A stretch of 64,000 nt of DNA from Chloroflexota bacterium (GTDB lineage Bacteria; Chloroflexota; Dehalococcoidia; Bin125), in contig VXQZ01000041.1 in assembly GCA_009838735.1 (NCBI GenBank), forward strand, positions 1 through 64,000, in the 5' to 3' direction. The notes beneath the pieces were generated by a model. It was not told where the DNA came from and ran no database searches. It saw nothing but the letters and a program-made list of their open reading frames with translations. Positions within the stretch are counted from its first letter, which is position 1, and each line of letters begins with the position of its first letter. Shown piece after piece: positions 1-64,000 of this stretch. The position numbers and the translations under genes were made by a program.

Positions 1-2620
1 CCGCGCGCGAGCGGCTGCCGCCACGGCGGCGCGGCGCGTTGTTCGTGTCGGGCTGGCGTTCTTCCTGTTCGCCGCCATCGTGGCGCGGCGAGCGCTCGCC
101 GCGCTGTCCCGAGGACTGTTGGCTCGATCCATCGCTCGATTGCTGGTTCTGGTCGCCGCCCTGCTGTTGCGCGGCGCCTCGGCGGCGACGTCTCCGCCGG
201 CGGCGAGGCTGGCCTTCCCGAGGCGGCGCTACGGCGGCTGAGCCCTCGTCGCCCGCTGCGGTGGAAACTGGCGTTGGAGCAACAGATTCGGCGGCTTCTG
301 GTTCGGAGGCGGCGACAGCCTCGGCGGGTTGCTCCGCGACGGCCGTCTCCACTGGCTCTGCCTCTGCCTCCACCTCGGCTGGTTCGGGCTCTCGAGCGAC
401 CCGAGGGCGGCGCTGGCGAGGCTCGCGCGGCTCTCTGGGCTCACGCGGCTCACGCTCCCGTCGCGGCGGGCGTTCGTCGCGGCCCCTACGCTCACGCGGT
501 TCGCGCGGTTCGCGCGGTTCTCGGGGACCAGAGTCGGTGTCGCCGTTGAGCAGGGCCTTGCGCGAGGCGTTGACCCGGCCGAGGTTGTCCACCTCAATCA
601 CGATGATTTGCATCTCGTCGCCGACGCTGACAACGTCCTCGACCTTGTCGACGCGGTAGTCGGCCAACTCGGAGATGTGGACCAGCGCGTCCTTGCCCGG
701 CACCATCTCGACGAAGGCGCCGAAGGGCAGGATGCGGACCACTTTGCCGGTGTAGATCTGGCCGGGTTCGATGTCGCGCGTCATGGCCGAGATGCGCTCG
801 AAGGCGGCCTCTCCCGAGGCCTGATCGACGGCGGTGATGAACACCGCGCCGTCGTCTTCGACCGAAATCTCGGCGCCCGTGTCGTCCTGCAGCGCGCGTA
901 TGTTGCGGCCGCCCGGACCGATCAACTGGCCAATCTTGTCCTGCGGCACATCGATCCGCAAGATGCGCGGGGCGTGCGGCGACATCTGCTCGCGCGGGGC
1001 CTCGATGCACTGGGTCATCACGTCCATGATTTCCAGTCGGGCGTCCCGGGCCTGATCGAGCGCGCGGGTCAGGATCTCGAGGTCAATGCCTTTGACCTTC
1101 ATGTCCATCTGCAGCGCCGTGACGCCGTCGCGAGACCCGGCGACCTTGAAGTCCATGTCACCGAGGTGGTCTTCCATCCCGACGATGTCGGTCAGGATGG
1201 CGACGTCATCCTCTTCCTTGATCAAACCCATCGCGATGCCCGCGATCGGCGTCTTGATCGGCACGCCGGCGTCCATCATCGAGAGCACGGAGGCGCAAAC
1301 GGAGGCCATTGAGGTGGAACCGTTGGACGCGAGCACCTCGGAGACGATCCGGATCGTGTATGGAAACTCCTCGAAGGGCGGCAGGATTGCGGCCATCGCA
1401 CGCTCACCGAGCATGCCGTGGCCGATGCTGCGCCTCGACGGGTTGCCCACGCGGCCGGTCTCGCCGGTCGAGAACGGCGGGAAGTTGTAGTGGTGCATGA
1501 AGCGCTTCGAGTCCTCGGGCGTGAGGTCATCGAGGCGCTGGGCCATGCCCGACCCGGCCAGCGTCGTGAAGCTGAGTACCTGGGTTTCGCCGCGCTGGAA
1601 GAGTCCCGAGCCGTGTGTGCGCGGGACGAGGTCCACCTCGGCAGATAGTGGTCGGAGGTCGGCGTGCCCGCGACCGTCGGCGCGGACGCCGTCGTCGAGG
1701 ATGCTGCGCCGCACGATTCGCTTCTCCAAGGCGTCGAACGCCTCCCGGTGCGCGTCAGCGTCGGCGTCTTCATCGAGGTTGTCGAGCAGCGACGCCTTGA
1801 CGGCGGCGCGTCGGGCATCGCGGTCGGCCTTGTCTTCCGCGTCGCGGAGGGCGGAGACCAGATCTGCTTCGACCCGCTCCTCGACTGCGGCGAGCACCTC
1901 GGTGTCAACCGACTGCGGGGTGAACTCGCGCTTGGCCGGCGCGACCTCGGAGGCGAGCGCCTCCTGCATCTCGCAGATCGTGGTGATCGCCTCCTGGCCG
2001 ATAGCCAGGGCCTCGACGAGGAGCGATTCCGGTACTTCGCCGGCTTCCGCCTCGACCATGGTGATGGCGTCCTTGGTGCCGGCGACGACGAGGTTGAGGT
2101 CGGAGGCCTCGAGTTCGGCAAACGTTGGCTGCAGCACCAGTTCGCCGTCGACATGGCCAATGCGCACCGAGGCGACCGGGCCATCAAAGGGGATGTCGGA
2201 GACGCAGAGTGCGGCCGAGGCAGCGATCGTGCCCAGCGTGTCGGGCGGGTTCTCCATGTCGACCGAGAAGATCGTGAGAATCAACTGCGTGTCGTCGTTG
2301 TAGCCCTTGGGGAACAGCGGACGGATGGGCCGGTCGGTCAGCCGCGCCGAGAGCACGGCGGTGGTGGTTGGTCGTCCTTCGCGGCGGAAGAACGATCCGG
2401 GAATTCGACCGGCGGCGTAGAGCCGCTCTTCGAACTCAACCGAGAGCGGGAAGAAGTCGATCCCGGGGCGCGGCTTGGAGGCCGTGGCGGTGCCGAGCAT
2501 CATCGTGTCGCCGTAGCGAATCGTGACCGCGCCGCCGGCCTGATGCGCGAGCTTGCCGGTCTCGATCGTGAGGGTCCGTCCGGCGATTTCCTGCTGGACG
2601 GTGCGAGTGGTGATTTCCAT
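1..2620 (-). CDS. pnp: Polyribonucleotide nucleotidyltransferase (PNPase), 3' end beyond window
   Basis: PNPase degrades RNA 3' to 5' by phosphorolysis and is a core part of RNA turnover. The minus-strand frame from ATG at 2620 is open to the left edge. It has two RNase PH domains ([12 protein letters not shown] and [12 protein letters not shown] lie in the second, catalytic one), then a KH domain ([14 protein letters not shown]) and an S1 domain ([19 protein letters not shown]) ending near residue 690. About 180 more residues follow inside the window: first Arg/Glu/Pro repeats of the REP type, then an acidic Ala/Glu stretch, an Arg run, and a Gln/Ser/Gly-rich tail. This is far longer than the usual 700-720 residues. 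rpsO lies just upstream, the classic rpsO-pnp order. The stop codon is not in the window. Confidence 0.97.
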
Positions 2621-2707
2621 GGGGTGTAGCGTTCCTGTGCTTCCTTCTGCCTATCGAGTCTGCCGCCGTTTCCTCGACGACAGCCCTTCATTGATCTGCA
2701 ACGGCCG

Positions 2708-2720
2708 GCCCGTTTCGGGC
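2708..2720 (-). promoter_or_regulatory. Small hairpin in the rpsO-pnp intergenic leader
   Basis: GCCCG and CGGGC pair around a 3-nt loop in the 171-bp gap between rpsO and pnp. In many bacteria the pnp leader carries stem-loops that take part in autoregulation. Here only the short hairpin is seen and the role is inference. Confidence 0.3.
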
Positions 2721-2791
2721 GCGCGTCGGGCGCGTCGCTGAACTTCGTCCGAGACGGTCCACATCGCTGGCTCGGATCTGTTCGCCTCGCG

Positions 2792-3058
2792 TTAGCGGCG
2801 CAGACCCAGTTCGTTGATCAGCGCGGTGTATCGGTTGACATCCTCACGGTTGAGGTAGCGAAGCTGCCGCCGCCGCTGTCCAACGAGCTTCGTCAGCGCA
2901 CGGCGAGTGTGATAGTCGTGCCGATGTTCGCGCAGGTGATCGGTCAACCGTGAGATTCGCTGGGTCAGCTGGGCGATCTGAACCTCTGGCGATCCGGTGT
3001 CGGAGTCGTGTTGACCGAACTGCGCCGCAATGGCGGCCTTCTCATCCTTACTCAGCAT
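2792..3058 (-). CDS. rpsO: 30S ribosomal protein S15
   Basis: Primary 16S rRNA-binding protein of the small subunit, 88 residues, the normal family length. It starts MLSKDEKAAIAAQFG and contains the S15 signature region with GSPEVQIAQLT, HDYHTRRAL and LVGQRRRQLRYL. I chose the ATG at 3058 because family members begin at this point; an in-frame start 24 nt upstream (3082) would add eight residues with no homology. The sequence just upstream reads GGACAGGTGGACAGGTG, an SD-like direct repeat. It is followed by pnp on the same strand with a 171-bp gap. Confidence 0.97.
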   Translation of the reverse strand: MLSKDEKAAIAAQFGQHDSDTGSPEVQIAQLTQRISRLTDHLREHRHDYHTRRALTKLVGQRRRQLRYLNREDVNRYTALINELGLRR

Positions 3059-3278
3059 GTATGCACCTGTCCACCTGTCCACGTGGGGCCATCAGGCGAG
3101 TCTGCGCGAGGGGGCTGCCCTGTTCCCGGTGAGTACCAGGTTTCTTCGAGTCTGCCGGCGACTCTCCAAGCCGCCAGCTCCCCACCGCTTCGCTGCGTGG
3201 TCGTCTCGTTGCCTAGACGTTACCAGACTGTTCCGTGCTTCAGACGCCAGATCGGTCGCGTATGCGACACTGGGCGTC

Positions 3279-3623
3279 ATGGCCGTGCTGATGACCCATC
3301 CGATCATGATCGTGCGGGCGCGTCTCGATCCGACGGTGCTGCAGGAGTTCGAGGACTGGCATCGCCAGACGCACTTGCCGCACGTGCTCGAGATCCCGGG
3401 CATCGTCTCGGCATTTCGGGTGCGCGGTTCCGACCCGATCGCTGGGGCCCATTTGATGGGCTACACCTTCGAGGACGAGTCCGTCGTCCAGGGCGCGCTC
3501 TCCTCCGAAGAGGCGCAGGTCGCCCGCCGGGACTGGGACCACTGGGCCGACCAGGTCTACGAGCTCTCGGTCGAGATCTACGCGCCGCTCGCGCCGTTGC
3601 CAATCTTCCAGCACCACAACTGA
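3279..3623 (+). CDS. Small hypothetical protein, EthD/DUF4286-like dimeric alpha-beta barrel
   Basis: 114 residues starting MAVLMTHPIMIVRARLD. The sequence has the look of small ferredoxin-fold barrel proteins: an initial beta strand, then an amphipathic helix (LQEFEDWHRQTHLPHVLEIP), then a strand with Phe-Arg. The H-x5-H pattern in DWHRQTHLPHV recalls EthD-like and DUF4286 proteins, but I assign no reaction. The ORF is open 250 nt further upstream, but that part lies over rpsO on the opposite strand and is not protein-like; an alternative start is Met at 3291. It converges on the ferredoxin-thioredoxin reductase-like gene, with a perfect hairpin between the two. Confidence 0.65.
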   Translation: MAVLMTHPIMIVRARLDPTVLQEFEDWHRQTHLPHVLEIPGIVSAFRVRGSDPIAGAHLMGYTFEDESVVQGALSSEEAQVARRDWDHWADQVYELSVEIYAPLAPLPIFQHHN

Positions 3624-3676
3624 AGCACCGCCCCGCTCGGCCGATCCAGCTATCCGCGTTCAATCTCGCGCGCCGT

Positions 3677-3704
3677 CGTCATTCCCGCCTGCGCGGGAAT
3701 GACG
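3677..3704. terminator. Perfect inverted repeat between convergent genes
   Basis: The 12-bp arms CGTCATTCCCGC and GCGGGAATGACG flank CTGC. The repeat sits between the convergent genes ending at 3623 (+) and 3719 (-), so a bidirectional terminator role is natural. There is no T-run. The core is of the kind seen as dispersed REP-like repeats in many genomes, so it may be a repeat rather than a dedicated terminator. Confidence 0.6.
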
Positions 3705-3718
3705 GTTGAAATTATGCC

Positions 3719-4060
3719 TTACAGATCCAGCGCGACCTCGTCCTTGATCGCCGTCTTGCCCTCGGGCAGGGTGAAGAAGTTGCAGAAGCAGGTGCCTTCG
3801 AAGTCCACCAGGCCGTTGAGGACCGGTTCGCAGACGCAGATCGTGTCGTCGTTATTGGCCGGCTGACAGGGGCAGTAGAACTTGCCAAAGCGCATCCGCA
3901 TGTTGACGAAGTCTTCGATCGTCTGGTCGGCGTTCATCAGGATGTAGCCGCGCTCCTCGCAGAACTTGTCCGCGAGCTCGGTCATCTCGGCGCGGTACTG
4001 GTCGCGCAGGGCCCGTTCTTCCTCTTCCGGCAGGTCAGTCAGGCGTTCGAACTCGGCCAT
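3719..4060 (-). CDS. Ferredoxin-thioredoxin reductase catalytic chain-like protein
   Basis: 113 residues. Ferredoxin-thioredoxin reductase uses a 4Fe-4S cluster next to a redox disulfide to pass electrons from ferredoxin to thioredoxin. Three CxC motifs are visible: CPC at 63-65, CVC at 75-77 and CFC at 91-93, plus Cys34. This matches the family plan (CPC, CPC, CHC), although the spacing differs from plant enzymes, with 9 and 13 residues between motifs here. The start MAEFERLTD has AAGGA about 8 nt upstream; the open frame continues upstream into pepA without a good start. It lies directly downstream of pepA on the same strand. No ferredoxin or thioredoxin gene is in the window. Confidence 0.8.
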   Translation of the reverse strand: MAEFERLTDLPEEEERALRDQYRAEMTELADKFCEERGYILMNADQTIEDFVNMRMRFGKFYCPCQPANNDDTICVCEPVLNGLVDFEGTCFCNFFTLPEGKTAIKDEVALDL

Positions 4061-4097
4061 GACGCGTCCTTTTCCCCATTGCTCAGCTCTCTCCAGT

Positions 4098-5594
4098 TTA
4101 GGCGGACGCCTCGGCCCGGGCGGCGGCGAAGCGCACCAGGGAGCGGACAGGCACGCCCGATGCGCCCTTGACCTGCGTGCCGCGGGTCTTTGACGCGTCG
4201 TCGGTGCCGGCCATGTCGAGGTGCGCCCAGGGCGTGTCACCGGCAAAGCGGGCCAGGAACTTGGCGGCCGTGATCGCACCGGCCAGGCGGCCTCCGGTGT
4301 TTTTGACATCGGCCACCTGGCTGCGGATCTGATCGTCGTACTCGGGGAACATCGGCAGTTGCCAGAACTTCTCACCGGCTCGTTTGCCGGCCTCGATGAC
4401 TTCGGCCGCAAGGTCGTCGTCATTGGCCATGACGCCCGTGGCGACGTCGCCCAGCGCGACCGCCACGGCCCCGGTCAGGGTGGCCACGTCGATCAGCGGG
4501 GAGAGTCCGAGGTGGTTGGCATAGGAGAGCGCGTCGGCCAAGACGAGGCGGCCTTCGGCGTCGGTGTTGATCACCTCGATGGTCGCGCCGTTCATTGCGG
4601 TGAGCAGGTCGCCGGGCTTGATTGCGTTGCCGCCGGGCATGTTCTCGGTGCAGGGCGCGAGCGCGGTCACGTTGATCGGCAGCTTGAGGTCGGCGATGGC
4701 GCCCATGGACGCGACGACCGCCGCGGCCCCTGACATGTCCTGCTTCATCGCCTCCATGTTGGCGGCGGGCTTGATCGAGATGCCGCCGGTGTCGAACGTG
4801 ATGCCCTTGCCGCAGTAGCCGAGGCCGGGCTCATCGGCTCCGCCGCGGTGGCGCAAGATCAGGAACTTGGCCGGCTGGTGCGAGCCTTTGGCGACGCCAA
4901 GGAACGATCCCATGCCCAGTTCGGCGGCGGTCGCTTCGTCCATCACCTCGATCTCGACATCGTGATCGGCCGCCCAGGCTTCGGCCCGATTGGCCAGTTC
5001 CGTCGGAGTCAGCAGATTGGACGGTTCGTTGGCCAGATCGCGGGCAAAGTTGGCCGCGCCGGCCAGCGAGCGACCGTGCGGAATCCCCGCCTCGACGCCG
5101 GCGACATTCTGAGAATGCAGCGATACGCGTTCGAGCACGTTCGGCACCTTCTTCGGCGACTGATGCCGGTCGAAGCGGTACAGCCCGAGGTCGAGACCTT
5201 CGCAGATGGCTCCGGCGATCTCCTCGGTGGTGAATCCGCACTCTTCGCCGTCCACGGCGACAGCAAGCGCGCCGGATGAGAGCGAGCGCGCCTTGCGCGC
5301 GCCGTTGGCGGCGGCGTGACGGATCTCGTCGAGTCCCATCTTCTCGGCCGGTCCGAGTCCGGCGATCACGACGCGGGAGGTCTCGGTCTTGCCAAACGTA
5401 TGCACGACGACGGTTTCGTTGACTGAGCCTGACAACTCGCCGGATTTGACGAGCGGCGCCAGGCCGCCGTCAAGCGCCTCGTTGAGCTGGCGCAGCGCGC
5501 CGCCATCGAGGATGTCGTCGTCCTTTGTCGCGAAGATCAGCAGGTGGTCGGCGGCGGCGTCAAGCGCGGGCGTGCCGCTAGCGGTGATATCCAT
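4098..5594 (-). CDS. pepA: Leucyl aminopeptidase, family M17
   Basis: Cytosolic di-metal aminopeptidase that releases N-terminal residues, 498 residues, normal length. The C-terminal catalytic domain shows GKGITFDTGGISIKPA, MKQDMSGAAAVVASM and the M17 signature NTDAEGRLVLADAL, which supply the two-metal ligands (Lys, Asp, Asp, Glu) and the catalytic Arg. The N-terminal 180 residues are the more variable macro-like domain. ATG at 5594 is the first start of the frame. The ferredoxin-thioredoxin reductase-like gene follows 37 bp downstream. Confidence 0.96.
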   Translation of the reverse strand: MDITASGTPALDAAADHLLIFATKDDDILDGGALRQLNEALDGGLAPLVKSGELSGSVNETVVVHTFGKTETSRVVIAGLGPAEKMGLDEIRHAAANGARKARSLSSGALAVAVDGEECGFTTEEIAGAICEGLDLGLYRFDRHQSPKKVPNVLERVSLHSQNVAGVEAGIPHGRSLAGAANFARDLANEPSNLLTPTELANRAEAWAADHDVEIEVMDEATAAELGMGSFLGVAKGSHQPAKFLILRHRGGADEPGLGYCGKGITFDTGGISIKPAANMEAMKQDMSGAAAVVASMGAIADLKLPINVTALAPCTENMPGGNAIKPGDLLTAMNGATIEVINTDAEGRLVLADALSYANHLGLSPLIDVATLTGAVAVALGDVATGVMANDDDLAAEVIEAGKRAGEKFWQLPMFPEYDDQIRSQVADVKNTGGRLAGAITAAKFLARFAGDTPWAHLDMAGTDDASKTRGTQVKGASGVPVRSLVRFAAARAEASA

Positions 5595-5709
5595 GGGGTC
5601 TCTCAGCAGGTCTCTAGAGGAACTGGGCCTGAATGGAACGGAACAATGCAGATCATCCTAGCGACCGCCCAGATGCATCAGGGTGTGTGGCGGGGAATAA
5701 CGTGGCGAA

Positions 5710-6423
5710 ATGCGAGATTTCCTGCGCGAACTGGTGGCCGTCGCGGTGGCAGCGCTGGTCTATTACCTGGTTCGCGGCGCCGTCTCCGATCGTGCCGAAG
5801 AGGCATTCCAGCGCGGACGGGACATCCTCGACCTGGAGCAGCGCCTCCGGCTCGACTGGGAGACAGCGATCCAAGAGGCGATCCTCGGATCGAACGCCCT
5901 GATCGATTTCGCCAACGGCACGTACTTCTGGGGGCACATGCCGCTGCTGATCGTGCTCGCGGTCTGGCTCTGGCGGTCGCACCGGACGATCTGGCGCACG
6001 TTCCGCAACGCGTTGCTGGTCTCGGCCGCCGTGGGGATGGTCTGCTACTTCCTCTTCCCCACCGCGCCGCCGCGCCTGATGCCTGAACTGGGCTATATCG
6101 ACACGCTGGCACTCCGCGCGGCGCCCGCCTACCAGGCGCAGGAGGTCGGCCTGTTTGTCAACCCCTACGCGGCATTGCCCTCGCTGCACGTCGGCTGGGC
6201 GCTGCTGGCCGGTCTGGCGGTCTGGCAGACCTCGAGGCATCCGCTCATGCGAGCGTTCGCGGTCGCTATTCCGCTGTCGCAGAGCTGGGCCGTCGTGGCG
6301 ACGGCCAACCATTGGACCCTGGACGCCTTCGCCGGCATTGCCGTCTGCGCGATCGCCTGGTTGATCGTCGCGCTCAGCCATAGGCTGAGCTTCAGAACGC
6401 CGATCCAGTTCGACAGAGGTTGA
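5710..6423 (+). CDS. PAP2-superfamily membrane phosphatase (inositolphosphotransferase-like)
   Basis: 237 residues with about five or six hydrophobic segments. The phosphatase motifs PSLH (157-160) and ATANHWTLDAFAG (His201, Asp205) match the C-terminal PAP2 motifs of the Aur1/inositolphosphotransferase-like branch. Family members remove or transfer phosphate on lipid substrates at the membrane; the substrate here is unknown. The stop at 6421-6423 lies 2 bp before the ATG of the next gene, which suggests co-translation. Confidence 0.85.
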   Translation: MRDFLRELVAVAVAALVYYLVRGAVSDRAEEAFQRGRDILDLEQRLRLDWETAIQEAILGSNALIDFANGTYFWGHMPLLIVLAVWLWRSHRTIWRTFRNALLVSAAVGMVCYFLFPTAPPRLMPELGYIDTLALRAAPAYQAQEVGLFVNPYAALPSLHVGWALLAGLAVWQTSRHPLMRAFAVAIPLSQSWAVVATANHWTLDAFAGIAVCAIAWLIVALSHRLSFRTPIQFDRG

Positions 6424-6425
6424 CC

Positions 6426-6740
6426 ATGCAGATTGTGACGACGGAATCCGTACCGAACCAGGAGATTGCCGAAGTGTTGGGTCTGGTCAGCGCCAACAGC
6501 GTGCGCTCTCGGAATGTTGGGCGGGACATCCTGGCCGGGATCAAGAGTCTGTTCGGCGGAGAGATTCACGCCTACACCAAGCTGATGAGCGACACGCGAG
6601 TGCAGGTCCTGGAGAAGCTGGAAGACTCGGCTAGCGCCATGGGCGCCGACGCCATCGTGTGCACCCGGATGATGTCCTCCGATGTCGGACAGAACATGGC
6701 CGAGGTCTACATGTACGGCACAGCGGTCAAGTTGAAGTAG
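6426..6740 (+). CDS. YbjQ/UPF0145 family protein
   Basis: 104 residues, the usual length for this family. It starts MQIVTTESVPNQEI and has the conserved SRNVGRDILAGIKSLFGGE and GADAIVCTRMMSS segments. YbjQ proteins form small beta-rich oligomers of unknown function, sometimes called heavy-metal-binding domains. AGAGG at 6415-6419 is spaced 6 nt from the ATG, which favours ATG at 6426 over the TTG two codons earlier. It is probably co-transcribed with the PAP2 gene. Confidence 0.85.
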   Translation: MQIVTTESVPNQEIAEVLGLVSANSVRSRNVGRDILAGIKSLFGGEIHAYTKLMSDTRVQVLEKLEDSASAMGADAIVCTRMMSSDVGQNMAEVYMYGTAVKLK

Positions 6741-6760
6741 CGGACTCCAGGCAGTGGGCC

Positions 6761-8008
6761 CTAGTCAGCCCGAACCGGCCACTCGGGATGCGACTTCAGC
6801 CGTTCCAGGATGGCCACGCCGACGTCGTATTTGTGTAACAGCGGCAGACGCTCCGGCTCTCCCGACGCATCGATCAGCACGACGCGATTCGTGTCGACCT
6901 GGAAGCCGGCGTCGGACTGAGTGACGTCGTTGGCGGCAATGAAGGCGAGGCCTTTCTTCTCGATCTTGGCCCTAGCGTTTTCGATCAGGTCGTCGGTCTC
7001 GGCGGCGAACCCAACCTTGAGTAGGTGTGGCGCGTCAATCGAGGCGATCACGTCGGGATTCTCAACCATCTCCAGCGTCATCCCTTCCTCATCCGCGTCC
7101 TGTTTCTTGAGTTTCGACTCGGCCGCTTCCACCGGCCGGTAGTCGGCCACCGCGGCCGCCATGACCAGGGCGTTCGCTCCGCGGGCGGCGTTCTTGATCT
7201 CTTGCTGCATCTCGACCGCCGTGCCCACGCTGCGCACGACGATGCCATAGCGGCCGTCGGGCGGCGCCTGCGTCGTGATCAATGTGACCGCTGCGCCCTG
7301 GTCTCGGGCAGCCTCAGCAACGGCGACGCCCATTTTGCCGCTGGAGTGATTGCCGACGAAGCGGACCGGATCGATCGGCTCTCGCGTACCGCCGGCCGTG
7401 ACGATGACGTGTCGACCACGCAGGTCACCCACGGTTCGCCCGATGGCCGAGCGCACGGCGGCGGCCAACTCGATCGGTTCGATCAGACGCCCCAGGCCGC
7501 GCCCGCCCGAGGCGAGCCGCCCAATCGCCGGACCGGCAATGAACGTGCCGCGCGCCTTGAGCAGTTCGAGGTTGGCCTGCACCGAGGGCTGGGCGTACAT
7601 CACCGAGTCCATCGCCGGTGCGACGACCAGGGGCGCGCTGGTCGCCAGGGCTGTGAGCGTGACCGGGTTGTCGCCGATGCCCTGGGCCAGCTTGGCGATC
7701 GTCGTCGCCGATGCCGGGGCGACCAGCATGGCATCCGCGCGGCGGCCCATCGCCACGTGCTGCTCGGCGGGCGCCGACGGATCCCACAGATCGGCCGCCA
7801 CTTCTCCCTTGACCAGCGAGCGGAACGTCAACGGCGGAATGAAGCGCGCTGCCGACGGAGTCAGCGCGACATCGACGACGGCTCCGGCGTCTTCCAGCCG
7901 GCGCGCCGCCTCGACGCTCTTGTACGCGGAGATGGAGCCGGTGACGCCCAGTGTGACCCGCCGGCCGCCGAGCGGCTGCGGCGCCGGAACATCGCCGCCG
8001 CTGCTCAT
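6761..8008 (-). CDS. coaBC: Bifunctional phosphopantothenoylcysteine decarboxylase / phosphopantothenate-cysteine ligase
   Basis: Carries out two consecutive steps of coenzyme A synthesis, 415 residues. The N-terminal flavin-dependent CoaC domain starts with LGVTGSISAYKSVEAARRL and has the His in EQHVAMGRRADAML. The C-terminal CoaB domain starts at GRHVIVTAGGTREPIDPVR and has FVGNHSSGKMGVAVAEAA. Two CoaC motifs are altered: the usual PASANT reads PASATT and the usual PAMN-x-x-M reads PAMDSVM, so both conserved Asn residues are replaced. The start overlaps the coaX stop as ATGA, which indicates translational coupling of two CoA-pathway genes. Confidence 0.95.
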   Translation of the reverse strand: MSSGGDVPAPQPLGGRRVTLGVTGSISAYKSVEAARRLEDAGAVVDVALTPSAARFIPPLTFRSLVKGEVAADLWDPSAPAEQHVAMGRRADAMLVAPASATTIAKLAQGIGDNPVTLTALATSAPLVVAPAMDSVMYAQPSVQANLELLKARGTFIAGPAIGRLASGGRGLGRLIEPIELAAAVRSAIGRTVGDLRGRHVIVTAGGTREPIDPVRFVGNHSSGKMGVAVAEAARDQGAAVTLITTQAPPDGRYGIVVRSVGTAVEMQQEIKNAARGANALVMAAAVADYRPVEAAESKLKKQDADEEGMTLEMVENPDVIASIDAPHLLKVGFAAETDDLIENARAKIEKKGLAFIAANDVTQSDAGFQVDTNRVVLIDASGEPERLPLLHKYDVGVAILERLKSHPEWPVRAD

Positions 8009-8781
8009 GGAGTGCCTTCAGCGTTGAAGTAGTACAGCTCGCGCAGGCCCCAGAGAATCAGGTCCTCGTCGACGATGTCCAGGATGTCCGTCTCCTCGGC
8101 GATGCGCGGCGCCCAGCCGCCGGTCGCGACGACGCGGGCGTCGCCAAGTTCCTGACGGAAGCGGGCGATGATCCCCTCCACGAGTCCGACATATCCGAAC
8201 AGGATCCCGCTCTGCAGTGCCGTTTCGGTGCGCGTCCCGATCGCCGCGGGCGGGCGATCCAGGTCAATCCGCGCCAGCCGGCTGGCGCGGTCGAACAGCG
8301 CCTCGGTGGAAATGCCGATCCCGGGCGAAATCGCGCCGCCGATGTAAACGCCGTGCTCGTTGATCGCGTCAAACACGGTGGCCGTGCCAAAGTCGACGAC
8401 GATCAGCGGCGGCGGTCCGTATCTGGACAGCGCCGCCACCGCGTCGACGATGCGGTCAGCGCCGAGCTCCTCGGTGTGTTCGATCCCGATCCGAACTGGC
8501 TTGCGCATGTGCGGGGACACCAGCAAGGGCTCGGTGCGCAGGAACTTGCGGCAGACATCCTGGAACACCGGGGCGAGAGCGGGCACGACCGATGAAATGA
8601 TGGCGCCGTCGATCTGGGCGATCTGGATTCCCTCGTAACGCAGCAACGAGGCGACGAAGATGCCATATTCATCGGACAGCCGGTCGTGCTGCGTCGCCAG
8701 ACGCCAAGTATGGACAATTTTACGGTCGTTAAACACACCGATCTGAAGGGTCGTGTTGCCGATGTCGATGGCGATCAACAA
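8005..8781 (-). CDS. coaX: Type III pantothenate kinase
   Basis: Phosphorylates pantothenate, the first step of CoA synthesis, 258 residues. ASKHA-fold motifs are present: LIAIDIGNTTLQIGVF at the N-terminus (phosphate loop), GADRIVDAVAALSRYG, VVDFGTATVFDAI and GGAISPGIGISTEALF. Length and motif order are typical. The stop overlaps the coaBC start by 4 nt. The gene is transcribed away from dnaA; the 392-bp gap to dnaA must hold the promoters of both. Confidence 0.96.
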   Translation of the reverse strand: MLIAIDIGNTTLQIGVFNDRKIVHTWRLATQHDRLSDEYGIFVASLLRYEGIQIAQIDGAIISSVVPALAPVFQDVCRKFLRTEPLLVSPHMRKPVRIGIEHTEELGADRIVDAVAALSRYGPPPLIVVDFGTATVFDAINEHGVYIGGAISPGIGISTEALFDRASRLARIDLDRPPAAIGTRTETALQSGILFGYVGLVEGIIARFRQELGDARVVATGGWAPRIAEETDILDIVDEDLILWGLRELYYFNAEGTP

Positions 8782-9173
8782 GGCGATTCGTCCTTCCCGA
8801 CGCGCCAGCGGATCGCGAACCTTGCTGGCGCAGAGCAGCGCGATCGTCTCGCGACGTCACTATCTCGCGCATTCTACGCAAGATCGGCTTCTGCCATTCC
8901 GGCGGGGCATTTGTCCGGACGCAGGCGGAGCAGAATCGACAGAACGAGCGTTGTCAAGACGCCGCCCTGTGCTCGTGGATGAGTCGGGGAAAATGTGGAA
9001 AGATATCTGGTCAGGCTCGGTCCGGGGCCAGTTCTTCCACTTGCTGTTGTGCGCGCAGATGCTGGTTAGTATGTTCCCTCAAGCAGCCCATCTCTTGAGC
9101 GGCGAATCCGGTCAGCCCGACAGGGCATCCACTTCGCTTGCAGCGGTCTTTTCCATAAGGAGGCGACAGCGGC
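8782..9173. promoter_or_regulatory. Divergent coaX-dnaA intergenic region
   Basis: 392 bp without a supported gene, between coaX (minus) and dnaA (plus). It contains two sites that match the DnaA box TTATCCACA at 7 of 9 positions on the minus strand, near 8975 (CGTGGATGA) and 8994 (TGTGGAAAG), spaced about 20 bp. Autoregulation of dnaA through such boxes is common. A clear AAGGAGG ribosome binding site at 9157-9163 precedes the dnaA ATG. I see no convincing -35/-10 pair. Confidence 0.45.
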
Positions 9174-10583
9174 ATGGTCACTCGATCCGCCCGCTCATTT
9201 GGCGATCCGCATTCGGACCATCGCGCCATCTGGCAGCGCACCCTGCAACTCCTGAGAGACTCGCTCGATCGGGAGACCTTCGAAACCTGGTTTGCCGACA
9301 CTCACGCGATTGAGATTCGCGGCGGGGTGCTTCACGTCGGCGTGCCGACCGTGATCAAGCTCGAGACCCTGCGCGGCAGTTACTATCCGCAGCTCGCCTC
9401 GGCGGTGCGCCAGGCATCGGGCCGCTCCATGGAGATTGAGCTACGCGTCCAGGCGCCGCCCGAGCCGGTCACGCAAGCGCTCGACTTGTCGTCGGGCGAT
9501 AACCCCACGCTCTCCGCCGAGCGCAGCCTGCCGATTCAACCGGCGCGCAGCCGTCCCTCCGTGCTCAACCAGGCGACCTTCGAGCGCTTCGTCGAGGGCA
9601 CGTCCAACCAGATCGCCGTGACCGCGTCCCGCCGGGTGGCGTTCCACCCCGGGGAAGACACCAATCCGCTGTTTATCTACTCCAGTTCCGGTCTGGGTAA
9701 GACTCACCTGCTGCACGCCATCGCACACATCACGATGCAGTCGCACTACACGGTGCTGGTCGACACAGAGTCCTACGTCCGCCAGTTCATCAAGAGCGTC
9801 GAGACCGGTGAACGCGCCGCGTTCCAGGAGAAGTACGAGTCGGCAGAGGTGCTGATCGTTGACGACGTACAAAAGCTCGGCGGCACGGTGCAAACCCAGG
9901 ACGAGTTTTTCAACGTCTTCAATGCACTGCACCAACAGGATCGACAGATCGTGATTGCCTCGGACACGCCGCCGCGGCGGCTCGCCGGGCTCAGCGAGCG
10001 CCTCGTCACCCGCTTTGAGGGCGGACTGGTTGTGGAGATCAACCCGCCCGACCTTGAGTTGCGGATGGCCATTTTGCAGCGCAAGATTCGCGACTGGGAC
10101 ATCGCGGTCGACGAGCCGACGATCCAGATGATTGCCGAGCGTGGGGGCACCAACGTCCGGACCCTGCTCGGCGGGCTGAACCGGGTGCGCGTGTTCGCCG
10201 AGAGCGAGCGCTCGCCGGTGACCCCCGGGGTCGTCATGCGGGCCCTGGCCGGCCATGTCCAGGAAGAGTCGCGCAGAGCCAAACCGACAGTGGCAGAGTT
10301 GATTGCCGCCGCGTCCGACATCACCGGCGTCGCGCCCGACCTGTTCACGGCGCCGCGCAAGGATCGACGCACCGCGCGCGCGCGCCAACTCGTCATGTTC
10401 CTTGCCTGCAAGCACACCGATCTCTCACTCAACTCGATCGGCGAAGCGCTGGGGGGCCGGGACCACTCGACAGTCCTGCACGGCCGCGACAAGGTGGAGC
10501 AGCTGATCGCCAACTCCAGCGATCCCGACGCCCAATGGTGGATCCAGCAGATTTCCGAGATCCGCTCCCGCTTACACCTCTAA
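9174..10583 (+). CDS. dnaA: Chromosomal replication initiator protein DnaA
   Basis: Binds DnaA boxes and unwinds the origin as an ATP filament, 469 residues. N-terminal domain I is followed by a linker, the AAA+ domain (FIYSSSGLGKTHLLHAI at about 167-183, Walker B VLIVDDVQKLGG at 226-237) and the C-terminal DNA-binding domain with the signature LNSIGEALGGRDHSTVLHGR. The Walker A motif is odd: where other DnaA proteins have GGVGLGKT, this one has SSSGLGKT, so the first Gly is Ser. ATG at 9174 has a strong AAGGAGG 10 nt upstream. dnaN and recF do not follow; instead an AT-rich palindromic region and obg do. Confidence 0.97.
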   Translation: MVTRSARSFGDPHSDHRAIWQRTLQLLRDSLDRETFETWFADTHAIEIRGGVLHVGVPTVIKLETLRGSYYPQLASAVRQASGRSMEIELRVQAPPEPVTQALDLSSGDNPTLSAERSLPIQPARSRPSVLNQATFERFVEGTSNQIAVTASRRVAFHPGEDTNPLFIYSSSGLGKTHLLHAIAHITMQSHYTVLVDTESYVRQFIKSVETGERAAFQEKYESAEVLIVDDVQKLGGTVQTQDEFFNVFNALHQQDRQIVIASDTPPRRLAGLSERLVTRFEGGLVVEINPPDLELRMAILQRKIRDWDIAVDEPTIQMIAERGGTNVRTLLGGLNRVRVFAESERSPVTPGVVMRALAGHVQEESRRAKPTVAELIAAASDITGVAPDLFTAPRKDRRTARARQLVMFLACKHTDLSLNSIGEALGGRDHSTVLHGRDKVEQLIANSSDPDAQWWIQQISEIRSRLHL

Positions 10584-10659
10584 AGCGGGAACGCCCCTTC
10601 AGCCCGCGGCACCTCAGCTTCTACCGCCTGCCAGCGCTGCAACTGCACCCAGGAGCGCA

Positions 10660-10887
10660 GCGGGCTGTGGAACGTGCGGGCCCCAGTCAGAGCGTGTCCA
10701 CTCCAGCCGCCCCGGCTGTCCACAGCAGAATTCAGTTTCTCGTCGACGAATCGCAGTGCTTCGTGTGCTCGTCCACAGTGCCCACCCAGCCACCTACAAC
10801 AACAGATCAATTAACTAGTTAAGGAGTATAAGAATTCTCTGTTGTAGGGCCTGTGGATTGCCTGCGCAGGGTGGATAAACTCGACCC
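10660..10887. other. Candidate oriC: DnaA-box cluster around an AT-rich palindromic segment
   Basis: The dnaA-obg gap is about 300 bp. It contains near-matches to TTATCCACA at 10716-10724 (CTGTCCACA), 10769-10777 (TCGTCCACA), 10852-10860 (complement CAATCCACA) and 10870-10878 (complement TTATCCACC, 8 of 9). Between the second and third boxes is an AT-rich stretch, 10801-10846, conspicuous in this GC-rich DNA. It holds the perfect palindromes TTAACTAGTTAA (10811-10822) and AGAATTCT (10831-10838), and is bracketed by CCTACAACA (10793-10801) and its inverse TGTTGTAGG (10840-10848). This is the expected form of a DNA unwinding element beside DnaA boxes. Genes to the left run mostly leftward and dnaA-obg-nadD rightward, which fits an origin. 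Confidence 0.75.
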
Positions 10888-12162
10888 ATGATTGACTCCA
10901 TCGAGGTTGAGGTTGAGGGAGGGGCCGGCGGTCGCGGCGCGGTCTCGTTCCGGCGCGAGAAGTTCGTACCGCGCGGCGGTCCCGATGGCGGACGCGGCGG
11001 ACGCGGAGGAGACGTGATCGTGTTGGCCAACGGCCAGCTCAACACGCTGCGACGGTATCGACGTCAGCGCCGCTTTCGCGCCGAGTCGGGCACCAACGGC
11101 GGCACCAACCAGAAGCGCGGGCGTGCCGGCGCGACGATGGTGCTCGAACTGCCGGTGGGGACGATCGTCTCTCGTGTCCGCGGGCAGGAGTCCGAGCAGC
11201 TGGTCGACCTTGAGGCGGACGCGCAGTCGCTAGTGGTTGCCTGGGGTGGTCGCGGGGGGCAGGGCAACATGTACTTCCGCAGCGCGACCAATCAGACCCC
11301 GCGCGTGGCCCAGAAAGGCGAACCGGGCGAGCGCTGCCGGCTCAAGTTTGAGCTGCGCATCCTGGCCGACGTTGGCATCGTGGGGCTGCCGAACGCGGGC
11401 AAGTCGTCGCTGCTTCGCCACTTGAGCGCCGCCCGCCCGCGCGTGGCCGATTACCCCTTTACGACACTGGAGCCGCATCTCGGCGTCGTGTCGGTCGGCT
11501 GGGACGAGTTCGTCATGGCCGACCTGCCGGGACTGATCGAAGGCGCCGCCGACGGGGCGGGCCTGGGTCACGACTTTCTCCGCCACACGTCGCGAACCAG
11601 GCTGCTGGTCCACCTGATTGACGGGTCGCAAGATGACCCGTGCGGTGCGAAGGCGCTGGTCGACAGCGAACTCGCCGGCTACTCGGCCGAGCTGGCCGCC
11701 CGACCCCAGATTGTCGTGATCAACAAGGTTGACCTGGAGGAAGTGGACGTCTTCCGGGAAGAGATCGCGGCACAGTTCGGCAACATGGATCCGGCGCCGC
11801 TGTTCTGCTCCGCTGTGACAGGCGAAGGAACCGACGACGTGGTCGCAGCCTGCGCATCGGCGCTGCAAGAGTTGCGCCAGCAGGAACCACCCAGAACCGC
11901 GGAGGTCCCTGTCGTCCGGCCCAGGCAAGACGGCCGCCGATTCGAAGTTGATGAGCTGGCCTCAGGGCTGTTCCAGGTGCGCGGCGCATCGGTGGAGCGA
12001 TTTGTCTCGATGATGGAGCTGGATCAGGATGAGGCGCTGGCCGAAACCTACCGCTGGCTCGATCGTCGCGGTGTGGCGTCGGCGCTACAGCGGGCCGGCT
12101 GCCAGCCGGGTGATGTCGTCAGGATCGGTCAGGCGCGCATCAAGTGGGAATGGGAGCGCTGA
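10888..12162 (+). CDS. obg: Obg family GTPase (CgtA)
   Basis: Ribosome-associated GTPase needed for 50S assembly and linked to replication and stress control, 424 residues. It has the Gly-rich Obg fold (FVPRGGPDGGRGGRGGDV), the GTPase domain (VGLPNAGKSSLLRHL at 165-179, DYPFTTLEPHLGVV, DLPGLIEGAADGAGLG, NKVD) and a C-terminal OCT domain of about 80 residues. ATG at 10888 lies only 9 bp after a DnaA-box-like site and has no clear SD. nadD starts inside or just after its 3' end, so the two are co-translated. Confidence 0.96.
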   Translation: MIDSIEVEVEGGAGGRGAVSFRREKFVPRGGPDGGRGGRGGDVIVLANGQLNTLRRYRRQRRFRAESGTNGGTNQKRGRAGATMVLELPVGTIVSRVRGQESEQLVDLEADAQSLVVAWGGRGGQGNMYFRSATNQTPRVAQKGEPGERCRLKFELRILADVGIVGLPNAGKSSLLRHLSAARPRVADYPFTTLEPHLGVVSVGWDEFVMADLPGLIEGAADGAGLGHDFLRHTSRTRLLVHLIDGSQDDPCGAKALVDSELAGYSAELAARPQIVVINKVDLEEVDVFREEIAAQFGNMDPAPLFCSAVTGEGTDDVVAACASALQELRQQEPPRTAEVPVVRPRQDGRRFEVDELASGLFQVRGASVERFVSMMELDQDEALAETYRWLDRRGVASALQRAGCQPGDVVRIGQARIKWEWER

Positions 12163-12797
12163 CGGTCGTGGGCGAGGTCGCCGATATCCAGTTCGAGCCA
12201 CACGAGCGCGTCGGCGCCCTGGGCGGCACGTTCGATCCGCTGCATCGAGCTCACCTGCACCTGGCCGATGCGGCCGCCCAGGCACTGGAGCTCGACCGGC
12301 TGGTCCTGATTCCCGCCGGCGACCCTTGGCGCAAACGTGACCGTCAAGTCAGCTCAGCCGAGCACCGCCTGGCCATGACCCTGGCAGCGGCCGAGGATCG
12401 CGGGGGCGGGCTCGAGGTGTCCGACCTGGAAGTCCGCCGCGGCGGCCCGACCTACACGCTCGATACCGTCCGCGAACTGCGGGATCGCGGCGCACAGCAA
12501 CTCTGGTGGATCATGGGCGCCGATGCGGTGCTGGACCTGCCGCACTGGCACAAACCCAACGAGATCCTGACCTGCGCTCGGATCGCCGCGGCCGTGAGGC
12601 CGGGCGCGGAGCTGGATCGCCGCCAACTCGACAAGATCGTCTATGGCCTCGGCCGCTGGCTCGACTGGGTGCCGATGGAGCCAATCGACCTCTCGGCATC
12701 AGAACTCAGAGAACGCATCACCAGGGGTGAAGACGTGTCGGAGGACGTGCCGTCGGCCGTCTGGCAGTACGCGAGGGACCACCAGCTCTACGCCTGA
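12150..12797 (+). CDS. nadD: Nicotinate-nucleotide adenylyltransferase
   Basis: Adenylates nicotinate mononucleotide in NAD synthesis, about 215 residues. The nucleotidyltransferase motif GGTFDPLHRAHLHLA and the C-terminal LSASELRERI (the ISxTxxR element) are clear, as is WWIMGADAVLDLPHWHKP. The start is uncertain: ATG at 12150 overlaps obg by 13 nt, a GTG lies two codons upstream, and GTG at 12168 would follow the obg stop with GGGAG 11 nt upstream. All give the full catalytic domain. The obg-nadD order is common in bacteria. Confidence 0.95.
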   Translation: MGALTVVGEVADIQFEPHERVGALGGTFDPLHRAHLHLADAAAQALELDRLVLIPAGDPWRKRDRQVSSAEHRLAMTLAAAEDRGGGLEVSDLEVRRGGPTYTLDTVRELRDRGAQQLWWIMGADAVLDLPHWHKPNEILTCARIAAAVRPGAELDRRQLDKIVYGLGRWLDWVPMEPIDLSASELRERITRGEDVSEDVPSAVWQYARDHQLYA

Positions 12798-12832
12798 CCT
12801 GGAGTCTTGGCGCGCCGGCGGGCCGCTGGGGG

Positions 12833-13495
12833 CTAGCCACGGCCAATGTTCTCCGACGTGTAGTGCTCCTTGCGCACCAGGATCGTCAGGCGTGGGCCGG
12901 GCGGGAAGAGAAAGGGCCGCAGCGGCAGCGTCTGCACCCAGGCGAAGCCGGCGTCGTAGGCGAGCTGTCCCAACTGACCGAATGTGCGCAGATGAGGCGG
13001 GGGACCACTCAGGCCCAGCAGGGACGACCAAACGGCGTTGACTGCGGCCGATCGTGAGCGTGCCACCTCCCACAGCACGGCGACGCCGTTGTGGTCGAGC
13101 ACCCGCCAGAGTTCCTCGAGCACGCGCAGCGCCCGCTCGTCGTCCCAATGGCGCAGTTGGTGGGGGACGACGGCGAAGTCGAAGGAGCCGTCCTGATAGG
13201 GCAAGCGATGCGGCTCCGCGCGGACGACGAGCATGTCCTTGGTCTCGGCATGCGCACGCGCATCGCAAAGCACCGCGTGCGGAGTCGGTTCAAGTCCTGC
13301 GGTATCGGCGATCAGGGCGGCGAGCGGCGGCGAGTCTGGTCCGAGCACGAGCAACCGCTCAACTGGAGCCATCGCGGTCAACGCGATCAACTGAGGCGCC
13401 GGGGAATCTTCAAGCGCGAGACGTGGCTGCCCCCGCCACCAACGCCACAGCGCCGGGGGAATCGCCAGCAGCGGAGCGGCGCTGGACTGGAGCAC
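12833..13495 (-). CDS. SAM-dependent methyltransferase-like protein
   Basis: About 220 residues from a GTG at 13495, four bases after the gyrB stop, so translation is probably coupled. Class I methyltransferase features are visible: RLLVLGPDSPPLAALIAD (motif I region, though diverged from the usual GxGxG), LPYQDGSFDFAVVPHQLRHW (motif IV/post region of the Methyltransf_11 type) and ALRVLEELWRVLDHNGVAVLWE. The weak motif I leaves doubt about SAM binding. The target is unknown. The frame stays open upstream into gyrB, but those residues are not protein-like. Confidence 0.75.
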   Translation of the reverse strand: MLQSSAAPLLAIPPALWRWWRGQPRLALEDSPAPQLIALTAMAPVERLLVLGPDSPPLAALIADTAGLEPTPHAVLCDARAHAETKDMLVVRAEPHRLPYQDGSFDFAVVPHQLRHWDDERALRVLEELWRVLDHNGVAVLWEVARSRSAAVNAVWSSLLGLSGPPPHLRTFGQLGQLAYDAGFAWVQTLPLRPFLFPPGPRLTILVRKEHYTSENIGRG

Positions 13496-13499
13496 GGAG

Positions 13500-15653
<2,154 letters not shown>

Positions 15654-15697
15654 CATAACGCCTGGAACACACAATTCCGCACCGGAATGAGGCCTGA

Positions 15698-16207
15698 ATG
15701 ACGAGCTGGCGGGAGCGATTGCGTCTCACCGATCCCGGCGTCGCTCGAGACGCCGTCTTGCAGGCGCTGCCCGACCGAATCGACGACCTCTCGCCCGTCG
15801 CCGTCGTGCGCAACGCGATCAACGACACCTCCGGGCGCGTCTGGGCCCAGGTTCGTTCCGAGCTGGTCTTCCGGCCCGAATTCGAGCCCGCCCTCGATGG
15901 ACTGTCCGGCTTCTCTCACCTCTTCGTTATCGGCTGGATGGGTGACGTAACGGAGGAAGGCCGGGCCCTGCTCAAGCTTCATCCGTCCGGCGGAGAGGAC
16001 ACACCGGAGGTTGGCGTCTTCGCTACTCGAACGGCGCACCGGCCCAACCCGATCTCGATCTCGATCTGTCCGCTTGAATCGGTCGACGGCAACATCGCCA
16101 AGGTGATCGGCCTCGACCTCGTCAACGGCACCCCGGTGCTTGACGTGAAGCCCTACGTCACCTTCTACGACTCATTCGACTCAACGATCCCCAGGTGGGC
16201 GGAGTAG
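15698..16207 (+). CDS. trmO: tRNA (t6A37)-N6 methyltransferase TrmO/TsaA family
   Basis: 169 residues. Family members methylate N6 of threonylcarbamoyladenosine at tRNA position 37 using SAM. The TsaA-like beta-barrel motifs are present: GLSGFSHLFVIGWM, VGVFATRTAHRPNPISIS (the family signature) and NGTPVLDVKPYVTFYDS. The first 30 residues look like a short extension before the barrel. A Nudix gene follows after 6 bp, suggesting an operon. Confidence 0.9.
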   Translation: MTSWRERLRLTDPGVARDAVLQALPDRIDDLSPVAVVRNAINDTSGRVWAQVRSELVFRPEFEPALDGLSGFSHLFVIGWMGDVTEEGRALLKLHPSGGEDTPEVGVFATRTAHRPNPISISICPLESVDGNIAKVIGLDLVNGTPVLDVKPYVTFYDSFDSTIPRWAE

Positions 16208-16213
16208 CGATCG

Positions 16214-16705
16214 GTGCCGCGGCTGCGTAGCAACATCGTCGCCGTCTACGTCGTCCGCCCGGCGGAAGACGGGGTCGAACTGCTCATGCTCCAGCGTCCG
16301 GATGGCCACCGCTTCGCCGGCGCCTGGCAGACCGTGGGCGGCCACATCGAGGAGAAGCAAGGCGAAACCGCCTGGCAAGCCGCGCTGAGAGAGCTGCAAG
16401 AGGAAACCGGCCTCGATGTCGAGCGCTGGTTCCGCATCGACCGTCCCGAGACGTTCTACAACCCCGAAAACGACACCATCTACCTCGTCCCCGCCTTCGC
16501 TGCCCTCGTGGCGGCCGGAGCAGAGCCAACGATCTCCGACGAGCATCAAGCCTGGCGCTGGCAAACCGCCGAAGACGCCGCCCGCTCGGTCGACTGGGCG
16601 GCGATGCGTGACTCGATCCTGACGGTCGGCGAAGCGCTCGCCGATCCGGATTCGCCCGGCCTGGGTGTCACCGAGATGTATCCCGATGAACTTGGCGCCG
16701 ACTGA
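16214..16705 (+). CDS. Nudix hydrolase
   Basis: 163 residues from a GTG start. The Nudix box is readable as GGHIEEKQGETAWQAALREL followed by QEETGL, which gives the REUxEExGU metal site, but the first half has two more residues than the canonical Gx5E. The fold cleaves nucleoside diphosphate-linked compounds; the substrate cannot be told from sequence. It lies 6 bp after trmO and before the YchF-like GTPase on the same strand. Confidence 0.88.
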   Translation: MPRLRSNIVAVYVVRPAEDGVELLMLQRPDGHRFAGAWQTVGGHIEEKQGETAWQAALRELQEETGLDVERWFRIDRPETFYNPENDTIYLVPAFAALVAAGAEPTISDEHQAWRWQTAEDAARSVDWAAMRDSILTVGEALADPDSPGLGVTEMYPDELGAD

Positions 16706-16788
16706 GTTCAGGTTCCACGCTTGCCGAGGGAGTCGGCAATGGGCACTGAGAGACTGACCATCTCCCTCGACCGTGCAACGATGACCCC

Positions 16789-17874
16789 ATGACCTCGATC
16801 GGACTGATCGGCTTTGAGCGCTCGGGCAAAACGACGCTATTCAACGCCCTGACCGGAGCGGGGCGGCCCACAGGATTCTCCACCCACATGGAGCCGCATG
16901 AAGGCGTCGTCCCGGCCGCCGACGCGCGTCTGGACCGGCTATCTGACCTGTATCAGCCGAAGAAGACCACGCCGGCGGTGCTCGACGTGGTCGATTTCCC
17001 CGGCGCCGGGTTCGCCGGCGCTCTGGGCGGAGCCAACCACCCGCCGTCGAGCAAATTGCTCGACCAACTCTCGCAACTCGACGCCCTCGTCCACGTCGTG
17101 CGCGCCTTCGACAACGACGCCGTCCCCCATCCGGCCGAGCGCATCGATCCCGAGGGCGACATTGAAGCCATGCAGCTGGAACTCACCTTCGCCGACCTGG
17201 CGCTGATCGAAAAGCGCCTCCAGCGGATCGCCGACGAAACCAAGTCGATGAAGGCGGCGGAACGGGTCGCCATCGACAGAGAGACGGACCTGCTGCGCCG
17301 CCTGCAAATCCACCTCGGCGACGGCGGCACATTGCTCGACGCTCCCCTGTCGGAGCTTGAGCGTGCCGACATCCGCCACTACCGCTTTCTCACCGAACGA
17401 CCGATGCTGACCATCTTCAACATTGACGAAGAGACTGCCTCCGAAGGAACGATCGAAGGCATCGCACTCTCGGCGCGCCTGGAGGAAGAACTGCGCGACT
17501 TCGCCGACGACGAAGCGGCCGCATATCGCGAGGAGCTCGGCGTCGGAGCCGGCGCGGTCGAGACGGCGCTCCAGGAGACATTCCGCCTCCTCGGCCTGCG
17601 CACATTCTTCACCGTCGGCCCTGACGATTGCCGCGCCTGGAACGTCCGGGCCGGAGACACCGCGCCTCAGGCGGCAGGCAAAATCCACACCGACTTCGAG
17701 CGAGGCTTTATCCGCGCAGAAGTCGTGCGTTGGGATGATCTGCTAGATTGCGGCGCCGCAGTTGGAGCGTCGGGAGCAGAGGCCGAGGCGAAGAAGCGCG
17801 CTCAACTGCGCACCGAAGGCAAAGACTACGAAGTCCAGGACGGTGACGTCCTGCACATCCTCTTCAACGTCTGA
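16789..17874 (+). CDS. ychF: YchF/OLA1-like P-loop GTPase/ATPase
   Basis: 361 residues. P-loop GFERSGKTTLFNALTG, switch region with DFPGAGFAGALG in place of the usual DIAGLVxGA, a helical insertion in the middle, and a C-terminal TGS domain ending YEVQDGDVLHILFNV. The position that gives base specificity reads NIDE, like the NxxE of YchF proteins that prefer ATP, rather than NKxD. The protein is diverged from typical YchF and its G3 motif differs, so it may be a paralogue. Role in the cell: ribosome-associated and stress-related in other species. A standalone xdhC-like gene follows. Confidence 0.8.
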   Translation: MTSIGLIGFERSGKTTLFNALTGAGRPTGFSTHMEPHEGVVPAADARLDRLSDLYQPKKTTPAVLDVVDFPGAGFAGALGGANHPPSSKLLDQLSQLDALVHVVRAFDNDAVPHPAERIDPEGDIEAMQLELTFADLALIEKRLQRIADETKSMKAAERVAIDRETDLLRRLQIHLGDGGTLLDAPLSELERADIRHYRFLTERPMLTIFNIDEETASEGTIEGIALSARLEEELRDFADDEAAAYREELGVGAGAVETALQETFRLLGLRTFFTVGPDDCRAWNVRAGDTAPQAAGKIHTDFERGFIRAEVVRWDDLLDCGAAVGASGAEAEAKKRAQLRTEGKDYEVQDGDVLHILFNV

Positions 17875-17904
17875 TTGGTGGATTCCGGGTCGTATCCTGA
17901 CGCC

Positions 17905-18741
17905 ATGGCCAACCCCGCCGAAATCGCCCGCGCCCTGCTGGTAGCTGCCCGCGAGGGTCCGGCCGTCGCCTCATGCACCGTCATGGGCGCGACCGACGGA
18001 GTCGAAGTTGCGCTCGGCGCCAAGATGCTGGTCTACGAGGACCGGAACCTGGGCGAGATCGGCGGCGGCCCACTCGAAGCGGCCGTGACGGACTTCGGAC
18101 GCAGAGCGATCCCCAAGCACCTCGTCCAGACCTGCGCCTTCACGCCGGACGGCGAGCTCGTCGAGGGCCGCCGCGCGATCGAAGCTGCCGACGCGATCGT
18201 TGAAATCCTCGTCGAAGTGGTTGAGCCGGCTGCGACCCTACTGGTGGTCGGCGGCGGACACGTCGGCCTCGCCGTCGGTCAGCTCGGCGCGATGCTGGGC
18301 ATGGAAGTCGCGATCATCGACGACCGCGAGGACTACGCCAACGAAGACCGCTTCCCCTACGAGGCCAATGTGATCTGCGGCGACTTCGGCGAGGAGCTCG
18401 AGCGCTTCCCAATCACTGCCAACACCTACATCGTGCTCGTCTCACGCGGACACAAGGTCGACGAACTCGCGCTGCGTTCTGTCGCCGAACGCGGCGCCGG
18501 CTACGTCGGCATGATCGGTTCCAAGCGCCGCACCCGCACCGTGCTCCAGCACCTGGCCGAAGAAGGAATCGAGCCGCAGGTGCTGGACAAGGTCTTCACG
18601 CCGATCGGCCTCGATATCGGCGCGGAGACCCCAGAAGAGATCGCCGTGTCGGTGCTGGGCGAGATCATCCTCGTCCGTCGCGGGGGCGGCGCGCAGCCAA
18701 TGTCGGAGCACGGCCGCATGCTGGCCTCAATCCGGCGCTAA
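17905..18741 (+). CDS. XdhC/CoxI family protein with Rossmann domain
   Basis: 278 residues from ATG at 17905. The N-terminal XdhC_CoxI domain shows GAKMLVYEDRNLGEIGGGPL, and the C-terminal Rossmann-like domain shows TLLVVGGGHVGLAVGQLGAM and RGHKVDELALRSVAERGA followed by YVGMIGSKRR. XdhC proteins insert or sulfurate the molybdenum cofactor of xanthine dehydrogenase-type enzymes. No molybdenum hydroxylase is in the window. The next gene encodes only the small N-terminal domain, so the two may work as a pair. Confidence 0.88.
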   Translation: MANPAEIARALLVAAREGPAVASCTVMGATDGVEVALGAKMLVYEDRNLGEIGGGPLEAAVTDFGRRAIPKHLVQTCAFTPDGELVEGRRAIEAADAIVEILVEVVEPAATLLVVGGGHVGLAVGQLGAMLGMEVAIIDDREDYANEDRFPYEANVICGDFGEELERFPITANTYIVLVSRGHKVDELALRSVAERGAGYVGMIGSKRRTRTVLQHLAEEGIEPQVLDKVFTPIGLDIGAETPEEIAVSVLGEIILVRRGGGAQPMSEHGRMLASIRR

Positions 18742-18754
18742 ACTGCTGTTGATC

Positions 18755-18775
18755 CCCTCTCCCTCTGGGAGAGGG
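18755..18775. repeat. Hairpin repeat CCCTCTCCC/GGGAGAGGG
   Basis: Perfect 9-bp arms around TCT, followed by TTAGGGTGAGGG, between the two XdhC-like genes. A second copy of the same element lies at 51338-51358. It looks like a dispersed intergenic repeat; it sits inside an apparent operon, so strong termination is less likely. Confidence 0.6.
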
Positions 18776-18819
18776 TTAGGGTGAGGGCAACTCCCCGATC
18801 CGGAAGAGGTACGCGAAGC

Positions 18820-19137
18820 ATGCCACAGGACGAGGTCTACGAAGCAATGTCCAGCGCCTTCGACCAGGGTGCGCCGGTTGCGTTGGCGACCGTGGCCCAG
18901 ACGCTCGGTTCGACGCCGCGCAAGACCGGCGCCAAGATGCTGGTCCGCGAGGACGGCACGTTCGTCGGCACGATCGGCGGCGGTTGCGGCGAGGCTGAGG
19001 TCTGGCAGGAAGCGATGGACGCCCTTGAAGACGGCGACGCCCGCATGGTCACCGTCGACCTGACCGAGCCGGTCGACGGCGAGGACAAGATCTGCGGCGG
19101 GATCATGCGCATCTTCGTCGAGAAGCTCGAGGCCTGA
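18820..19137 (+). CDS. Small XdhC/CoxI domain protein
   Basis: 105 residues from ATG at 18820 (MPQDEVYEAMSSAFD). It contains only the N-terminal XdhC_CoxI domain: VALATVAQTLGSTPRKTGAK and GTIGGGCGEAEVWQEA, with the conserved GGGCGE segment. In aerobic CO dehydrogenase and xanthine dehydrogenase clusters, short CoxI-like and long XdhC proteins occur together, as here. Frame upstream of this Met runs through the hairpin repeat and is not counted. Confidence 0.85.
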   Translation: MPQDEVYEAMSSAFDQGAPVALATVAQTLGSTPRKTGAKMLVREDGTFVGTIGGGCGEAEVWQEAMDALEDGDARMVTVDLTEPVDGEDKICGGIMRIFVEKLEA

Positions 19138-19159
19138 TCCGAGGCGCGCGGGGATTCCG

Positions 19160-19534
19160 ATGCCAGATATCGCCGTCAATCCGACCAGCGAGGTCGAACT
19201 CAAACTGCCCGACGATCCGCGGGTCACGCCGCTCGTCCGCCGTCTGGCGATCGAAAACTGGGAGATCTACCGCGACGGCGCCCTGCGCAGCGGCATGCCG
19301 ATCGTCGCCGCCTGGATGGACATCTACGTCGATCGCGAAGACAGAACACTGTTCTTCGTGGCGATCCACTGTGACGCGACGCGCCAGGAGACGCGGGACT
19401 TTAGGGATTCGCTCAGCCATCTCACACAAGCGTGGTTTGACGGACTACCCGAGGACGAGTATGAGGTTGCCTCGTTGATACCGTTCACGTTCGCCGGCGT
19501 GAAGCGCGACGAGCAAGCCGTCAATGGCGCTTGA
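19160..19534 (+). CDS. Hypothetical protein, partner of a HEPN-domain protein
   Basis: 124 residues, MPDIAVNPTSEVELKLPDD start. I do not recognise the family. It is mixed alpha/beta, with a hydrophobic central strand (RTLFFVAIHCDA) and a helix with FRDSLSHLTQAWFDG. Its last 11 nt overlap the next gene, which carries a HEPN RNase-like motif; this tight overlap is typical of toxin-antitoxin or enzyme-regulator pairs. It has no nucleotidyltransferase GSxxxGxxxxxSD motif, so it is not an MNT antitoxin. Confidence 0.6.
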   Translation: MPDIAVNPTSEVELKLPDDPRVTPLVRRLAIENWEIYRDGALRSGMPIVAAWMDIYVDREDRTLFFVAIHCDATRQETRDFRDSLSHLTQAWFDGLPEDEYEVASLIPFTFAGVKRDEQAVNGA

Positions 19535-19949
19535 TCCCATCGAATTAATTGAGCTGGCTGAGCGCCTGCTTGCCAATTCGCGGCGCGACGAATCTTCCTG
19601 TCGGACCGCCATCAATCGCTTCTACTACGCATGTCACTTGACCGCGCGAGACCAACGCTACGGTCTCGATGCCAAAAACCACCAGGGCCGCCGACCATCC
19701 CATCAAGCCATCCTCCGTGTTGTGAGGGAGCAGGCCGGTTCCGATCTCGCAAGAGACCTTGAAGATCTGAAGCGCATGCGCGAGGTCGCCGATTACGTCC
19801 TCAACTCGGATCATCCCGAGATTCGCGCCGTCTTCACTCGGGCAACGGCAGCCAACTGGTCTGAGCTGGCCGGCGAAGCCGCGGCTCTCGCTCGCGACCT
19901 GCTCCCGTCCTTGCAGGCCATCTCTGCCGCACAACCGCAGGATGCATAA
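19524..19949 (+). CDS. HEPN-domain protein, possible RNase toxin
   Basis: 141 residues, all helical in appearance. The segment INRFYYACHLTARD gives Arg32-x5-His38, the Rx4-6H motif of active HEPN RNases, and the later LKRMREVADYVLN matches the C-terminal HEPN helix with its R-x-x-ADY pattern. HEPN proteins of this size are often toxins or defence nucleases acting on RNA. It overlaps the upstream unknown gene by 11 nt. The reading is by motif and layout only. Confidence 0.65.
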   Translation: MALDPIELIELAERLLANSRRDESSCRTAINRFYYACHLTARDQRYGLDAKNHQGRRPSHQAILRVVREQAGSDLARDLEDLKRMREVADYVLNSDHPEIRAVFTRATAANWSELAGEAAALARDLLPSLQAISAAQPQDA

Positions 19950-20108
19950 GCAGTCGACCGCCCGCCGGCTCAAAGGCTGATAAGCTAGCTTTCAGCCGCC
20001 CGTACCGGGCCTCGCCGGTGTCCGTTGGCCGGTGAGGTAGACCGAGGCGACACGCCGCACCCAGCGAGCGGCATGCGCTGAGCGCCGGCGGCACAGCAGG
20101 AGTTCGGT
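19950..20108 (+). promoter_or_regulatory. Structured leader before tatA
   Basis: 159-bp gap with two possible stem-loops: GGCTG/CAGCC around 19975-20000 and CCTCGCCGG/CCGGTGAGG around 20010-20037. No known riboswitch or RNA family is recognised. It probably carries the tatA promoter. Confidence 0.3.
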
Positions 20109-20357
20109 ATGGCACTGATCGGGTTTGGTCCTGTCGAAGCGATTGTCGTCGTCATCGTCGTGTTGGTCGTCTTCGGCGCGGGTCGTCTGGCCGGCGTCGG
20201 CAAGGCGCTTGGTACCGGCCTGCGTGAGTTCCGCGAGGAAGCGCGAACGTCCGATTCGGAGGAAGAGGGCGACGAAGACGCATCGGATGAGGTCGCGGTC
20301 TCGTCGAGCGAGTCTGAAGACGAAGACAAGCGGTCCTCGTCCGGATCCTCCGGCTAA
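20109..20357 (+). CDS. tatA: Sec-independent translocase TatA-type subunit
   Basis: 82 residues. An N-terminal transmembrane helix (residues about 8-24, VEAIVVVIVVLVVFGAG) is followed by the amphipathic helix GKALGTGLREFREEA and a long acidic Ser/Glu tail, the standard TatA layout. Pore-forming component of the twin-arginine pathway for folded proteins. tatC and tatB are not next to it; the following gene is a HAD hydrolase. Confidence 0.88.
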   Translation: MALIGFGPVEAIVVVIVVLVVFGAGRLAGVGKALGTGLREFREEARTSDSEEEGDEDASDEVAVSSSESEDEDKRSSSGSSG

Positions 20358-20381
20358 CGTTTTGACGCCAGTTCACCACTG

Positions 20382-21140
20382 TTGACCCGGCTGCGTGCGG
20401 TTGCCCTTGACCTGTGGGGCACATTGATCGTGGACGCCCCCGGCGGTGGCCGACGCCGCATGCGCCGCCGCGAAGCCCGCCTGACCAGTGCCTACGAGCG
20501 GGCCGGGGCCGGCCCCGGCGCCGCCGACGCAGTGCCCAGGGCGATTCGACACGCAATCGATGAGCTCGTCGTCGCCCACCAGTCCAACATCGACCTCTCC
20601 GGCGATGACCGCGTCAATGCCGTGCGTCGCTCGATGCTGGAGCAATGTCCCGCCACCGTCGAAAATGACGCGCTGCTCCAAGAGCTGACTGGCGCCATCT
20701 GCGATAGCGCCAGTTGGGAACCGCCCGACGTCATCGACGGCGTCGAGGAGGAACTCGACGCGCTGAAGCGGAGCCACCTCAACCTGGCGGTCGTTTCCAA
20801 CACCGGACTCGCCCCCGGCCGCTACGTCGAACGAGCCCTCGTTGCCCGCGGATTCGGCCGCTGGATCGATCATTGGATCTGGTCCGACGACGTGCTCAGC
20901 TGGAAGCCGGGCCAGGCCATCTTCACCGCCGCACTCGAGGCGCTGGGAACAACCGCCGACGAGACCGCATTCGTCGGCGACACGCCCGAGGCCGACGTCC
21001 TCGGCTCCCGCCACGCCGGCTTCGCCGTCTCCATCCTGGTCGGCGACAAGGGCGAAGAGGCCATCACCCCCGACATCCAACTCCCGTCGATCAAGGGACT
21101 AACCGCCTCATTGGTCGAGGCCGGCCTGATCTCACCCTGA
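20382..21140 (+). CDS. HAD superfamily hydrolase
   Basis: 252 residues from a TTG start. HAD motif I appears as VALDLWGTLIVDA, where the usual second Asp is Trp, as in several HAD phosphatase groups; motif II VVSNTG; Lys in WKPGQAIFTAALE; motif IV FVGDTPEADVLGSRHAG. A haloacid-dehalogenase-like phosphatase with a helical cap is likely. The substrate is not predictable. It lies 24 bp after tatA. Confidence 0.85.
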   Translation: MTRLRAVALDLWGTLIVDAPGGGRRRMRRREARLTSAYERAGAGPGAADAVPRAIRHAIDELVVAHQSNIDLSGDDRVNAVRRSMLEQCPATVENDALLQELTGAICDSASWEPPDVIDGVEEELDALKRSHLNLAVVSNTGLAPGRYVERALVARGFGRWIDHWIWSDDVLSWKPGQAIFTAALEALGTTADETAFVGDTPEADVLGSRHAGFAVSILVGDKGEEAITPDIQLPSIKGLTASLVEAGLISP

Positions 21141-21325
21141 AGAGACCTCTCGGGAAATCTCGTCCAGACCCGCTCTGCCCAAGAGAGAGGGACCACCAAT
21201 TCCGACCGCAACGCCCCGAGCCTCTGAAGTGCCTCCATACGAAAGATGACGCTCGGAAGTCGCCCTCAACGCAGTCGCTAGCGCTCAACACTCCAGGCCG
21301 ACCATCAGAAACATATGCTGAGGAC

Positions 21326-22501
21326 ATGAGATTTGGCATGTTCGGCGGCAACGGCTTCAAGGTCGGTCGGATCCTGGGAATTCCGATCCGGCTTGACCTG
21401 TCCTTCTTTCTGGTGTTCGCGCTGCTCGTCTTCCTGATTGCGACGCAGATCCTGCCCGATTCACTGGACGGGTTGGGCGGCGCAGAACGCTGGTTGTACG
21501 GCGTCGCCGCCGGCGCCGTCTACTTTCTTTCGCTCCTGATTCACGAGCTGGCGCATTCGCTCATGGCGCGGCGCTACGGCATGGAAGTCTCGTCGATCAC
21601 CCTGTTTTTTTTCGGCGGCCTGTCCCTGATTCGTGAGGACTCCCAACGGCCCGGCCAGGAATTCTGGATCGCCGTCGTCGGACCGCTCGCGTCGCTCGTC
21701 ATTGGCCTCGGCTTCATCCTCCTCTCGCTGTTCGCTCTGCCCGATGACACCGCGGTCGGCCATCTGGCCTTCGTGCTGGGGCTGCTCAACTGCTTCCTGG
21801 CCGGATTCAATATGTTGCCCGGTTTCCCCCTGGACGGCGGCCGCGTCGCCCGCTCCCTGATCTGGCGACTGACCGGCTCGCGCCATCGCGCGACCCGCGC
21901 CTCCGCCCGGCTGGGGCAACTCCTCGGCGCGATCATGATCGTCTACGGCGTCGGCGGACTACTCACCGACGCCGCCATTTTCAACAGTGGATTCAACTCG
22001 CTCTGGATCGCGTTGATCGGATTCCTGCTCATGACGCAGGCGTCGCAGGGCGTCAAGACCGCCGACCTGGAGCGCGACCTGGCCAGGCTGCGTGTTGGCG
22101 AACTGATGCTCGAGCCGCCGGTCGCCCGGACCGCTGAAGCCGACCTGCCAATCCACGTCCTTGCGCCATCACGCGCGCAACTCGACCAACAGGACGTGTT
22201 CATCGTCGCCGAGGGCGGGACCGCGGTGGGCATCGCCTCAGCCGTACAGATCCTGTTGCTCGATGACGAGCGCTACCAGAGCGACCGCTTGCGCGACATC
22301 ATGATCGCCGCCGACCAGGTGCAGCCACTCGAGCCAAGTGCCGGCGCGGACGAGGCGCTGCAGCGATTGCAGAAGGAACGCACCTTCGTCCTGCCTGTCG
22401 TCGAGCGCGGACGCCTGCTCGGCGTCGTCGGCCTCGACCAGATCCTCAAGGCATTGGGCCAGGGCCCACCGCCCAGACTCGACCCTTCCGCCGGCGCCTA
22501 G
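21326..22501 (+). CDS. Site-2 protease family membrane metalloprotease (M50) with CBS domains
   Basis: 391 residues. Integral membrane zinc protease: HELAH at 73-77 in the second transmembrane region, and NMLPGFPLDGGRVARSL with the third zinc ligand Asp. Hydrophobic segments surround both. After about residue 255 a pair of CBS-like repeats follows (VGELMLEPPVARTAEADLP; LQKERTFVLPVVERGRLLGV), as in the SpoIVFB/Rip3-like branch. Likely cleaves a membrane-bound regulator within the bilayer. I start at ATG 21326; Met at 21338 is an alternative. The open frame upstream overlaps the HAD gene and is not coding. Confidence 0.9.
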   Translation: MRFGMFGGNGFKVGRILGIPIRLDLSFFLVFALLVFLIATQILPDSLDGLGGAERWLYGVAAGAVYFLSLLIHELAHSLMARRYGMEVSSITLFFFGGLSLIREDSQRPGQEFWIAVVGPLASLVIGLGFILLSLFALPDDTAVGHLAFVLGLLNCFLAGFNMLPGFPLDGGRVARSLIWRLTGSRHRATRASARLGQLLGAIMIVYGVGGLLTDAAIFNSGFNSLWIALIGFLLMTQASQGVKTADLERDLARLRVGELMLEPPVARTAEADLPIHVLAPSRAQLDQQDVFIVAEGGTAVGIASAVQILLLDDERYQSDRLRDIMIAADQVQPLEPSAGADEALQRLQKERTFVLPVVERGRLLGVVGLDQILKALGQGPPPRLDPSAGA

Positions 22502-22502
22502 T

Positions 22503-22541
22503 GGCCACACCTCGACGTCTAGTGGCCACACTTCGACGCCA
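22503..22541 (+). repeat. Two near-identical 20-bp units
   Basis: The phrase CTAGTGGCCACAC-TCGACG occurs twice in direct succession right at the end of the protease gene, each unit holding the palindrome GTGGCCAC. The units differ at two positions. Function unknown. Confidence 0.6.
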
Positions 22542-22578
22542 GTTGAGACATTCCCGCTCATTTCCGGACAAACCCTGT

Positions 22579-22690
22579 TCAAAATGTGCCCAAACTGAGC
22601 CAAATCTGGACAGATCTGGACGAATCTGGACAAATCCGGACACCCAACCGCACGATCCCCAGCGCAGAACGGCACTTCCGGCCCAACCCG
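22579..22690. repeat. Dispersed intergenic repeat, copy 1, with four 10-bp units
   Basis: Four head-to-tail 10-bp units occupy 22601-22640: CAAATCTGGA, CAGATCTGGA, CGAATCTGGA and CAAATCCGGA. The flank after them (CACCCAACCGCACGATCCCCAGC) aligns with the flank of copy 2 near 48983, and the flank before them (22579-22607) matches copy 3 at 52707-52735 in 23 of 29 positions. The gap is 280 bp, between the protease and the murT-like gene, and has no supported ORF. The period equals about one helical turn. Confidence 0.75.
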
Positions 22691-22781
22691 CAGAATTCTC
22701 CCTGCCGACACCGTTTCCACCCATCTCGCACGCTGAACCGGTGCGTATGCGGCCCATGCGCCGGCCGATACAGTCGATGGT

Positions 22782-24191
22782 GTGACCCAACGCCGCTCGA
22801 CGACGAAGCCGTCTCCCCGCCTTGCCGCCGCCGTCTTGGCCGGCAAGACAGTCCGACACGGTATGCGAGCGCTGGGCTCGGGCGGAACCGCCCTACCCGG
22901 CCTGGTCGTCGAACGGCTGCACCCCGACGCCCTCAGCCAGCTGGCGAACGATCTCTCAGCGACGGCCCTGATTACGGGAACCAACGGCAAAACCACTAGC
23001 GCGGCAATGTTGGCCCGCATCCTCCGCGCCGACGGGCGGGCCGTTGTGCACAATCGCGCCGGCTCGAATCTGCTGCGCGGAGTGACCGCTGCCATGGTCG
23101 ACGCGGCCTCCCTGCTTGGTCGTCTGCCCGCTGACGCCAACGCCGTGCTCGAATCCGACGAGGCCGCGCTGCCGGCCATCGCGGCCGCCGCGCCCCCCAG
23201 CGTCGCCGTCTTCACCAATCTGATGCGGGACCAACTGGACCGCTACGGCGAAATCGAGTCGATCGCGCGGCGCTGGGCCGACGCCCTGTCGGCGTTTCCG
23301 CCGGAGACGGTGATCGCCCTCAACGTTGACGATCCGCTGATCGCGTCCCTCGCGCATCACTGGGACGGTTCCTGCCTCAGCTTCGGTATCGAGGATCCCG
23401 ACATTCCCTCCGCACCGCAGGGCGAGATCATGGACGCCGTCTGGGATCCGAAGACCGACGACGACTTCCGCTACTCGCGCCGCTACTTTGCTCAGCTCGG
23501 CCGCTGGCACACTGACTCGGGCGCGCAACGGCCAACCCCGGACATCGCCGCCGACAACATCACGTTCGCGGCTGGACTGACCTCTTTCACGTTGCAGCTT
23601 CCACGGTCGTCAGTCGACATCGCACTTCCCGCCGACGGTCTGTACAGCGTCTACAACGCCCTCGCCGCATCGACAGCGGCCATCGCACTGGGTGTCGCTG
23701 CAGAAACGATCCGCGACGGTCTTGAGTCCCACGAGGCGGCCTTCGGCCGCCAGGAAGAAATGGTCGTCGAGGGCCGCCGTGTACGACTCTTGCTGGGCAA
23801 GAACCCATCGGGTATGAATCAGGCGCTGCGCACGCTCCAACGCCCGGGCGAACGCCATCACCTGCTGGTCCTGCTCAACGATGGCATTGCCGACGGCACC
23901 GACGTCTCCTGGATCTGGGACGTCGACTGGGAGTCGCAGGCTCAGCACTGCGAGTCGCTCACGGTTGGCGGCCACCGCGCCGCCGACATGGCACTGAGGC
24001 TGAAGTACGCCGGCTTTCCCGAGCCCTGTAACCCGATTGAGAACGACATCGGAGATGTCTTGCGAGCAGCGCTGGATGCCGTTCCGGAATCAGGCCGGCT
24101 GACAATTCTGCCAACATATACAGCGATGCTCGACGTCCGCCAACGGCTCGGACAGATGGGCGCTGCGCGCCTCTGGGATGTGGCCCGATGA
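22782..24191 (+). CDS. murT: Mur ligase family protein, MurT-like lipid II isoglutaminyl synthase subunit
   Basis: 469 residues, GTG start. The Mur ligase ATP loop is ALITGTNGKTTSAAML (about 62-77), the central ligase domain has NLMRDQLDRYGEI, and the C-terminal DUF1727 region shows LLGKNPSGMNQALRTLQ, which is the MurT hallmark. MurT with the glutaminase GatD amidates D-Glu of the peptidoglycan stem peptide. The zinc-ribbon Cys pairs found in Staphylococcus MurT are absent here; the equivalent region (after CLSFGIEDPDIPSAP) has a single Cys. It overlaps gatD by ATGA. Confidence 0.9.
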   Translation: MTQRRSTTKPSPRLAAAVLAGKTVRHGMRALGSGGTALPGLVVERLHPDALSQLANDLSATALITGTNGKTTSAAMLARILRADGRAVVHNRAGSNLLRGVTAAMVDAASLLGRLPADANAVLESDEAALPAIAAAAPPSVAVFTNLMRDQLDRYGEIESIARRWADALSAFPPETVIALNVDDPLIASLAHHWDGSCLSFGIEDPDIPSAPQGEIMDAVWDPKTDDDFRYSRRYFAQLGRWHTDSGAQRPTPDIAADNITFAAGLTSFTLQLPRSSVDIALPADGLYSVYNALAASTAAIALGVAAETIRDGLESHEAAFGRQEEMVVEGRRVRLLLGKNPSGMNQALRTLQRPGERHHLLVLLNDGIADGTDVSWIWDVDWESQAQHCESLTVGGHRAADMALRLKYAGFPEPCNPIENDIGDVLRAALDAVPESGRLTILPTYTAMLDVRQRLGQMGAARLWDVAR

Positions 24192-24970
24192 CCAGCCCCG
24201 GCCGACCGTCGCTCAACATCGCGGTGCTCTATCCCGACCTGCTGAATCTCTACGGCGACCGCGGCAACGCCCGCGCGGTCGAGGAGCGCTGCGCAGCGCG
24301 CGGCATCGACACGACCGTGTTGGGCGTTGGCATCGGCGACGACTGGTCCTCCAGGCAGGCGGACATTGTCCTCGTTGGCGGTGGGCAGGACCGCGAGCAA
24401 CGACGTGTCCAGGCCGACCTCCAGCGCCGGGGCGAAGATCTTCGCGAGTATGTCGACAACGATGGCGTGGTGCTCGCCGTCTGCGGCGGGTTTCAGCTCT
24501 TCGGCCATCACTACCGAGGCTGGGATGGTGAGATCATGGAAGGTATTGGCATCTTCGACGCCGTCGCGGCGCACCCCGGGCCCAAGATCGCGCGTTGTGT
24601 CGGCAACGTGGTCGCTCTCTGGGAAGGCGAAACCGTCGTCGGTTTCGAAAACCACGGCGGCAGAACCTATCTCAACGACGGGCAGCAGGCCCTCGCCGAC
24701 GTGGTCAGTGGGTTTGGCAACAATGGCGGAGACGGGCTCGAGGGGGCCAAAGTCAAGAACGCCTACGGCACCTACCTGCACGGCGCCGTGCTGCCCAAGA
24801 ATCCGCGCCTGGCCGATCGTCTGATTTCATTGGCGCTTGACCGCCGCTTTGGTGCTGAGGCAGCCGAACTGCCGCCGCTCGATGACAGCGTGGCTCTCAG
24901 GGCTCATGCTGAAGCGTTGCACGCAGCATTGTCCGCCAGGGAATCGGCACTGGGCCGCCGCTTCGCATAA
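24188..24970 (+). CDS. gatD: GatD-like type 1 glutamine amidotransferase
   Basis: 260 residues. A class I glutaminase of the CobQ/GatD type: nucleophile Cys99 in VVLAVCGGFQLFGHHY and catalytic His198 in NAYGTYLHGAVLPKNP. It also has the N-terminal LYPDLLNLYGDRGNARA typical of GatD. It supplies ammonia to MurT. The start overlaps the murT stop (ATGA), so the two proteins are made together. About 40 C-terminal residues beyond the core are less conserved. Confidence 0.92.
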   Translation: MTSPGRPSLNIAVLYPDLLNLYGDRGNARAVEERCAARGIDTTVLGVGIGDDWSSRQADIVLVGGGQDREQRRVQADLQRRGEDLREYVDNDGVVLAVCGGFQLFGHHYRGWDGEIMEGIGIFDAVAAHPGPKIARCVGNVVALWEGETVVGFENHGGRTYLNDGQQALADVVSGFGNNGGDGLEGAKVKNAYGTYLHGAVLPKNPRLADRLISLALDRRFGAEAAELPPLDDSVALRAHAEALHAALSARESALGRRFA

Positions 24971-25018
24971 CGTGCATGACGTAAAGTCAAATTGTCAGCA
25001 TTCGAACGAGGATTTGCC

Positions 25019-25237
25019 ATGGCCGCGACATCAACCCTGACCCGCACTGCGCCGGACATTTCCTGCGAACACTGCGCCAACGCAATCACTGGGGCACTCA
25101 CCGCCATCGATGGAGTTGCTGCCGTATCGGTTGACGTCGACGAGAAGCGCGTTGACGTGGAGTACGACGCCGCTGCCACGACGGACGAGCAGATCGACGC
25201 CGTCCTGGAGGAGGAAGGCTATCCGCCGCTCCGATAG
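25019..25237 (+). CDS. Heavy-metal-associated (HMA) domain protein, CopZ-like
   Basis: 72 residues. The metal site is DISCEHCANAITGAL, a CxxC in the first loop-helix of the ferredoxin-like HMA fold, followed by VAAVSVDVDEKRVDVEYD and IDAVLEEEGY. Likely a small cytosolic copper or other soft-metal chaperone. GAGGA 7 nt upstream supports ATG at 25019. No P-type ATPase is near. The next gene begins inside this one in another frame. Confidence 0.88.
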   Translation: MAATSTLTRTAPDISCEHCANAITGALTAIDGVAAVSVDVDEKRVDVEYDAAATTDEQIDAVLEEEGYPPLR

Positions 25238-26258
25238 TCCCTGGGGCCAGCAGCCGTCCGGTCGAGGCCTCTCGGCTTCCCGGGGAGGCGGGCGCCGAGG
25301 AGGTCCTGACCGGAGCGACGGTTGGCTCATCGGCCCGACCTGGCTGTACGTTCTTGCCGCGATCGCCATATTCGCCGCCGCCGCGGCCGTAGCCGTCGTG
25401 CAGGCGACCGGTTCGGACGAATCCGCAGAACCGCAAGCCGCGCAGACGACCGGCGCTGAACCGTCTGCACCAACCCAAGCCCAGCAATCGGCTGTTGCGA
25501 CAGAACCGGACAACGCGGCGGAAGACGCCCAGACAACCGAACCAACCCAACAGCCACTGGCGCAGCAGCAGAGCGATGAACAAAAGGCATCGCCCTCCCA
25601 CAGCGATGGGCAGACCGAACAGGCTGAAGCCGAAACGCAGGCCGAACAGGAACAGGCCGACACAGAGGCCGACGCTCCCGTACAGGGTCAGGGCCATCCA
25701 CTGCGCGGGTTCATCCGGCCGATTGCCGGCGCCTGCGTCACCGAGTTTCCCGGTCACCTGCCTGGTTCGCCGCGCACGTACCGCAACCACGGCGTTCATG
25801 AGGGACTGGACTTCTATGAATGGGCCTCCTGCACCTCAGTGTCCTACACGACCGAAATCCTGGCCGCCAAGGCTGGCGTCATCATCCGCGCCGACCTCGA
25901 CTACGTCGAGATCACACCAGACGACTGGCAACGATTCATCGACGCCAACTGGGAGGGCGAAGCGATTCTTGACGAGTTGCGAGGTCGCCAGGTCTGGATC
26001 GATCACGGTCGCGGAATCGTCACCCGCTACGCGCACCTGTCGGAGATCGCCGTCGGCATCGCGGTCGGTGCTGAAGTCCAACAGGGACAGCTGATTGGCC
26101 ATCCAGGCGAGTCGGGCCAGCAGGAGGTGTACGCCAATCCCGGCACCGACATTCACCTGCACTTCGAGATTCGCATCGGCGACGGCTGGCTCGGCCAGGG
26201 CGAGACGCCCGAGGACGCCCGAACGCTCTATCTCGAGGCCTTCGGGCTGGCCGAGTAG
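25110..26258 (+). CDS. Membrane-anchored M23-family peptidase-like protein
   Basis: Up to 382 residues. A transmembrane segment (WLYVLAAIAIFAAAAAVAVV) follows an Arg/Gly-rich cytoplasmic stretch, then a low-complexity Gln/Glu/Ala linker of about 100 residues, then a LytM/M23 domain with VHEGLDFYEW (HxxxD) and TDIHLHFEIRIG (HxH). Zinc-dependent cell-wall endopeptidase is likely. The start is unclear: ATG 25110 and TTG 25149 both lie inside the HMA gene, and after its stop (25237) I find no ATG/GTG/TTG in this frame before the membrane helix. A non-standard start or a sequencing indel is possible. Confidence 0.75.
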   Translation: MELLPYRLTSTRSALTWSTTPLPRRTSRSTPSWRRKAIRRSDSPWGQQPSGRGLSASRGGGRRGGPDRSDGWLIGPTWLYVLAAIAIFAAAAAVAVVQATGSDESAEPQAAQTTGAEPSAPTQAQQSAVATEPDNAAEDAQTTEPTQQPLAQQQSDEQKASPSHSDGQTEQAEAETQAEQEQADTEADAPVQGQGHPLRGFIRPIAGACVTEFPGHLPGSPRTYRNHGVHEGLDFYEWASCTSVSYTTEILAAKAGVIIRADLDYVEITPDDWQRFIDANWEGEAILDELRGRQVWIDHGRGIVTRYAHLSEIAVGIAVGAEVQQGQLIGHPGESGQQEVYANPGTDIHLHFEIRIGDGWLGQGETPEDARTLYLEAFGLAE

Positions 26259-26287
26259 CGTGTCGCGACGGCAATCACCGCCGCGGA

Positions 26288-28621
26288 TCAACGGGGACTG
26301 ATCGGACCGGGTTGCGGTTCAGACGGATCGCGACTCGCGGTCAAACCGGCGACGACACCTTGCTCCATCAACTCATCGATCGCTTCATCTGTGAGACAGA
26401 GCGTCTCCGCGAGGATCTCAACCGTGTGCTCGCCCATTCGCGGCGCCGGCGTGGAGCATGAAGCGGGGCGCCTGCTCAGCCGCCAGGGAAATCCCTGGTA
26501 CTGCCGCGTGCCGGTGTCCGGATGCGTCAGCTGCAGCCACCAGTCGCGCGCGGCCAGGTGCGGGTCTCGCAGATGGGTCAAAGTCGAGTGCACCGCGGCG
26601 GCCGGAACGCCGACCGCCTGCAGCCGGTATTGCAGCGTGAGCGCGTTCCAACCACGCGTCCACTCGCTGAGGGCCGCTTCCAGCTCAACCTCATCGGCCT
26701 TCCGGCCCTTCGTGGTGCGCCACACCTGACGATCGATCCCGGCAAACTCTGCCAGTCGTAGCCAGGTCTCGTCGTCTCGTACCGAAATCGCGATCCATTC
26801 GTCGCTGCCGTCGACGCCATCGGCGCAGCGGAAGCACTCGTGCGGCGCGGCGCCGGGTATTCGGTTCCCGTTGCGCGACGGCATCTCTTGCCCCGCCGAA
26901 GCGGCCAGCAGGTACTCGTCGATGTATGCGACCGCCGACCCAAACATCGAGCCTTCGACGTGTACCGCCGCACGTTCCGTCTGAGCTCGCAGCGCCGCCG
27001 CCAGCGCCGAGGCTGCCATCTGCGCCCCGACGATTGGGTCAGCCTGCATCGTGCCGAGCATGACCGGCTTGTCGCCGCGATAGCCCAGCAGCAAATCCCA
27101 ACCCGCATTGCCCTCGGTCGTGCCGCCGTTGGCGCGGAAGTTGTCGTAGGGACCGCCGGTGCCAAATCCCGAGAACGAGACCAGCGCCACATGGGGATTG
27201 ACCTCGCGCATGTGCTCGTGGGTCAGGCGCAGGTTCTGCAGGACGCGCGGACGAAAGTTCTCCAGCACCACGTCGGCCCGCGCGATGAGACCAAGCGCCA
27301 GATTGCGCCCCTCCTTGCTGTCAAGCGCGATCGAGATCGTTCGTTTGCCACGATTGGCCATGTTGAAGTTGGCCCGGACGTTCAGAGAATGCGCGTCGGG
27401 CGAGGCGACTCGCATCGGGCCACCCGCGTCGTACCGCCACAGGTCCGGGCGCTTCGGCCCTTCAACTTTGATCACCTCTGCGCCCAGATCGTTCAGCAAG
27501 CCCGACGCGTACGGTCCCAACCAGGCGTGGGTGAAGTCGACAACCCGCAAACCGTCGAGCGGCCCCGACGAGCGTTCAGGCGGCCGCCGCTGTGCGAACC
27601 GGTCGGCGCGCTCCTCCTGGTTCTCGACCTCCGTGACCCGCATCGCGCGGCCGGCCCCGGTCAGACCGTTGTCGCCGCGAAAGAAATCCATCGCCTTGAG
27701 CTGCGGATCCTCGAGCAGCTGCCGCGCCGAGCGGTGCATCGCCATGACCGAGCCCAGCTCCGACAGCTTCGTCCAGAGCGTCGTCGCATCCAGTGACTCG
27801 ACGATCGGCCGCACATACTCCAGCGACGGCGCCTGCTCGGCGAAACGTCCTTCACCCTCCAGTAGCTCATCGGGCGGCGGGTCGCAGCCAAACGCGATCG
27901 GCGCGTTGCGCAACGTTTCCCTGGACCAGGGCGAGATCGTGACATAGCCGTCGGCCGTCTCCATCACCTCGGCCCAGCCCGGCGTTCCGCCGACTCGGGG
28001 CAGCGCCTCACCTGAGAACTCCGAACGCAGCGACATAATCAGGGTCGAACAGGCCTCGTGCGAGGACAGCTCGATCCATTCGCCTTGGCCTGAGTGCAAA
28101 CGTTCGAGCAGCGCCGCGAATGCAGCGACAGCGCCCAGAATGCCAATCGCCCGAGGAACAATCGCCGCCGGAGCTGCCAGCGGCTCCTGAGGCGCGACGC
28201 CGTTCGTTCCGGCAAAGCCTGACAACGCCTGGATGATCAGGTCGTCGGACAGATAGTCGGAGTACGGACCGTCGGTCCCAAATGGCGAGGAATGGACCAC
28301 AACCAACTCTGGGAACTCGTCAGCGATGCCGTTCAGCTCCGGAAGCGGCGCGTCCGTCACGAACACATCTGCGGCGGAGAGCTCGCCGCGCCAGTCGCCC
28401 GCACCAGGCGACTTGCCGACCATCAGGGACTCCCGCAGCAGCGAAACGGTCTCGCCGTCTCGTTCGATCGTCGGCGGAGCGCCGTTCAGACGAGAGTCGT
28501 CTGCTTCAAAGACCGAGACCTGCGCGCCCCAGCGCGCGAACTCGCGCGCGCATGCAGCGGCAGGCACGTCGCGGCTGTACTCGACGACGCGGATGCCGCT
28601 CAGCAGATTGCCATCCGTCAC
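26288..28621 (-). CDS. Tandem-domain CaiB/BaiF family (class III) CoA-transferase
   Basis: 777 residues from GTG at 28621, just 13 bp after the enoyl-CoA hydratase stop. Two full CoA-transferase III domains are fused: the first from LLSGIRVVEYSRDVPAAA, the second from PLDGLRVVDFTHAWLGPYAS. Family members move CoA between organic acids through a glutamyl/aspartyl-CoA intermediate. In both halves the catalytic Asp position seems to be Glu (GEWIELSSHEA and VHVEGSMFGSA), unlike the paralogue at 39892-42267, which keeps Asp in both. The frame upstream of the GTG overlaps the hydratase gene and is not used. Confidence 0.9.
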   Translation of the reverse strand: MTDGNLLSGIRVVEYSRDVPAAACAREFARWGAQVSVFEADDSRLNGAPPTIERDGETVSLLRESLMVGKSPGAGDWRGELSAADVFVTDAPLPELNGIADEFPELVVVHSSPFGTDGPYSDYLSDDLIIQALSGFAGTNGVAPQEPLAAPAAIVPRAIGILGAVAAFAALLERLHSGQGEWIELSSHEACSTLIMSLRSEFSGEALPRVGGTPGWAEVMETADGYVTISPWSRETLRNAPIAFGCDPPPDELLEGEGRFAEQAPSLEYVRPIVESLDATTLWTKLSELGSVMAMHRSARQLLEDPQLKAMDFFRGDNGLTGAGRAMRVTEVENQEERADRFAQRRPPERSSGPLDGLRVVDFTHAWLGPYASGLLNDLGAEVIKVEGPKRPDLWRYDAGGPMRVASPDAHSLNVRANFNMANRGKRTISIALDSKEGRNLALGLIARADVVLENFRPRVLQNLRLTHEHMREVNPHVALVSFSGFGTGGPYDNFRANGGTTEGNAGWDLLLGYRGDKPVMLGTMQADPIVGAQMAASALAAALRAQTERAAVHVEGSMFGSAVAYIDEYLLAASAGQEMPSRNGNRIPGAAPHECFRCADGVDGSDEWIAISVRDDETWLRLAEFAGIDRQVWRTTKGRKADEVELEAALSEWTRGWNALTLQYRLQAVGVPAAAVHSTLTHLRDPHLAARDWWLQLTHPDTGTRQYQGFPWRLSRRPASCSTPAPRMGEHTVEILAETLCLTDEAIDELMEQGVVAGLTASRDPSEPQPGPISPR

Positions 28622-28634
28622 AGGACGAATCCCT

Positions 28635-29447
28635 CTAGGAGCTGCCCGGCTTCTGCAGTTTCGCCAGGGCCTGAGCCACGGGCGAGAGCTGGCGTTTGCC
28701 CTGCACCATGCGTGGATCGGGCTGACCAAACTGCGCGCCAGTGGCATAGGTCATGAAGCTGGCGTTGATATGCGTGGTGAATCCCTGAGCGTCCTGCATG
28801 TTGTTGATCGAGTGCTTGATCTGGCGAAGCGACAGCGGCGTCCGCTGGGCGACTTCGCCCGCGTAGGCAAGCGTCTTTCGTTCCAACGCCTCGGCTGGAT
28901 AGACCTGGTTGACGAATCCCAGTTCCAGCGCCTCGCGAGCCGGGATGAACCGGTTCTGGAACAGGATCTCCTTGGCCTTGCGCACGCCTAGGTCCCACGG
29001 CGCCGAGAAGTACTGCGTGTGCGACGGCAAAAACAGCGCGTCGTCGGAGGCGAAGATCAGATCCATCGAGGCTGCCACCATCCAGCCACCGAAGATGCAT
29101 TTGCCATGCACCATCGCGATCGTCGGCTTGGGGTTGTTGCGCCAACGCATGGTGTTCGTGATCCGCGTGTCCCGCTGACGGTCGAACACGCCAACGAAAT
29201 CCTCTGCCCAGCCGCGAATCTCCCGGTCGGCGATTTCGGATGGCGAGCCAAGATCATGCCCGGCGGAGAAGTCGGGACCATTGCCCGAGAGCACGATTAC
29301 CAGCACCTCCGGGTCATCGGCCGCCTCCTGGAAGGCGCGGTCGATCTCCTCAAGCAGGACGCGGGACTGCGCGTTGCGATACTCGGGCCGGTTCATGATC
29401 ACCCGTGCGACTGGCCCCGGCTCGTAGATCACTTCGTGGTAGGTCAT
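28635..29447 (-). CDS. Enoyl-CoA hydratase/isomerase family protein
   Basis: 270 residues of the crotonase fold. Oxyanion-hole segments are SAGHDLGSPSE and HGKCIFGGWMVAASMDL. The usual catalytic Glu pair is not obvious, so hydratase activity is not certain. A substrate acyl-CoA is likely produced by the neighbouring CoA-transferase. The gene is second in a minus-strand run: alpha/beta hydrolase, hydratase, CoA-transferase. Confidence 0.88.
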   Translation of the reverse strand: MTYHEVIYEPGPVARVIMNRPEYRNAQSRVLLEEIDRAFQEAADDPEVLVIVLSGNGPDFSAGHDLGSPSEIADREIRGWAEDFVGVFDRQRDTRITNTMRWRNNPKPTIAMVHGKCIFGGWMVAASMDLIFASDDALFLPSHTQYFSAPWDLGVRKAKEILFQNRFIPAREALELGFVNQVYPAEALERKTLAYAGEVAQRTPLSLRQIKHSINNMQDAQGFTTHINASFMTYATGAQFGQPDPRMVQGKRQLSPVAQALAKLQKPGSS

Positions 29448-29507
29448 GGCATGCTCCGCTCAGGTGGTGTGGACAACAGTGCGAGGCTATCAGCGGCCGA
29501 TCAAGCG

Positions 29508-30308
29508 TCAGACGAACGCTTCCAGCAGCAGCACTTCGACGACTTGATTGAATTCGTCCGGCAGTTCCCAATAGACGCTGTGCCCGGCCTCGGGGACCTG
29601 GATGTACTGCGCGCCCGGCACCATCTGGGCGGCGCGCTCGATCAGTTCGGCCGGGATAATCGCGTCCTCCGCGCCGGCCAGGAAGATCGTCGGCATGGTC
29701 AGGGCTGACAGTTCGTCCTTCGACACCGCGCCGTCTGCCTGACTGAATGCCAGCGGCTGATTCGGATCGAGCGGCGGATTCAACCCCCGGATCTGGTTGT
29801 AGAGAAACACCCCGTTCGGCTCGCGCTCGAGGTAGGCCGGCCCAACCATTCGCGTCAAGCCGCCCTGGTCCTGGTTGACCTGTGCCGACTCGACCGCCTT
29901 GCGCATCTCCGCAACCAACTCGGGCGCGTCGATGCCAAGGAAGGTGTCGGCCATCAACAGTCCCTTGACCCGCTGCGGATTGCGCACCGCAAACGGCAGG
30001 ATCGTGAAGCCACCCATTGACTGACCAACCAGCACCGCCTCGGGAATCTCGAGCGCATCCATCAGTTCGCCGAGGTCGCGCGAGAACGCACGGCGACCTT
30101 CGCCAGAGTCGTCGCGGCTGCGTCCCCACCCGCGCACCTCGTAGGTCACGCAGCGATACCGGTCGCGGAACACGGGAATCTGCTGCCACCAGCTCAGATG
30201 ATTCCCCCCAGCGCCATGCACGAAGACGATCGTCTCCGGCCCCTCTCCGAACTCGTCATAGATCAACTCACCGCCGGTCACTTCCAGAGTTTGGGCCATT
30301 TCGCTCAC
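29508..30308 (-). CDS. Alpha/beta hydrolase
   Basis: 266 residues. Nucleophile elbow VGQSMGGFTILPF, oxyanion HGAGGNHLSWW, acid in FLAGAEDAIIPAE and catalytic His in VPEAGHSVYWELP. It resembles esterases and ring-cleavage product hydrolases of aromatic pathways; the substrate is unknown. It starts the minus-strand acyl-CoA cluster and is divergent from the first selenoprotein gene, 78 bp away, so the two share a control region. Confidence 0.9.
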   Translation of the reverse strand: MSEMAQTLEVTGGELIYDEFGEGPETIVFVHGAGGNHLSWWQQIPVFRDRYRCVTYEVRGWGRSRDDSGEGRRAFSRDLGELMDALEIPEAVLVGQSMGGFTILPFAVRNPQRVKGLLMADTFLGIDAPELVAEMRKAVESAQVNQDQGGLTRMVGPAYLEREPNGVFLYNQIRGLNPPLDPNQPLAFSQADGAVSKDELSALTMPTIFLAGAEDAIIPAELIERAAQMVPGAQYIQVPEAGHSVYWELPDEFNQVVEVLLLEAFV

Positions 30309-30386
30309 TCCTCGGTTGCGCTGCCTTGCTCATCAGGTAGGTGTCGGGCTAAACGCTACTCTCTTGTCAGGTTGAGAGGTGCCGAG

Positions 30387-31445
30387 ATGGCCTTTGAATA
30401 CGCCGCCGTCGATTTGCCCATCCGAGAGCAGACGATCTCCTCCCAGCGAATGAGCTGGGAGATGATTGCCAATCCCGGCCGTTGGTGGACCGGCGCCGAG
30501 CGAGTTGAGATCGCGAGGATCGGACGCGCCGCACGCGATTTCGAAGCCGTCGGCAGCGAGATCCTGCCCGATGCCGCGGTCTACGCGATCCAGAAACTGG
30601 TTGTGGACAACGCCAACCTCAACCGCGAGTGGTACGAGGACATCATCGCGATGACCGGGATGACCGAGGATCGCTACGTCGAGCTGGTCGCGGTGGTCGT
30701 CCACTCGCTCTCGATCGACGAGTTCCATCGCGCTCTCGGCCTCGATCTCGAACCGCTGCCCGACCCTGTGGGTGGCGAACCCACGCGACAGCGACCCAAT
30801 CTGGCAGAACAGCGGTACTCCTGGCCGCCAATCGTGCCCAAGACAGGACTCAACCCGGGCGACGAGATGCTCTACGGCCCGTTGGAATGGGGCGCCAACG
30901 TCATTTCTGCGCTCTCTCTGGTTCCCGAGAACGTGCGCTGGCTGCACGACCTCTCCGAGGGTCACTACCTCTCCTTCGCCGAGATGCGCCAGCCTGATCC
31001 GCTGCGCGCAATCTCGCGCTCGCAAATCGAGCTGATCGCCGCGCGCGTGTCGGCGCTCAACGAGTGCTTCTATTGAACCGCCTCGCACGTGCGCATGCTC
31101 CGTGAGAGCAGCCAACGCAGCGGAACCCTCGACAGCCTGAACCTTCAGAGCACAGTCAATCCCGACGCCGACAGCGGTGTCCCGCAAGGCAGCCTGCTGA
31201 CCGCCTTCGCCGAGGCCGCCGTCCGTCAGACCGACGCCCTGCCCGGCCTACGCGAGCAGATCAAGTCGGAGCTCGGCGTCCAGGAACTGGTTGACGCCGC
31301 CGGCGTTGTGGCCAACTTCCAGCGCATGGTCCGTATCGCCGACGGCTGCGGCATCCCGCTCGACGAATTCACCAAAGACGCCACCGACGACGTTCGCGGT
31401 GAACTCGGCATCCATGAGTATGCCTCGGCCGCCAACACCGCCTGA
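30387..31445 (+). CDS. AhpD/carboxymuconolactone decarboxylase-like selenoprotein, copy A (Sec230)
   Basis: 352 residues when TGA at 31074-31076 is read as selenocysteine. AhpD-like proteins use a CxxC pair and a His (ECxxCxxxH) for peroxide or disulfide chemistry. Here the C-terminal domain reads ARVSALNECFY-U-TASH, so Glu226, Cys227, Sec230 and His234 fill the motif. After the TGA the same frame continues for 369 nt with normal coding sequence (VVANFQRMVRIADGCGIPL). The N-terminal half is a second AhpD-like unit without the cysteines. GAGAGG lies 7 nt before ATG 30387. A hairpin follows the TGA at SECIS distance. A nearly identical layout is repeated in copy B, 15 bp downstream. A broken gene is unlikely for this reason. 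Confidence 0.88.
31091..31118 (+). promoter_or_regulatory. Putative bacterial SECIS element, copy A
   Basis: TGCTC (31096-31100) pairs with GAGCA (31106-31110) around the loop CGTGA, and outer GCG (31091-31093) can pair with CGC (31116-31118) across an internal loop. The apical loop starts 24 nt after the TGA, inside the range known for bacterial SECIS elements, and has G as its second base. The element lies within the coding sequence, as is normal in bacteria for SelB binding. Confidence 0.7.
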
Positions 31446-31460
31446 TCCCCGGAGTCCACG

Positions 31461-32555
31461 ATGACAACCACCGCAGCGACCTTCTCGTACGCCGACACCT
31501 CGTGGCCCGTGCTTGAGCGGACGGCCGCGGCGCATCGTCGCAGTTGGCAGATGCTGGCCGCACCAGGTGAGTGGTGGACCGGCGCCGAGCGGATCAGCAT
31601 CGCCGCCGAGTGCCGCCGCGCATCCGCAATGGTTGACGGCCTCCCCGATCCCGGGGCCGGGCCAGCCACACTCCCCGAGGCCGCCGTTTACGCGATCCAC
31701 AAGCTGATTGGCGATCTGCCCAACGTCACCCGTGAGTGGTACGACGAGACGATCAGCGCCGAAGGCATGTCCGACGCGCACTACATCGAGCTGCTCGGCG
31801 TCGTCGTGCATGTCTGGTCGGTCGACGAGTTCCACCGAGCGTTGGAGATCGAACTGGAACCGCTCCCTGATCCCCTCCCGGGCGAACCGACGCAGATTCG
31901 TCCGACCGGGGCGAAGGCGCACGGCAGTTGGCCGCCGACGGTCTGGCCGGACGACCTGGATGAACGGGACGCGGACATCTACGGCGGCGCCGATCGCGCT
32001 GCCAACGTCCGCGCCGCGATGAGTCTGCATCCCGACAGCGTGCGCTGGCTCAGCGATCTGTTCGACGCGCACTATCTGAGCTGGATCGAGATCCAGGATG
32101 TGCAGGAGCCGTTCCGCGTGCTCACGCGGCCGCAACGCGAGCTGGTCGCCGCCCGCGTCTCGGCGCTCAACGAGTGCTTCTATTGAACGATCTCCCATGT
32201 GATGCTGCTCGGTCGGAGCAGTGATGGCAACGACGCGCTCAACCTCAACGGAACGGTGCGCAACGACATCGACAGCGGAGTCGAGCACGGAGACGTGCTG
32301 CTGCGCTACTCCGACGCCGCGGTCGGTCGCACCGATGATCTCGTCGCGGCGCGCGAAGCGCTGGACGCCGAAATGGGGCCCGACGCCGTTGTCGATTGCG
32401 CCGCAACAATCGCCAACTTCCAGAGGATGGTCCGAATCGCTGACGGTTGCGGCATTCCCCTGGATTCGTTCTCCAGAACAGAATCCGCGAAGTGGAGAGA
32501 CGGCCTCGGGATCGACAACTTCCGCAGCCGGGAGAACACGTTCAGTCGGTCCTGA
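31461..32555 (+). CDS. AhpD/carboxymuconolactone decarboxylase-like selenoprotein, copy B (Sec242)
   Basis: 364 residues with TGA at 32184-32186 read as selenocysteine. The C-terminal motif is ARVSALNECFY-U-TISH: Glu238, Cys239, Sec242, His246. Exactly 369 nt follow the TGA, the same as in copy A, and they encode the same conserved block (TIANFQRMVRIADGCGIPL). Other segments shared with copy A are VDEFHRALE, EWWTGAER and LPEAAVYAIHKL. GGAG precedes ATG 31461 by 6 nt. The N-terminal domain has lost its CxxC. Tandem duplication of a two-domain AhpD-like gene is the simplest origin. Catalysis through a Cys-Sec pair is inferred. Confidence 0.88.
32203..32223 (+). promoter_or_regulatory. Putative bacterial SECIS element, copy B
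   Basis: A perfect 6-bp stem CTGCTC/GAGCAG (32205-32210 with 32216-32221), extended by two G-U pairs, encloses the loop GGTCG. The loop starts 24 nt after the TGA, the same as in copy A, and its GGU resembles the apical loop of the Escherichia coli fdhF SECIS, which SelB contacts. Confidence 0.8.
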
Positions 32556-32636
32556 GGACGACGACTCCGTCGCACCTCGCTGCTACGCAGGACATCGGAA
32601 GTGGACGTTCGCGGGAGATGCGAAGCCTGTCGCTTC

Positions 32637-33125
32637 CTACCTGATCGTCGCCAGCAACCGGGCGATCTCGATCGCCGCCTGGGCCGCCTCTTCTCCCTTG
32701 TTGCCGGCCGAGCCGCCGGCCCTCGCCATCGCCAGGGCCACCGTCTGCGTCGCCAACACCTCGAAAATCACCGGCACGCCCGTGTCCAGCCCGACCCTCG
32801 CGATGCCCTGCGTCGCGCCGTCCACGACGAGTCGGTAGTGGTCCGTCTCGCCCAGAATCACAGCGCCCAGGCAGATCACGGCGTCGAATCGCCCGGTCTG
32901 GGCGCACTTCTGAGCGGCGATCGGGATTTCAAATGCGCCCGGGACCCAATAGATGTCAATCTCGTCGGTGTCGGCCCCGTTCTCCTCGAGGTGGTCGATG
33001 CAGCCGTCGAGCAACTTGCTCGTCACGAAATCGTTGAACTTGCTCACCACCACGGCAAAGCGCAGACCGCTGGCGGGCCCGTGTTCGGGGTCAGGATTCG
33101 CCGCGCCGTCGTGGACTCGTGGCAT
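32637..33125 (-). CDS. ribH: 6,7-dimethyl-8-ribityllumazine synthase
   Basis: Penultimate riboflavin step, 162 residues. Conserved segments: FAVVVSKFNDFVTSKLLDG, WVPGAFEIPIAAQ, AVICLGAVILGETDHY and TGVPVIFEVLATQT. The usual GETxHFD reads GETDHYR. It forms an icosahedral or pentameric enzyme in other species. Last of the minus-strand riboflavin genes, 17 bp after ribBA. The C-terminus converges on copy B of the selenoproteins with an 81-bp gap. Confidence 0.96.
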   Translation of the reverse strand: MPRVHDGAANPDPEHGPASGLRFAVVVSKFNDFVTSKLLDGCIDHLEENGADTDEIDIYWVPGAFEIPIAAQKCAQTGRFDAVICLGAVILGETDHYRLVVDGATQGIARVGLDTGVPVIFEVLATQTVALAMARAGGSAGNKGEEAAQAAIEIARLLATIR

Positions 33126-33142
33126 ATGGGTCTGCTCGCGGC

Positions 33143-34510
33143 CTAACCGATTGCCGCTCGGCGGGTGGGCGGGTGCCCGTCGTCGCCCGAATCGGCCGCC
33201 TCGATGTCGTCGCTGTCGAGCAGATGACCCATCTTCTCCTGTTTGACCGACAGGTAGCGAACGTTGTGCGGATTCGCCTGAGCGATCACCGGCACCCGCT
33301 CAACGATCTCCAGTCCGTAACCGGACAGACCGTGGCGCTTGGCGGGATTGTTGGTCATCAGTCGGATGCGATGCACACCCAGGTCGCGCAGGATCTGCAT
33401 GCCAATCCCATAGTCGCGCCGATCGGCTGCGAAGCCCAGCGCGAGGTTGGCCTCGACCGTGTCCATTCCCTGATCCTGCAAGGCATAGGCGGCGATCTTG
33501 TTGTGCAGCCCGATCCCGCGACCCTCCTGGGCCATGTACACGATCACCCCCCGACGCTCCTCGGCAACATGTCGCATCGCGATCTCAAGTTGTTCGCCGC
33601 AATCGCAGCGCTGCGACGAGAACACATCACCGGTCAGACATTGCGAGTGGACTCGAACCAGCGTGGGTTCACCACCACCGACGTTGCCCATGACCAGAGC
33701 AACGTGCTCCTCGGAGTGGTCGCGAGTGCGATAGCCGATCAGCTGCCAGGTGCCCATTGGCGTCGGCAGCTTCGCTTCCGAGACCCGGTCCACCAGCTGC
33801 TCGGTGCGCAGCCGGTACTGAATGATTTGCTCGACCGAAACGATCTTGATCTTGTGTCGACGCGAGAACCGCACCAACTCCGGCAGACGCGCCATGTCGC
33901 CATTGCGCTTCATGATCTCGCAGATCACGGCCCCCGGCTGGAGGCCAGCCAGGCGGCAGAGGTCAACGGACGCCTCGGTCTGACCGGCCCGGACCAGGAC
34001 GCCGCCTTCGCGGGCCCTGAGGGGGAACATGTGGCCCGGGCGCACCAGATCTTCCGGCGTGGAGTTCGGATCCATCAGCACTTGCACCGTGCGCGCGCGA
34101 TCGGGCGCCGAGATGCCGGTCGTCACTCCCGAGCGAGCCTCGACCGAGACGGTGAAGGCTGTTCCCAGCGGCGCAGTGTTTGAGCCCTGCTCAACCATCA
34201 GCCGCAAGTCGAGTCGGTCGAGCATCCCGCCGTCCATGGCCACGCAGATCAGGCCACGACCGTGCATCGCCATGAAGTTGATCGTGTCCGAGGTCACGAA
34301 CTGCGCGGGTAGCGCCAGGTCCCCTTCGTTCTCCCGATCCTCATCGTCCGTGATAATCAGCGGCTCGCCCTGGGCGAATGCCTCGATCGCTTCTTCGACA
34401 CTGCAAAACGGAGACTTGCGCCGCCGGCCGCCGGTCCGCCGGGCCGGACGCGGTTTTTTCACCTCAGTCCGGGTGGAGTTCGACGCGCCGCGAGCCTCGG
34501 AATCCGTCAT
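33143..34510 (-). CDS. ribBA: Bifunctional 3,4-dihydroxy-2-butanone 4-phosphate synthase / GTP cyclohydrolase II
   Basis: 455 residues. The N-terminal RibB domain has TDDEDRENEGDLALPAQF, RAREGGVLVRAGQTEASVDL and the EIM segment; the C-terminal RibA domain has RVHSQCLTGDVFSSQRCDCG, whose three Cys bind zinc, and YMAQEGRGIGLHNKI. Both catalytic halves look complete. A basic 30-residue N-terminal leader precedes RibB. The start overlaps the ribE stop as ATGA. Confidence 0.96.
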   Translation of the reverse strand: MTDSEARGASNSTRTEVKKPRPARRTGGRRRKSPFCSVEEAIEAFAQGEPLIITDDEDRENEGDLALPAQFVTSDTINFMAMHGRGLICVAMDGGMLDRLDLRLMVEQGSNTAPLGTAFTVSVEARSGVTTGISAPDRARTVQVLMDPNSTPEDLVRPGHMFPLRAREGGVLVRAGQTEASVDLCRLAGLQPGAVICEIMKRNGDMARLPELVRFSRRHKIKIVSVEQIIQYRLRTEQLVDRVSEAKLPTPMGTWQLIGYRTRDHSEEHVALVMGNVGGGEPTLVRVHSQCLTGDVFSSQRCDCGEQLEIAMRHVAEERRGVIVYMAQEGRGIGLHNKIAAYALQDQGMDTVEANLALGFAADRRDYGIGMQILRDLGVHRIRLMTNNPAKRHGLSGYGLEIVERVPVIAQANPHNVRYLSVKQEKMGHLLDSDDIEAADSGDDGHPPTRRAAIG

Positions 34511-35145
34511 TGCGCTCCGCCTCTGCTGATCTCTCGCGCCGCGAGCCGTTCGTCAAGGAGTTGATCGATCCTGGACTCCAGCAACTCGTCGACGTATCGC
34601 GCAAGGATGTCGGTCTCGAGGTTCACGGCATCACCAGGTCGTCGGTCGAGCAGATTGGTGTGCTGCTGAGTGTACTGAACGAGTGACACCGCAAAGCCGG
34701 ACTCATCCTTGTCAATGATCGTCAGCGACACGCCATCGATGCACACCGGACCCTTGACGATCATGTGCTGCAGCAGGTCGGCCGGCGCATCGTAGGTCAC
34801 GACGATCGCATCGGATTCGGGTCGCGTGTCCCTGAGCGAGCCCCGACCCTCCACCACGCCTCGCACCAGATGGCCGGACAAACGGTCCACCGGCCGCACG
34901 GAGCGCTCCAGGTTGACCCGATCGCCGACCTGTAGCTCGCCCAGGTTCGAACGCCGATAGGTCTCCGGCATCAGGTTGGCCAGGAACTGACTCGACTCGA
35001 TGTGCGTGACCGTCAAGTCAACCCCGTTGATCGCGATGCTGTCGCCCAGCTGCGCGTCCTCGAGGATCATCGGCGCGGAGATTCGCAGCAGGCCCTCGGC
35101 CGCTTCCGTGATCTCGCCGACCTCTTCGATGATGCCCGTGAACAT
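34507..35145 (-). CDS. ribE: Riboflavin synthase, alpha chain
   Basis: 212 residues, two internal lumazine-binding repeats. MFTGIIEEVGEI is the typical start; INGVDLTVTHIES and the second-repeat VCIDGVSLTIIDKDESGF follow. The catalytic site sits between repeats of a trimer. A common ICLTV/ACLTV-type segment lacks its Cys here (INGVDLTV). Overlap with ribBA by 4 nt; 135 bp separate it from ribD. Confidence 0.94.
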   Translation of the reverse strand: MFTGIIEEVGEITEAAEGLLRISAPMILEDAQLGDSIAINGVDLTVTHIESSQFLANLMPETYRRSNLGELQVGDRVNLERSVRPVDRLSGHLVRGVVEGRGSLRDTRPESDAIVVTYDAPADLLQHMIVKGPVCIDGVSLTIIDKDESGFAVSLVQYTQQHTNLLDRRPGDAVNLETDILARYVDELLESRIDQLLDERLAAREISRGGAQ

Positions 35146-35182
35146 CGCTCGCCCCCGAAATCTGGTCCGTCGGCGTCAATGC

Positions 35183-35200
35183 TAGCCCGGGACCGGGCTA
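35183..35200. repeat. Near-perfect palindrome between ribD and ribE
   Basis: TAGCCCGG and CCGGGCTA flank GA in the 135-bp gap between ribD and ribE. It could be a hairpin that attenuates transcription or an operator. The gap does not contain the conserved helices of an FMN riboswitch that I can recognise. Confidence 0.45.
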
Positions 35201-35280
35201 CATCGCGCATAACGCACGGCCAGAACGATCTCACGGCGATGACGAATGTTGACCGTTCGCGGCGAACAACCTGCGGTGGA

Positions 35281-36885
35281 CTATGCGTGCAGCCGCTTAA
35301 TCAACACATCAGAGCCGTCGGCGTCGCGGCGGTAATAGCGATAGCCCGACGACCTGTACTGTTCCTCGCTCAGTCCGATCGTGGTCGAGGTCGTCAATGT
35401 CAGCCACTGCGCGTCGCGCCCGCTGGCTGACGCCTCGCAGGAGTCCCGTAGTCGTTCAGCCACGCTTGCCGGAGCATCTGGCCGGACAGCCAGGCAGGGT
35501 ATTGAGGCCCGGTCGGTTGCGAACTTCACTGCGGCGACCCCAAGCACATCCTCGAACGGTTGCGCCTTGCCCTGCGCATCAGTCCGTGAGCCATGGCTGG
35601 TCGCGAGCCAGATCACAACGTCGCCGGCACGGGCCTCGGTCAGGAGTTCCTCGCATTTCGGCGGGCGCTCGATGATCTGCGAGGCCAGGAGCTGGTCCAC
35701 GGCATCGATATCCGCTTGACCAGCTGGTCGTATGCGGACATCCAGTTCACGCTCGGGATTGCCGGGATTGCCGGGATAGCCGGTCACGAGCAGGTCTGCG
35801 CCCAGACGTTCAACCGACATGTGGGTCAGACGCAACACATCGCGCATCCGCTCCGCCCCGCGTCCGCGCACGGCCGTCTGCGCGTCGCCGCCAATGATCA
35901 TCGGCGCTACGACCGCCGTCACCTTGTTGATCAACCGCTGGTCAAAGAACGAGCCCAGCACCTCGCCTCCGCCTTCGACAAGCAGGCTGACCACACCGTG
36001 TTCTCGGCCCAGCAGATCGAGCAATGCAGCCAACGACACGCGGCCGTTCTCGTCTGCGGGCAGCCTGGCCACATCGACCCTTCGTGACGCCAGGGCCTCG
36101 CTCCACTCCGCTGACGCTGCCGATGTCGTGGCGATCAGCGTGGGGGAGGACGAAGTGTCTTCGAGCACCCGGCTCTCGAGCGGCGTCCGGCCTCGACTGT
36201 CGAGGATCACTCGCAGCGGCTGTGGTACCGGCCCACTCCAGCCCTCGGGACGGGCAGTCAGCTGCGGATTGTCGACGATGATCGTCTCCACGCCCACCAG
36301 CATGGCGTCGAACAGCGGCCGGTTCTGGTGCGCCCAGCGCAGGGTCTGCGGTCCAGAGATCCACCGCGAGTCTCCGCTGGTCGACGCGATCCGGCCGTCC
36401 AGCGACGCCGCGAACTTGGCCGTCACAAAGGGCCGACCAGTCCTCCGGTGGTGGACATAGGCCTCGTAGTGAGCGGCCCCCTCAGCTGCTCCATCGCCGA
36501 GACTTACCTCGATCCCCGCCTCACGAAGTTGCTCCAGCCCCCGACCTGAGACCCTCAGATCCGGGTCGCCCACCGCCACCACCACGCGGGTGATTCCCGA
36601 CTCGATGATCGCCTCCGTGCAAGGCGGCGTGCGGCCGTAGTGATCGCACGGTTCAAGCGTGACGTACAACGTGGCGCCGTGGGCAAGATCTCCGGCCTGG
36701 CGCAGCGCCATGGCCTCCGCGTGCGCACCGCCTGGAGGCTGAGTCGCGCCCTCGCCCACGATTTGGGAACCTCGAGCAACGACCGCGCCGACCGCGGGAT
36801 TGGGGCTCGTCGTACCGCGCACGGCTCGGGCCAGCTCGAATGCCCGCGACATCAGGCGTGAGCTGCCGGCCGAGCGCGCGCTCAT
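35281..36885 (-). CDS. ribD: Riboflavin deaminase/reductase RibD with an extra C-terminal domain
   Basis: 534 residues against the usual 360-380. The N-terminal deaminase has GGAHAEAMAL and LEPCDHYGRTPPCTEAII, giving the zinc ligands His, Cys, Cys. The reductase has FVTAKFAASLDGRIAS, SRWISGPQTLRWAH and LLVEGGGEVLGSFF. After a GNPGNP linker near residue 400 comes about 130 residues (RIRPAGQADIDAVDQLLASQ to YYRRDADGSDVLIKRLHA) with the look of a GNAT-type acetyltransferase fold. I start at ATG 36885 because it overlaps the upstream gene stop as ATGA; the longer frame is shadow. Confidence 0.9.
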   Translation of the reverse strand: MSARSAGSSRLMSRAFELARAVRGTTSPNPAVGAVVARGSQIVGEGATQPPGGAHAEAMALRQAGDLAHGATLYVTLEPCDHYGRTPPCTEAIIESGITRVVVAVGDPDLRVSGRGLEQLREAGIEVSLGDGAAEGAAHYEAYVHHRRTGRPFVTAKFAASLDGRIASTSGDSRWISGPQTLRWAHQNRPLFDAMLVGVETIIVDNPQLTARPEGWSGPVPQPLRVILDSRGRTPLESRVLEDTSSSPTLIATTSAASAEWSEALASRRVDVARLPADENGRVSLAALLDLLGREHGVVSLLVEGGGEVLGSFFDQRLINKVTAVVAPMIIGGDAQTAVRGRGAERMRDVLRLTHMSVERLGADLLVTGYPGNPGNPERELDVRIRPAGQADIDAVDQLLASQIIERPPKCEELLTEARAGDVVIWLATSHGSRTDAQGKAQPFEDVLGVAAVKFATDRASIPCLAVRPDAPASVAERLRDSCEASASGRDAQWLTLTTSTTIGLSEEQYRSSGYRYYRRDADGSDVLIKRLHA

Positions 36886-38051
36886 GCTCGGCGGCGGCGG
36901 TCGGCAATCGTGAGCACCAGCCAGAACACCGCAGAACTGATCGCCACGGCGGCGAGCACAATCTGGACGGGCAACTCCCAAGATGGATCCCGGGCCAGCC
37001 GAACGGTCGACGAGCGAGGCCGTTGCTCAAGCGGCCAATCCGACTCTCCCTGTGCCACGGAGGTCGCCACCGAGCGAGTCTCCGTCCGGGCGCTGGCCGA
37101 GTGCTCATCCTCGGAGGAAGCTTCGGCCGGCGAGGCAGCAGCGCTCTGCTGCGCCTCGGGGCGTTGTTCATCCGTCGGATCCGCAGCCTGCTCTGCAGTA
37201 GCGTCCGCCGAGACCTCATCCGCCGATTGCGCCTGCTCAGCCGCTTCGGCCTCTTCTTGTTCGGCGACCACATCCTCGACGTTGACACTCTTGGCCTGGC
37301 CATCCCCGCTGCTTCGGCCCGCGGTCAGCGCACGGCGCGAGGGATCGACGGCCGAATCATCGGCCGACTCCTGCGCCTCCTGTTGTGCCTGTTCTTCCTG
37401 ATACGCCTCGGCCTGCTGTTCGGCCTCCTCTTGCTCGACCGCCGCTTGCGCCGCTTCTTGCTGCTCCGCCTGCTCCGAGGCCACCGCTGCGACCGCTGCT
37501 TGCTCCTCCACCTGCGCCTCCTGCGCGGGGGCGGAGACAGCCTCCCGCTCGCTCGCCGTCGGCGAGGCTGCTTCGTCGCTTGTCCCCCCGGCCTGAGCCT
37601 GCACTTCGACTTCGTCGGTCACGACCGCCGCTGTCGGGACACGCGTCGGCTCAGCGTCAGCCGACGTCGTCGTGAAGTTGACAGTGGGTGAATCAACTGC
37701 GTCGAACACCATGAACGCGGCGAACGTGGCGACGCCGATCGCCGCCGTGGACATCGACAGTCGCAATGCCCGCGCCGTTCCCGCTGGTCGTACCGACATC
37801 CGCGCCGGGTCGTCAAGCATCTCCGGAGTGAGCTGGAACGGTGTTGCGCTCTGCGCTGGTTCGAAGCGGCGCAAGACCGTTCGCATCTCCTCAAGATCGA
37901 TGAGGTAGTCCTGCATCTCCGCCGACTCGGCCAACCGCGCTTCGACGCGTGCGCGATCGCGCGGTGACAACTCATCGTCCAGGTAGGCCGAAACGTCGTC
38001 GCGCCAGTCGGCGCGTCGGAACGGCATCCATCGAGTCAGTCCCCACGTCAT
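36882..38051 (-). CDS. Anti-sigma factor-like membrane protein
   Basis: 389 residues. The N-terminal DDVSAYLDDELSPRDRARVE looks like the anti-sigma zinc-finger helix bundle, but the HxxxCxxC residues are missing. A first transmembrane segment lies near residues 100-120 (AIGVATFAAFMVF), a very long Glu/Gln/Ala/Ser-rich region follows, and a second hydrophobic helix ends the protein (VQIVLAAVAISSAVFWLVL). It lies downstream of an ECF sigma gene and upstream of ribD with ATGA overlap. Its role in holding the sigma factor is inferred from this layout. Confidence 0.75.
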   Translation of the reverse strand: MTWGLTRWMPFRRADWRDDVSAYLDDELSPRDRARVEARLAESAEMQDYLIDLEEMRTVLRRFEPAQSATPFQLTPEMLDDPARMSVRPAGTARALRLSMSTAAIGVATFAAFMVFDAVDSPTVNFTTTSADAEPTRVPTAAVVTDEVEVQAQAGGTSDEAASPTASEREAVSAPAQEAQVEEQAAVAAVASEQAEQQEAAQAAVEQEEAEQQAEAYQEEQAQQEAQESADDSAVDPSRRALTAGRSSGDGQAKSVNVEDVVAEQEEAEAAEQAQSADEVSADATAEQAADPTDEQRPEAQQSAAASPAEASSEDEHSASARTETRSVATSVAQGESDWPLEQRPRSSTVRLARDPSWELPVQIVLAAVAISSAVFWLVLTIADRRRRA

Positions 38052-38283
38052 CTCACTACAACCCCGTGTTCAGCCTCCGCGCCAGCGACGCGGAGCGTCG
38101 CTTTGATGTGTTCATCTATGAATTTAGACGCTCGTTGGACGGCAATAGTTCCGTGCGTTGTGCGGGTGCGACAGCCGGACTCGGCCTCGCGCCGCACATA
38201 ACCGGAGGTAGTCGACACCTCGTCGCTGAGACTCACGGTCCGCCGGTGGGCAGGAATGCTGGTTCGGTCAGCGATTGGCACCG
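38052..38283. other. Gap between sigma and anti-sigma genes
   Basis: 232 bp with no gene that I support. A minus-strand frame runs through it but overlaps the sigma gene in another frame and its composition is not protein-like. Cognate sigma and anti-sigma genes usually abut, so the gap is larger than expected and may hold a second promoter. No hairpin stands out. Confidence 0.5.
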
Positions 38284-38904
38284 CTAGGCTCCTTCGCCTC
38301 GCGCGTCGTTCGCGTGTCGCGCGTTGAGAAAGTCTCTCATCGCCGACCGCCCGCGGCTGATCCGTGATTTCACTGTACCCATCGACCAGCCGGTCGCATC
38401 GACGATCTCGCGATACTCCATGTCGGCGACGTCCCGGTAGAAGACCGCGCGCCGCTGTTCCTCCGGCAGCGACTCCAGCGCTTCCCGCAACACGCCGCTC
38501 AGTTCGATGTTGAGCAAATGCTCGTCGAGCGAGCGGTCCCCGGATTCGGGCGTGAACTGATCCCCGAGATCGTCCGTCAGCCGGTCCAGCGAGGTCGTTG
38601 GCCGTCGCTGGCGCTGACGCAGATGGTCGAAGCACGTGCGCCGCGCGATCACTCCTAGCCAGGCCGGAAACTTGCCCCGTTGCTTGTACGTGCTCAGCCG
38701 ATCCCAGGCCTTGATGAACGACTCCTGCATCAGGTCGTCGGCGTCGGCCATACCGACGATCCCGCGGCAGGTCGAGCGGACACGCGTTTGATGACGCAGC
38801 ACCAGCACATTGAATGCGTCGAGCCGACCGTCCAGCGACACGGCCACCAGTTGGTCGTCTTCCAGTGTGCCGAGGTCAAGAGGTCCGCCCGGACGGTTCA
38901 CCAA
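38284..38904 (-). CDS. RNA polymerase sigma factor, ECF type
   Basis: 206 residues. Region 2 has DADDLMQESFIKAWDRLSTY and AWLGVIARRTCFDHLRQRQR; region 4 has LESLPEEQRRAVFYRDVADM and YREIVDATGWSMGTVKSRISRG, a clear helix-turn-helix for -35 binding. Regions 1 and 3 are absent, as in ECF factors. It is followed on the same strand by the anti-sigma-like gene and riboflavin genes. A 78-bp gap separates it from the divergent aldolase. Confidence 0.93.
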   Translation of the reverse strand: MVNRPGGPLDLGTLEDDQLVAVSLDGRLDAFNVLVLRHQTRVRSTCRGIVGMADADDLMQESFIKAWDRLSTYKQRGKFPAWLGVIARRTCFDHLRQRQRRPTTSLDRLTDDLGDQFTPESGDRSLDEHLLNIELSGVLREALESLPEEQRRAVFYRDVADMEYREIVDATGWSMGTVKSRISRGRSAMRDFLNARHANDARGEGA

Positions 38905-38982
38905 TGGGCTCCCCTACAGTCGCGCCTGCCTGAGATTCCCGCCGGCGCCCGAGCGGGGCGCCGCCTGTGGGACACTGCGTCC

Positions 38983-39816
38983 ATGCCCCTCGTCGATCCA
39001 GGCCCAATCATCGCACAAGCGCACGAACGTGGTCTGGCGGTGATCGGCGCCAACGTGTCGACCATTCAAATGGTCCGCGGCGTCGTACGCGCCGCAGAGG
39101 ATGCGCAACGACCGGTCTTGATCCAGTTCAATCGCTCGGGCCTCTCACTGATCGGCGGGGTCGATGTGGCAGCCGTTGTGGTCAAATCAGTGGCCGAGCA
39201 CTCTGAGGCCGAGATCGCACTGCATCTCGATCACGCCGACACCCTGGATGAACTGTCAGCCGCGATCAACGCCGGGTTTGGCTCGGTCATGATCGACGGC
39301 TCCACACTGTCGTTCGACCAGCACCTGACCCTGGCCCAGTCGGCCAAAGGCCTGGTCACCTGGTCCCGGTTGCCGCTGGAGGCGGAACTGGGTCACGTCG
39401 CGGGAGATGAAGCCGGAGTCACGATCGGCGACGCATCCTGGACCGACCCCGACGAGGCAGCCCGCTTCGTCGAAGCGACCGGCGTTGACTGGCTCGCTGT
39501 CGCCGTCGGCAACACCCACGGTGGCCCCGCCGTCGGCGGCCTGCAAGCCGAACGACTGCGGGCAATCCGGGACGCGGTCTCAATCCCATTGGTCCTGCAC
39601 GGAGCAAGCGGATTGACTGAGGACGAAATCCAGGCAGCCGTGAACCTGGGCGTCGCCAAGATCAATGTCGGCACCGCCCTCCACCAGGCCGCTGCGAGCG
39701 CCATGGGCGAATGGTTGGCTGGCCATCCGAGCGACTTGCGGGGCGCGCTGTCCCTGGCCGAGAAACGGGTCAACGAATCGGTCCTGGCGCTGCTGAACGC
39801 GCCGTGGGCGAAGTAA
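38983..39816 (+). CDS. Class II fructose-bisphosphate/tagatose-type aldolase
   Basis: 277 residues from ATG 38983. Zinc-dependent aldolase features: ALHLDHADTLDELSAAINAG with the metal His/Asp, GNTHGGPAVGGLQ (metal His) and LVLHGASGLTEDEIQAAVNL. The GVAKINVGTAL segment for phosphate binding is present. Sequence alone does not say whether fructose or another bisphosphate is the substrate. The frame upstream of the ATG overlaps the sigma gene and is disregarded. Confidence 0.9.
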   Translation: MPLVDPGPIIAQAHERGLAVIGANVSTIQMVRGVVRAAEDAQRPVLIQFNRSGLSLIGGVDVAAVVVKSVAEHSEAEIALHLDHADTLDELSAAINAGFGSVMIDGSTLSFDQHLTLAQSAKGLVTWSRLPLEAELGHVAGDEAGVTIGDASWTDPDEAARFVEATGVDWLAVAVGNTHGGPAVGGLQAERLRAIRDAVSIPLVLHGASGLTEDEIQAAVNLGVAKINVGTALHQAAASAMGEWLAGHPSDLRGALSLAEKRVNESVLALLNAPWAK

Positions 39817-39891
39817 ACGCAGCAGTCGCTTCAGCTTCGCTACGATCCGCCACACGGAGGGCCAGACAGGGTCCATGCAGAGGATTTCGCC

Positions 39892-42267
39892 ATGCTCAGC
39901 GACTACCGAATTCTCGACCTGACCGACGACCGCGGACTGATCGGCGGCATGATCCTCGCCGACCTTGGCGCTGATGTGATTGCCATCGAACCGCCTGGCG
40001 GCAATCGCGCCCGTCGCAGAGGTCCGTTTGCGGATGGCTCCAACGAAGGCGACATCGAGGACTCCCTGGTCTGGCAGTCTTACGCCAGAGGCAAGCGCTC
40101 GCTGGTCCTCGACCTGGAGACAGACGAGGGTCGCGCACGACTCATCGATCTCGCGCGCTCGGCCGACGCACTGATCGAATCGGCCGATGTCGGCGCCATG
40201 GACGCGCTTGGCCTCGGCTACGAAGCGTTGTCGGCAGTTAACCCGGGCATGATTTACGTCGCGATCACGCCGTTCGGCTCATCTGGGCCCAAAGCCGGCT
40301 GGGCCGCGACCGACATCACTGTCGCCGCCTCCGCCGGTCCGATGATCCAGAGCGGAGACCGTGACCGCCCGCCGCTTCGCGTTGGTTTGCCGCAGACCGC
40401 ACTACATGCTGGCGCGGAAGCCGCGCTGGGCGTGCTGATGGGACTGCACGAGCGCAAGCGTTCCGGCCTCGGGCAATACGTCGACGTCTCCGCTCAGGCC
40501 GCATACGCCCAGGCGACACAGTCGGGGATCATCGCCGCTGCCAACAACTCCGGCCAGTTCCAGCGCTCGGCCGTCGGCGCAGCGCTGGGCCCGCTCGAGA
40601 TCCGCCTCTTCTGGCCCTGCAAGGACGGGCATGTCGCGATCACCTACCTGTTCGGCGCGGCGATCGGCCCCTTCACCGACCGACTCATGCAGTTCGCGCT
40701 CGAAGAGGGCTACTGCGACCAGGAGACCCGCGACAAGGACTGGCTCAACTACACCAACCTGATCCTCACCGGCCAGGAGCCGATCAGCGAATACTTGCGC
40801 TGCTGCGACGTGGTCGGAGCGCTCTGCGCCGACAAGACCAAGGCCGAGTTGTTCCAGGTCGCGCAGGAACGGCGCCTGCTGGTCGTGCCGGTCTCGACCA
40901 TGGACGACCTCGACGAGAACGAACATCTCGCGGCGCGCTCCTACTGGCGCGATGTCGAGCGCAACGGTCAGAGCGTCAAGTTCCCGGGACCGTTCGCCCG
41001 CCTCTCCGAGACGCCGATCGAGTACGCCCGCCCCGCGCCGGCGCTCGGCGAACACACCGACGAAGTGCTCGCCGAGGCCCGCCAGCCGGCAGTTCTCAAT
41101 AGAGCAAACGCCGCCACGCCGAACCTGCCACCGCTCTCCGGCCTCAAAATGCTCGACCTGATGTGGGTCATGGCCGGGCCGGCCGGAACGCGGGCGCTCT
41201 GCGACTTCGGTGTCAACACGGTGCGGATCGAGTCGAGCACGCGGATCGACACTGCGCGAACGCTCCAACCCTTTATCGACGACGAGGCAACCCAGCCGGA
41301 AGGCTCGTCCATGTTCCACAACATGAACGCCGGCAAACAGATGATGACCGTCGACCCGGCCAATCCCGAGGGCCGCGAACTGATCCTCGACCTCGTCCGC
41401 TGGGCCGACGTCATCACCGAGTCCTTTACGCCCCGCGCCATGCGCGGCTGGAACCTGACCTGGGAGACGATCCACGAGGTCAATCCGCGCGCGATCATGA
41501 TGTCGTCCTGCCTGATGGGACAGAACGGCCCGCTGGCGGAGTTCGCCGGCTTCGGCAACCTTGCCGCCGCCTTCGCGGGCTTCACCCCGCTCTGCGGCTG
41601 GCCCGACCGCTCGCCCGCTGGACCGTTTGGCGCATACACCGATTACGTCGCTCCGCGCTTTGCCTCCGCCGCCCTGCTGGCCGCCCTCCACGAACGCGAC
41701 CGCACCGGACAGGGACAGTACATCGACGTCTCGCAGATGGAAGCCGCCATTCACTTTCTCACCCCGGCCTTTCTCCAGTACCGGCTGACCGGCGAGAAGT
41801 GGCTCGCAGACGGCAACAACGACCCGGACATGTCCCCGCACGGCGTCTTCCCGTCCGAGGGCGAAGACCAGTGGGTCGCCATCGCCTGCCGCCATGACGC
41901 CGACCGCGCCTCCCTAGATTCGGTGCTCAACGGCCAAGCCCTCGAAGATTGGACCGCATCCCGCCCCGCCGTGGACGCGATGAACACGCTCCAGGCAGTC
42001 GGCGTGCCGGCCCACGCAGTCCAGGACTCCGCTGCCTGCTTCGCCGACCCGCAGCTCCAACACCGCAATCACTTCGTCGAACTCGCCCACCCCACCCAGG
42101 GCAAATCGGTCGTCGAGGGCGCACGGATCGTGTTCGACCGAACTCCGGCGGGTCGGCCGCAGGTCGCCCCGACGATGGGCGCCGACAACGATGCAGTCCT
42201 GCGCGACCTGCTCGGCTACTCGGACGAGCAAATCGTCGAGCTGGTAGCGTCGGGCGCACTGCAATAG
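39892..42267 (+). CDS. Tandem-domain CaiB/BaiF family (class III) CoA-transferase
   Basis: 791 residues. Two CoA-transferase III domains are fused, the first starting MLSDYRILDLTDDRGLIGGM and the second at PLSGLKMLDLMWVMAGPAG. The catalytic Asp is present in each: GLGQYVDVSAQAAYAQ and GQGQYIDVSQMEAAIHF. Paralogue of the gene at 26288-28621. The likely role is activation of carboxylic acids as CoA thioesters during catabolism. An alpha/beta hydrolase follows after 26 bp. Confidence 0.92.
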   Translation: MLSDYRILDLTDDRGLIGGMILADLGADVIAIEPPGGNRARRRGPFADGSNEGDIEDSLVWQSYARGKRSLVLDLETDEGRARLIDLARSADALIESADVGAMDALGLGYEALSAVNPGMIYVAITPFGSSGPKAGWAATDITVAASAGPMIQSGDRDRPPLRVGLPQTALHAGAEAALGVLMGLHERKRSGLGQYVDVSAQAAYAQATQSGIIAAANNSGQFQRSAVGAALGPLEIRLFWPCKDGHVAITYLFGAAIGPFTDRLMQFALEEGYCDQETRDKDWLNYTNLILTGQEPISEYLRCCDVVGALCADKTKAELFQVAQERRLLVVPVSTMDDLDENEHLAARSYWRDVERNGQSVKFPGPFARLSETPIEYARPAPALGEHTDEVLAEARQPAVLNRANAATPNLPPLSGLKMLDLMWVMAGPAGTRALCDFGVNTVRIESSTRIDTARTLQPFIDDEATQPEGSSMFHNMNAGKQMMTVDPANPEGRELILDLVRWADVITESFTPRAMRGWNLTWETIHEVNPRAIMMSSCLMGQNGPLAEFAGFGNLAAAFAGFTPLCGWPDRSPAGPFGAYTDYVAPRFASAALLAALHERDRTGQGQYIDVSQMEAAIHFLTPAFLQYRLTGEKWLADGNNDPDMSPHGVFPSEGEDQWVAIACRHDADRASLDSVLNGQALEDWTASRPAVDAMNTLQAVGVPAHAVQDSAACFADPQLQHRNHFVELAHPTQGKSVVEGARIVFDRTPAGRPQVAPTMGADNDAVLRDLLGYSDEQIVELVASGALQ

Positions 42268-42293
42268 CAACGGGAACGGGTTGGAGGACGACC

Positions 42294-43178
42294 ATGGCGA
42301 CCCATAACGGCGAGCGCATGATCGAAGGCAACGGCATCGACATCTGCACCGATTCCTTCGGAGACTCCAGTGATCCATGCATCCTGCTGGTCATGGGCGC
42401 CAGCGCGTCGATGCTGCTCTGGGAAGTCGACTTCTGCCAGCGCCTGGCCGACGGCGGACGCTTCGTCATCCGCTACGACAACCGCGACACCGGCAAGACC
42501 ACCTCCTGCCCGCCGGGCGAACCCAACTACACGATCGACGACATGGCCGCCGACGGCGTCGCCGTCCTGGACGCTTACGGAATCGACCAGGCGCACATCG
42601 CGGGCGCCTCGATGGGCGGCATGATCACCCAGCTGATCGGGCTCAACCACCCCGACCGCGTCCTCACCCTGACGCCAATCATGTCGACGCCCAACGCCAA
42701 CGCCGTGCTCGACGCCATGGAGGGCGCAGACGGCGGCGCCACACTCTCACCGCCAACGCCCGAAGTCCTGGCCGCCATCTCCTCCAGCGCCGAACTCGAC
42801 TGGTCCGACCGCGACGCCGTGCTCGCGAACCGGGTCGAGATGTTCAACGTGCTGGCCGGCTCGGGCTATCCCGGCGGCGGCATCCCCGCCGACGTCTTCG
42901 CCGAGGAGATCGACCGCGCCATCAGCTTCCCCAGCACGCTCAACCACGGCCCGGCCATCGCCCAGTCCGAGCGCTGGCACGACCGCCTCGACCAGCTCGA
43001 CTTCCCCACCCTCGTCATCCACGGCGACGAAGACCCCATCCTCCCCTACGACCACGGCCAGGCCCTCCACGCCGCCATCAACGGCTCAACCCTCCTCACC
43101 ATGGAAGGCGTCGGCCACGAACTCCCCCGCCCCGTTTGGGACACCGTCATTCCCGCCATCCTCGATCACACCAGCTGA
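42294..43178 (+). CDS. Alpha/beta hydrolase
   Basis: 294 residues from ATG 42294, with GGAGG 6 nt upstream. Nucleophile elbow AGASMGGMITQLI, acid region VIHGDEDPILPYDHG and His in MEGVGHELPRP. It is close to the RdmC/aclacinomycin-esterase type with its YDNRDTGKT segment. The substrate is unknown. Probably in an operon with the CoA-transferase. The large open frame beginning at 41949 is shadow. Confidence 0.92.
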   Translation: MATHNGERMIEGNGIDICTDSFGDSSDPCILLVMGASASMLLWEVDFCQRLADGGRFVIRYDNRDTGKTTSCPPGEPNYTIDDMAADGVAVLDAYGIDQAHIAGASMGGMITQLIGLNHPDRVLTLTPIMSTPNANAVLDAMEGADGGATLSPPTPEVLAAISSSAELDWSDRDAVLANRVEMFNVLAGSGYPGGGIPADVFAEEIDRAISFPSTLNHGPAIAQSERWHDRLDQLDFPTLVIHGDEDPILPYDHGQALHAAINGSTLLTMEGVGHELPRPVWDTVIPAILDHTS

Positions 43179-43236
43179 CCCGACGCCCCCACATCAACCC
43201 TCCGACGCCCCGACATCAACCTTCCGATGCCCCGCA
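43179..43236 (+). repeat. 22-bp tandem repeat, about 2.5 units
   Basis: Units of the form TCCGACGCCCCGACATCAACCT begin at 43179, 43201 and 43223, directly after the hydrolase stop. The third unit runs into the hairpin described next. Confidence 0.65.
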
Positions 43237-43249
43237 CTTGATGCGGGGC
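43229..43249. terminator. Hairpin between convergent genes
   Basis: GCCCCGCA and TGCGGGGC pair perfectly over 8 bp around CTTGA. The hairpin sits between the plus-strand hydrolase (ends 43178) and the minus-strand DHFR-like gene (ends 43322). A terminator is likely though there is no U-run. Confidence 0.6.
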
Positions 43250-43321
43250 CCAGACCGCGATCGTCGAGCGGACCTCTTCCGCCCTACTCAGTTCGACCGT
43301 CGAGCGGAGCAACGACAGCGG

Positions 43322-43909
43322 CTACGACGACCTCCGGTAGATAGCCATCACCACACCATTCCGCGTCGACCCAGTCCGCACGAGCTCAAGATTCCCCGGC
43401 GCAACCCCGTCCGCAAACAACCGCTTGCCCCCACCAACCACGACCGGGAACACCCACAGCCGGAACTCATCAATCAGATCGTGCGCCAGCAGCGTCTGAA
43501 TCAGATCCGCGCTCCCATGCACCTGAATCAACGGCCCCTCCCCGGCCTTGAGCCTCTTGATCTCCGCAACAACATCCCGGGTCAGTCGGGTGGACTCTGC
43601 CCACGGCAACGGATGCTCCACCGACCGCGTCGCCACGTACTTGTGACCACCATTCAGCCGCGCCGCGACCGGATCGTCCCCGCCAACCTGCGGCCAGTGC
43701 GAGGCAAACACGTCATACGTCCTCCGACCAAACAGCAGGTCATACGGCGCCGACATTGCCTCCGCATACACCTGAGGCATCACCTCCTCCCAGTACGGAG
43801 CCCCCCAGCCCCCGCCTGAAAATCCCCCCGACGGATCCTCCTCCGGACTCGTTGGACTCTGCATCACTCCGTCGAGCGTCACAAAACTCAAAATCACCAG
43901 TCCCCGCAT
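43322..43909 (-). CDS. Dihydrofolate reductase-family protein (RibD C-terminal-like)
   Basis: 195 residues. The fold is recognised from MRGLVILSFVTLDGVMQSP, APYDLLFGRRTYDVFASHWP, LIQVHGSADLIQTLLAHDLI and FPVVVGGGKRLFADG. Proteins of this group (YyaP/YwjB type) bind NADPH, but their true substrate is mostly unknown. Its start codon overlaps the upstream oxidoreductase stop as TGATG, so it is translated with that gene. Confidence 0.9.
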   Translation of the reverse strand: MRGLVILSFVTLDGVMQSPTSPEEDPSGGFSGGGWGAPYWEEVMPQVYAEAMSAPYDLLFGRRTYDVFASHWPQVGGDDPVAARLNGGHKYVATRSVEHPLPWAESTRLTRDVVAEIKRLKAGEGPLIQVHGSADLIQTLLAHDLIDEFRLWVFPVVVGGGKRLFADGVAPGNLELVRTGSTRNGVVMAIYRRSS

Positions 43910-45015
43910 CAGAGCTCACCCAACTCCACCACCCGACCCGTCTGCGCCGACTCGTAGATCCCGAACACGATCTTCATCGTCTCCAGGTTGTCCCGACCCC
44001 CGCTGACCGGCTCCGCGCCGTCCTCACAGCACGCGGCGAAATGAGCGATCTCATTGACGTACGGATTCATCGTCGGCAGCGACACGTCGCTCGTGTCGAC
44101 CGGCCGGAAGCTCGTCGTCGGATCGAAACTCTCGTCGCCTTCCTGCTGCGCGCTGGTCATCACAGCTGGGATCCGGTGCCACATCAGCGGCGTGTTCTCC
44201 TCCGGCGGCGGCGTCCAGGCCGCTCCCTGATCGCCCAGGATCACCGTCTGGAACAGCCACGGCGCCCGACTCGTCAGGCTCGCCGTCAGCGTGCCGATCG
44301 CCCCGTTGGCGAACTCCAGCGTCGCCACCGCGCGGTCCTCTGCATCGTTGGTGAAGCTCGGATGCCCGCGCCAGGCCCGCGCCTCGACCCGCACCACCTC
44401 GCCGACGAAGAAGCGCATCAGATCCAGGTGATGCACCGAGAGCAGCGTCACCACCCCTCCGCCGCCGCGCTTGCCGTCGAATCCCCACCAGCCCGAAGGC
44501 AGCGCGATCGGCTGGTTCGGATCCTCCAGCGCCGCCGTCAGGAACGTGTCTGTCCGCGCCGACCAGATCCGGCCCAGCTCGCCCGCCTGGATCCGACGCC
44601 GCAGCGCCACATAGCTCGGCACATGACGCAGATGCTGCGCCACCATGAACGTCACCCCCGCCTCCTCCGTCGCCTCCACGATCGCCCGGCACTCGTCCAC
44701 CGAGATCGCCATCGGCTTCTCCAGCAGCACATGCTTGCCCGCCCGCGCCGCCGCAATCGCCAGCTCCGCGTGCGTGTCGTGGATCGTGCAGATGTCGACC
44801 GCATCGATATCCGCCAGCTCGCACATCTCCCGCGCGTCGGTGAAGATCGCCGACGCGTCGATGTCCGCCTCGCCGGCGAACTCCTGCGCCGCCTCCTCAC
44901 GGATATCGCAGACCGCCGCCAGCCGCACCCGCTCCGGGTCCAACTGGTACCCCGGCAAATGCTGCCGAGAAATCCCGCCCGCGCCAATCAATCCAACCCG
45001 CAGAGGCTCCGCCAT
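43909..45015 (-). CDS. Gfo/Idh/MocA family NAD(P)-dependent oxidoreductase
   Basis: 368 residues. N-terminal Rossmann fold LRVGLIGAGGISRQHLPGY, then the family EKP motif in HVLLEKPMAISVDECRAI. The C-terminal beta-sheet domain contains GVVTLLSVHHLDLMRFFVG with the catalytic His. A sugar or inositol dehydrogenase is likely. ATG 45015 has GGGGGAG 6 nt upstream, which is better placed than for the Met two codons earlier. It lies next to the tRNA-Lys gene, which is on the other strand. Confidence 0.93.
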   Translation of the reverse strand: MAEPLRVGLIGAGGISRQHLPGYQLDPERVRLAAVCDIREEAAQEFAGEADIDASAIFTDAREMCELADIDAVDICTIHDTHAELAIAAARAGKHVLLEKPMAISVDECRAIVEATEEAGVTFMVAQHLRHVPSYVALRRRIQAGELGRIWSARTDTFLTAALEDPNQPIALPSGWWGFDGKRGGGGVVTLLSVHHLDLMRFFVGEVVRVEARAWRGHPSFTNDAEDRAVATLEFANGAIGTLTASLTSRAPWLFQTVILGDQGAAWTPPPEENTPLMWHRIPAVMTSAQQEGDESFDPTTSFRPVDTSDVSLPTMNPYVNEIAHFAACCEDGAEPVSGGRDNLETMKIVFGIYESAQTGRVVELGEL

Positions 45016-45107
45016 GGCCATCTCCCCCGAATCCATCCGCTCGTCAAGTGAGCCCAAGGCTACCGATCCGCCGCCCCGCCCGCCCAATCCCCGCCTAAAC
45101 TGGCTGT

Positions 45108-45184
45108 GGGTCCTTAGCTCAGTTGGCCAGAGCAGCGGACTTTTAATCCGAAGGTCCTGGGTTCGAGTCCCAGAGGACCCACCA
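45108..45184 (+). tRNA. tRNA-Lys (anticodon TTT)
   Basis: 77 nt. Acceptor arms GGGTCCT and AGGACCC pair fully; the D-arm GCTC/GAGC and the T-arm CTGGG-TTCGAGT-CCCAG are clear. The anticodon loop is CTTTTAA, giving anticodon TTT. The 3' ACCA is encoded. Position 27-43 in the anticodon stem looks like a G-A mismatch. Lower-GC DNA begins right after the gene, as often seen where a tRNA is an integration point. Confidence 0.95.
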
Positions 45185-45421
45185 AGCTAGCCGTCTCCCG
45201 ACAACCGCTTGGCGAATCGACCTACCGGGAGCCGTACCACTGCCATCGCATTCAATCTGCTCCGATTGGACTCACTCGCGCCCACATTGCTCTTTGACTG
45301 CCCGCTTGCCGAAACGGCCCCCTCCGAGGACTGCAACCTTCCTCACCACCACCTACCAGAACAGCCGGCAAAGACCATGATAGCGTTGGGCGGCCATCCC
45401 AGCTGAAGAAAGGAAACTGCA
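45185..45421. other. tRNA-distal gap, start of lower-GC segment
   Basis: 237 bp with no supported gene. I looked for a repeat of the tRNA 3' end (an attachment-site copy) here and further right and did not see one. A ribosome-binding site (AAGAAAGGAAA) precedes the next gene. Confidence 0.4.
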
Positions 45422-46690
45422 GTGATTGAATCAGTAGATGAAGCCGAAACAAATCTCATCCGCGCCAAGCTCCAGGACTTCTTCACACGGAACCCAGAAG
45501 CAGATCTACGCCGAGAGCCAAGAGGCACATCAGTCATCAACCCGTGGGGAGAAAGGGACCTTGAGATACCTGTTGCAAGCGACAATGCGGGCCTACTAGA
45601 AGCTCTAAATGCGCTCCGGCTCGCCCCGCGCTTCACAGCCATCTGGCACGAAGACAAATCCGACCTCGAGATCATCTACACCGTCTTGAGCAAAGACGAC
45701 CCTCTCCTGCGGCGGAAGTTTGAGTTTCGGTACTCCGGGGATCCATATGAGTGTAGCTTTGAGCTCTCCAGTCGCAGGCTAAGACTTCTCGCCTCCGAAG
45801 CCAGGGACACAAGCACCAAGGGGCCACCGAGTTTTAGAAATCTCCTGCCGTTCCATCACTTCGAACATACGCTACGAGCCGATCCGGATAGCACATTTAC
45901 CCTGAACGGAACGCCAACTTCCTTCTGGATCAGAGGACTTGAGAGTTTCAACGAAGATTTCGTCGCCGAAATGGTGCGCAATCTGAACTTCCACATGTCT
46001 CACTTTGATCGGAACACGCCTCGCGTCATTGTTCACGAGGAGAAGATGGATGTTGATTCGCCCGATCAGCATAGTCCACCGCAGGTCGAGTACTTTCCCG
46101 AGATACTGACCGGACGGGAGATCGATCAACACCTTCTTATCCTGTGGGAGAGCGCTCACTCCGGCGATCCGTTTCTAAGATTTATTCAGTACTATCAGAT
46201 TCTTGAGTATGCCGGGTTTTACTACTTGCAAGCTGAGGTGCGGCGAGCGGTGGAGCGGGCGATCTCTGTACCGGATGCCGCATCGAGACCCGAGCGAGTG
46301 ACACAGCGAGTGCTGGATGCAATGTCTGCACAAACACTTCAGGGCAATCAACAGATCAATGCCATGATAGCTGAATGCGTCGACCCCGCTGAAATGTTGG
46401 AGATGTTAGAAGCTTCGATTGATGCGTTTTCGCACGACTTGACATTCGACGGAGGTTTCACCCTTAAGGCTATTTTACCCGAGTCTGTTACATATGAGGA
46501 CTTCAAACGAGTCTGGAACGGAGAGTTTCCGCGCGCGCTTCACAACTTGAGAAACGCCCTTGTCCATGCGCGGGAGTCCCGGCAAACAACGATGATTGCC
46601 CCGACACGAGCAAACCAAGTGAAGTTGAATCCCTGGCTCTTGCCGCTGGCAGAGACCGCGGGCAGAGTGATGCTTTACAGCGGCAAATGA
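45422..46690 (+). CDS. Large hypothetical protein with a C-terminal HEPN-type motif
   Basis: 422 residues from GTG 45422. I do not recognise the first 300 residues, which are mixed alpha/beta. The C-terminal part contains HNLRNALVHARESRQ, giving Arg377-Asn-x3-His382, the RNxxxH form of the HEPN RNase motif found in ApeA, Abi and related defence proteins. Codon and base use are visibly more AT-rich than the flanks. The adjacent restriction-modification pair suggests an anti-phage role. Confidence 0.7.
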   Translation: MIESVDEAETNLIRAKLQDFFTRNPEADLRREPRGTSVINPWGERDLEIPVASDNAGLLEALNALRLAPRFTAIWHEDKSDLEIIYTVLSKDDPLLRRKFEFRYSGDPYECSFELSSRRLRLLASEARDTSTKGPPSFRNLLPFHHFEHTLRADPDSTFTLNGTPTSFWIRGLESFNEDFVAEMVRNLNFHMSHFDRNTPRVIVHEEKMDVDSPDQHSPPQVEYFPEILTGREIDQHLLILWESAHSGDPFLRFIQYYQILEYAGFYYLQAEVRRAVERAISVPDAASRPERVTQRVLDAMSAQTLQGNQQINAMIAECVDPAEMLEMLEASIDAFSHDLTFDGGFTLKAILPESVTYEDFKRVWNGEFPRALHNLRNALVHARESRQTTMIAPTRANQVKLNPWLLPLAETAGRVMLYSGK

Positions 46691-46791
46691 AGTGTGAGTG
46701 CGACGGCAAGACATGATGAGATGGGAGCTGGTTTCAGCTGGAAACAGAACTTCAAAGCGACCGACGCAGGCAGTCAATCCTTGTGGAGCCC

Positions 46792-47499
46792 TTACCTGAT
46801 ACGGCGCTTGTTCATATAGAGGCGGCAAAGACTGTCGGGTGCCATGCGGAACTTCGTCCCATGATTGCGCAGCCCGGCACTGCCAGGAGAGCTCTCGCGG
46901 CAGTCGAAATCTATCGCGATCTCGCCACGCTCAATCTCGTAGATGAAGTCAGTCAGGCTGAACGTGTCGAAGGCATCGGCTCGAACGAACCGTACTTCGC
47001 GGCCCTTTCGCTCCCCGTTGACCAACAGCAGCCGGCGCAGCTTCGCGCCGGCAGCCGCGAGGATCGAATCTTCAAGCCAATAGGGCACGGGCCCATTCTT
47101 ACCTCGTGGCCGCACAACCAGCTGTCCGCTCTCGTAGTAGACGCGGAATCGGTCTGATCTGCCGCGCACTGTGTGACGAAACGAGAGGCGGCCTTGAGAG
47201 TCCTTCTTGCCGTACTTGCGCACCATGTAGCGCATAATGCGGCTCGGACCGTCCGCCTCCTTGTGGAACAGCGTCACGAGCGACGTGCGCGGCGAACACC
47301 ACTTGAGCTCCCAGCCAACTGAATCGGGCAAGTCGGCGCTGTTCGTGGTCAGACCAAGCTGGTGTTCGAGATAGATCCCGGGTCCGCCCGTGCCGCGATA
47401 AGGCGAATGGTCGGGTATCTCGTGAATGCCCGACTGGATCAGAGCTTGGACACGTTCGAACAGTTCCGCCTGCGATTGAGGCGGTGCAACAGGTTCCAC
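46792..47499 (-). CDS. MvaI/BcnI-type restriction endonuclease
   Basis: 235 residues. The segment RGTGGPGIYLEHQLGL with Glu45, then VGWELKW with Glu64 and Lys66, form a PD-(D/E)xK type site in the way known for MvaI and BcnI, followed by TSLVTLFHKEADGP, a family hallmark. MvaI and BcnI are monomeric type II nicking/cleaving enzymes for CC(W/S)GG sites; the target here is not known. It starts 3 bp after the methyltransferase stop, so the two form an operon. Confidence 0.82.
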   Translation of the reverse strand: MEPVAPPQSQAELFERVQALIQSGIHEIPDHSPYRGTGGPGIYLEHQLGLTTNSADLPDSVGWELKWCSPRTSLVTLFHKEADGPSRIMRYMVRKYGKKDSQGRLSFRHTVRGRSDRFRVYYESGQLVVRPRGKNGPVPYWLEDSILAAAGAKLRRLLLVNGERKGREVRFVRADAFDTFSLTDFIYEIERGEIAIDFDCRESSPGSAGLRNHGTKFRMAPDSLCRLYMNKRRIR

Positions 47500-47502
47500 G
47501 TA

Positions 47503-48294
47503 TTAGCTGCCTTCTATCTGCCGCCTGGTCGCCGCGATGCGCTCGCGGGCCATTCTGCAGTAGTCCTCTGAGATGTCAATACCGATCCATTCTCGCTCCG
47601 CGGCCTCTGCCGCTATGGCGGTCGTACCGGAACCGATGAACGGATCCAGAATGATCTTCGCATTCGTTGATTCGATACAGCGCTGCGCCAACTCGACGGG
47701 GAATGGCGCAGGATGCGAATTATCCGATTCCTGCTTGATCGTCCAAACGTCGCCGATCCCACCGCGCTTTTCGGCCAGCTTGAAGTTTGGCTTGGCGATC
47801 ATGTAGACGACCTCGTATGTGGGGAGGAAGTATCCAGGATTGTGGTTGAATCCGCCTTTCCGTTGCCAGATGATGATTTGGCGCACGGGAAATCCTGAGG
47901 TGATCTCGTCGGCAAGACGCTGCCATAGGCCCTGCTGAACACGCCACTTGTGGTTGTAGAAGATCGCCCCGTCCTCGCGCAGGACGCGCATCATCGCCTT
48001 GAGGCAACGCTGCTGCCAGGCGATGTACAGGTCATGGGGCATGTTGTCGTCATAGCCGTCGTATCCGTCCAGGAGGGCAGCGTTCGACCACTTGCCGCCG
48101 GCGCCGTTTTTGAGGCCATTGCCCGTGCTGTTCTTGATGTTGTACGGCGGCGACGTCACGACCAGATCGACTGACCCGACCGGCATTTCGTTCATCAGCT
48201 CCACGCAGTCGCCGGCGTGGACAGCACCGATCCACTGCTCGACGGAGCACGTTGCACTCGGAGCGACTGCGGGCTTGACCGGGTCCTCAATCAT
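47503..48294 (-). CDS. DNA methyltransferase (beta class, N4-cytosine or N6-adenine)
   Basis: 263 residues from ATG 48294. Motif IV is VVTSPPYNIKN at about 45-55, typical of N4-cytosine and some N6-adenine enzymes, and motif I (DPFIGSGTTAIAAEA, at about 217) comes after it, which is the beta-class order. FxGxG-like SAM site and target region in the middle are present. It pairs with the downstream MvaI/BcnI-like endonuclease, whose known relatives are protected by N4-cytosine methylation. The longer upstream frame adds 59 non-conserved residues. Confidence 0.92.
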   Translation of the reverse strand: MIEDPVKPAVAPSATCSVEQWIGAVHAGDCVELMNEMPVGSVDLVVTSPPYNIKNSTGNGLKNGAGGKWSNAALLDGYDGYDDNMPHDLYIAWQQRCLKAMMRVLREDGAIFYNHKWRVQQGLWQRLADEITSGFPVRQIIIWQRKGGFNHNPGYFLPTYEVVYMIAKPNFKLAEKRGGIGDVWTIKQESDNSHPAPFPVELAQRCIESTNAKIILDPFIGSGTTAIAAEAAEREWIGIDISEDYCRMARERIAATRRQIEGS

Positions 48295-49056
48295 CAGCCG
48301 CCTAATCGTCCTTGAGTCCAGTCTAGTGCCCGGTTCGTGCTCGAGCTTGGAACCGTAGCTCGGTCCAACTGGCAATTCGACCTGCAACCCAAATGGCGAG
48401 TTCTGCTGCACGTTCCGCTCACAGTTCCTGCGTTCCTCGAACTGGCCGCACGCCAAATCCAAGCTCGGCATTCGTCCCTATCGGCTCATATGTTCTCATA
48501 CTTCCCACCATCTGACAAGCCTCGGCTCCGCTCGCCGCCTCTGCCAACCAAGCCACGCCTCACGCCCATCCTAGAACCCATGTCCGCATATAATGGTCCG
48601 ACCGACTCCAGCCCCAGCGAAGGTACGTCCCAGATGACCTCATGTGTGCTTTTTCCGGAAGGTCTGGACCATACAGTTTCTAACATACGACCCGCAGCAG
48701 ACCGCCAAAACCATCACGAACTTGTCCAAAACTGATCACCCGAATCCCACGATCTCCAGCAAAACACTGGACTTCCGCTTTTTCTGCCCGCCAGAAAAGT
48801 TTTTCCCGCCGATCGTTCCGCTCACCGCTCCGACTCGCGCGTCACGCACCCGAACAGAACCGAACAAGCCCGAACACCATTCCTCCCCAGAATCACCGAG
48901 AATCACCCGCCCTCACCCAGAACCACACCGACAAAACCCACACATAACGAGCCAAATCTGGACAAATCTGGACTCCCCCGGACACAAAACGCGACAATTC
49001 CCAGCCCACAGCGCCAGATCCGCCCGATCAGCCCGAATTTCGCCCGGAACGCAACC
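48295..49056. other. Long non-coding gap with dispersed repeat copy 2
   Basis: 762 bp without a gene I can support. A TATAAT sequence on the plus strand at 48589-48594 is a possible -10 box, with no matching -35 seen. A plus-strand frame from 48644 to 49060 is open but rich in Pro/Thr/Arg and matches the C-rich repeat composition, so it is not counted. The right end contains the dispersed repeat, then a HAD gene begins. Confidence 0.5.
48950..49020. repeat. Dispersed intergenic repeat, copy 2
   Basis: Units CAAATCTGGA (48953-48962), CAAATCTGGA (48963-48972) and the diverged CTCCCCCGGA (48973-48982) are followed by CACAAAACGCGACAATTCCC, which aligns with the flank of copy 1 after its unit array. 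One 10-bp unit fewer than copy 1. It lies some 40 bp before the HAD gene start, as copy 1 lies before the murT-like gene. Confidence 0.7.
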
Positions 49057-49707
49057 GTGAAGAAGTTCATCCTCTTCGACAACGATGGAGTCCTCGTCGA
49101 AACAGAGCCTTGGTACTACCTCGCCACCAGGCGAGCGCTGGCGTCTCTCGCCCTGGAACTCCCTCGAGACGAGTATCTGGCCAACATGGCCAACGGAGTC
49201 TCAGCCTGGCAAGCGGCCCGAGACTCAGCGATGCCGCAAGCGGAAATCACGCGCGGCCGAGCACAACGAGACCGCTACTACCGCGATTACCTGATGACGG
49301 AAGACATTGAGATCGAAGGCGTAACCGAAACGTTGGCCGAACTGTCAGAGACGTATCGAATGGCGATCGTCACAACATCCAAGCGACCGGACTTCGACCT
49401 GATCCACGAACACCGGTCCATCCTCGACTACATGGAGTTCCACCTGACCGAGGAGGATTACCAGCGAGCCAAGCCGCACCCCGAGCCCTATCTGAGAGGA
49501 CTCCAACGCTTCGGCGCCACCGCCGCCGAGACGGTAGTCGTCGAAGATTCAGCCAGAGGCCTCAAGTCGGCAATCGCCGCAGGCATCGACTGCATCGTGG
49601 TCGCAAATGACTTCACCGCAACCCACGATCTCTCCCAGGCAACCGCCAGGGTCGAGACGTTCAGCGACTTGCCCCGAGCGATCAGCAGCCTGGCGAAAGC
49701 GCCCTGA
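49057..49707 (+). CDS. HAD superfamily hydrolase, beta-phosphoglucomutase-like
   Basis: 216 residues from GTG 49057. Motif I is FDNDGVLVETEPWYYLATR, with both catalytic Asp; motif II is VTTSKRPDF; Lys in RAKPHPEPYLRGLQRFG; motif IV VVVEDSARGLKSAIAAG. Cap of the C1 helical type. Phosphatase or phosphomutase for small sugars is likely. Confidence 0.9.
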   Translation: MKKFILFDNDGVLVETEPWYYLATRRALASLALELPRDEYLANMANGVSAWQAARDSAMPQAEITRGRAQRDRYYRDYLMTEDIEIEGVTETLAELSETYRMAIVTTSKRPDFDLIHEHRSILDYMEFHLTEEDYQRAKPHPEPYLRGLQRFGATAAETVVVEDSARGLKSAIAAGIDCIVVANDFTATHDLSQATARVETFSDLPRAISSLAKAP

Positions 49708-49895
49708 GCCCCAGGATGTCGCACAGGCGATAGTGTCCGCACATCTCCGGCGCTACCTTCTAGGCTTGACTGGACGGGAGGCCGACCAAAGTCTGATAGT
49801 GCGTGAAGGCCGCCAGTTTCCCTCCAGGCGGTTCTGATGGCCCTGCGGACGGGCCCCCGAATGCTCCCACAGTCCGCCTAGATCGATCTCTCCAA

Positions 49896-51023
49896 ATGAC
49901 CCGCACGGGCACAGAAAACATCCACGATGTCGTTGTCGTCGGCGCTGGCGCCGCAGGCGTGGGTGTGGCGGTAACGCTGGGACATGCCGGCATCCAGGAC
50001 GTGGTCGTCCTCGAACGCAACACGGTCGCATCATCCTTCGACGCGTGGCCGGCCGAGACTCGCTTCATCACACCCTCCTACACCACCAACTCGATCGGCA
50101 TGCTCGACCTCAACTCGATCGCGATGGGTACCTCTCCCGCGTACAGCCTGGAGGTCGAGCATCCCACCGGTCAGGAATACGCCAAGTATCTGCGCGCCGT
50201 CGCGCACTTCTTCGAGGTCCCTGTCCGCGAACACACTGATGTGCGCTCGGTCAAGCGGGCCCACCACGGCTTCCGCGTCGATACCTCAGAGGGGGTCGTG
50301 CGCGCCAAGCACCTCATCTGGGCCGCTGGCGAGTTCCAGTATCCGTTCCTCAGCGGGTTCGCCGGCAGCCACCTCTGCCGCCACACTTCGACCATTGCCA
50401 GCTATGACGATATCGAGGGCGACGACATCATTATCGTCGGCGGCTACGAAAGCGGCATCGACGCGGCCTACCACCTGGCCTATGTCGACAAGCGAGTGCG
50501 CGTCTTCGACGTTGAAAGCCCGTGGGAGAGCGAGAGTTCCGATCCCAGCATCGCGCTGTCGCCCTTCACGGTCGAGCGGATGCGTGAGCGTCCGTTTGTT
50601 CAGCAAGTCGAGCTCTACCCAAACACGCCCATTGGATCTGTCACTCGAGTCGGCGACAGATATGAAGTCATGACGGAGGACGGGCAACGCTTCCAAACGT
50701 CCGAGCCGCCGCTCCTGGCAGCCGGATTCGAGGGCAGCACCAAGCTCGTCGCGGATCTGTTCGAGCAACGCGAGGACGGCTCCCTGCTGCTCAGCGAAGA
50801 CGACGAATCGACGATCGTGCCCGGCATCTTCCTCTGCGGACCCGAAGTGCGGCACAACAATCACGTCTTCTGCTTCATCTTCAAATATCGACAACGCTTT
50901 GCCGTCGTCGCCAAGGCGATTGCGACGTCCCTGGGCCTGCCCGCGGAAGAGCTCGAAGAGTATCGCAAGTGGGGCATGTACCTCGACGACCTCTCCTGCT
51001 GCGGCCAAGAGTGCGCATGCTAA
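49896..51023 (+). CDS. FAD-dependent pyridine nucleotide-disulfide oxidoreductase (YpdA-like)
   Basis: 375 residues from ATG 49896. FAD site VVVVGAGAAGVGVAVTLG, second dinucleotide site DIIIVGGYESGIDAAYHLAY and the ATG-like GIFLCGPEVRHNNH near the end. The nearest type known to me is the YpdA/bacillithiol-disulfide reductase group, which lacks the CxxC of thioredoxin reductase. It ends in DLSCCGQECAC, with four Cys in the last eight residues, an unusual tail that could be redox-active or bind metal. The start of the next gene overlaps the stop. Confidence 0.85.
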   Translation: MTRTGTENIHDVVVVGAGAAGVGVAVTLGHAGIQDVVVLERNTVASSFDAWPAETRFITPSYTTNSIGMLDLNSIAMGTSPAYSLEVEHPTGQEYAKYLRAVAHFFEVPVREHTDVRSVKRAHHGFRVDTSEGVVRAKHLIWAAGEFQYPFLSGFAGSHLCRHTSTIASYDDIEGDDIIIVGGYESGIDAAYHLAYVDKRVRVFDVESPWESESSDPSIALSPFTVERMRERPFVQQVELYPNTPIGSVTRVGDRYEVMTEDGQRFQTSEPPLLAAGFEGSTKLVADLFEQREDGSLLLSEDDESTIVPGIFLCGPEVRHNNHVFCFIFKYRQRFAVVAKAIATSLGLPAEELEEYRKWGMYLDDLSCCGQECAC

Positions 51024-51304
51024 AGACGAACGACAAGGGCGGCGGCGCCCCTGCTGCTCCGACTGCTGCTCCGTCAGTTGCTCCATCTGCTGCCCCGTCT
51101 GCAGCCGCGTCTGCTGCATGGCGAGGTCGGCTGGCCAGAGCCCGTAGCCTGACATGGCTCGGGCAAACGGCCGCCAGCCTGTGCTGGATCAGCAGCATGC
51201 TGATCACGGGCGTCGATTCGACCGGGGACTGGTTGCAGCTCTGCGCGGCCTGCGCCTGGCTCCTGGCCAACATCGCCACGCTCGTCACCGCCCAGGCTGA
51301 CTGA
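51017..51304 (+). CDS. Small membrane protein
   Basis: 95 residues. The N-terminal third is Ala/Pro-rich (APAAPTAAPSVAPSAAP); the rest has two hydrophobic helices (WLGQTAASLCWISSMLITG and WLQLCAACAWLLANIATLV). The ATG overlaps the end of the flavoprotein gene (ATGCTAA), so the two may be co-translated. No family recognised; a short coding sequence of simple composition, so it could be spurious. Confidence 0.5.
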   Translation: MLKTNDKGGGAPAAPTAAPSVAPSAAPSAAASAAWRGRLARARSLTWLGQTAASLCWISSMLITGVDSTGDWLQLCAACAWLLANIATLVTAQAD

Positions 51305-51337
51305 TAGTCCGCGCTCCTCGGACATCCAACTCCGGTC

Positions 51338-51386
51338 CCCTCTCCCTGAGGGAGAGGGTTAGAGCCTGCCCCCGCGAAAGCGGGGG
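51338..51386. repeat. Two adjacent hairpin repeats
   Basis: The first hairpin, CCCTCTCCC-TGA-GGGAGAGGG (51338-51358), is another copy of the element at 18755-18775. The second, CCCCCGC-GAAA-GCGGGGG (51369-51386), has a GNRA-type tetraloop. They lie between the plus-strand membrane protein gene and the minus-strand phosphotransferase gene, where termination on both strands would be useful. Confidence 0.6.
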
Positions 51387-51410
51387 GTGAGGGCCCGGCT
51401 GACCGCCAAG

Positions 51411-52394
51411 TCATCCAAAGATCGACCGTGAACAGAGCAGCGCCGCCAGCTCGTCCATCGTCTCGAATGGCCGCGGCCGTCCCCGCTCTCTCCAGTAGCT
51501 GATCAACTCATCGCCGCCGAAGTCGTGCAGCAGCGACCATGCGACGGCCCGCTCCGCGAACTGGCTGTCATGGGCCAGGGCAGGGTCGTAGGCGTCGAGG
51601 AACGCCCGGGCGAGAACAGGATCCCGCCCGCAAAATCCCGTCCAGACCGGCATCCACTCGTACTCCCGCACACCGATCTTGGCGTCGCCGAAGTCGATCA
51701 GCGTCTCAATCCGCCAGCCCTCTTCGGACAACGCGCACAGGACATGGTCCGCGCCGAGGTCTCCATGGACCACAACCCGTGACTCAACGACGTCCGCCGC
51801 CATCGCTTCATCGAGCAGTGCTTCGAGCGAACCCACAACTCCAGGATCCAGCACTCCAGCGTCCACGAGCTCACCCGCCGCCGCCCGCCGCCGTTGCGAC
51901 ACGACTTCCGACCAGGCCCCCTCGCTTGCGGCATTGGCAAACCGGCTCACGTCGAGCTCATGCAAGCTCCGCGCCATGCCGCCGAGCTGGGTCGCGATCA
52001 ACCGGCCCTCGCCGTCGCTGAGCTCGCTCCGCAGCTCCGAGAATGGCCGGCCGCCGCAGTAACGAGTGATCAGGTAGCTCCAGTCCACCCCGTCGCCGTC
52101 GGCAATCTGACCGCAGCCGGTGACCTCGGGCACGGGAATCTCATTCTGTGAACCAAGCCCCTCCAGTAGCGAGCGCTCGAAATCGAACTCATCCCAGAAC
52201 GGGCTGTAGATCTTCAGCGCCCACGCTTGGTCGAGCAGGAACACGGCGTTCGTGTTCGCGCTGGCCGACCGCATCTCCAGATAGCCGATCCCCTCCCGCA
52301 TGCAAATGGCGTCGACGAGCCCCCGCCAGACCGAGACGTCGTTGTAGACCCGCGTCCAGTCGTCCCAACTCTCAATCCGGATTGAAGTCGGCAT
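51411..52394 (-). CDS. Aminoglycoside phosphotransferase-family kinase
   Basis: 327 residues. The APH/choline-kinase fold catalytic loop reads VVVHGDLGADHVLCA, and the metal site is TLIDFGDAKIGVREYEW. The N-lobe Lys is in AWALKIYSPF. Members phosphorylate antibiotics, choline, homoserine and other small molecules; nothing here shows drug resistance. A 404-bp non-coding gap precedes it. Confidence 0.9.
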   Translation of the reverse strand: MPTSIRIESWDDWTRVYNDVSVWRGLVDAICMREGIGYLEMRSASANTNAVFLLDQAWALKIYSPFWDEFDFERSLLEGLGSQNEIPVPEVTGCGQIADGDGVDWSYLITRYCGGRPFSELRSELSDGEGRLIATQLGGMARSLHELDVSRFANAASEGAWSEVVSQRRRAAAGELVDAGVLDPGVVGSLEALLDEAMAADVVESRVVVHGDLGADHVLCALSEEGWRIETLIDFGDAKIGVREYEWMPVWTGFCGRDPVLARAFLDAYDPALAHDSQFAERAVAWSLLHDFGGDELISYWRERGRPRPFETMDELAALLCSRSIFG

Positions 52395-52798
52395 CGCTTC
52401 GGCTCTCTGGCACGCTCGGCTCGTACGACGGTACCGCGCGCAGTCCGTCTGTCACCTTCGTCACCTACTGGAAACCTCTCGCCCCATCAGCACATCCGTG
52501 CGTATACAATCAACGACGCCTGAGTCCCAACGCCCTGCCCGGCCGCCCCAATGAACCACGACCAACCATCAACACAAGCCCGAACCACCCCGCACATCCT
52601 CGTCCAGGCCAGCACACAGCCGCACAGGTCCGCACAAATCCGTCCAAAATCGAACAAGTCCAAACAAGCCGGACGCCGGATCCTTCCACGACCTGCCGAA
52701 AACCGGTCAAAATTGACCCAAACTGACCCAATTCCCTGTCAATTGGCCTCCGAGCAGCCAGATCCCGGTGCGAACGGTCCTGGAATGCCCGGAGCCCC
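52395..52798. other. Non-coding gap with dispersed repeat copy 3
   Basis: 404 bp with no supported gene. C- and A-rich on the plus strand. It holds the third repeat copy, listed separately. The gap lies between the phosphotransferase start and the end of the sterol-reductase-like gene, both minus strand, and presumably carries the former's promoter. Confidence 0.5.
52626..52740. repeat. Dispersed intergenic repeat, copy 3 (diverged)
   Basis: The segment 52707-52735 matches copy 1 at 22579-22607 in 23 of 29 positions. Before it, 52631-52675 shows a loose 10-bp period (CAAATCCG, CAAAATCG, CAAGTCCA, CAAGCCGGAC). The clean unit array of copies 1 and 2 is not preserved. Confidence 0.5.
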
Positions 52799-53932
52799 TT
52801 ACCAGACCCTGGGCACAATTCGCCAGGGCACCCGCTCCTGGTACTCGGCCCATTTCTCCGGCCCGTACTTTTCGGCGCAGGCTCGGTCGTCCTCATACTG
52901 GCGCCAGGTAAACATCGTCACCACGAACAGCATGTAGCTCCAGGCCCAGGGATTGCCGAAGTGGCCGAAACTGAGCGCGATCGCCAGGCCGAACAGGCCC
53001 TCGCCGAAGTAGTTGAAGTGGCGCGCGGCGCCCCAAAAACCGTTGCACAGGATCTTGCGGTTGCCGGCCTCAATGATCTCCGGCTCGAACCACAGGAACT
53101 TGCGATCAGGCCAGCGTTTGAACCAGTACTTCTGCAGACTCGCGCCCCGCGAGATCGTCCAACCGGTCAGGAACAGCGCCGCCGAGCCGCCCACGATCGC
53201 GTACTCCGCAGCGGCCGAGAAGCCCGGATCCGGCTGCGCGGCCATCGCCCACAGCGGCAGGATGAACAGCCAGCCGTAGACCACCAGACCGCCCCAGAAC
53301 AGCTTGAAGCCCGTGTTCTCGTGGATCAGGTCGTAGGTGTACAGCTGCACCCGCTCCCAGATGAAGTAGTCGGTGATGTAGAAGGTGTAGATCCCGGCGT
53401 AGAGGAAGACGCCCAGGTTCGCGTCGGCGAAGTTCTCATGGTGCCAGACCGCCCCGGAGAGCGCGTTCAGCGACAACATTGCCCCGCCGACGACGTAAAA
53501 CCACATCTTGACGTCGAAGTACTCGTTGAAGAACGAGAACTCCTGCTTGCGTCCGAGGTAGAAGGCGATGATCGGGTTCTTCACCTCGCCCTGCGGCTGG
53601 CCGAACACGGCGATCAGGGAAAAGATGACGGTGAAGACCGTGCCTCCGAACACGGCCCAGAGCGACGACCGGTAGAACCAGTCGCGCGGCATTCCCGTCG
53701 CCTCGGTCGCCCAGACGATCACCATGATCGCGAAGACCAGGAGCCCGTTCAGCCGGTACGTGCGCGGCTCACCGGTCTCGGCATTGGTCACGTAGCCGGT
53801 CACCTTGCGCGCGGTCAACGCCATTTGTGCCACGACGAACGCCGCGAAGATGATCAGCGGCGTGAAGAACGCGAGGATCTTTTCCTCCGCTGTCAGGTCG
53901 AACAGGTGCTCAATACCAAGAGATTCAATCAT
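52799..53932 (-). CDS. ERG4/ERG24-family (delta-14/C-24 sterol reductase-like) membrane protein
   Basis: 377 residues with about nine hydrophobic segments. The C-terminal signature NGFWGAARHFNYFGEGL, followed by YEDDRACAEKYGPEKWAEYQ and VPWRIVPRVW, is that of sterol reductases of the ERG4/ERG24 and lamin-B-receptor type. Those enzymes reduce sterol double bonds with NADPH in the membrane. No squalene cyclase or other sterol gene is in the window, so the substrate could be another isoprenoid. Divergent from the LLM flavoprotein, whose nearest ATG is 149 bp away. Confidence 0.85.
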   Translation of the reverse strand: MIESLGIEHLFDLTAEEKILAFFTPLIIFAAFVVAQMALTARKVTGYVTNAETGEPRTYRLNGLLVFAIMVIVWATEATGMPRDWFYRSSLWAVFGGTVFTVIFSLIAVFGQPQGEVKNPIIAFYLGRKQEFSFFNEYFDVKMWFYVVGGAMLSLNALSGAVWHHENFADANLGVFLYAGIYTFYITDYFIWERVQLYTYDLIHENTGFKLFWGGLVVYGWLFILPLWAMAAQPDPGFSAAAEYAIVGGSAALFLTGWTISRGASLQKYWFKRWPDRKFLWFEPEIIEAGNRKILCNGFWGAARHFNYFGEGLFGLAIALSFGHFGNPWAWSYMLFVVTMFTWRQYEDDRACAEKYGPEKWAEYQERVPWRIVPRVW

Positions 53933-54081
53933 GAGTGAGTACCCCTTCCGCCGGTTGTCAGGCCATTGTCGCGGATTGCAAACGCCCCTGTGGCGGAAGC
54001 GAAACCCCCGCGCAAGTGAGACTTCTAGACTGCGCCCACGCCTCGTTGGCGCACGTTGAAATCGAATGTTGGAGCGGCGAG

Positions 54082-55374
54082 ATGTTCATCGGATACTTCA
54101 CCGAGCGGCCCTATCAGGACCCCAACTCCGGCTACTTCGGCGCCGCCGGTCGCGACATCCAGGACCTCGACCTGAGCAACGGCAGCTATGACCCACGGAT
54201 CGGCGCCGAGCTGTACAACCGCTACCTGGACGAGAAGGTCTACGCCGAGGAGATGGGCTTCGACGGCCTGATGCTCAACGAGCACCATTCCACCCCGTTC
54301 TGCATGGGCGGCGTGATGAACGTCGAAGCCGCGATCCTTGCTCGGATCACCAAGCGGGCCAGGATCGTGTTGCTTGGCAATGTCCTGCCGATCTGGGACG
54401 ACCCGCTCTGGTTGGCTGAGGAGTTGGCCGAAATCGACATGATCTCACGCGGTCGCCTGGTCAGTGGCTGGGTGCGCGGCACGGGCCGCGAGAGCGTGGC
54501 CCACAACACCGCCTCGCCCTTTAACTGGGATCGCTATCAAGAGGCGCACGATTTCATCGTCAAGGCTTGGACCACGCCCGGACCCTTCCGCTGGGAAGGC
54601 GAGCACTACCAGTACCGCTACGTCAATCCCTGGGCCCGCCCCTACTCCGATCCTCATCCGCCGATCTGGATTCCCGGCGTGATGAGCCGCAACACGGTCA
54701 AATGGGCTGCCGAGCGGCGCTATCCCTACGTCATGCTCGCCACCGATATCGAGCCGACCAAACAGTCCTTCGACTACTACCGCAACTGCGCCCGCGAAGC
54801 CGGCTACGAGGCCGGCACCCAGCATACGGCATACCTGTTCAAAGTCCACGTCGACGAGACCGACGAACTGGCCGAGGACACCGCGCGCAAGTATCTCCAG
54901 GGACCGAGCAACCCCTTCCTCGAGGGCAACCAGGGCAAGGTCCGGCCGTTCCTCCAGTCCCTGCCGGGACTGACGTCACGCACCGATGTCCTGCCGACTT
55001 CCCAGATTCGCGCGATTGCGGCGTCACGTGGACGCACCGAGCGTCGCCAGGCGCTGACGGGGGCGGCGCAGCCGGCCGAACCGCGCGACTATCGCGGCAC
55101 CCTCCAGGAGCAGGTCGACAAGCTCAGCATCATCCACGGCACGCCGGCGACCGTGCTGCCCAAGATTCGTCACGTGCTGGAAGAGTTGCGCCCCGGCGCG
55201 ATCATCTTCTGGGATGGCGATGGCTCGATGAGTCACGACGACGCCATGCGCAGCCTGCGGCTGATGGGCGAAGAGGTCCTGCCCGCCGTCCGCGAAATGG
55301 GCGCTGAACTCGACCTCAACGGCCCATTCGAGATCGATCCGGCCAACAATGAGCCCATCGCCGGCGCCGGCTGA
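54082..55374 (+). CDS. LLM class flavin-dependent oxidoreductase
   Basis: 430 residues from ATG 54082, with GGAG 7 nt upstream. Bacterial luciferase-like TIM barrel: LMLNEHHSTPFCMGGVMNVE, LLGNVLPIWDDPLWLAEELA, DMISRGRLVSGWVRGTGRES and NRGNTVKW-type segment. Members use FMN or F420 for monooxygenation or alkanal oxidation. An upstream in-frame start at 53935 would add 49 unconserved residues. An MFS transporter gene follows on the same strand. Confidence 0.9.
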   Translation: MFIGYFTERPYQDPNSGYFGAAGRDIQDLDLSNGSYDPRIGAELYNRYLDEKVYAEEMGFDGLMLNEHHSTPFCMGGVMNVEAAILARITKRARIVLLGNVLPIWDDPLWLAEELAEIDMISRGRLVSGWVRGTGRESVAHNTASPFNWDRYQEAHDFIVKAWTTPGPFRWEGEHYQYRYVNPWARPYSDPHPPIWIPGVMSRNTVKWAAERRYPYVMLATDIEPTKQSFDYYRNCAREAGYEAGTQHTAYLFKVHVDETDELAEDTARKYLQGPSNPFLEGNQGKVRPFLQSLPGLTSRTDVLPTSQIRAIAASRGRTERRQALTGAAQPAEPRDYRGTLQEQVDKLSIIHGTPATVLPKIRHVLEELRPGAIIFWDGDGSMSHDDAMRSLRLMGEEVLPAVREMGAELDLNGPFEIDPANNEPIAGAG

Positions 55375-55422
55375 GTCGAACCCGGCCGGCATTCGCCGCT
55401 GGTAGGTCGGGCAGGGCGAACC

Positions 55423-56784
55423 ATGCTCGTCCATTCGCAACAGATGCGGCGACGCCTGGCCCGCAACATTCCCGTCTACTACCTCTTCTACGGCGTCAGC
55501 GGCTTCCTCATCTGGATGCCGATTTGGGTCATCTACCTGCAGGATTTCCGCGGCATGAGCCTCACCCAGGTCGCCGCGATCGAGTCGATCTTCTGGATCA
55601 CGGTGGTGGTCGCCGAAGTGCCGAGCGGCGCGGTCGCCGACCGCTGGGGTCGCCGAGTCTCCCTCGCGTTCGCTGGAGGGATCTTCTGCCTCGGATCGGT
55701 CGTCTTCGCGTTCAGCTCTTCCTACGTCATCCTGCTCGCCGCCTACGTCATCGTGGCCCTCTCCATGACCCTCTACTCCGGCGCCGGACCTGCCCTCGTC
55801 TACGACCCGCTCAGACAGCTCGGACGGACCAGAGAGTACGAAAAGCACATCGGACGCTCCGAAGCCCTCGCGTTCGGCTCCATGCTGATCGCGACCTTGC
55901 TCGCCGGGCCTCTCGTCGCACTGGTCGGCTATTCGGCGACGATCCTGCTCGGCGCGATCGCCATGGGCATTGGTGGTCTTGTCGCCCTGCTCCTGCGCGA
56001 GCCGCCGCGTAGTGAGGCGGAGATCGCTGGTCGCCAGCATGGTCAGAACGGTGTTGCCGCGGCTCCGAACAGACCCGGTCTGTTCCGCAACATGCTCGGC
56101 GGCATGCTGGTTGTTTGGCGCAGCAAGCTGCTGCTCTGGTACATCCTCCTCGCCACGCTTCTCTCCGGCGTGATCATGATCGTCAGCGACTTCCTTCTGC
56201 AACCGTTCGTCGTCCACCACGGCGTCAACCCGGCGAGCGGCGTCGATTCCGGCTTCGCCTACTCGGGCATCCTGATGTCGCCGGTGGCCGGCATGGTCGT
56301 CGGCTCGCTGATCGCCGCCTGGGTCGCCAGTCGATTCGGCGAGCGGCGTTCGCTCATCCTCTCCCTCTTCGCCGCCGCCCTCCTCTTCCTCGTGCCAACG
56401 CTCTGGGAATCGCTCTGGGTGGTCGGAGCGATCGGTCTGCTCGCCGCCATCCGCGGCATGACGCGTCCGATCGCGACCGGCTACATCAACCGGCGCATCC
56501 CCTCAGATCAGCGCGCGACCGTGCTCTCGATGTTTGAACTCTCGGCTGCGTTGATCATCGCCATCATCCTGCCCCAGGCGGGAGCGGTGGCCGATTCAGT
56601 CGGCTTCCAGGCTTCATTCGGCCTGCTCTTGCTGATTCTGGTCGGGGCCGGCGGACTGTTCGCCCTGGTCTGGCGCCTGCTTCATGGTCGCGAGCAACGG
56701 CGTCTGGCGCTCACAATGCAGGCGCAGGCCAAACCCCAGGCCGGGTCCGTCCACGCCGCAGGCTCGACGACACCTGATCGCTAA
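55423..56784 (+). CDS. Major facilitator superfamily transporter
   Basis: 453 residues with about twelve hydrophobic segments. The loop 2-3 motif is SGAVADRWGRRVSL, the MFS hallmark, and a related sequence appears in the second half (ASRFGERRSL). Substrate unknown. The gene overlaps the NodB-domain gene tail to tail by 4 bp. Confidence 0.9.
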   Translation: MLVHSQQMRRRLARNIPVYYLFYGVSGFLIWMPIWVIYLQDFRGMSLTQVAAIESIFWITVVVAEVPSGAVADRWGRRVSLAFAGGIFCLGSVVFAFSSSYVILLAAYVIVALSMTLYSGAGPALVYDPLRQLGRTREYEKHIGRSEALAFGSMLIATLLAGPLVALVGYSATILLGAIAMGIGGLVALLLREPPRSEAEIAGRQHGQNGVAAAPNRPGLFRNMLGGMLVVWRSKLLLWYILLATLLSGVIMIVSDFLLQPFVVHHGVNPASGVDSGFAYSGILMSPVAGMVVGSLIAAWVASRFGERRSLILSLFAAALLFLVPTLWESLWVVGAIGLLAAIRGMTRPIATGYINRRIPSDQRATVLSMFELSAALIIAIILPQAGAVADSVGFQASFGLLLLILVGAGGLFALVWRLLHGREQRRLALTMQAQAKPQAGSVHAAGSTTPDR

Positions 56785-58892
56785 CTGCAGACGGGTTCAA
56801 ACGAGAAGTTCTGCGAACGCAGGTGGGCCAGGGCCATGCGCAGACCCTCCACGGTCTGGCTGCGGTCCCCGCCGCCGTCATGGAGGACGACGACAGCCTG
56901 ATGCGCTGCTCCGCCGATAATCCGGTCGGCAATCACCTGCGCGCCGGGGCGGGTCCAGTCCATCGGTCTGACGTTGCCCATGATCACTCTGAACCCCATC
57001 TCATCGGCTCGCGCATAGGTTTCCGAATCGGCGCGATAGTACGGCGGCCGAATGCAGGCGGTTGCATGCTCTCCCAACACCCGTTGCGTCCGCAGGACCG
57101 TGTCTTCAAACTCTTCGGTCGAGAGCGTGTCCAGCGCGACGTGATCCCAGGTGTGGTTCGCCAGCGTGTGCCCCTCGCTGATGATTCGAGCGATCAGATC
57201 GGGATAGAGCGTGGCGCTCTCACCCGTCACGAAAAACGTCGCGCGTGCTCCGTGCCAGGCGAGAATGTCCAGGATCTGCGGGGTGTATGCGGGGTTGGGT
57301 CCGTCGTCGAACGTCAGGTGAATGACGGCCGGCGGAATGGTCAGCTCGCGAGGTTCGGCGATCCGAATCAGGTCGTCGAGGCAGCTGAGGGCCGAAGAAC
57401 CGCAATCGAGGTCCAGATTGAGCTTAATCTCGACCGGCACCGCGGATTCGGGAGCAACGACCAACTCCCACAGGTCGCTGCGTCCGTCCACGCGGCGCAC
57501 TTCAGTCAACCTGGCGCCGGAAGTGGACAGGAGGTGCCGCGAGAGCGACTGCGATGTGCTGAGCAGCGGCTCGCTGAGTTGGATCCGCACCGGGAACTGA
57601 GACTCACCCTGGTGCGCCTCCGGTCCGTCGATGAACCGCGCGGTGATCGGAGGGCCATAGACCACCGCTTCGGGCTCGTTGGCAAGACGGATCTGGTGGT
57701 GGGTGCAAATTGCTCCTGGCATTTCGCAAGCCGGCGCGCTCCTCAGGCCCACGCGCACGCTGCGATTGGAGTCGGGAGTGATATTGACTTGCCAGAGGTC
57801 GCGTTGACCGGCCAGTTGCTGCACCGACGTCACCGTGCCTGCGCTGACGTGCAGTGAGCCTGTACGAAGAGAATCTGCGGCGGCCGCGATGGGATGGCTG
57901 AAGCGAACCAGCAGGGAAAACTCACTCCCAGAGTGCTGCTTGGGCACGCGTTCGAACGTTGCCGTCAACGGTCGCACTGGCCGGAGCACTCGGCCTGCTA
58001 CGGCATGCTTGTGTCCGTTGGCGAGGCTGATGCTCATGGCGGAGTGGGCGCCGGCCGCCCAGCTCACCTCGGAGTCCAACCACAGATAGCGGTCGCCGTT
58101 CTCGGTCTTGATTCGTACGCTGTTACAGGTCGACAGCTCCCTCGGGTTGCTTCCATTTGCGTCATGGACGGCGAGAGTAAACTGCGGCGCCGAGCCGTTG
58201 GTGTGTTGTAATTCGAGAACGAACGCGTCGGTCGCCTGCGAGGCATGAACGATCTGGTACTCGTGACGGTCCAGCATGAATGCTCCCGGCGACAGCATGC
58301 CGACGCTGGCTGCCCGGGAGTAACCATAGCCACCCGCCACTTCACCGCTCGTGCCGGTTGTTAAGATTCCCGACCAGATAGCCTCATGTGGCGATTCCGC
58401 CAGTAAGGGAGCGGTTGATGCAAGCGAATCACGGTCTTGAGTGGCGGAGCCAGCGTCTGCCTTGCGACCGTAGTCCGACCAATCCGATGCGCGTCCACAA
58501 CCCAACGCCTTGACGCGGAACGTATTGATCAGCGCTCCTGGTGACTGTTTTCTGACCACTGCCCGGGAGCCGTCGTAATCGACGTCGATACCCATGTCGT
58601 TATCAGGGAGATCAATCCAGCCGGATGGATACCAGAGCTGTAGCTGGTAACGATCTGCGCCGGAGATATCGTTCCAGTCAACCTCGACCATGTGCTCGTG
58701 CAGCTGATGCGTGATCGGGGGTTGGGGCGTCTCAAGCGTCGCCGGGAACGAATTGACCTGCAGGTGCAGGTTAACCAGCAGCATCACGCCAGCGAGCGCC
58801 AGAGCTCCACCAGATATGATCATGGCGTACGGTCCCGGCAACCGTTCCGAGGTCGCATGCAGACCCCCGGGGATATTACTGTTGCTTGTCAT
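56781..58892 (-). CDS. Membrane-anchored protein with C-terminal NodB polysaccharide deacetylase domain
   Basis: 703 residues. An uncleaved signal anchor (MIISGGALALAGVMLLVNLH) is followed by about 470 residues of beta-rich domains. One of them, near residue 85, looks fibronectin-like (ADRYQLQLWYPSGW), and paired repeats with RFSHPIAAAADSLRTG and RIQLSEPLLSTSQSLSRH follow. The NodB domain at about 500-703 has TFDDGPNPAYT, NHTWDHVAL, CIRPPYYRADS and VVVLHDGGGD, the full set of metal and catalytic motifs. It acts outside the cell on acetylated glycans. No partner gene is evident. Confidence 0.9.
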   Translation of the reverse strand: MTSNSNIPGGLHATSERLPGPYAMIISGGALALAGVMLLVNLHLQVNSFPATLETPQPPITHQLHEHMVEVDWNDISGADRYQLQLWYPSGWIDLPDNDMGIDVDYDGSRAVVRKQSPGALINTFRVKALGCGRASDWSDYGRKADAGSATQDRDSLASTAPLLAESPHEAIWSGILTTGTSGEVAGGYGYSRAASVGMLSPGAFMLDRHEYQIVHASQATDAFVLELQHTNGSAPQFTLAVHDANGSNPRELSTCNSVRIKTENGDRYLWLDSEVSWAAGAHSAMSISLANGHKHAVAGRVLRPVRPLTATFERVPKQHSGSEFSLLVRFSHPIAAAADSLRTGSLHVSAGTVTSVQQLAGQRDLWQVNITPDSNRSVRVGLRSAPACEMPGAICTHHQIRLANEPEAVVYGPPITARFIDGPEAHQGESQFPVRIQLSEPLLSTSQSLSRHLLSTSGARLTEVRRVDGRSDLWELVVAPESAVPVEIKLNLDLDCGSSALSCLDDLIRIAEPRELTIPPAVIHLTFDDGPNPAYTPQILDILAWHGARATFFVTGESATLYPDLIARIISEGHTLANHTWDHVALDTLSTEEFEDTVLRTQRVLGEHATACIRPPYYRADSETYARADEMGFRVIMGNVRPMDWTRPGAQVIADRIIGGAAHQAVVVLHDGGGDRSQTVEGLRMALAHLRSQNFSFEPVCS

Positions 58893-58978
58893 AATGAGAG
58901 TAGCGCAACCGCGCCACGGTTGTAACCAGCGGAGCAGCAGCTGTTCAACGGATGGAGACCAGGGAGCGGTTTGGGCAG

Positions 58979-59494
58979 CTAGCCGCGGAACCTGGCGTAG
59001 ATCAGGCGGTCAATGGTCTGGCCGTCTTTGAAGACCGACCGACGCAGCCGAGCTTCTCGCTCGTAGCCCGCTTTCTCGAGCACTCGACAGGAAGCCGGGT
59101 TCCATTCGAACACGCCGGCGTCGATTCTGACCAGGTTGAATTGTTCGAACGCGTAGTCCGTGAGCGCCAGCAGGGCTGCGGTGGCAATGCCCTGGCCCCA
59201 GTGCGGCTCGGCCAACCAATAGCCGATCTCGGCGGAGCGCCGGAACACGTCGTCGCGTAGTTTGAGTCCGATGCCGCCGATGACTTCGCTCTCGTCTCCG
59301 ATTGCGAAGTTCTGTTCCGGCGATTCCTGCTTGGTCAAGTCGATCCAGCTATGGGCGTCTTCGAGGGTGTACGGGTGCGGGAAGTAGTCGTTCAGATTCC
59401 GCCAGATGCTGCGGTTGTTCGCCGATCGCGCCAGCGATTCCGCGTCCTCGGTCTGGTAGCTGCGGATCAACCATTCGCCGATGTCGATGCGCAT
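58979..59494 (-). CDS. GNAT-family N-acetyltransferase
   Basis: 171 residues from ATG 59494. RimJ-like GNAT with EIGYWLAEPHWGQGIATAALLA (acetyl-CoA site), FEWNPASCRVLEKAGYEREA (core of RimL-type enzymes) and DRLIYARF at the end. Substrate unknown, could be a protein N-terminus or small amine. Longer upstream frame is not used. Confidence 0.9.
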   Translation of the reverse strand: MRIDIGEWLIRSYQTEDAESLARSANNRSIWRNLNDYFPHPYTLEDAHSWIDLTKQESPEQNFAIGDESEVIGGIGLKLRDDVFRRSAEIGYWLAEPHWGQGIATAALLALTDYAFEQFNLVRIDAGVFEWNPASCRVLEKAGYEREARLRRSVFKDGQTIDRLIYARFRG

Positions 59495-59721
59495 CCTCAG
59501 GTCTCCTCGCGTCCAGCATGCCATGAGGGCGGTCGCCGCGCGTCGCCGAGTTGCAGGGCAGGGTTGACGATTGACGTGGGTTTGACAGTCGGAGGGGATG
59601 ATCAGCCTGGGGGCCGTAGGCGCCTCTGCGCAAATCCCGCTTGCTCTGACCGATGCCGCCCTGTCTATGTAGCGTCGCGGTAAACTCGCCAATCGGGGTT
59701 GGGGCGATCTGTGGCTATTCC

Positions 59722-61407
59722 ATGACGTTGATCGGGTGGGCCGTTGCCGCTGCCCTGCTGCTGGCCAGCGGAACGATCCTGGCCCAGCGCGCTGACGCCG
59801 ACGGGGATGTCGCCCGTCCCGTAACAGGGCCACGTGTAACCGCCGCATCGTCGCTCCCGGCGGTGGAGCTTGAGCGCTGCGACGAGGAAGCGTGGACGGC
59901 GGCACCGACGATTTCGGAGCGGCCGTTTCCCTGTTCCCGGATGGTAATTGTCGCTCGATGGGCGGCGATCACTGATCAACGTCGCGACGTGCTGGATCTG
60001 ACCTACGGCGAGGTACGGCGCATCCTTCGTGGTGAGCTGCTCGACTGGTCGGACCTGGGCGGCAGCCCACAGGCGATATCGGTGTTCCTGCCAGGGTCGC
60101 AGGCGCGGGACATCGCCGCTGCGCTTGGCCTTTCGCTGGCGGACCTGCGAGCAGTGTTCGTCACCGAGGCTCGGCTGATCGACTCCGTCGCCTCGACGCC
60201 TGGCGCATTCGGGCTGGTGGAACCCGAGCAACTGACGACAGGTGTGCTGGCTCTGACCGTCGACGGTCATGATCCGTATCGCGATCGGGCACGCCAATCG
60301 CCGCTGCGTCAGTTGCGCTGGGTGCGGGCGCGGACACAACGGGAGGCCATTGAGCGGCTCTCGGCATCGGGGGTGCCGGTAGCGGGCAGCTTCGATCCGG
60401 TCGGTATGGCCGTGACCGGTGAGCTGATCCCGGTTCGCTGCACCAATCATGTGCTCTCCCTCCTCGGCGACTACGACGCGATGTTTGACGGCGTCCGTGA
60501 CACGCTCGTGAACGCCGACATCGCGGTCGCGCCGCTCGAACATCCCTTGACGGCCAACAGAGAGTTGACCCCCTGCGTCGAAACCGTGACGTTCACCGGC
60601 AGCCATCGGGCAGTCGCGGCGATGGCCAATGCCGGCATCGACGTCGTGCTCACCGTCGGTAATCACATGATGGATTGCTGGCAGGGTTGTTCCGGCGTCG
60701 CTGCCCTGTACGAGACCCTTGAGCGCCTCAGAAGCGAGGGCATGGTCACCGCCGGCGCCGGTGAGAGTCTGGACGCCGCACGAACGCCAGCGGTCGTTCG
60801 CGTACGCACCGAGTTGGGTGAAGTGACCTTCGCCTTCCTGGGCTACGACATCATCGCGCCCTGGTATCACGCGGAGGAGGACCAGCCAGGTACCGCGCCG
60901 CTCGAGGCCGAGTACCTGCGTCGTGACATCAGCGCCGCAGGCAAGCTCGCCGACCATGTGCTCGTCGGCGTCAACTGGGGAGTCGAGTACGTTTCCAATC
61001 CGGTTGCCTACCAACGCGATCTGGGCGGCGTCGCGATGGAGGCCGGCGCCACGTTCCTGTTCGGCAATCATCCGCACTGGGTCCAGGCGATTGAGGATTT
61101 CGGCGACAGTCTGGTGGCGTACTCCTTCGGCAACTTCATCTTCGACCAGAACTGGTCGATCGAGACGACGCAGGGCATGTTGATGGAGCTGGGTTTCACC
61201 AGAGATCGTCTATTGGGGTATCGGGTTCGTCCGGTCGTGATCCGTGCGCACTCGAGCCAGCTGCCGTGGCTGTATCGGCCGGAATTCGTGGATCCTGCGG
61301 CTGAGGGTGGTCCGATCATGGAACGAATCTGGAACGCCACTGATCGACTGCCTGATCGACCGGCGTTGGCAGCTACCATCGCTGAGAAGCGTGAGCATCA
61401 CGACTAG
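59722..61407 (+). CDS. CapA-family protein with an N-terminal phosphate-binding-protein-like domain
   Basis: 561 residues from ATG 59722. A signal segment (GWAVAAALLLASGTILAQ) is followed by a region like a PstS/PBP domain: LDLTYGEVRRILRGELLDWS recalls the IFxGxIxxWxD motif. From about residue 240 comes the CapA/PgsA metallophosphatase-like fold with TVGNHMMDCWQG, VGVNWGVEYVSNPVAYQ, GNHPHWVQAIE and YSFGNFIFDQNWS. CapA proteins take part in poly-gamma-glutamate or related capsule formation. The usual HWG is NWG here. No other pgs gene is next to it. Confidence 0.85.
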   Translation: MTLIGWAVAAALLLASGTILAQRADADGDVARPVTGPRVTAASSLPAVELERCDEEAWTAAPTISERPFPCSRMVIVARWAAITDQRRDVLDLTYGEVRRILRGELLDWSDLGGSPQAISVFLPGSQARDIAAALGLSLADLRAVFVTEARLIDSVASTPGAFGLVEPEQLTTGVLALTVDGHDPYRDRARQSPLRQLRWVRARTQREAIERLSASGVPVAGSFDPVGMAVTGELIPVRCTNHVLSLLGDYDAMFDGVRDTLVNADIAVAPLEHPLTANRELTPCVETVTFTGSHRAVAAMANAGIDVVLTVGNHMMDCWQGCSGVAALYETLERLRSEGMVTAGAGESLDAARTPAVVRVRTELGEVTFAFLGYDIIAPWYHAEEDQPGTAPLEAEYLRRDISAAGKLADHVLVGVNWGVEYVSNPVAYQRDLGGVAMEAGATFLFGNHPHWVQAIEDFGDSLVAYSFGNFIFDQNWSIETTQGMLMELGFTRDRLLGYRVRPVVIRAHSSQLPWLYRPEFVDPAAEGGPIMERIWNATDRLPDRPALAATIAEKREHHD

Positions 61408-61422
61408 ATCAGGACAGCGTTC

Positions 61423-62334
61423 ATGCGAATCGAAGACGACAACGGTATCTCGGGCTTGTTGATCGGTGAGGAGACTCGGCTTTGCGGTGGATTCGGCTTC
61501 ATTGAGGGGCCGATCTGGATCGCGTCCGACAACGCTCTCGTATTCAGCGACATTCCCGGCAACCGACAGCACATCTGGCGGCCAGGAGATTCCGAGGCGG
61601 CGGTCTATCGTGACCCGTCGGGGTGGTCGAACGGGCTCACGCTGGATGCGAGCGGCAACCTGCTCGCCTGCGAGCACGGCGGGCGGCGTGTCTCAAGCGC
61701 GCCCTACGGCTCTCCCGGCGACGAGGACGCTCTGGCCGACACCTGGGACGGCAAGGGCTTAAACAGCCCCAACGACCTGGTGGTTCACTCGTCCGGCGCG
61801 ATCGTCTTCACCGACCCGGCCTACGGAACCGACACGGGCCGTACACCGCGCTTCGGTTACGAGGGCCAGCAGGCGGAGCTGGACTTCCGCGGCGTCTACC
61901 GAATCGACCCGGATGGCTCGCTGCACTGCGTCGCGCCGACCGGCTTCACGAATCCCAACGGCCTCGCCTTCAATCCTGACGAGTCGCAGCTCTACATCGG
62001 CGACTCCCAGGAAGGTCTGATCTGGCGCTATGAGGTGAACGCCGACCTCTCCTTGGGCGACCGCATCCTCTTCGTCGATCAGTCCAACGACAATCGCCTG
62101 GGCGCACCCGACGGGATGAAGGTCGACTCGGACGGCCGCCTCTGGACGACCGGAGCCGGCGGTGTCTCTGCCCACGCCGCCGACGGCACGTACCTCGGTG
62201 TCTTCGAAATGGACGAGCACGCCGCCAACCTGACATTCGGCGGGGACGACTTCTCGACGCTGTTCATGACGGCGGGGACAAGTCTGTTCAGCATCGAGAC
62301 GTCGGTGCGCGGAATCGTGCCGGGATCGCGGTAG
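61423..62334 (+). CDS. SMP-30/gluconolactonase family protein
   Basis: 303 residues from ATG 61423. A six-bladed beta-propeller pattern is readable: FIEGPIWIASDNALVFSDI, GWSNGLTLDASGNLLACEHG and LNSPNDLVVHSSGAIVFTD, with a metal-binding Glu, Asn and Asp in matching places. Likely a sugar-lactone hydrolase. It lies 15 bp downstream of the CapA-like gene. Confidence 0.92.
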   Translation: MRIEDDNGISGLLIGEETRLCGGFGFIEGPIWIASDNALVFSDIPGNRQHIWRPGDSEAAVYRDPSGWSNGLTLDASGNLLACEHGGRRVSSAPYGSPGDEDALADTWDGKGLNSPNDLVVHSSGAIVFTDPAYGTDTGRTPRFGYEGQQAELDFRGVYRIDPDGSLHCVAPTGFTNPNGLAFNPDESQLYIGDSQEGLIWRYEVNADLSLGDRILFVDQSNDNRLGAPDGMKVDSDGRLWTTGAGGVSAHAADGTYLGVFEMDEHAANLTFGGDDFSTLFMTAGTSLFSIETSVRGIVPGSR

Positions 62335-62382
62335 AGTCACTGGCCTTGAGGGCAGGCGTCACTGACGTGTAAGGGCCATCCG

Positions 62383-62784
62383 ATGAAGTTCACCTTCGTG
62401 GGGTTTCAGGGGTCCAGCGACTTAACCACCCTGCCCGACACATGGGCGAAGTTCGGTGCCAGCGCGTTGGCTGAGCTACCGGACCACTCCTGCGTTTACG
62501 TCCCCGATGGCGTTGGCGTGACTCATTTCATTGGTGTGTCAACCGCGAATATCCTCGAGCACATTCCAGTGGAGGACTTCGATTCCCTCGAAGTGGAGTA
62601 TGAGTTCCTGACGACCCGAATCCTGAAGGCGGAAACAGAAGAGGAGTTGGCCCGGAAAATCTACGAGTTTTGGACCAGGGACCACTATGAGGTCGAGCAC
62701 GCGATCCCGGGCGGAATCGAGATTCACAAAGTCGATCTACAAGGGAGGAGCTACGCCGAGCTCATCCTGACTCTGAGTGAGTAG
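62383..62784 (+). CDS. Hypothetical protein
   Basis: 133 residues, MKFTFVGFQGSSDLTTLPD start. Not recognised. The strand pattern, acidic helix (KAETEEELARKIYEFWTRD) and final strand (SYAELILTLSE) suggest a small alpha-beta protein. No close link to neighbours beyond strand; 48 bp after the SMP-30 gene. Confidence 0.65.
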   Translation: MKFTFVGFQGSSDLTTLPDTWAKFGASALAELPDHSCVYVPDGVGVTHFIGVSTANILEHIPVEDFDSLEVEYEFLTTRILKAETEEELARKIYEFWTRDHYEVEHAIPGGIEIHKVDLQGRSYAELILTLSE

Positions 62785-62835
62785 CGCCCGGCTTCGCCGG
62801 AGCGGCCCGGCTGATGGCTCAGGTCAAGGGAATCC

Positions 62836-63333
62836 TTACCCCTGGCTGGAGGATCCGCGTAGCACCGACTCGAACACTTCGAGTGTCCGCTTTGTGAAGA
62901 GCCACATGTTCTCTTCCCGATCCTCGAGGCCGGTTTCGAGCGTCTCGACATACTCACTAGGCCCGGTGATCGCGATGCAAGTGTGGCCCGAGGCGTCGCC
63001 GTAGACGTTGCCGCCGGGTCCGGCGGCGCCCGTTTCTCCGATGCCCCAGGTGGCTCCCAGGCGCTCGCGGATGGTCTCGGCGATGATCTTCGCGTAGGGC
63101 TCGCTGCTGGAGCGGACTCCCGGATAATCGTCGAGTTCTATCTCGAGGAACGTGGATCGCGCGACGCCGGTGTACGTGACTGCCGCTCCGGCGTAGTAGC
63201 GCGATGCACCGGGGATAGAGAGCAACGCGGCCGAGACCAGGCCTCCCGCGGTGGTCTCGCAGATTGCGACTGTCTCACCTCGTTCTCGGAGCAAACGAGC
63301 GATGTGCTCGGCCATCGGTTGCAGTGGTTCCAT
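62836..63333 (-). CDS. CinA C-terminal family (nicotinamide-nucleotide amidohydrolase-like)
   Basis: 165 residues. ICETTAGGLVSAALLSIPGA corresponds to the family motif AESCTGG (here CETTAGG), and GIGETGAAGPGGNVYG to the GxTGxAGP motif. YAGAAVTYTG and RSSSEPYAKIIAETIRERLG also fit. Enzymes of this group deamidate NMN in NAD salvage. The motif changes are notable and could mean a different substrate. It is a standalone domain, as in PncC. Confidence 0.85.
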   Translation of the reverse strand: MEPLQPMAEHIARLLRERGETVAICETTAGGLVSAALLSIPGASRYYAGAAVTYTGVARSTFLEIELDDYPGVRSSSEPYAKIIAETIRERLGATWGIGETGAAGPGGNVYGDASGHTCIAITGPSEYVETLETGLEDREENMWLFTKRTLEVFESVLRGSSSQG

Positions 63334-63413
63334 GTCTGGCTTCCGTCCTGAACTCTCTTACTCGGTGTAGCGGCTAGTATCGCGGCAGGCTGCATGAGAT
63401 AGAGGAGGCCGCC

Positions 63414-64000
63414 ATGAATACCCCGATCCGCGCCCACGTTGTGGTCGGAGGCTTCCCTCCGGGCCAACACGCCGGGCATGACATGGATTACGCGCGGATG
63501 CGCATCCTGATGGCGCTGCAGTCGAATGAGAACGTGCACACGACCGTGAGCAGCGACTTCACCGACTGCCACAAGTGGATCCGGGACGCACACCTCTTGA
63601 TTTGCTACGTCGCCGGACCGTTCGCCGACGACTACCAGACCGGCGTGATCCGCGACTGGCTCGGCGACGGCGGGCGCTGGCTGGCGTTGCACGGCTCGAC
63701 CGGCGGCAAGGCCGAGCGTCTTGGCCGCGAGGACGGCCGTCGCCGGATGGCCAAGATGGACTACCACGAGGCGCTGGGCGGATTCTTCATGACCCACCCG
63801 CCGATCCGGGAGATGGACGTCAAGGTCTCGGATCACAACCACCCGTTGACCTACAACCTGCCCGGCAACTTCCCGGTCCAGGACGAGCCCTACATGGTCG
63901 AGGTGATCCATCCCGACACGCAGGTCCTGCTGACGACCGAGGATGTCGAGAAGCCGCCAATCGTTGACGAGCTCTACGGTGGCGACCTCTCGCTGCTGCC
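63414..64000 (+). CDS. ThuA-like domain protein, 3' end beyond window
   Basis: At least 195 residues of the ThuA/glutamine-amidotransferase-like fold: VVVGGFPPGQHAGHDMDYAR, LLICYVAGPFADDYQTG, WLALHGSTGGKAE and FFMTHPPIREMDVKV. ThuA-like proteins are found in sugar-utilisation clusters, but their reaction is unclear. GAGGAGG at 63402-63408 supports ATG 63414. The gene continues past the window end. Confidence 0.85.
   Translation, partial: MNTPIRAHVVVGGFPPGQHAGHDMDYARMRILMALQSNENVHTTVSSDFTDCHKWIRDAHLLICYVAGPFADDYQTGVIRDWLGDGGRWLALHGSTGGKAERLGREDGRRRMAKMDYHEALGGFFMTHPPIREMDVKVSDHNHPLTYNLPGNFPVQDEPYMVEVIHPDTQVLLTTEDVEKPPIVDELYGGDLSLL

What the first reader, a model, noticed from the sequence alone, without database searches (positions are those of the whole stretch)
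31461..32555. Second tandem selenoprotein gene with identical TGA position, copy B
Seen directly: 15 bp after copy A a related gene carries its own TGA (32184-32186), again at E-C-F-Y-TGA-T-x-S-H. The part after the TGA is also exactly 369 nt and encodes the same conserved block. Two independent nonsense mutations at the same catalytic codon with the downstream parts kept intact would be very unlikely. The tandem two-domain arrangement, in which the N-terminal AhpD unit has lost its cysteines, may be undescribed. I cannot search for precedents.
Basis: partly seen in the sequence, partly recalled or inferred. Interest (0 to 1): 0.93.

Follow-up and report, generated by a model that had tools for sequence, protein, structure and literature searches.

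The report
Tandem selenocysteine AhpD genes, Sestrin-shaped
Two neighbouring genes in an uncultured Chloroflexota bacterium each carry an in-frame UGA, predicted to be read as selenocysteine, in a likely peroxide-handling enzyme of an already named family; most genomes examined from the genus keep the pair side by side, and its front half lacks a cysteine pair that wider relatives have.

Summary
Copies A (30387-31445) and B (31461-32555) each carry one in-frame TGA at E-C-F-Y-TGA-T-x-S-H and 369 nt after it. Both belong to a family already named for this motif (NCBIfam NF041238) and reported in 2005 as 'hypothetical protein 1', so the selenoprotein itself is not new. The genome holds tRNA-Sec, SelA, SelB and a UGA-containing selD. 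All 28 copies from 14 genomes keep the TGA and an open frame behind it; the 26 copies of the genus show purifying selection on both sides. A hairpin of the published bacterial SECIS form follows. The pair is adjacent in 11 of 15 genomes of the genus and in one other genus. New here: the chain is modelled as two AhpD units packed as in human Sestrin2; 119 of 120 listed wider relatives have CxxC in the first unit, both window copies lack it; in two database B-type proteins the CxxC-free segment was likely copied from the A-type gene. Cys-type proteins of this shape with a cysteine-free first unit were described in 2024; my searches found no selenocysteine one. Likely function: AhpD-type peroxide or thiol redox enzyme (untested).

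The parts
31461..32555 (+). copy B: NF041238 two-unit AhpD-related gene, 364 residues with U242
   Evidence: (348.1 bits, cut-off 175)
32184..32186 (+). in-frame TGA predicted to encode selenocysteine 242 (CxxU)
   Evidence: TGA in 28 of 28 copies
32205..32221 (+). SECIS-like hairpin of copy B, CUGCUC-GGUCG-GAGCAG, apical loop 24 nt after the UGA
   Evidence: fits the published bSECIS constraints
31450..31454 (+). CGGAG, likely ribosome binding site of copy B
   Evidence: read; position only
31461..31955 (+). N-terminal AhpD-fold unit of B (residues 1-165), CxxC turn absent
31986..32510 (+). C-terminal AhpD unit of B (about residues 176-350) with E227, C239, Y241, U242, H246
30387..31445 (+). 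copy A: NF041238 two-unit AhpD-related gene, 352 residues with U230
   Evidence: (351.8 bits)
31074..31076 (+). in-frame TGA of copy A predicted to encode selenocysteine 230
31096..31110 (+). SECIS-like hairpin of copy A, UGCUC-CGUGA-GAGCA

Best explanation
Copies A and B are a conserved tandem pair of NF041238 genes, each with an in-frame UGA predicted to be read as selenocysteine and each likely encoding a two-unit AhpD-type redox enzyme whose predicted first unit lacks the CxxC of wider relatives. Shown: UGA, open and constrained downstream frame, the E(-12)-C-x-Y-U-x3-H set of AhpD, tRNA-Sec/SelA/SelB/SelD genes in the genome, N-unit CxxC in wider relatives and its absence here. Predicted: a hairpin right after the UGA recruits SelB; the fold is two AhpD units packed as in Sestrin2. 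Inferred mechanism: the selenol of U242 attacks a hydroperoxide (or an oxidised thiol partner), C239 resolves the selenenic acid as a Se-S bond, E227/Y241/H246 relay protons, and a cellular dithiol donor not identified here reduces the Se-S bond. Inferred evolution: an old duplication gave A and B; the CxxC turn of the first unit was lost in A and, separately, in B lineages, in at least one lineage by copying the A segment into B. The retired first unit likely serves as scaffold or as a binding surface.
Against: No expression, mass-spectrometry or activity data. Covariation of the hairpin is not above shuffles (score reached by 87 of 500, pairs changed on both sides by 427 of 500); G006_B and G011_B have one C-A mismatch in the stem, and the 60-nt minimum-energy fold of G004_B and G007_B takes another pairing. 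Stability against synonymous recodings is ordinary for copy A (547 of 2000 as low) and modest for B (95 of 2000). N and C units are hardly alike in sequence profiles (probability 4.3%, P 0.0096), so the two-unit reading rests on predicted structure; Foldseek E-values are weak (best 0.009 and 0.12), and some AhpD-type chains match the N unit poorly (2ouw 3.6, 1vke 2.3). G002 and G003 have no copy over the cut-off and G005 has no B. P0107 has Arg where Sec would be.
Confidence: 0.82

Rival explanations
1. The TGA is a true stop: a shortened 241-residue protein is made, and the downstream frame is a remnant or a separate small gene (GTG start at 32199).
For: Gene finders end the protein at the TGA: of the 120 proteins listed only P0107 runs through to full length. 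A mechanical ORF of 118 aa starts at 32199.
Against: 28 of 28 copies keep the frame behind the TGA, and dN/dS there is low in both paralogs; the family profile spans the TGA with conserved residues on both sides; the redox residue and the His at +7 of the AhpD set lie at or behind the TGA.
Confidence: 0.04
2. TGA is reassigned to another amino acid genome-wide.
For: None found.
Against: Both genes end in TGA themselves, and the genome holds a tRNA-Sec with anticodon tca.
Confidence: 0.01
3. The selenoprotein is not a peroxidase but a thiol-disulfide or ligand-dehalogenating redox enzyme of the same fold, with the two paralogs acting on different substrates.
Against: The E-C-Y-U-H set is that of AhpD-type hydroperoxidases, and the five best sequence matches in the PDB are named AhpD, peroxidase-related or antioxidant-defence proteins.
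Confidence: 0.25

Closest known systems
NCBIfam NF041238 AhpD_rel_CFYUT ('hypothetical protein 1' of the Sargasso Sea selenoproteome)
   Same: Same family, same CxxU motif, same length; scores twice the cut-off.
   Different: 119 of 120 listed relatives of the L078 member have CxxC in the N unit; window copies lack it and form a tandem pair.
AhpD and peroxidase-related enzymes (2PRR, 6K40, M. tuberculosis AhpD)
   Same: Catalytic set at the same spacing as 2PRR and the same fold in the C unit.
   Different: Those are single-unit Cys enzymes; here Sec replaces the second Cys and two units sit in one chain.
Sestrins (human Sestrin2)
   Different: In Sestrin the C unit is the retired one and bears the GATOR2-binding hinge; here the N unit is retired and the C unit carries Sec. 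No shared ancestry was tested.
Cys-type bacterial two-unit AhpD proteins (Corynebacterium ureicelerivorans, Comamonas aquatica) in PMC11429811
   Same: N unit without cysteines, C unit with the active pair (section read).
   Different: No selenocysteine is mentioned in that paper (term search of its text); no tandem pair is mentioned in the section read.

Membership tests
NF041238 AhpD_rel_CFYUT | whole-protein score over the curated cut-off (175 bits) | tested here: met
   348.1 (B) and 351.8 (A)
NF041238 AhpD_rel_CFYUT | C-F-Y-U-T at the active site with U encoded by TGA | tested here: met
bacterial selenoprotein genes | Sec machinery in the same genome | tested here: met
[quoted passage not shown]
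   loop CGUGA or GGUCG, G second, spacing 24 nt; -9.1 (A) and -12.8 (B) kcal/mol over a 30-nt piece
bacterial selenoprotein genes | selenium in the protein | not testable with these tools
   needs mass spectrometry or 75Se labelling
AhpD / CMD (Pfam PF02627) | score over the gathering cut-off (23) | tested here: met
   23.9 (B) and 29.9 (A)
AhpD-type hydroperoxidase | E(-12), C, Y(+2), redox residue(+3), H(+7) | tested here: met
   against residues of 2PRR quoted
TIGR01926 peroxidase-related enzyme | score over the cut-off (81.8) | tested here: not met
   29.4 (B) and 35.3 (A)
Sestrin | two AhpD units in one chain in the Sestrin arrangement | tested here: met
   predicted model only
Sestrin | C-unit helix-turn-helix replaced by an electronegative hinge with DDYDY | tested here: not met
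   C unit keeps helices 223-236 and 240-253 with CxxU between; definition

The most novel reading that the evidence does not exclude
A bacterial, selenium-powered mirror image of Sestrin: one chain of two AhpD units in which the first has been retired from redox chemistry and freed to sense or bind, while the second runs on selenocysteine; and a tandem pair of such genes that passes the retired state from one copy to the other by gene conversion, working together as a hetero-oligomer.
Probability: 0.22. Interest if true: 0.72.

Novelty: new variant of a known kind. Interest (0 to 1): 0.52.

Why it matters
Database proteins of both genes stop at the UGA and lose the catalytic residue, so the enzyme is likely overlooked in these genomes. 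If the reading holds, it gives a bacterial system in which the Sestrin-type split of labour (one AhpD unit redox-active, one retired) arose with the units swapped and with selenocysteine, and in which intermediate states survive: both units with redox pairs (L078), one paralog with and one without CxxC (G017), both without (the window). That makes the question of what a retired AhpD unit is kept for testable by comparison.

Tried and rejected
Chance nonsense mutation, sequencing error and TGA reassignment: rejected. Transfer by plasmid: tblastn of copy B against 72,556 plasmid records gave no match. Sequence proof that the two units are repeats: weak; the first attempt matched only because my two segments overlapped by 14 residues and is discarded. 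Covariation as proof of the hairpin: not significant. Absence of the pair in G002 as a clean loss: not usable, since ribH had no match there and the best enoyl-CoA-hydratase match was 37% identical, so the whole block is missing or unassembled, while tRNA-Sec is present; G003 is in 470 contigs with only a fragment, no ribH match and a partial 86% enoyl-CoA-hydratase match at a contig end. Pfam scan of 48 members listed no Sestrin model; absence in such a scan excludes nothing.

Rows dropped or limits before counts: for the N-half tree P0001, P0002, P0125, P0039 and P0108; for one search also P0197, P0198 and P0214; G017 was left out of the dN/dS and codon tests. Protein searches list only the best 120 of 253 and of 581. 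One search used P0002-P0106, 105 of the 120 listed. The count 119 of 120 takes any C-x-x-C in the first 110 residues; with the stricter pattern C-x-x-C-x-x-[RK] it is 117 of 120, P0136 and P0170 having C at the last place; P0197 reads C-E-L-F. In the list, the relatives nearest to copy B, 17 of 119 counted have CxxC and 102 do not.

Full report
What is there. Copy B runs from ATG 31461 to the stop at 32553-32555, with an in-frame TGA at 32184-32186. It lies 15 nt behind copy A (30387-31445, TGA 31074-31076). In both, the TGA stands in N-E-C-F-Y-TGA-T-x-S-H and 369 nt follow it. A and B are about 51% identical as proteins.

Is the TGA read? The genome (G000, 56 contigs, 96.6% complete) has a tRNA-Sec with anticodon tca (68.2 bits against 47), SelA (523.6 bits), SelB (330.3 bits) and SelD whose own gene holds an in-frame TGA. 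Of 61 genomes (own plus 60 relatives) 14 have the family over its cut-off. From these I took 28 copies: 28 of 28 have TGA at this codon and 118-127 open codons behind it. Among 13 A copies of the genus, median dN/dS is 0.134 before and 0.147 behind the TGA; among 13 B copies 0.153 and 0.207 (78 non-independent pairs each, NG86). The slightly higher value behind the TGA in B is still strong constraint.

Hairpin. A stem-loop UGCUC-(5 nt)-GAGCA can form at the same place, with the loop 24 nt after the UGA; G-U stands at loop positions 2-3 in 30 of 30 sequences, including the L078 and L077 outgroups. This fits the published bacterial SECIS model (passage quoted). In 13 A copies the five codons +8 to +12, all with invariant amino acids, show no synonymous change (mean codon entropy 0 against 0.88 for other codons; 0 of 20,000 matched draws as low); in 13 B copies the two usable codons there show none (13 of 20,000). 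Against: two B copies (G006, G011) have one C-A mismatch in the stem and the 60-nt minimum-energy fold of two others (G004_B, G007_B) pairs differently; covariation does not exceed shuffles; the folding energy is ordinary for A (547 of 2000 recodings as low) and modest for B (95 of 2000), mean z over 28 copies -1.42. The codon constraint, not the energy, is the evidence.

What family. Both copies score twice the cut-off of NF041238, 'alkylhydroperoxidase-related (seleno)protein', whose name spells the motif. A 2026 review lists NF041238 as the 'hypothetical protein 1' of the Sargasso Sea (passages seen, PMC13188914); the 2005 paper gave four sequences, a CXXU motif and no function (passages seen, PMC1088965). 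In a sample of 400 genomes of the phylum, only 4, the window's own included and all of this genus, had it at E up to 1e-30.

Tandem. Within the genus (15 genomes with the window's own) A and B are adjacent in 11, 13-54 nt apart; G014 has A and B on different contigs, G005 has A alone, G009 has an extra B elsewhere, G003 has a fragment, G002 has none. G017 of another genus has the pair too, 25 nt apart. Of the 10 other adjacent-pair loci of the genus, 10 keep the enoyl-CoA-hydratase gene upstream in the opposite direction and 9 keep ribH downstream and convergent (in G007 the contig ends first; gene names). In the full-length tree A and B of the genus form separate groups (100/100 and 100/99), and G017_A joins A with weak support (94/63), so the duplication likely predates the genera. 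Among 105 of the 120 proteins listed, nine pairs share one longest-contig length; eight of these are a B-type and an A-type protein, hinting at more tandem contigs.

Active site. In 28 of 28 copies and the two Sec outgroups the C unit has E(-12), C, Y(+2), U(+3), H(+7). These are the residues named for 2PRR, E74, C86, Y88, C89, H93 (PMC4674687, passages seen), with Sec for the second cysteine.

Retired N unit. Of 120 listed relatives of the L078 protein, 119 have CxxC in the N unit (117 by a stricter pattern); the exception, P0197, has C-E-L-F. Of 119 counted nearest relatives of copy B, 17 have it and 102 do not. In the alignment the window copies lack about ten residues there, the CxxC turn. 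G017_B keeps CALC while G017_A lacks it. On a tree built without those columns the two states need at least two changes; since regaining the same motif is unlikely, several losses are the better reading. P0065 and P0072 are B-type before residue 50 (5 of 5 and 4 of 5 diagnostic columns, one unclear), A-type at 10 of 10 inside (7 of these are columns of the one missing turn) and B-type at 22 of 22 behind; residues 51-75 of P0065 match an A-type protein at 24 of 24 places and a B-type one at 11 of 25. The CxxC-free segment was likely copied from A into B. P0053 and P0070 show a weaker case. At the other end, the last 120-nt window of A against B is 85% and 94% identical in G007 and G008, against 45-74% in their other windows. 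For the window's own genus no raised A-B identity shows in the N unit.

How it likely works. The C unit likely does AhpD chemistry with selenium: selenol attack on a hydroperoxide, resolution by the neighbouring Cys, proton relay by E, Y and H, and reduction by a dithiol donor that was not identified. The N unit would be scaffold or binding surface. These steps are inferred.

Against what is known. Sestrins have the same two-unit plan, with the N unit active and the C unit retired (passages). A 2024 review describes bacterial Cys proteins with two AhpD units and a cysteine-free N unit (section 15 read, PMC11429811) and its text holds no 'selenocysteine'. Searches for Sestrin with AhpD and selenocysteine (one paper, on p53, seen as listing), tandem selenoprotein genes (none), selenoprotein with gene conversion (four listings, none of whose titles concerns bacterial selenoproteins), NF041238 (the review alone), AhpD with selenoprotein (13 listings) and AhpD-like selenoproteins with two AhpD domains (five papers, none with that phrase) gave me no report of a tandem or Sestrin-like NF041238 selenoprotein in this open-access library; subscription papers are not covered, and I read passages, not whole papers. 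The 2008 survey reports other neighbouring selenoprotein pairs, such as Prx-like 1 with AhpD-like 2 (passage seen, PMC2398784).

Verdict. Real, well supported, and a new variant of a known family. The selenoprotein itself is not the surprise; the Sestrin-like plan, the retired first unit and the exchange between the tandem copies are.

Noticed in passing
G000:C46:120633-121574 (L044): selD of the same genome carries its own in-frame TGA.
   Followed up: no
P0107: A full-length relative with CxxC in the N unit has Arg where Sec would be (C-F-Y-R); decay, error or a changed function are possible. Its DNA was not seen.
   Followed up: no
L051 and L052 (G007, G008), 3' end of copy B: The last stretch of B is nearly the same as that of A (85% and 94% over the last 120-nt window), as if copied from A.
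   Followed up: partly
L059 (G014), L054 (G009), L049 (G005): B lies away from A in G014, G009 has an extra B elsewhere, and G005 lacks B with ribH next behind A; the two displaced B genes group together in the tree (98/93), but blastn found no shared flanking DNA.
   Followed up: partly
G024:C124:3081-4189 (L025, L064): Two adjacent weaker family matches with TGA inside, in another family of the class, below the family cut-off; perhaps another tandem of AhpD-type selenoproteins.
   Followed up: no
P0126-P0245: Most of these 120 wider relatives end at C-V-Y rather than C-F-Y before the stop; whether that stop is TGA was not checked for them.
   Followed up: no
window 32637-36981: Riboflavin genes ribH, ribBA, ribE and ribD lie convergent with copy B; ribH keeps this place in 9 of the 10 other adjacent-pair loci of the genus and is not seen beside the pair in G017.
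   Followed up: partly
window 29508-30308: Upstream of copy A, divergent, is an alpha/beta hydrolase whose best NCBIfam matches, far below cut-off, are PcaD and PcaD-PcaC fusions; PcaC is of the CMD/AhpD fold (recalled). A gene like it lies there in 5 of the 10 other adjacent-pair loci.
   Followed up: no
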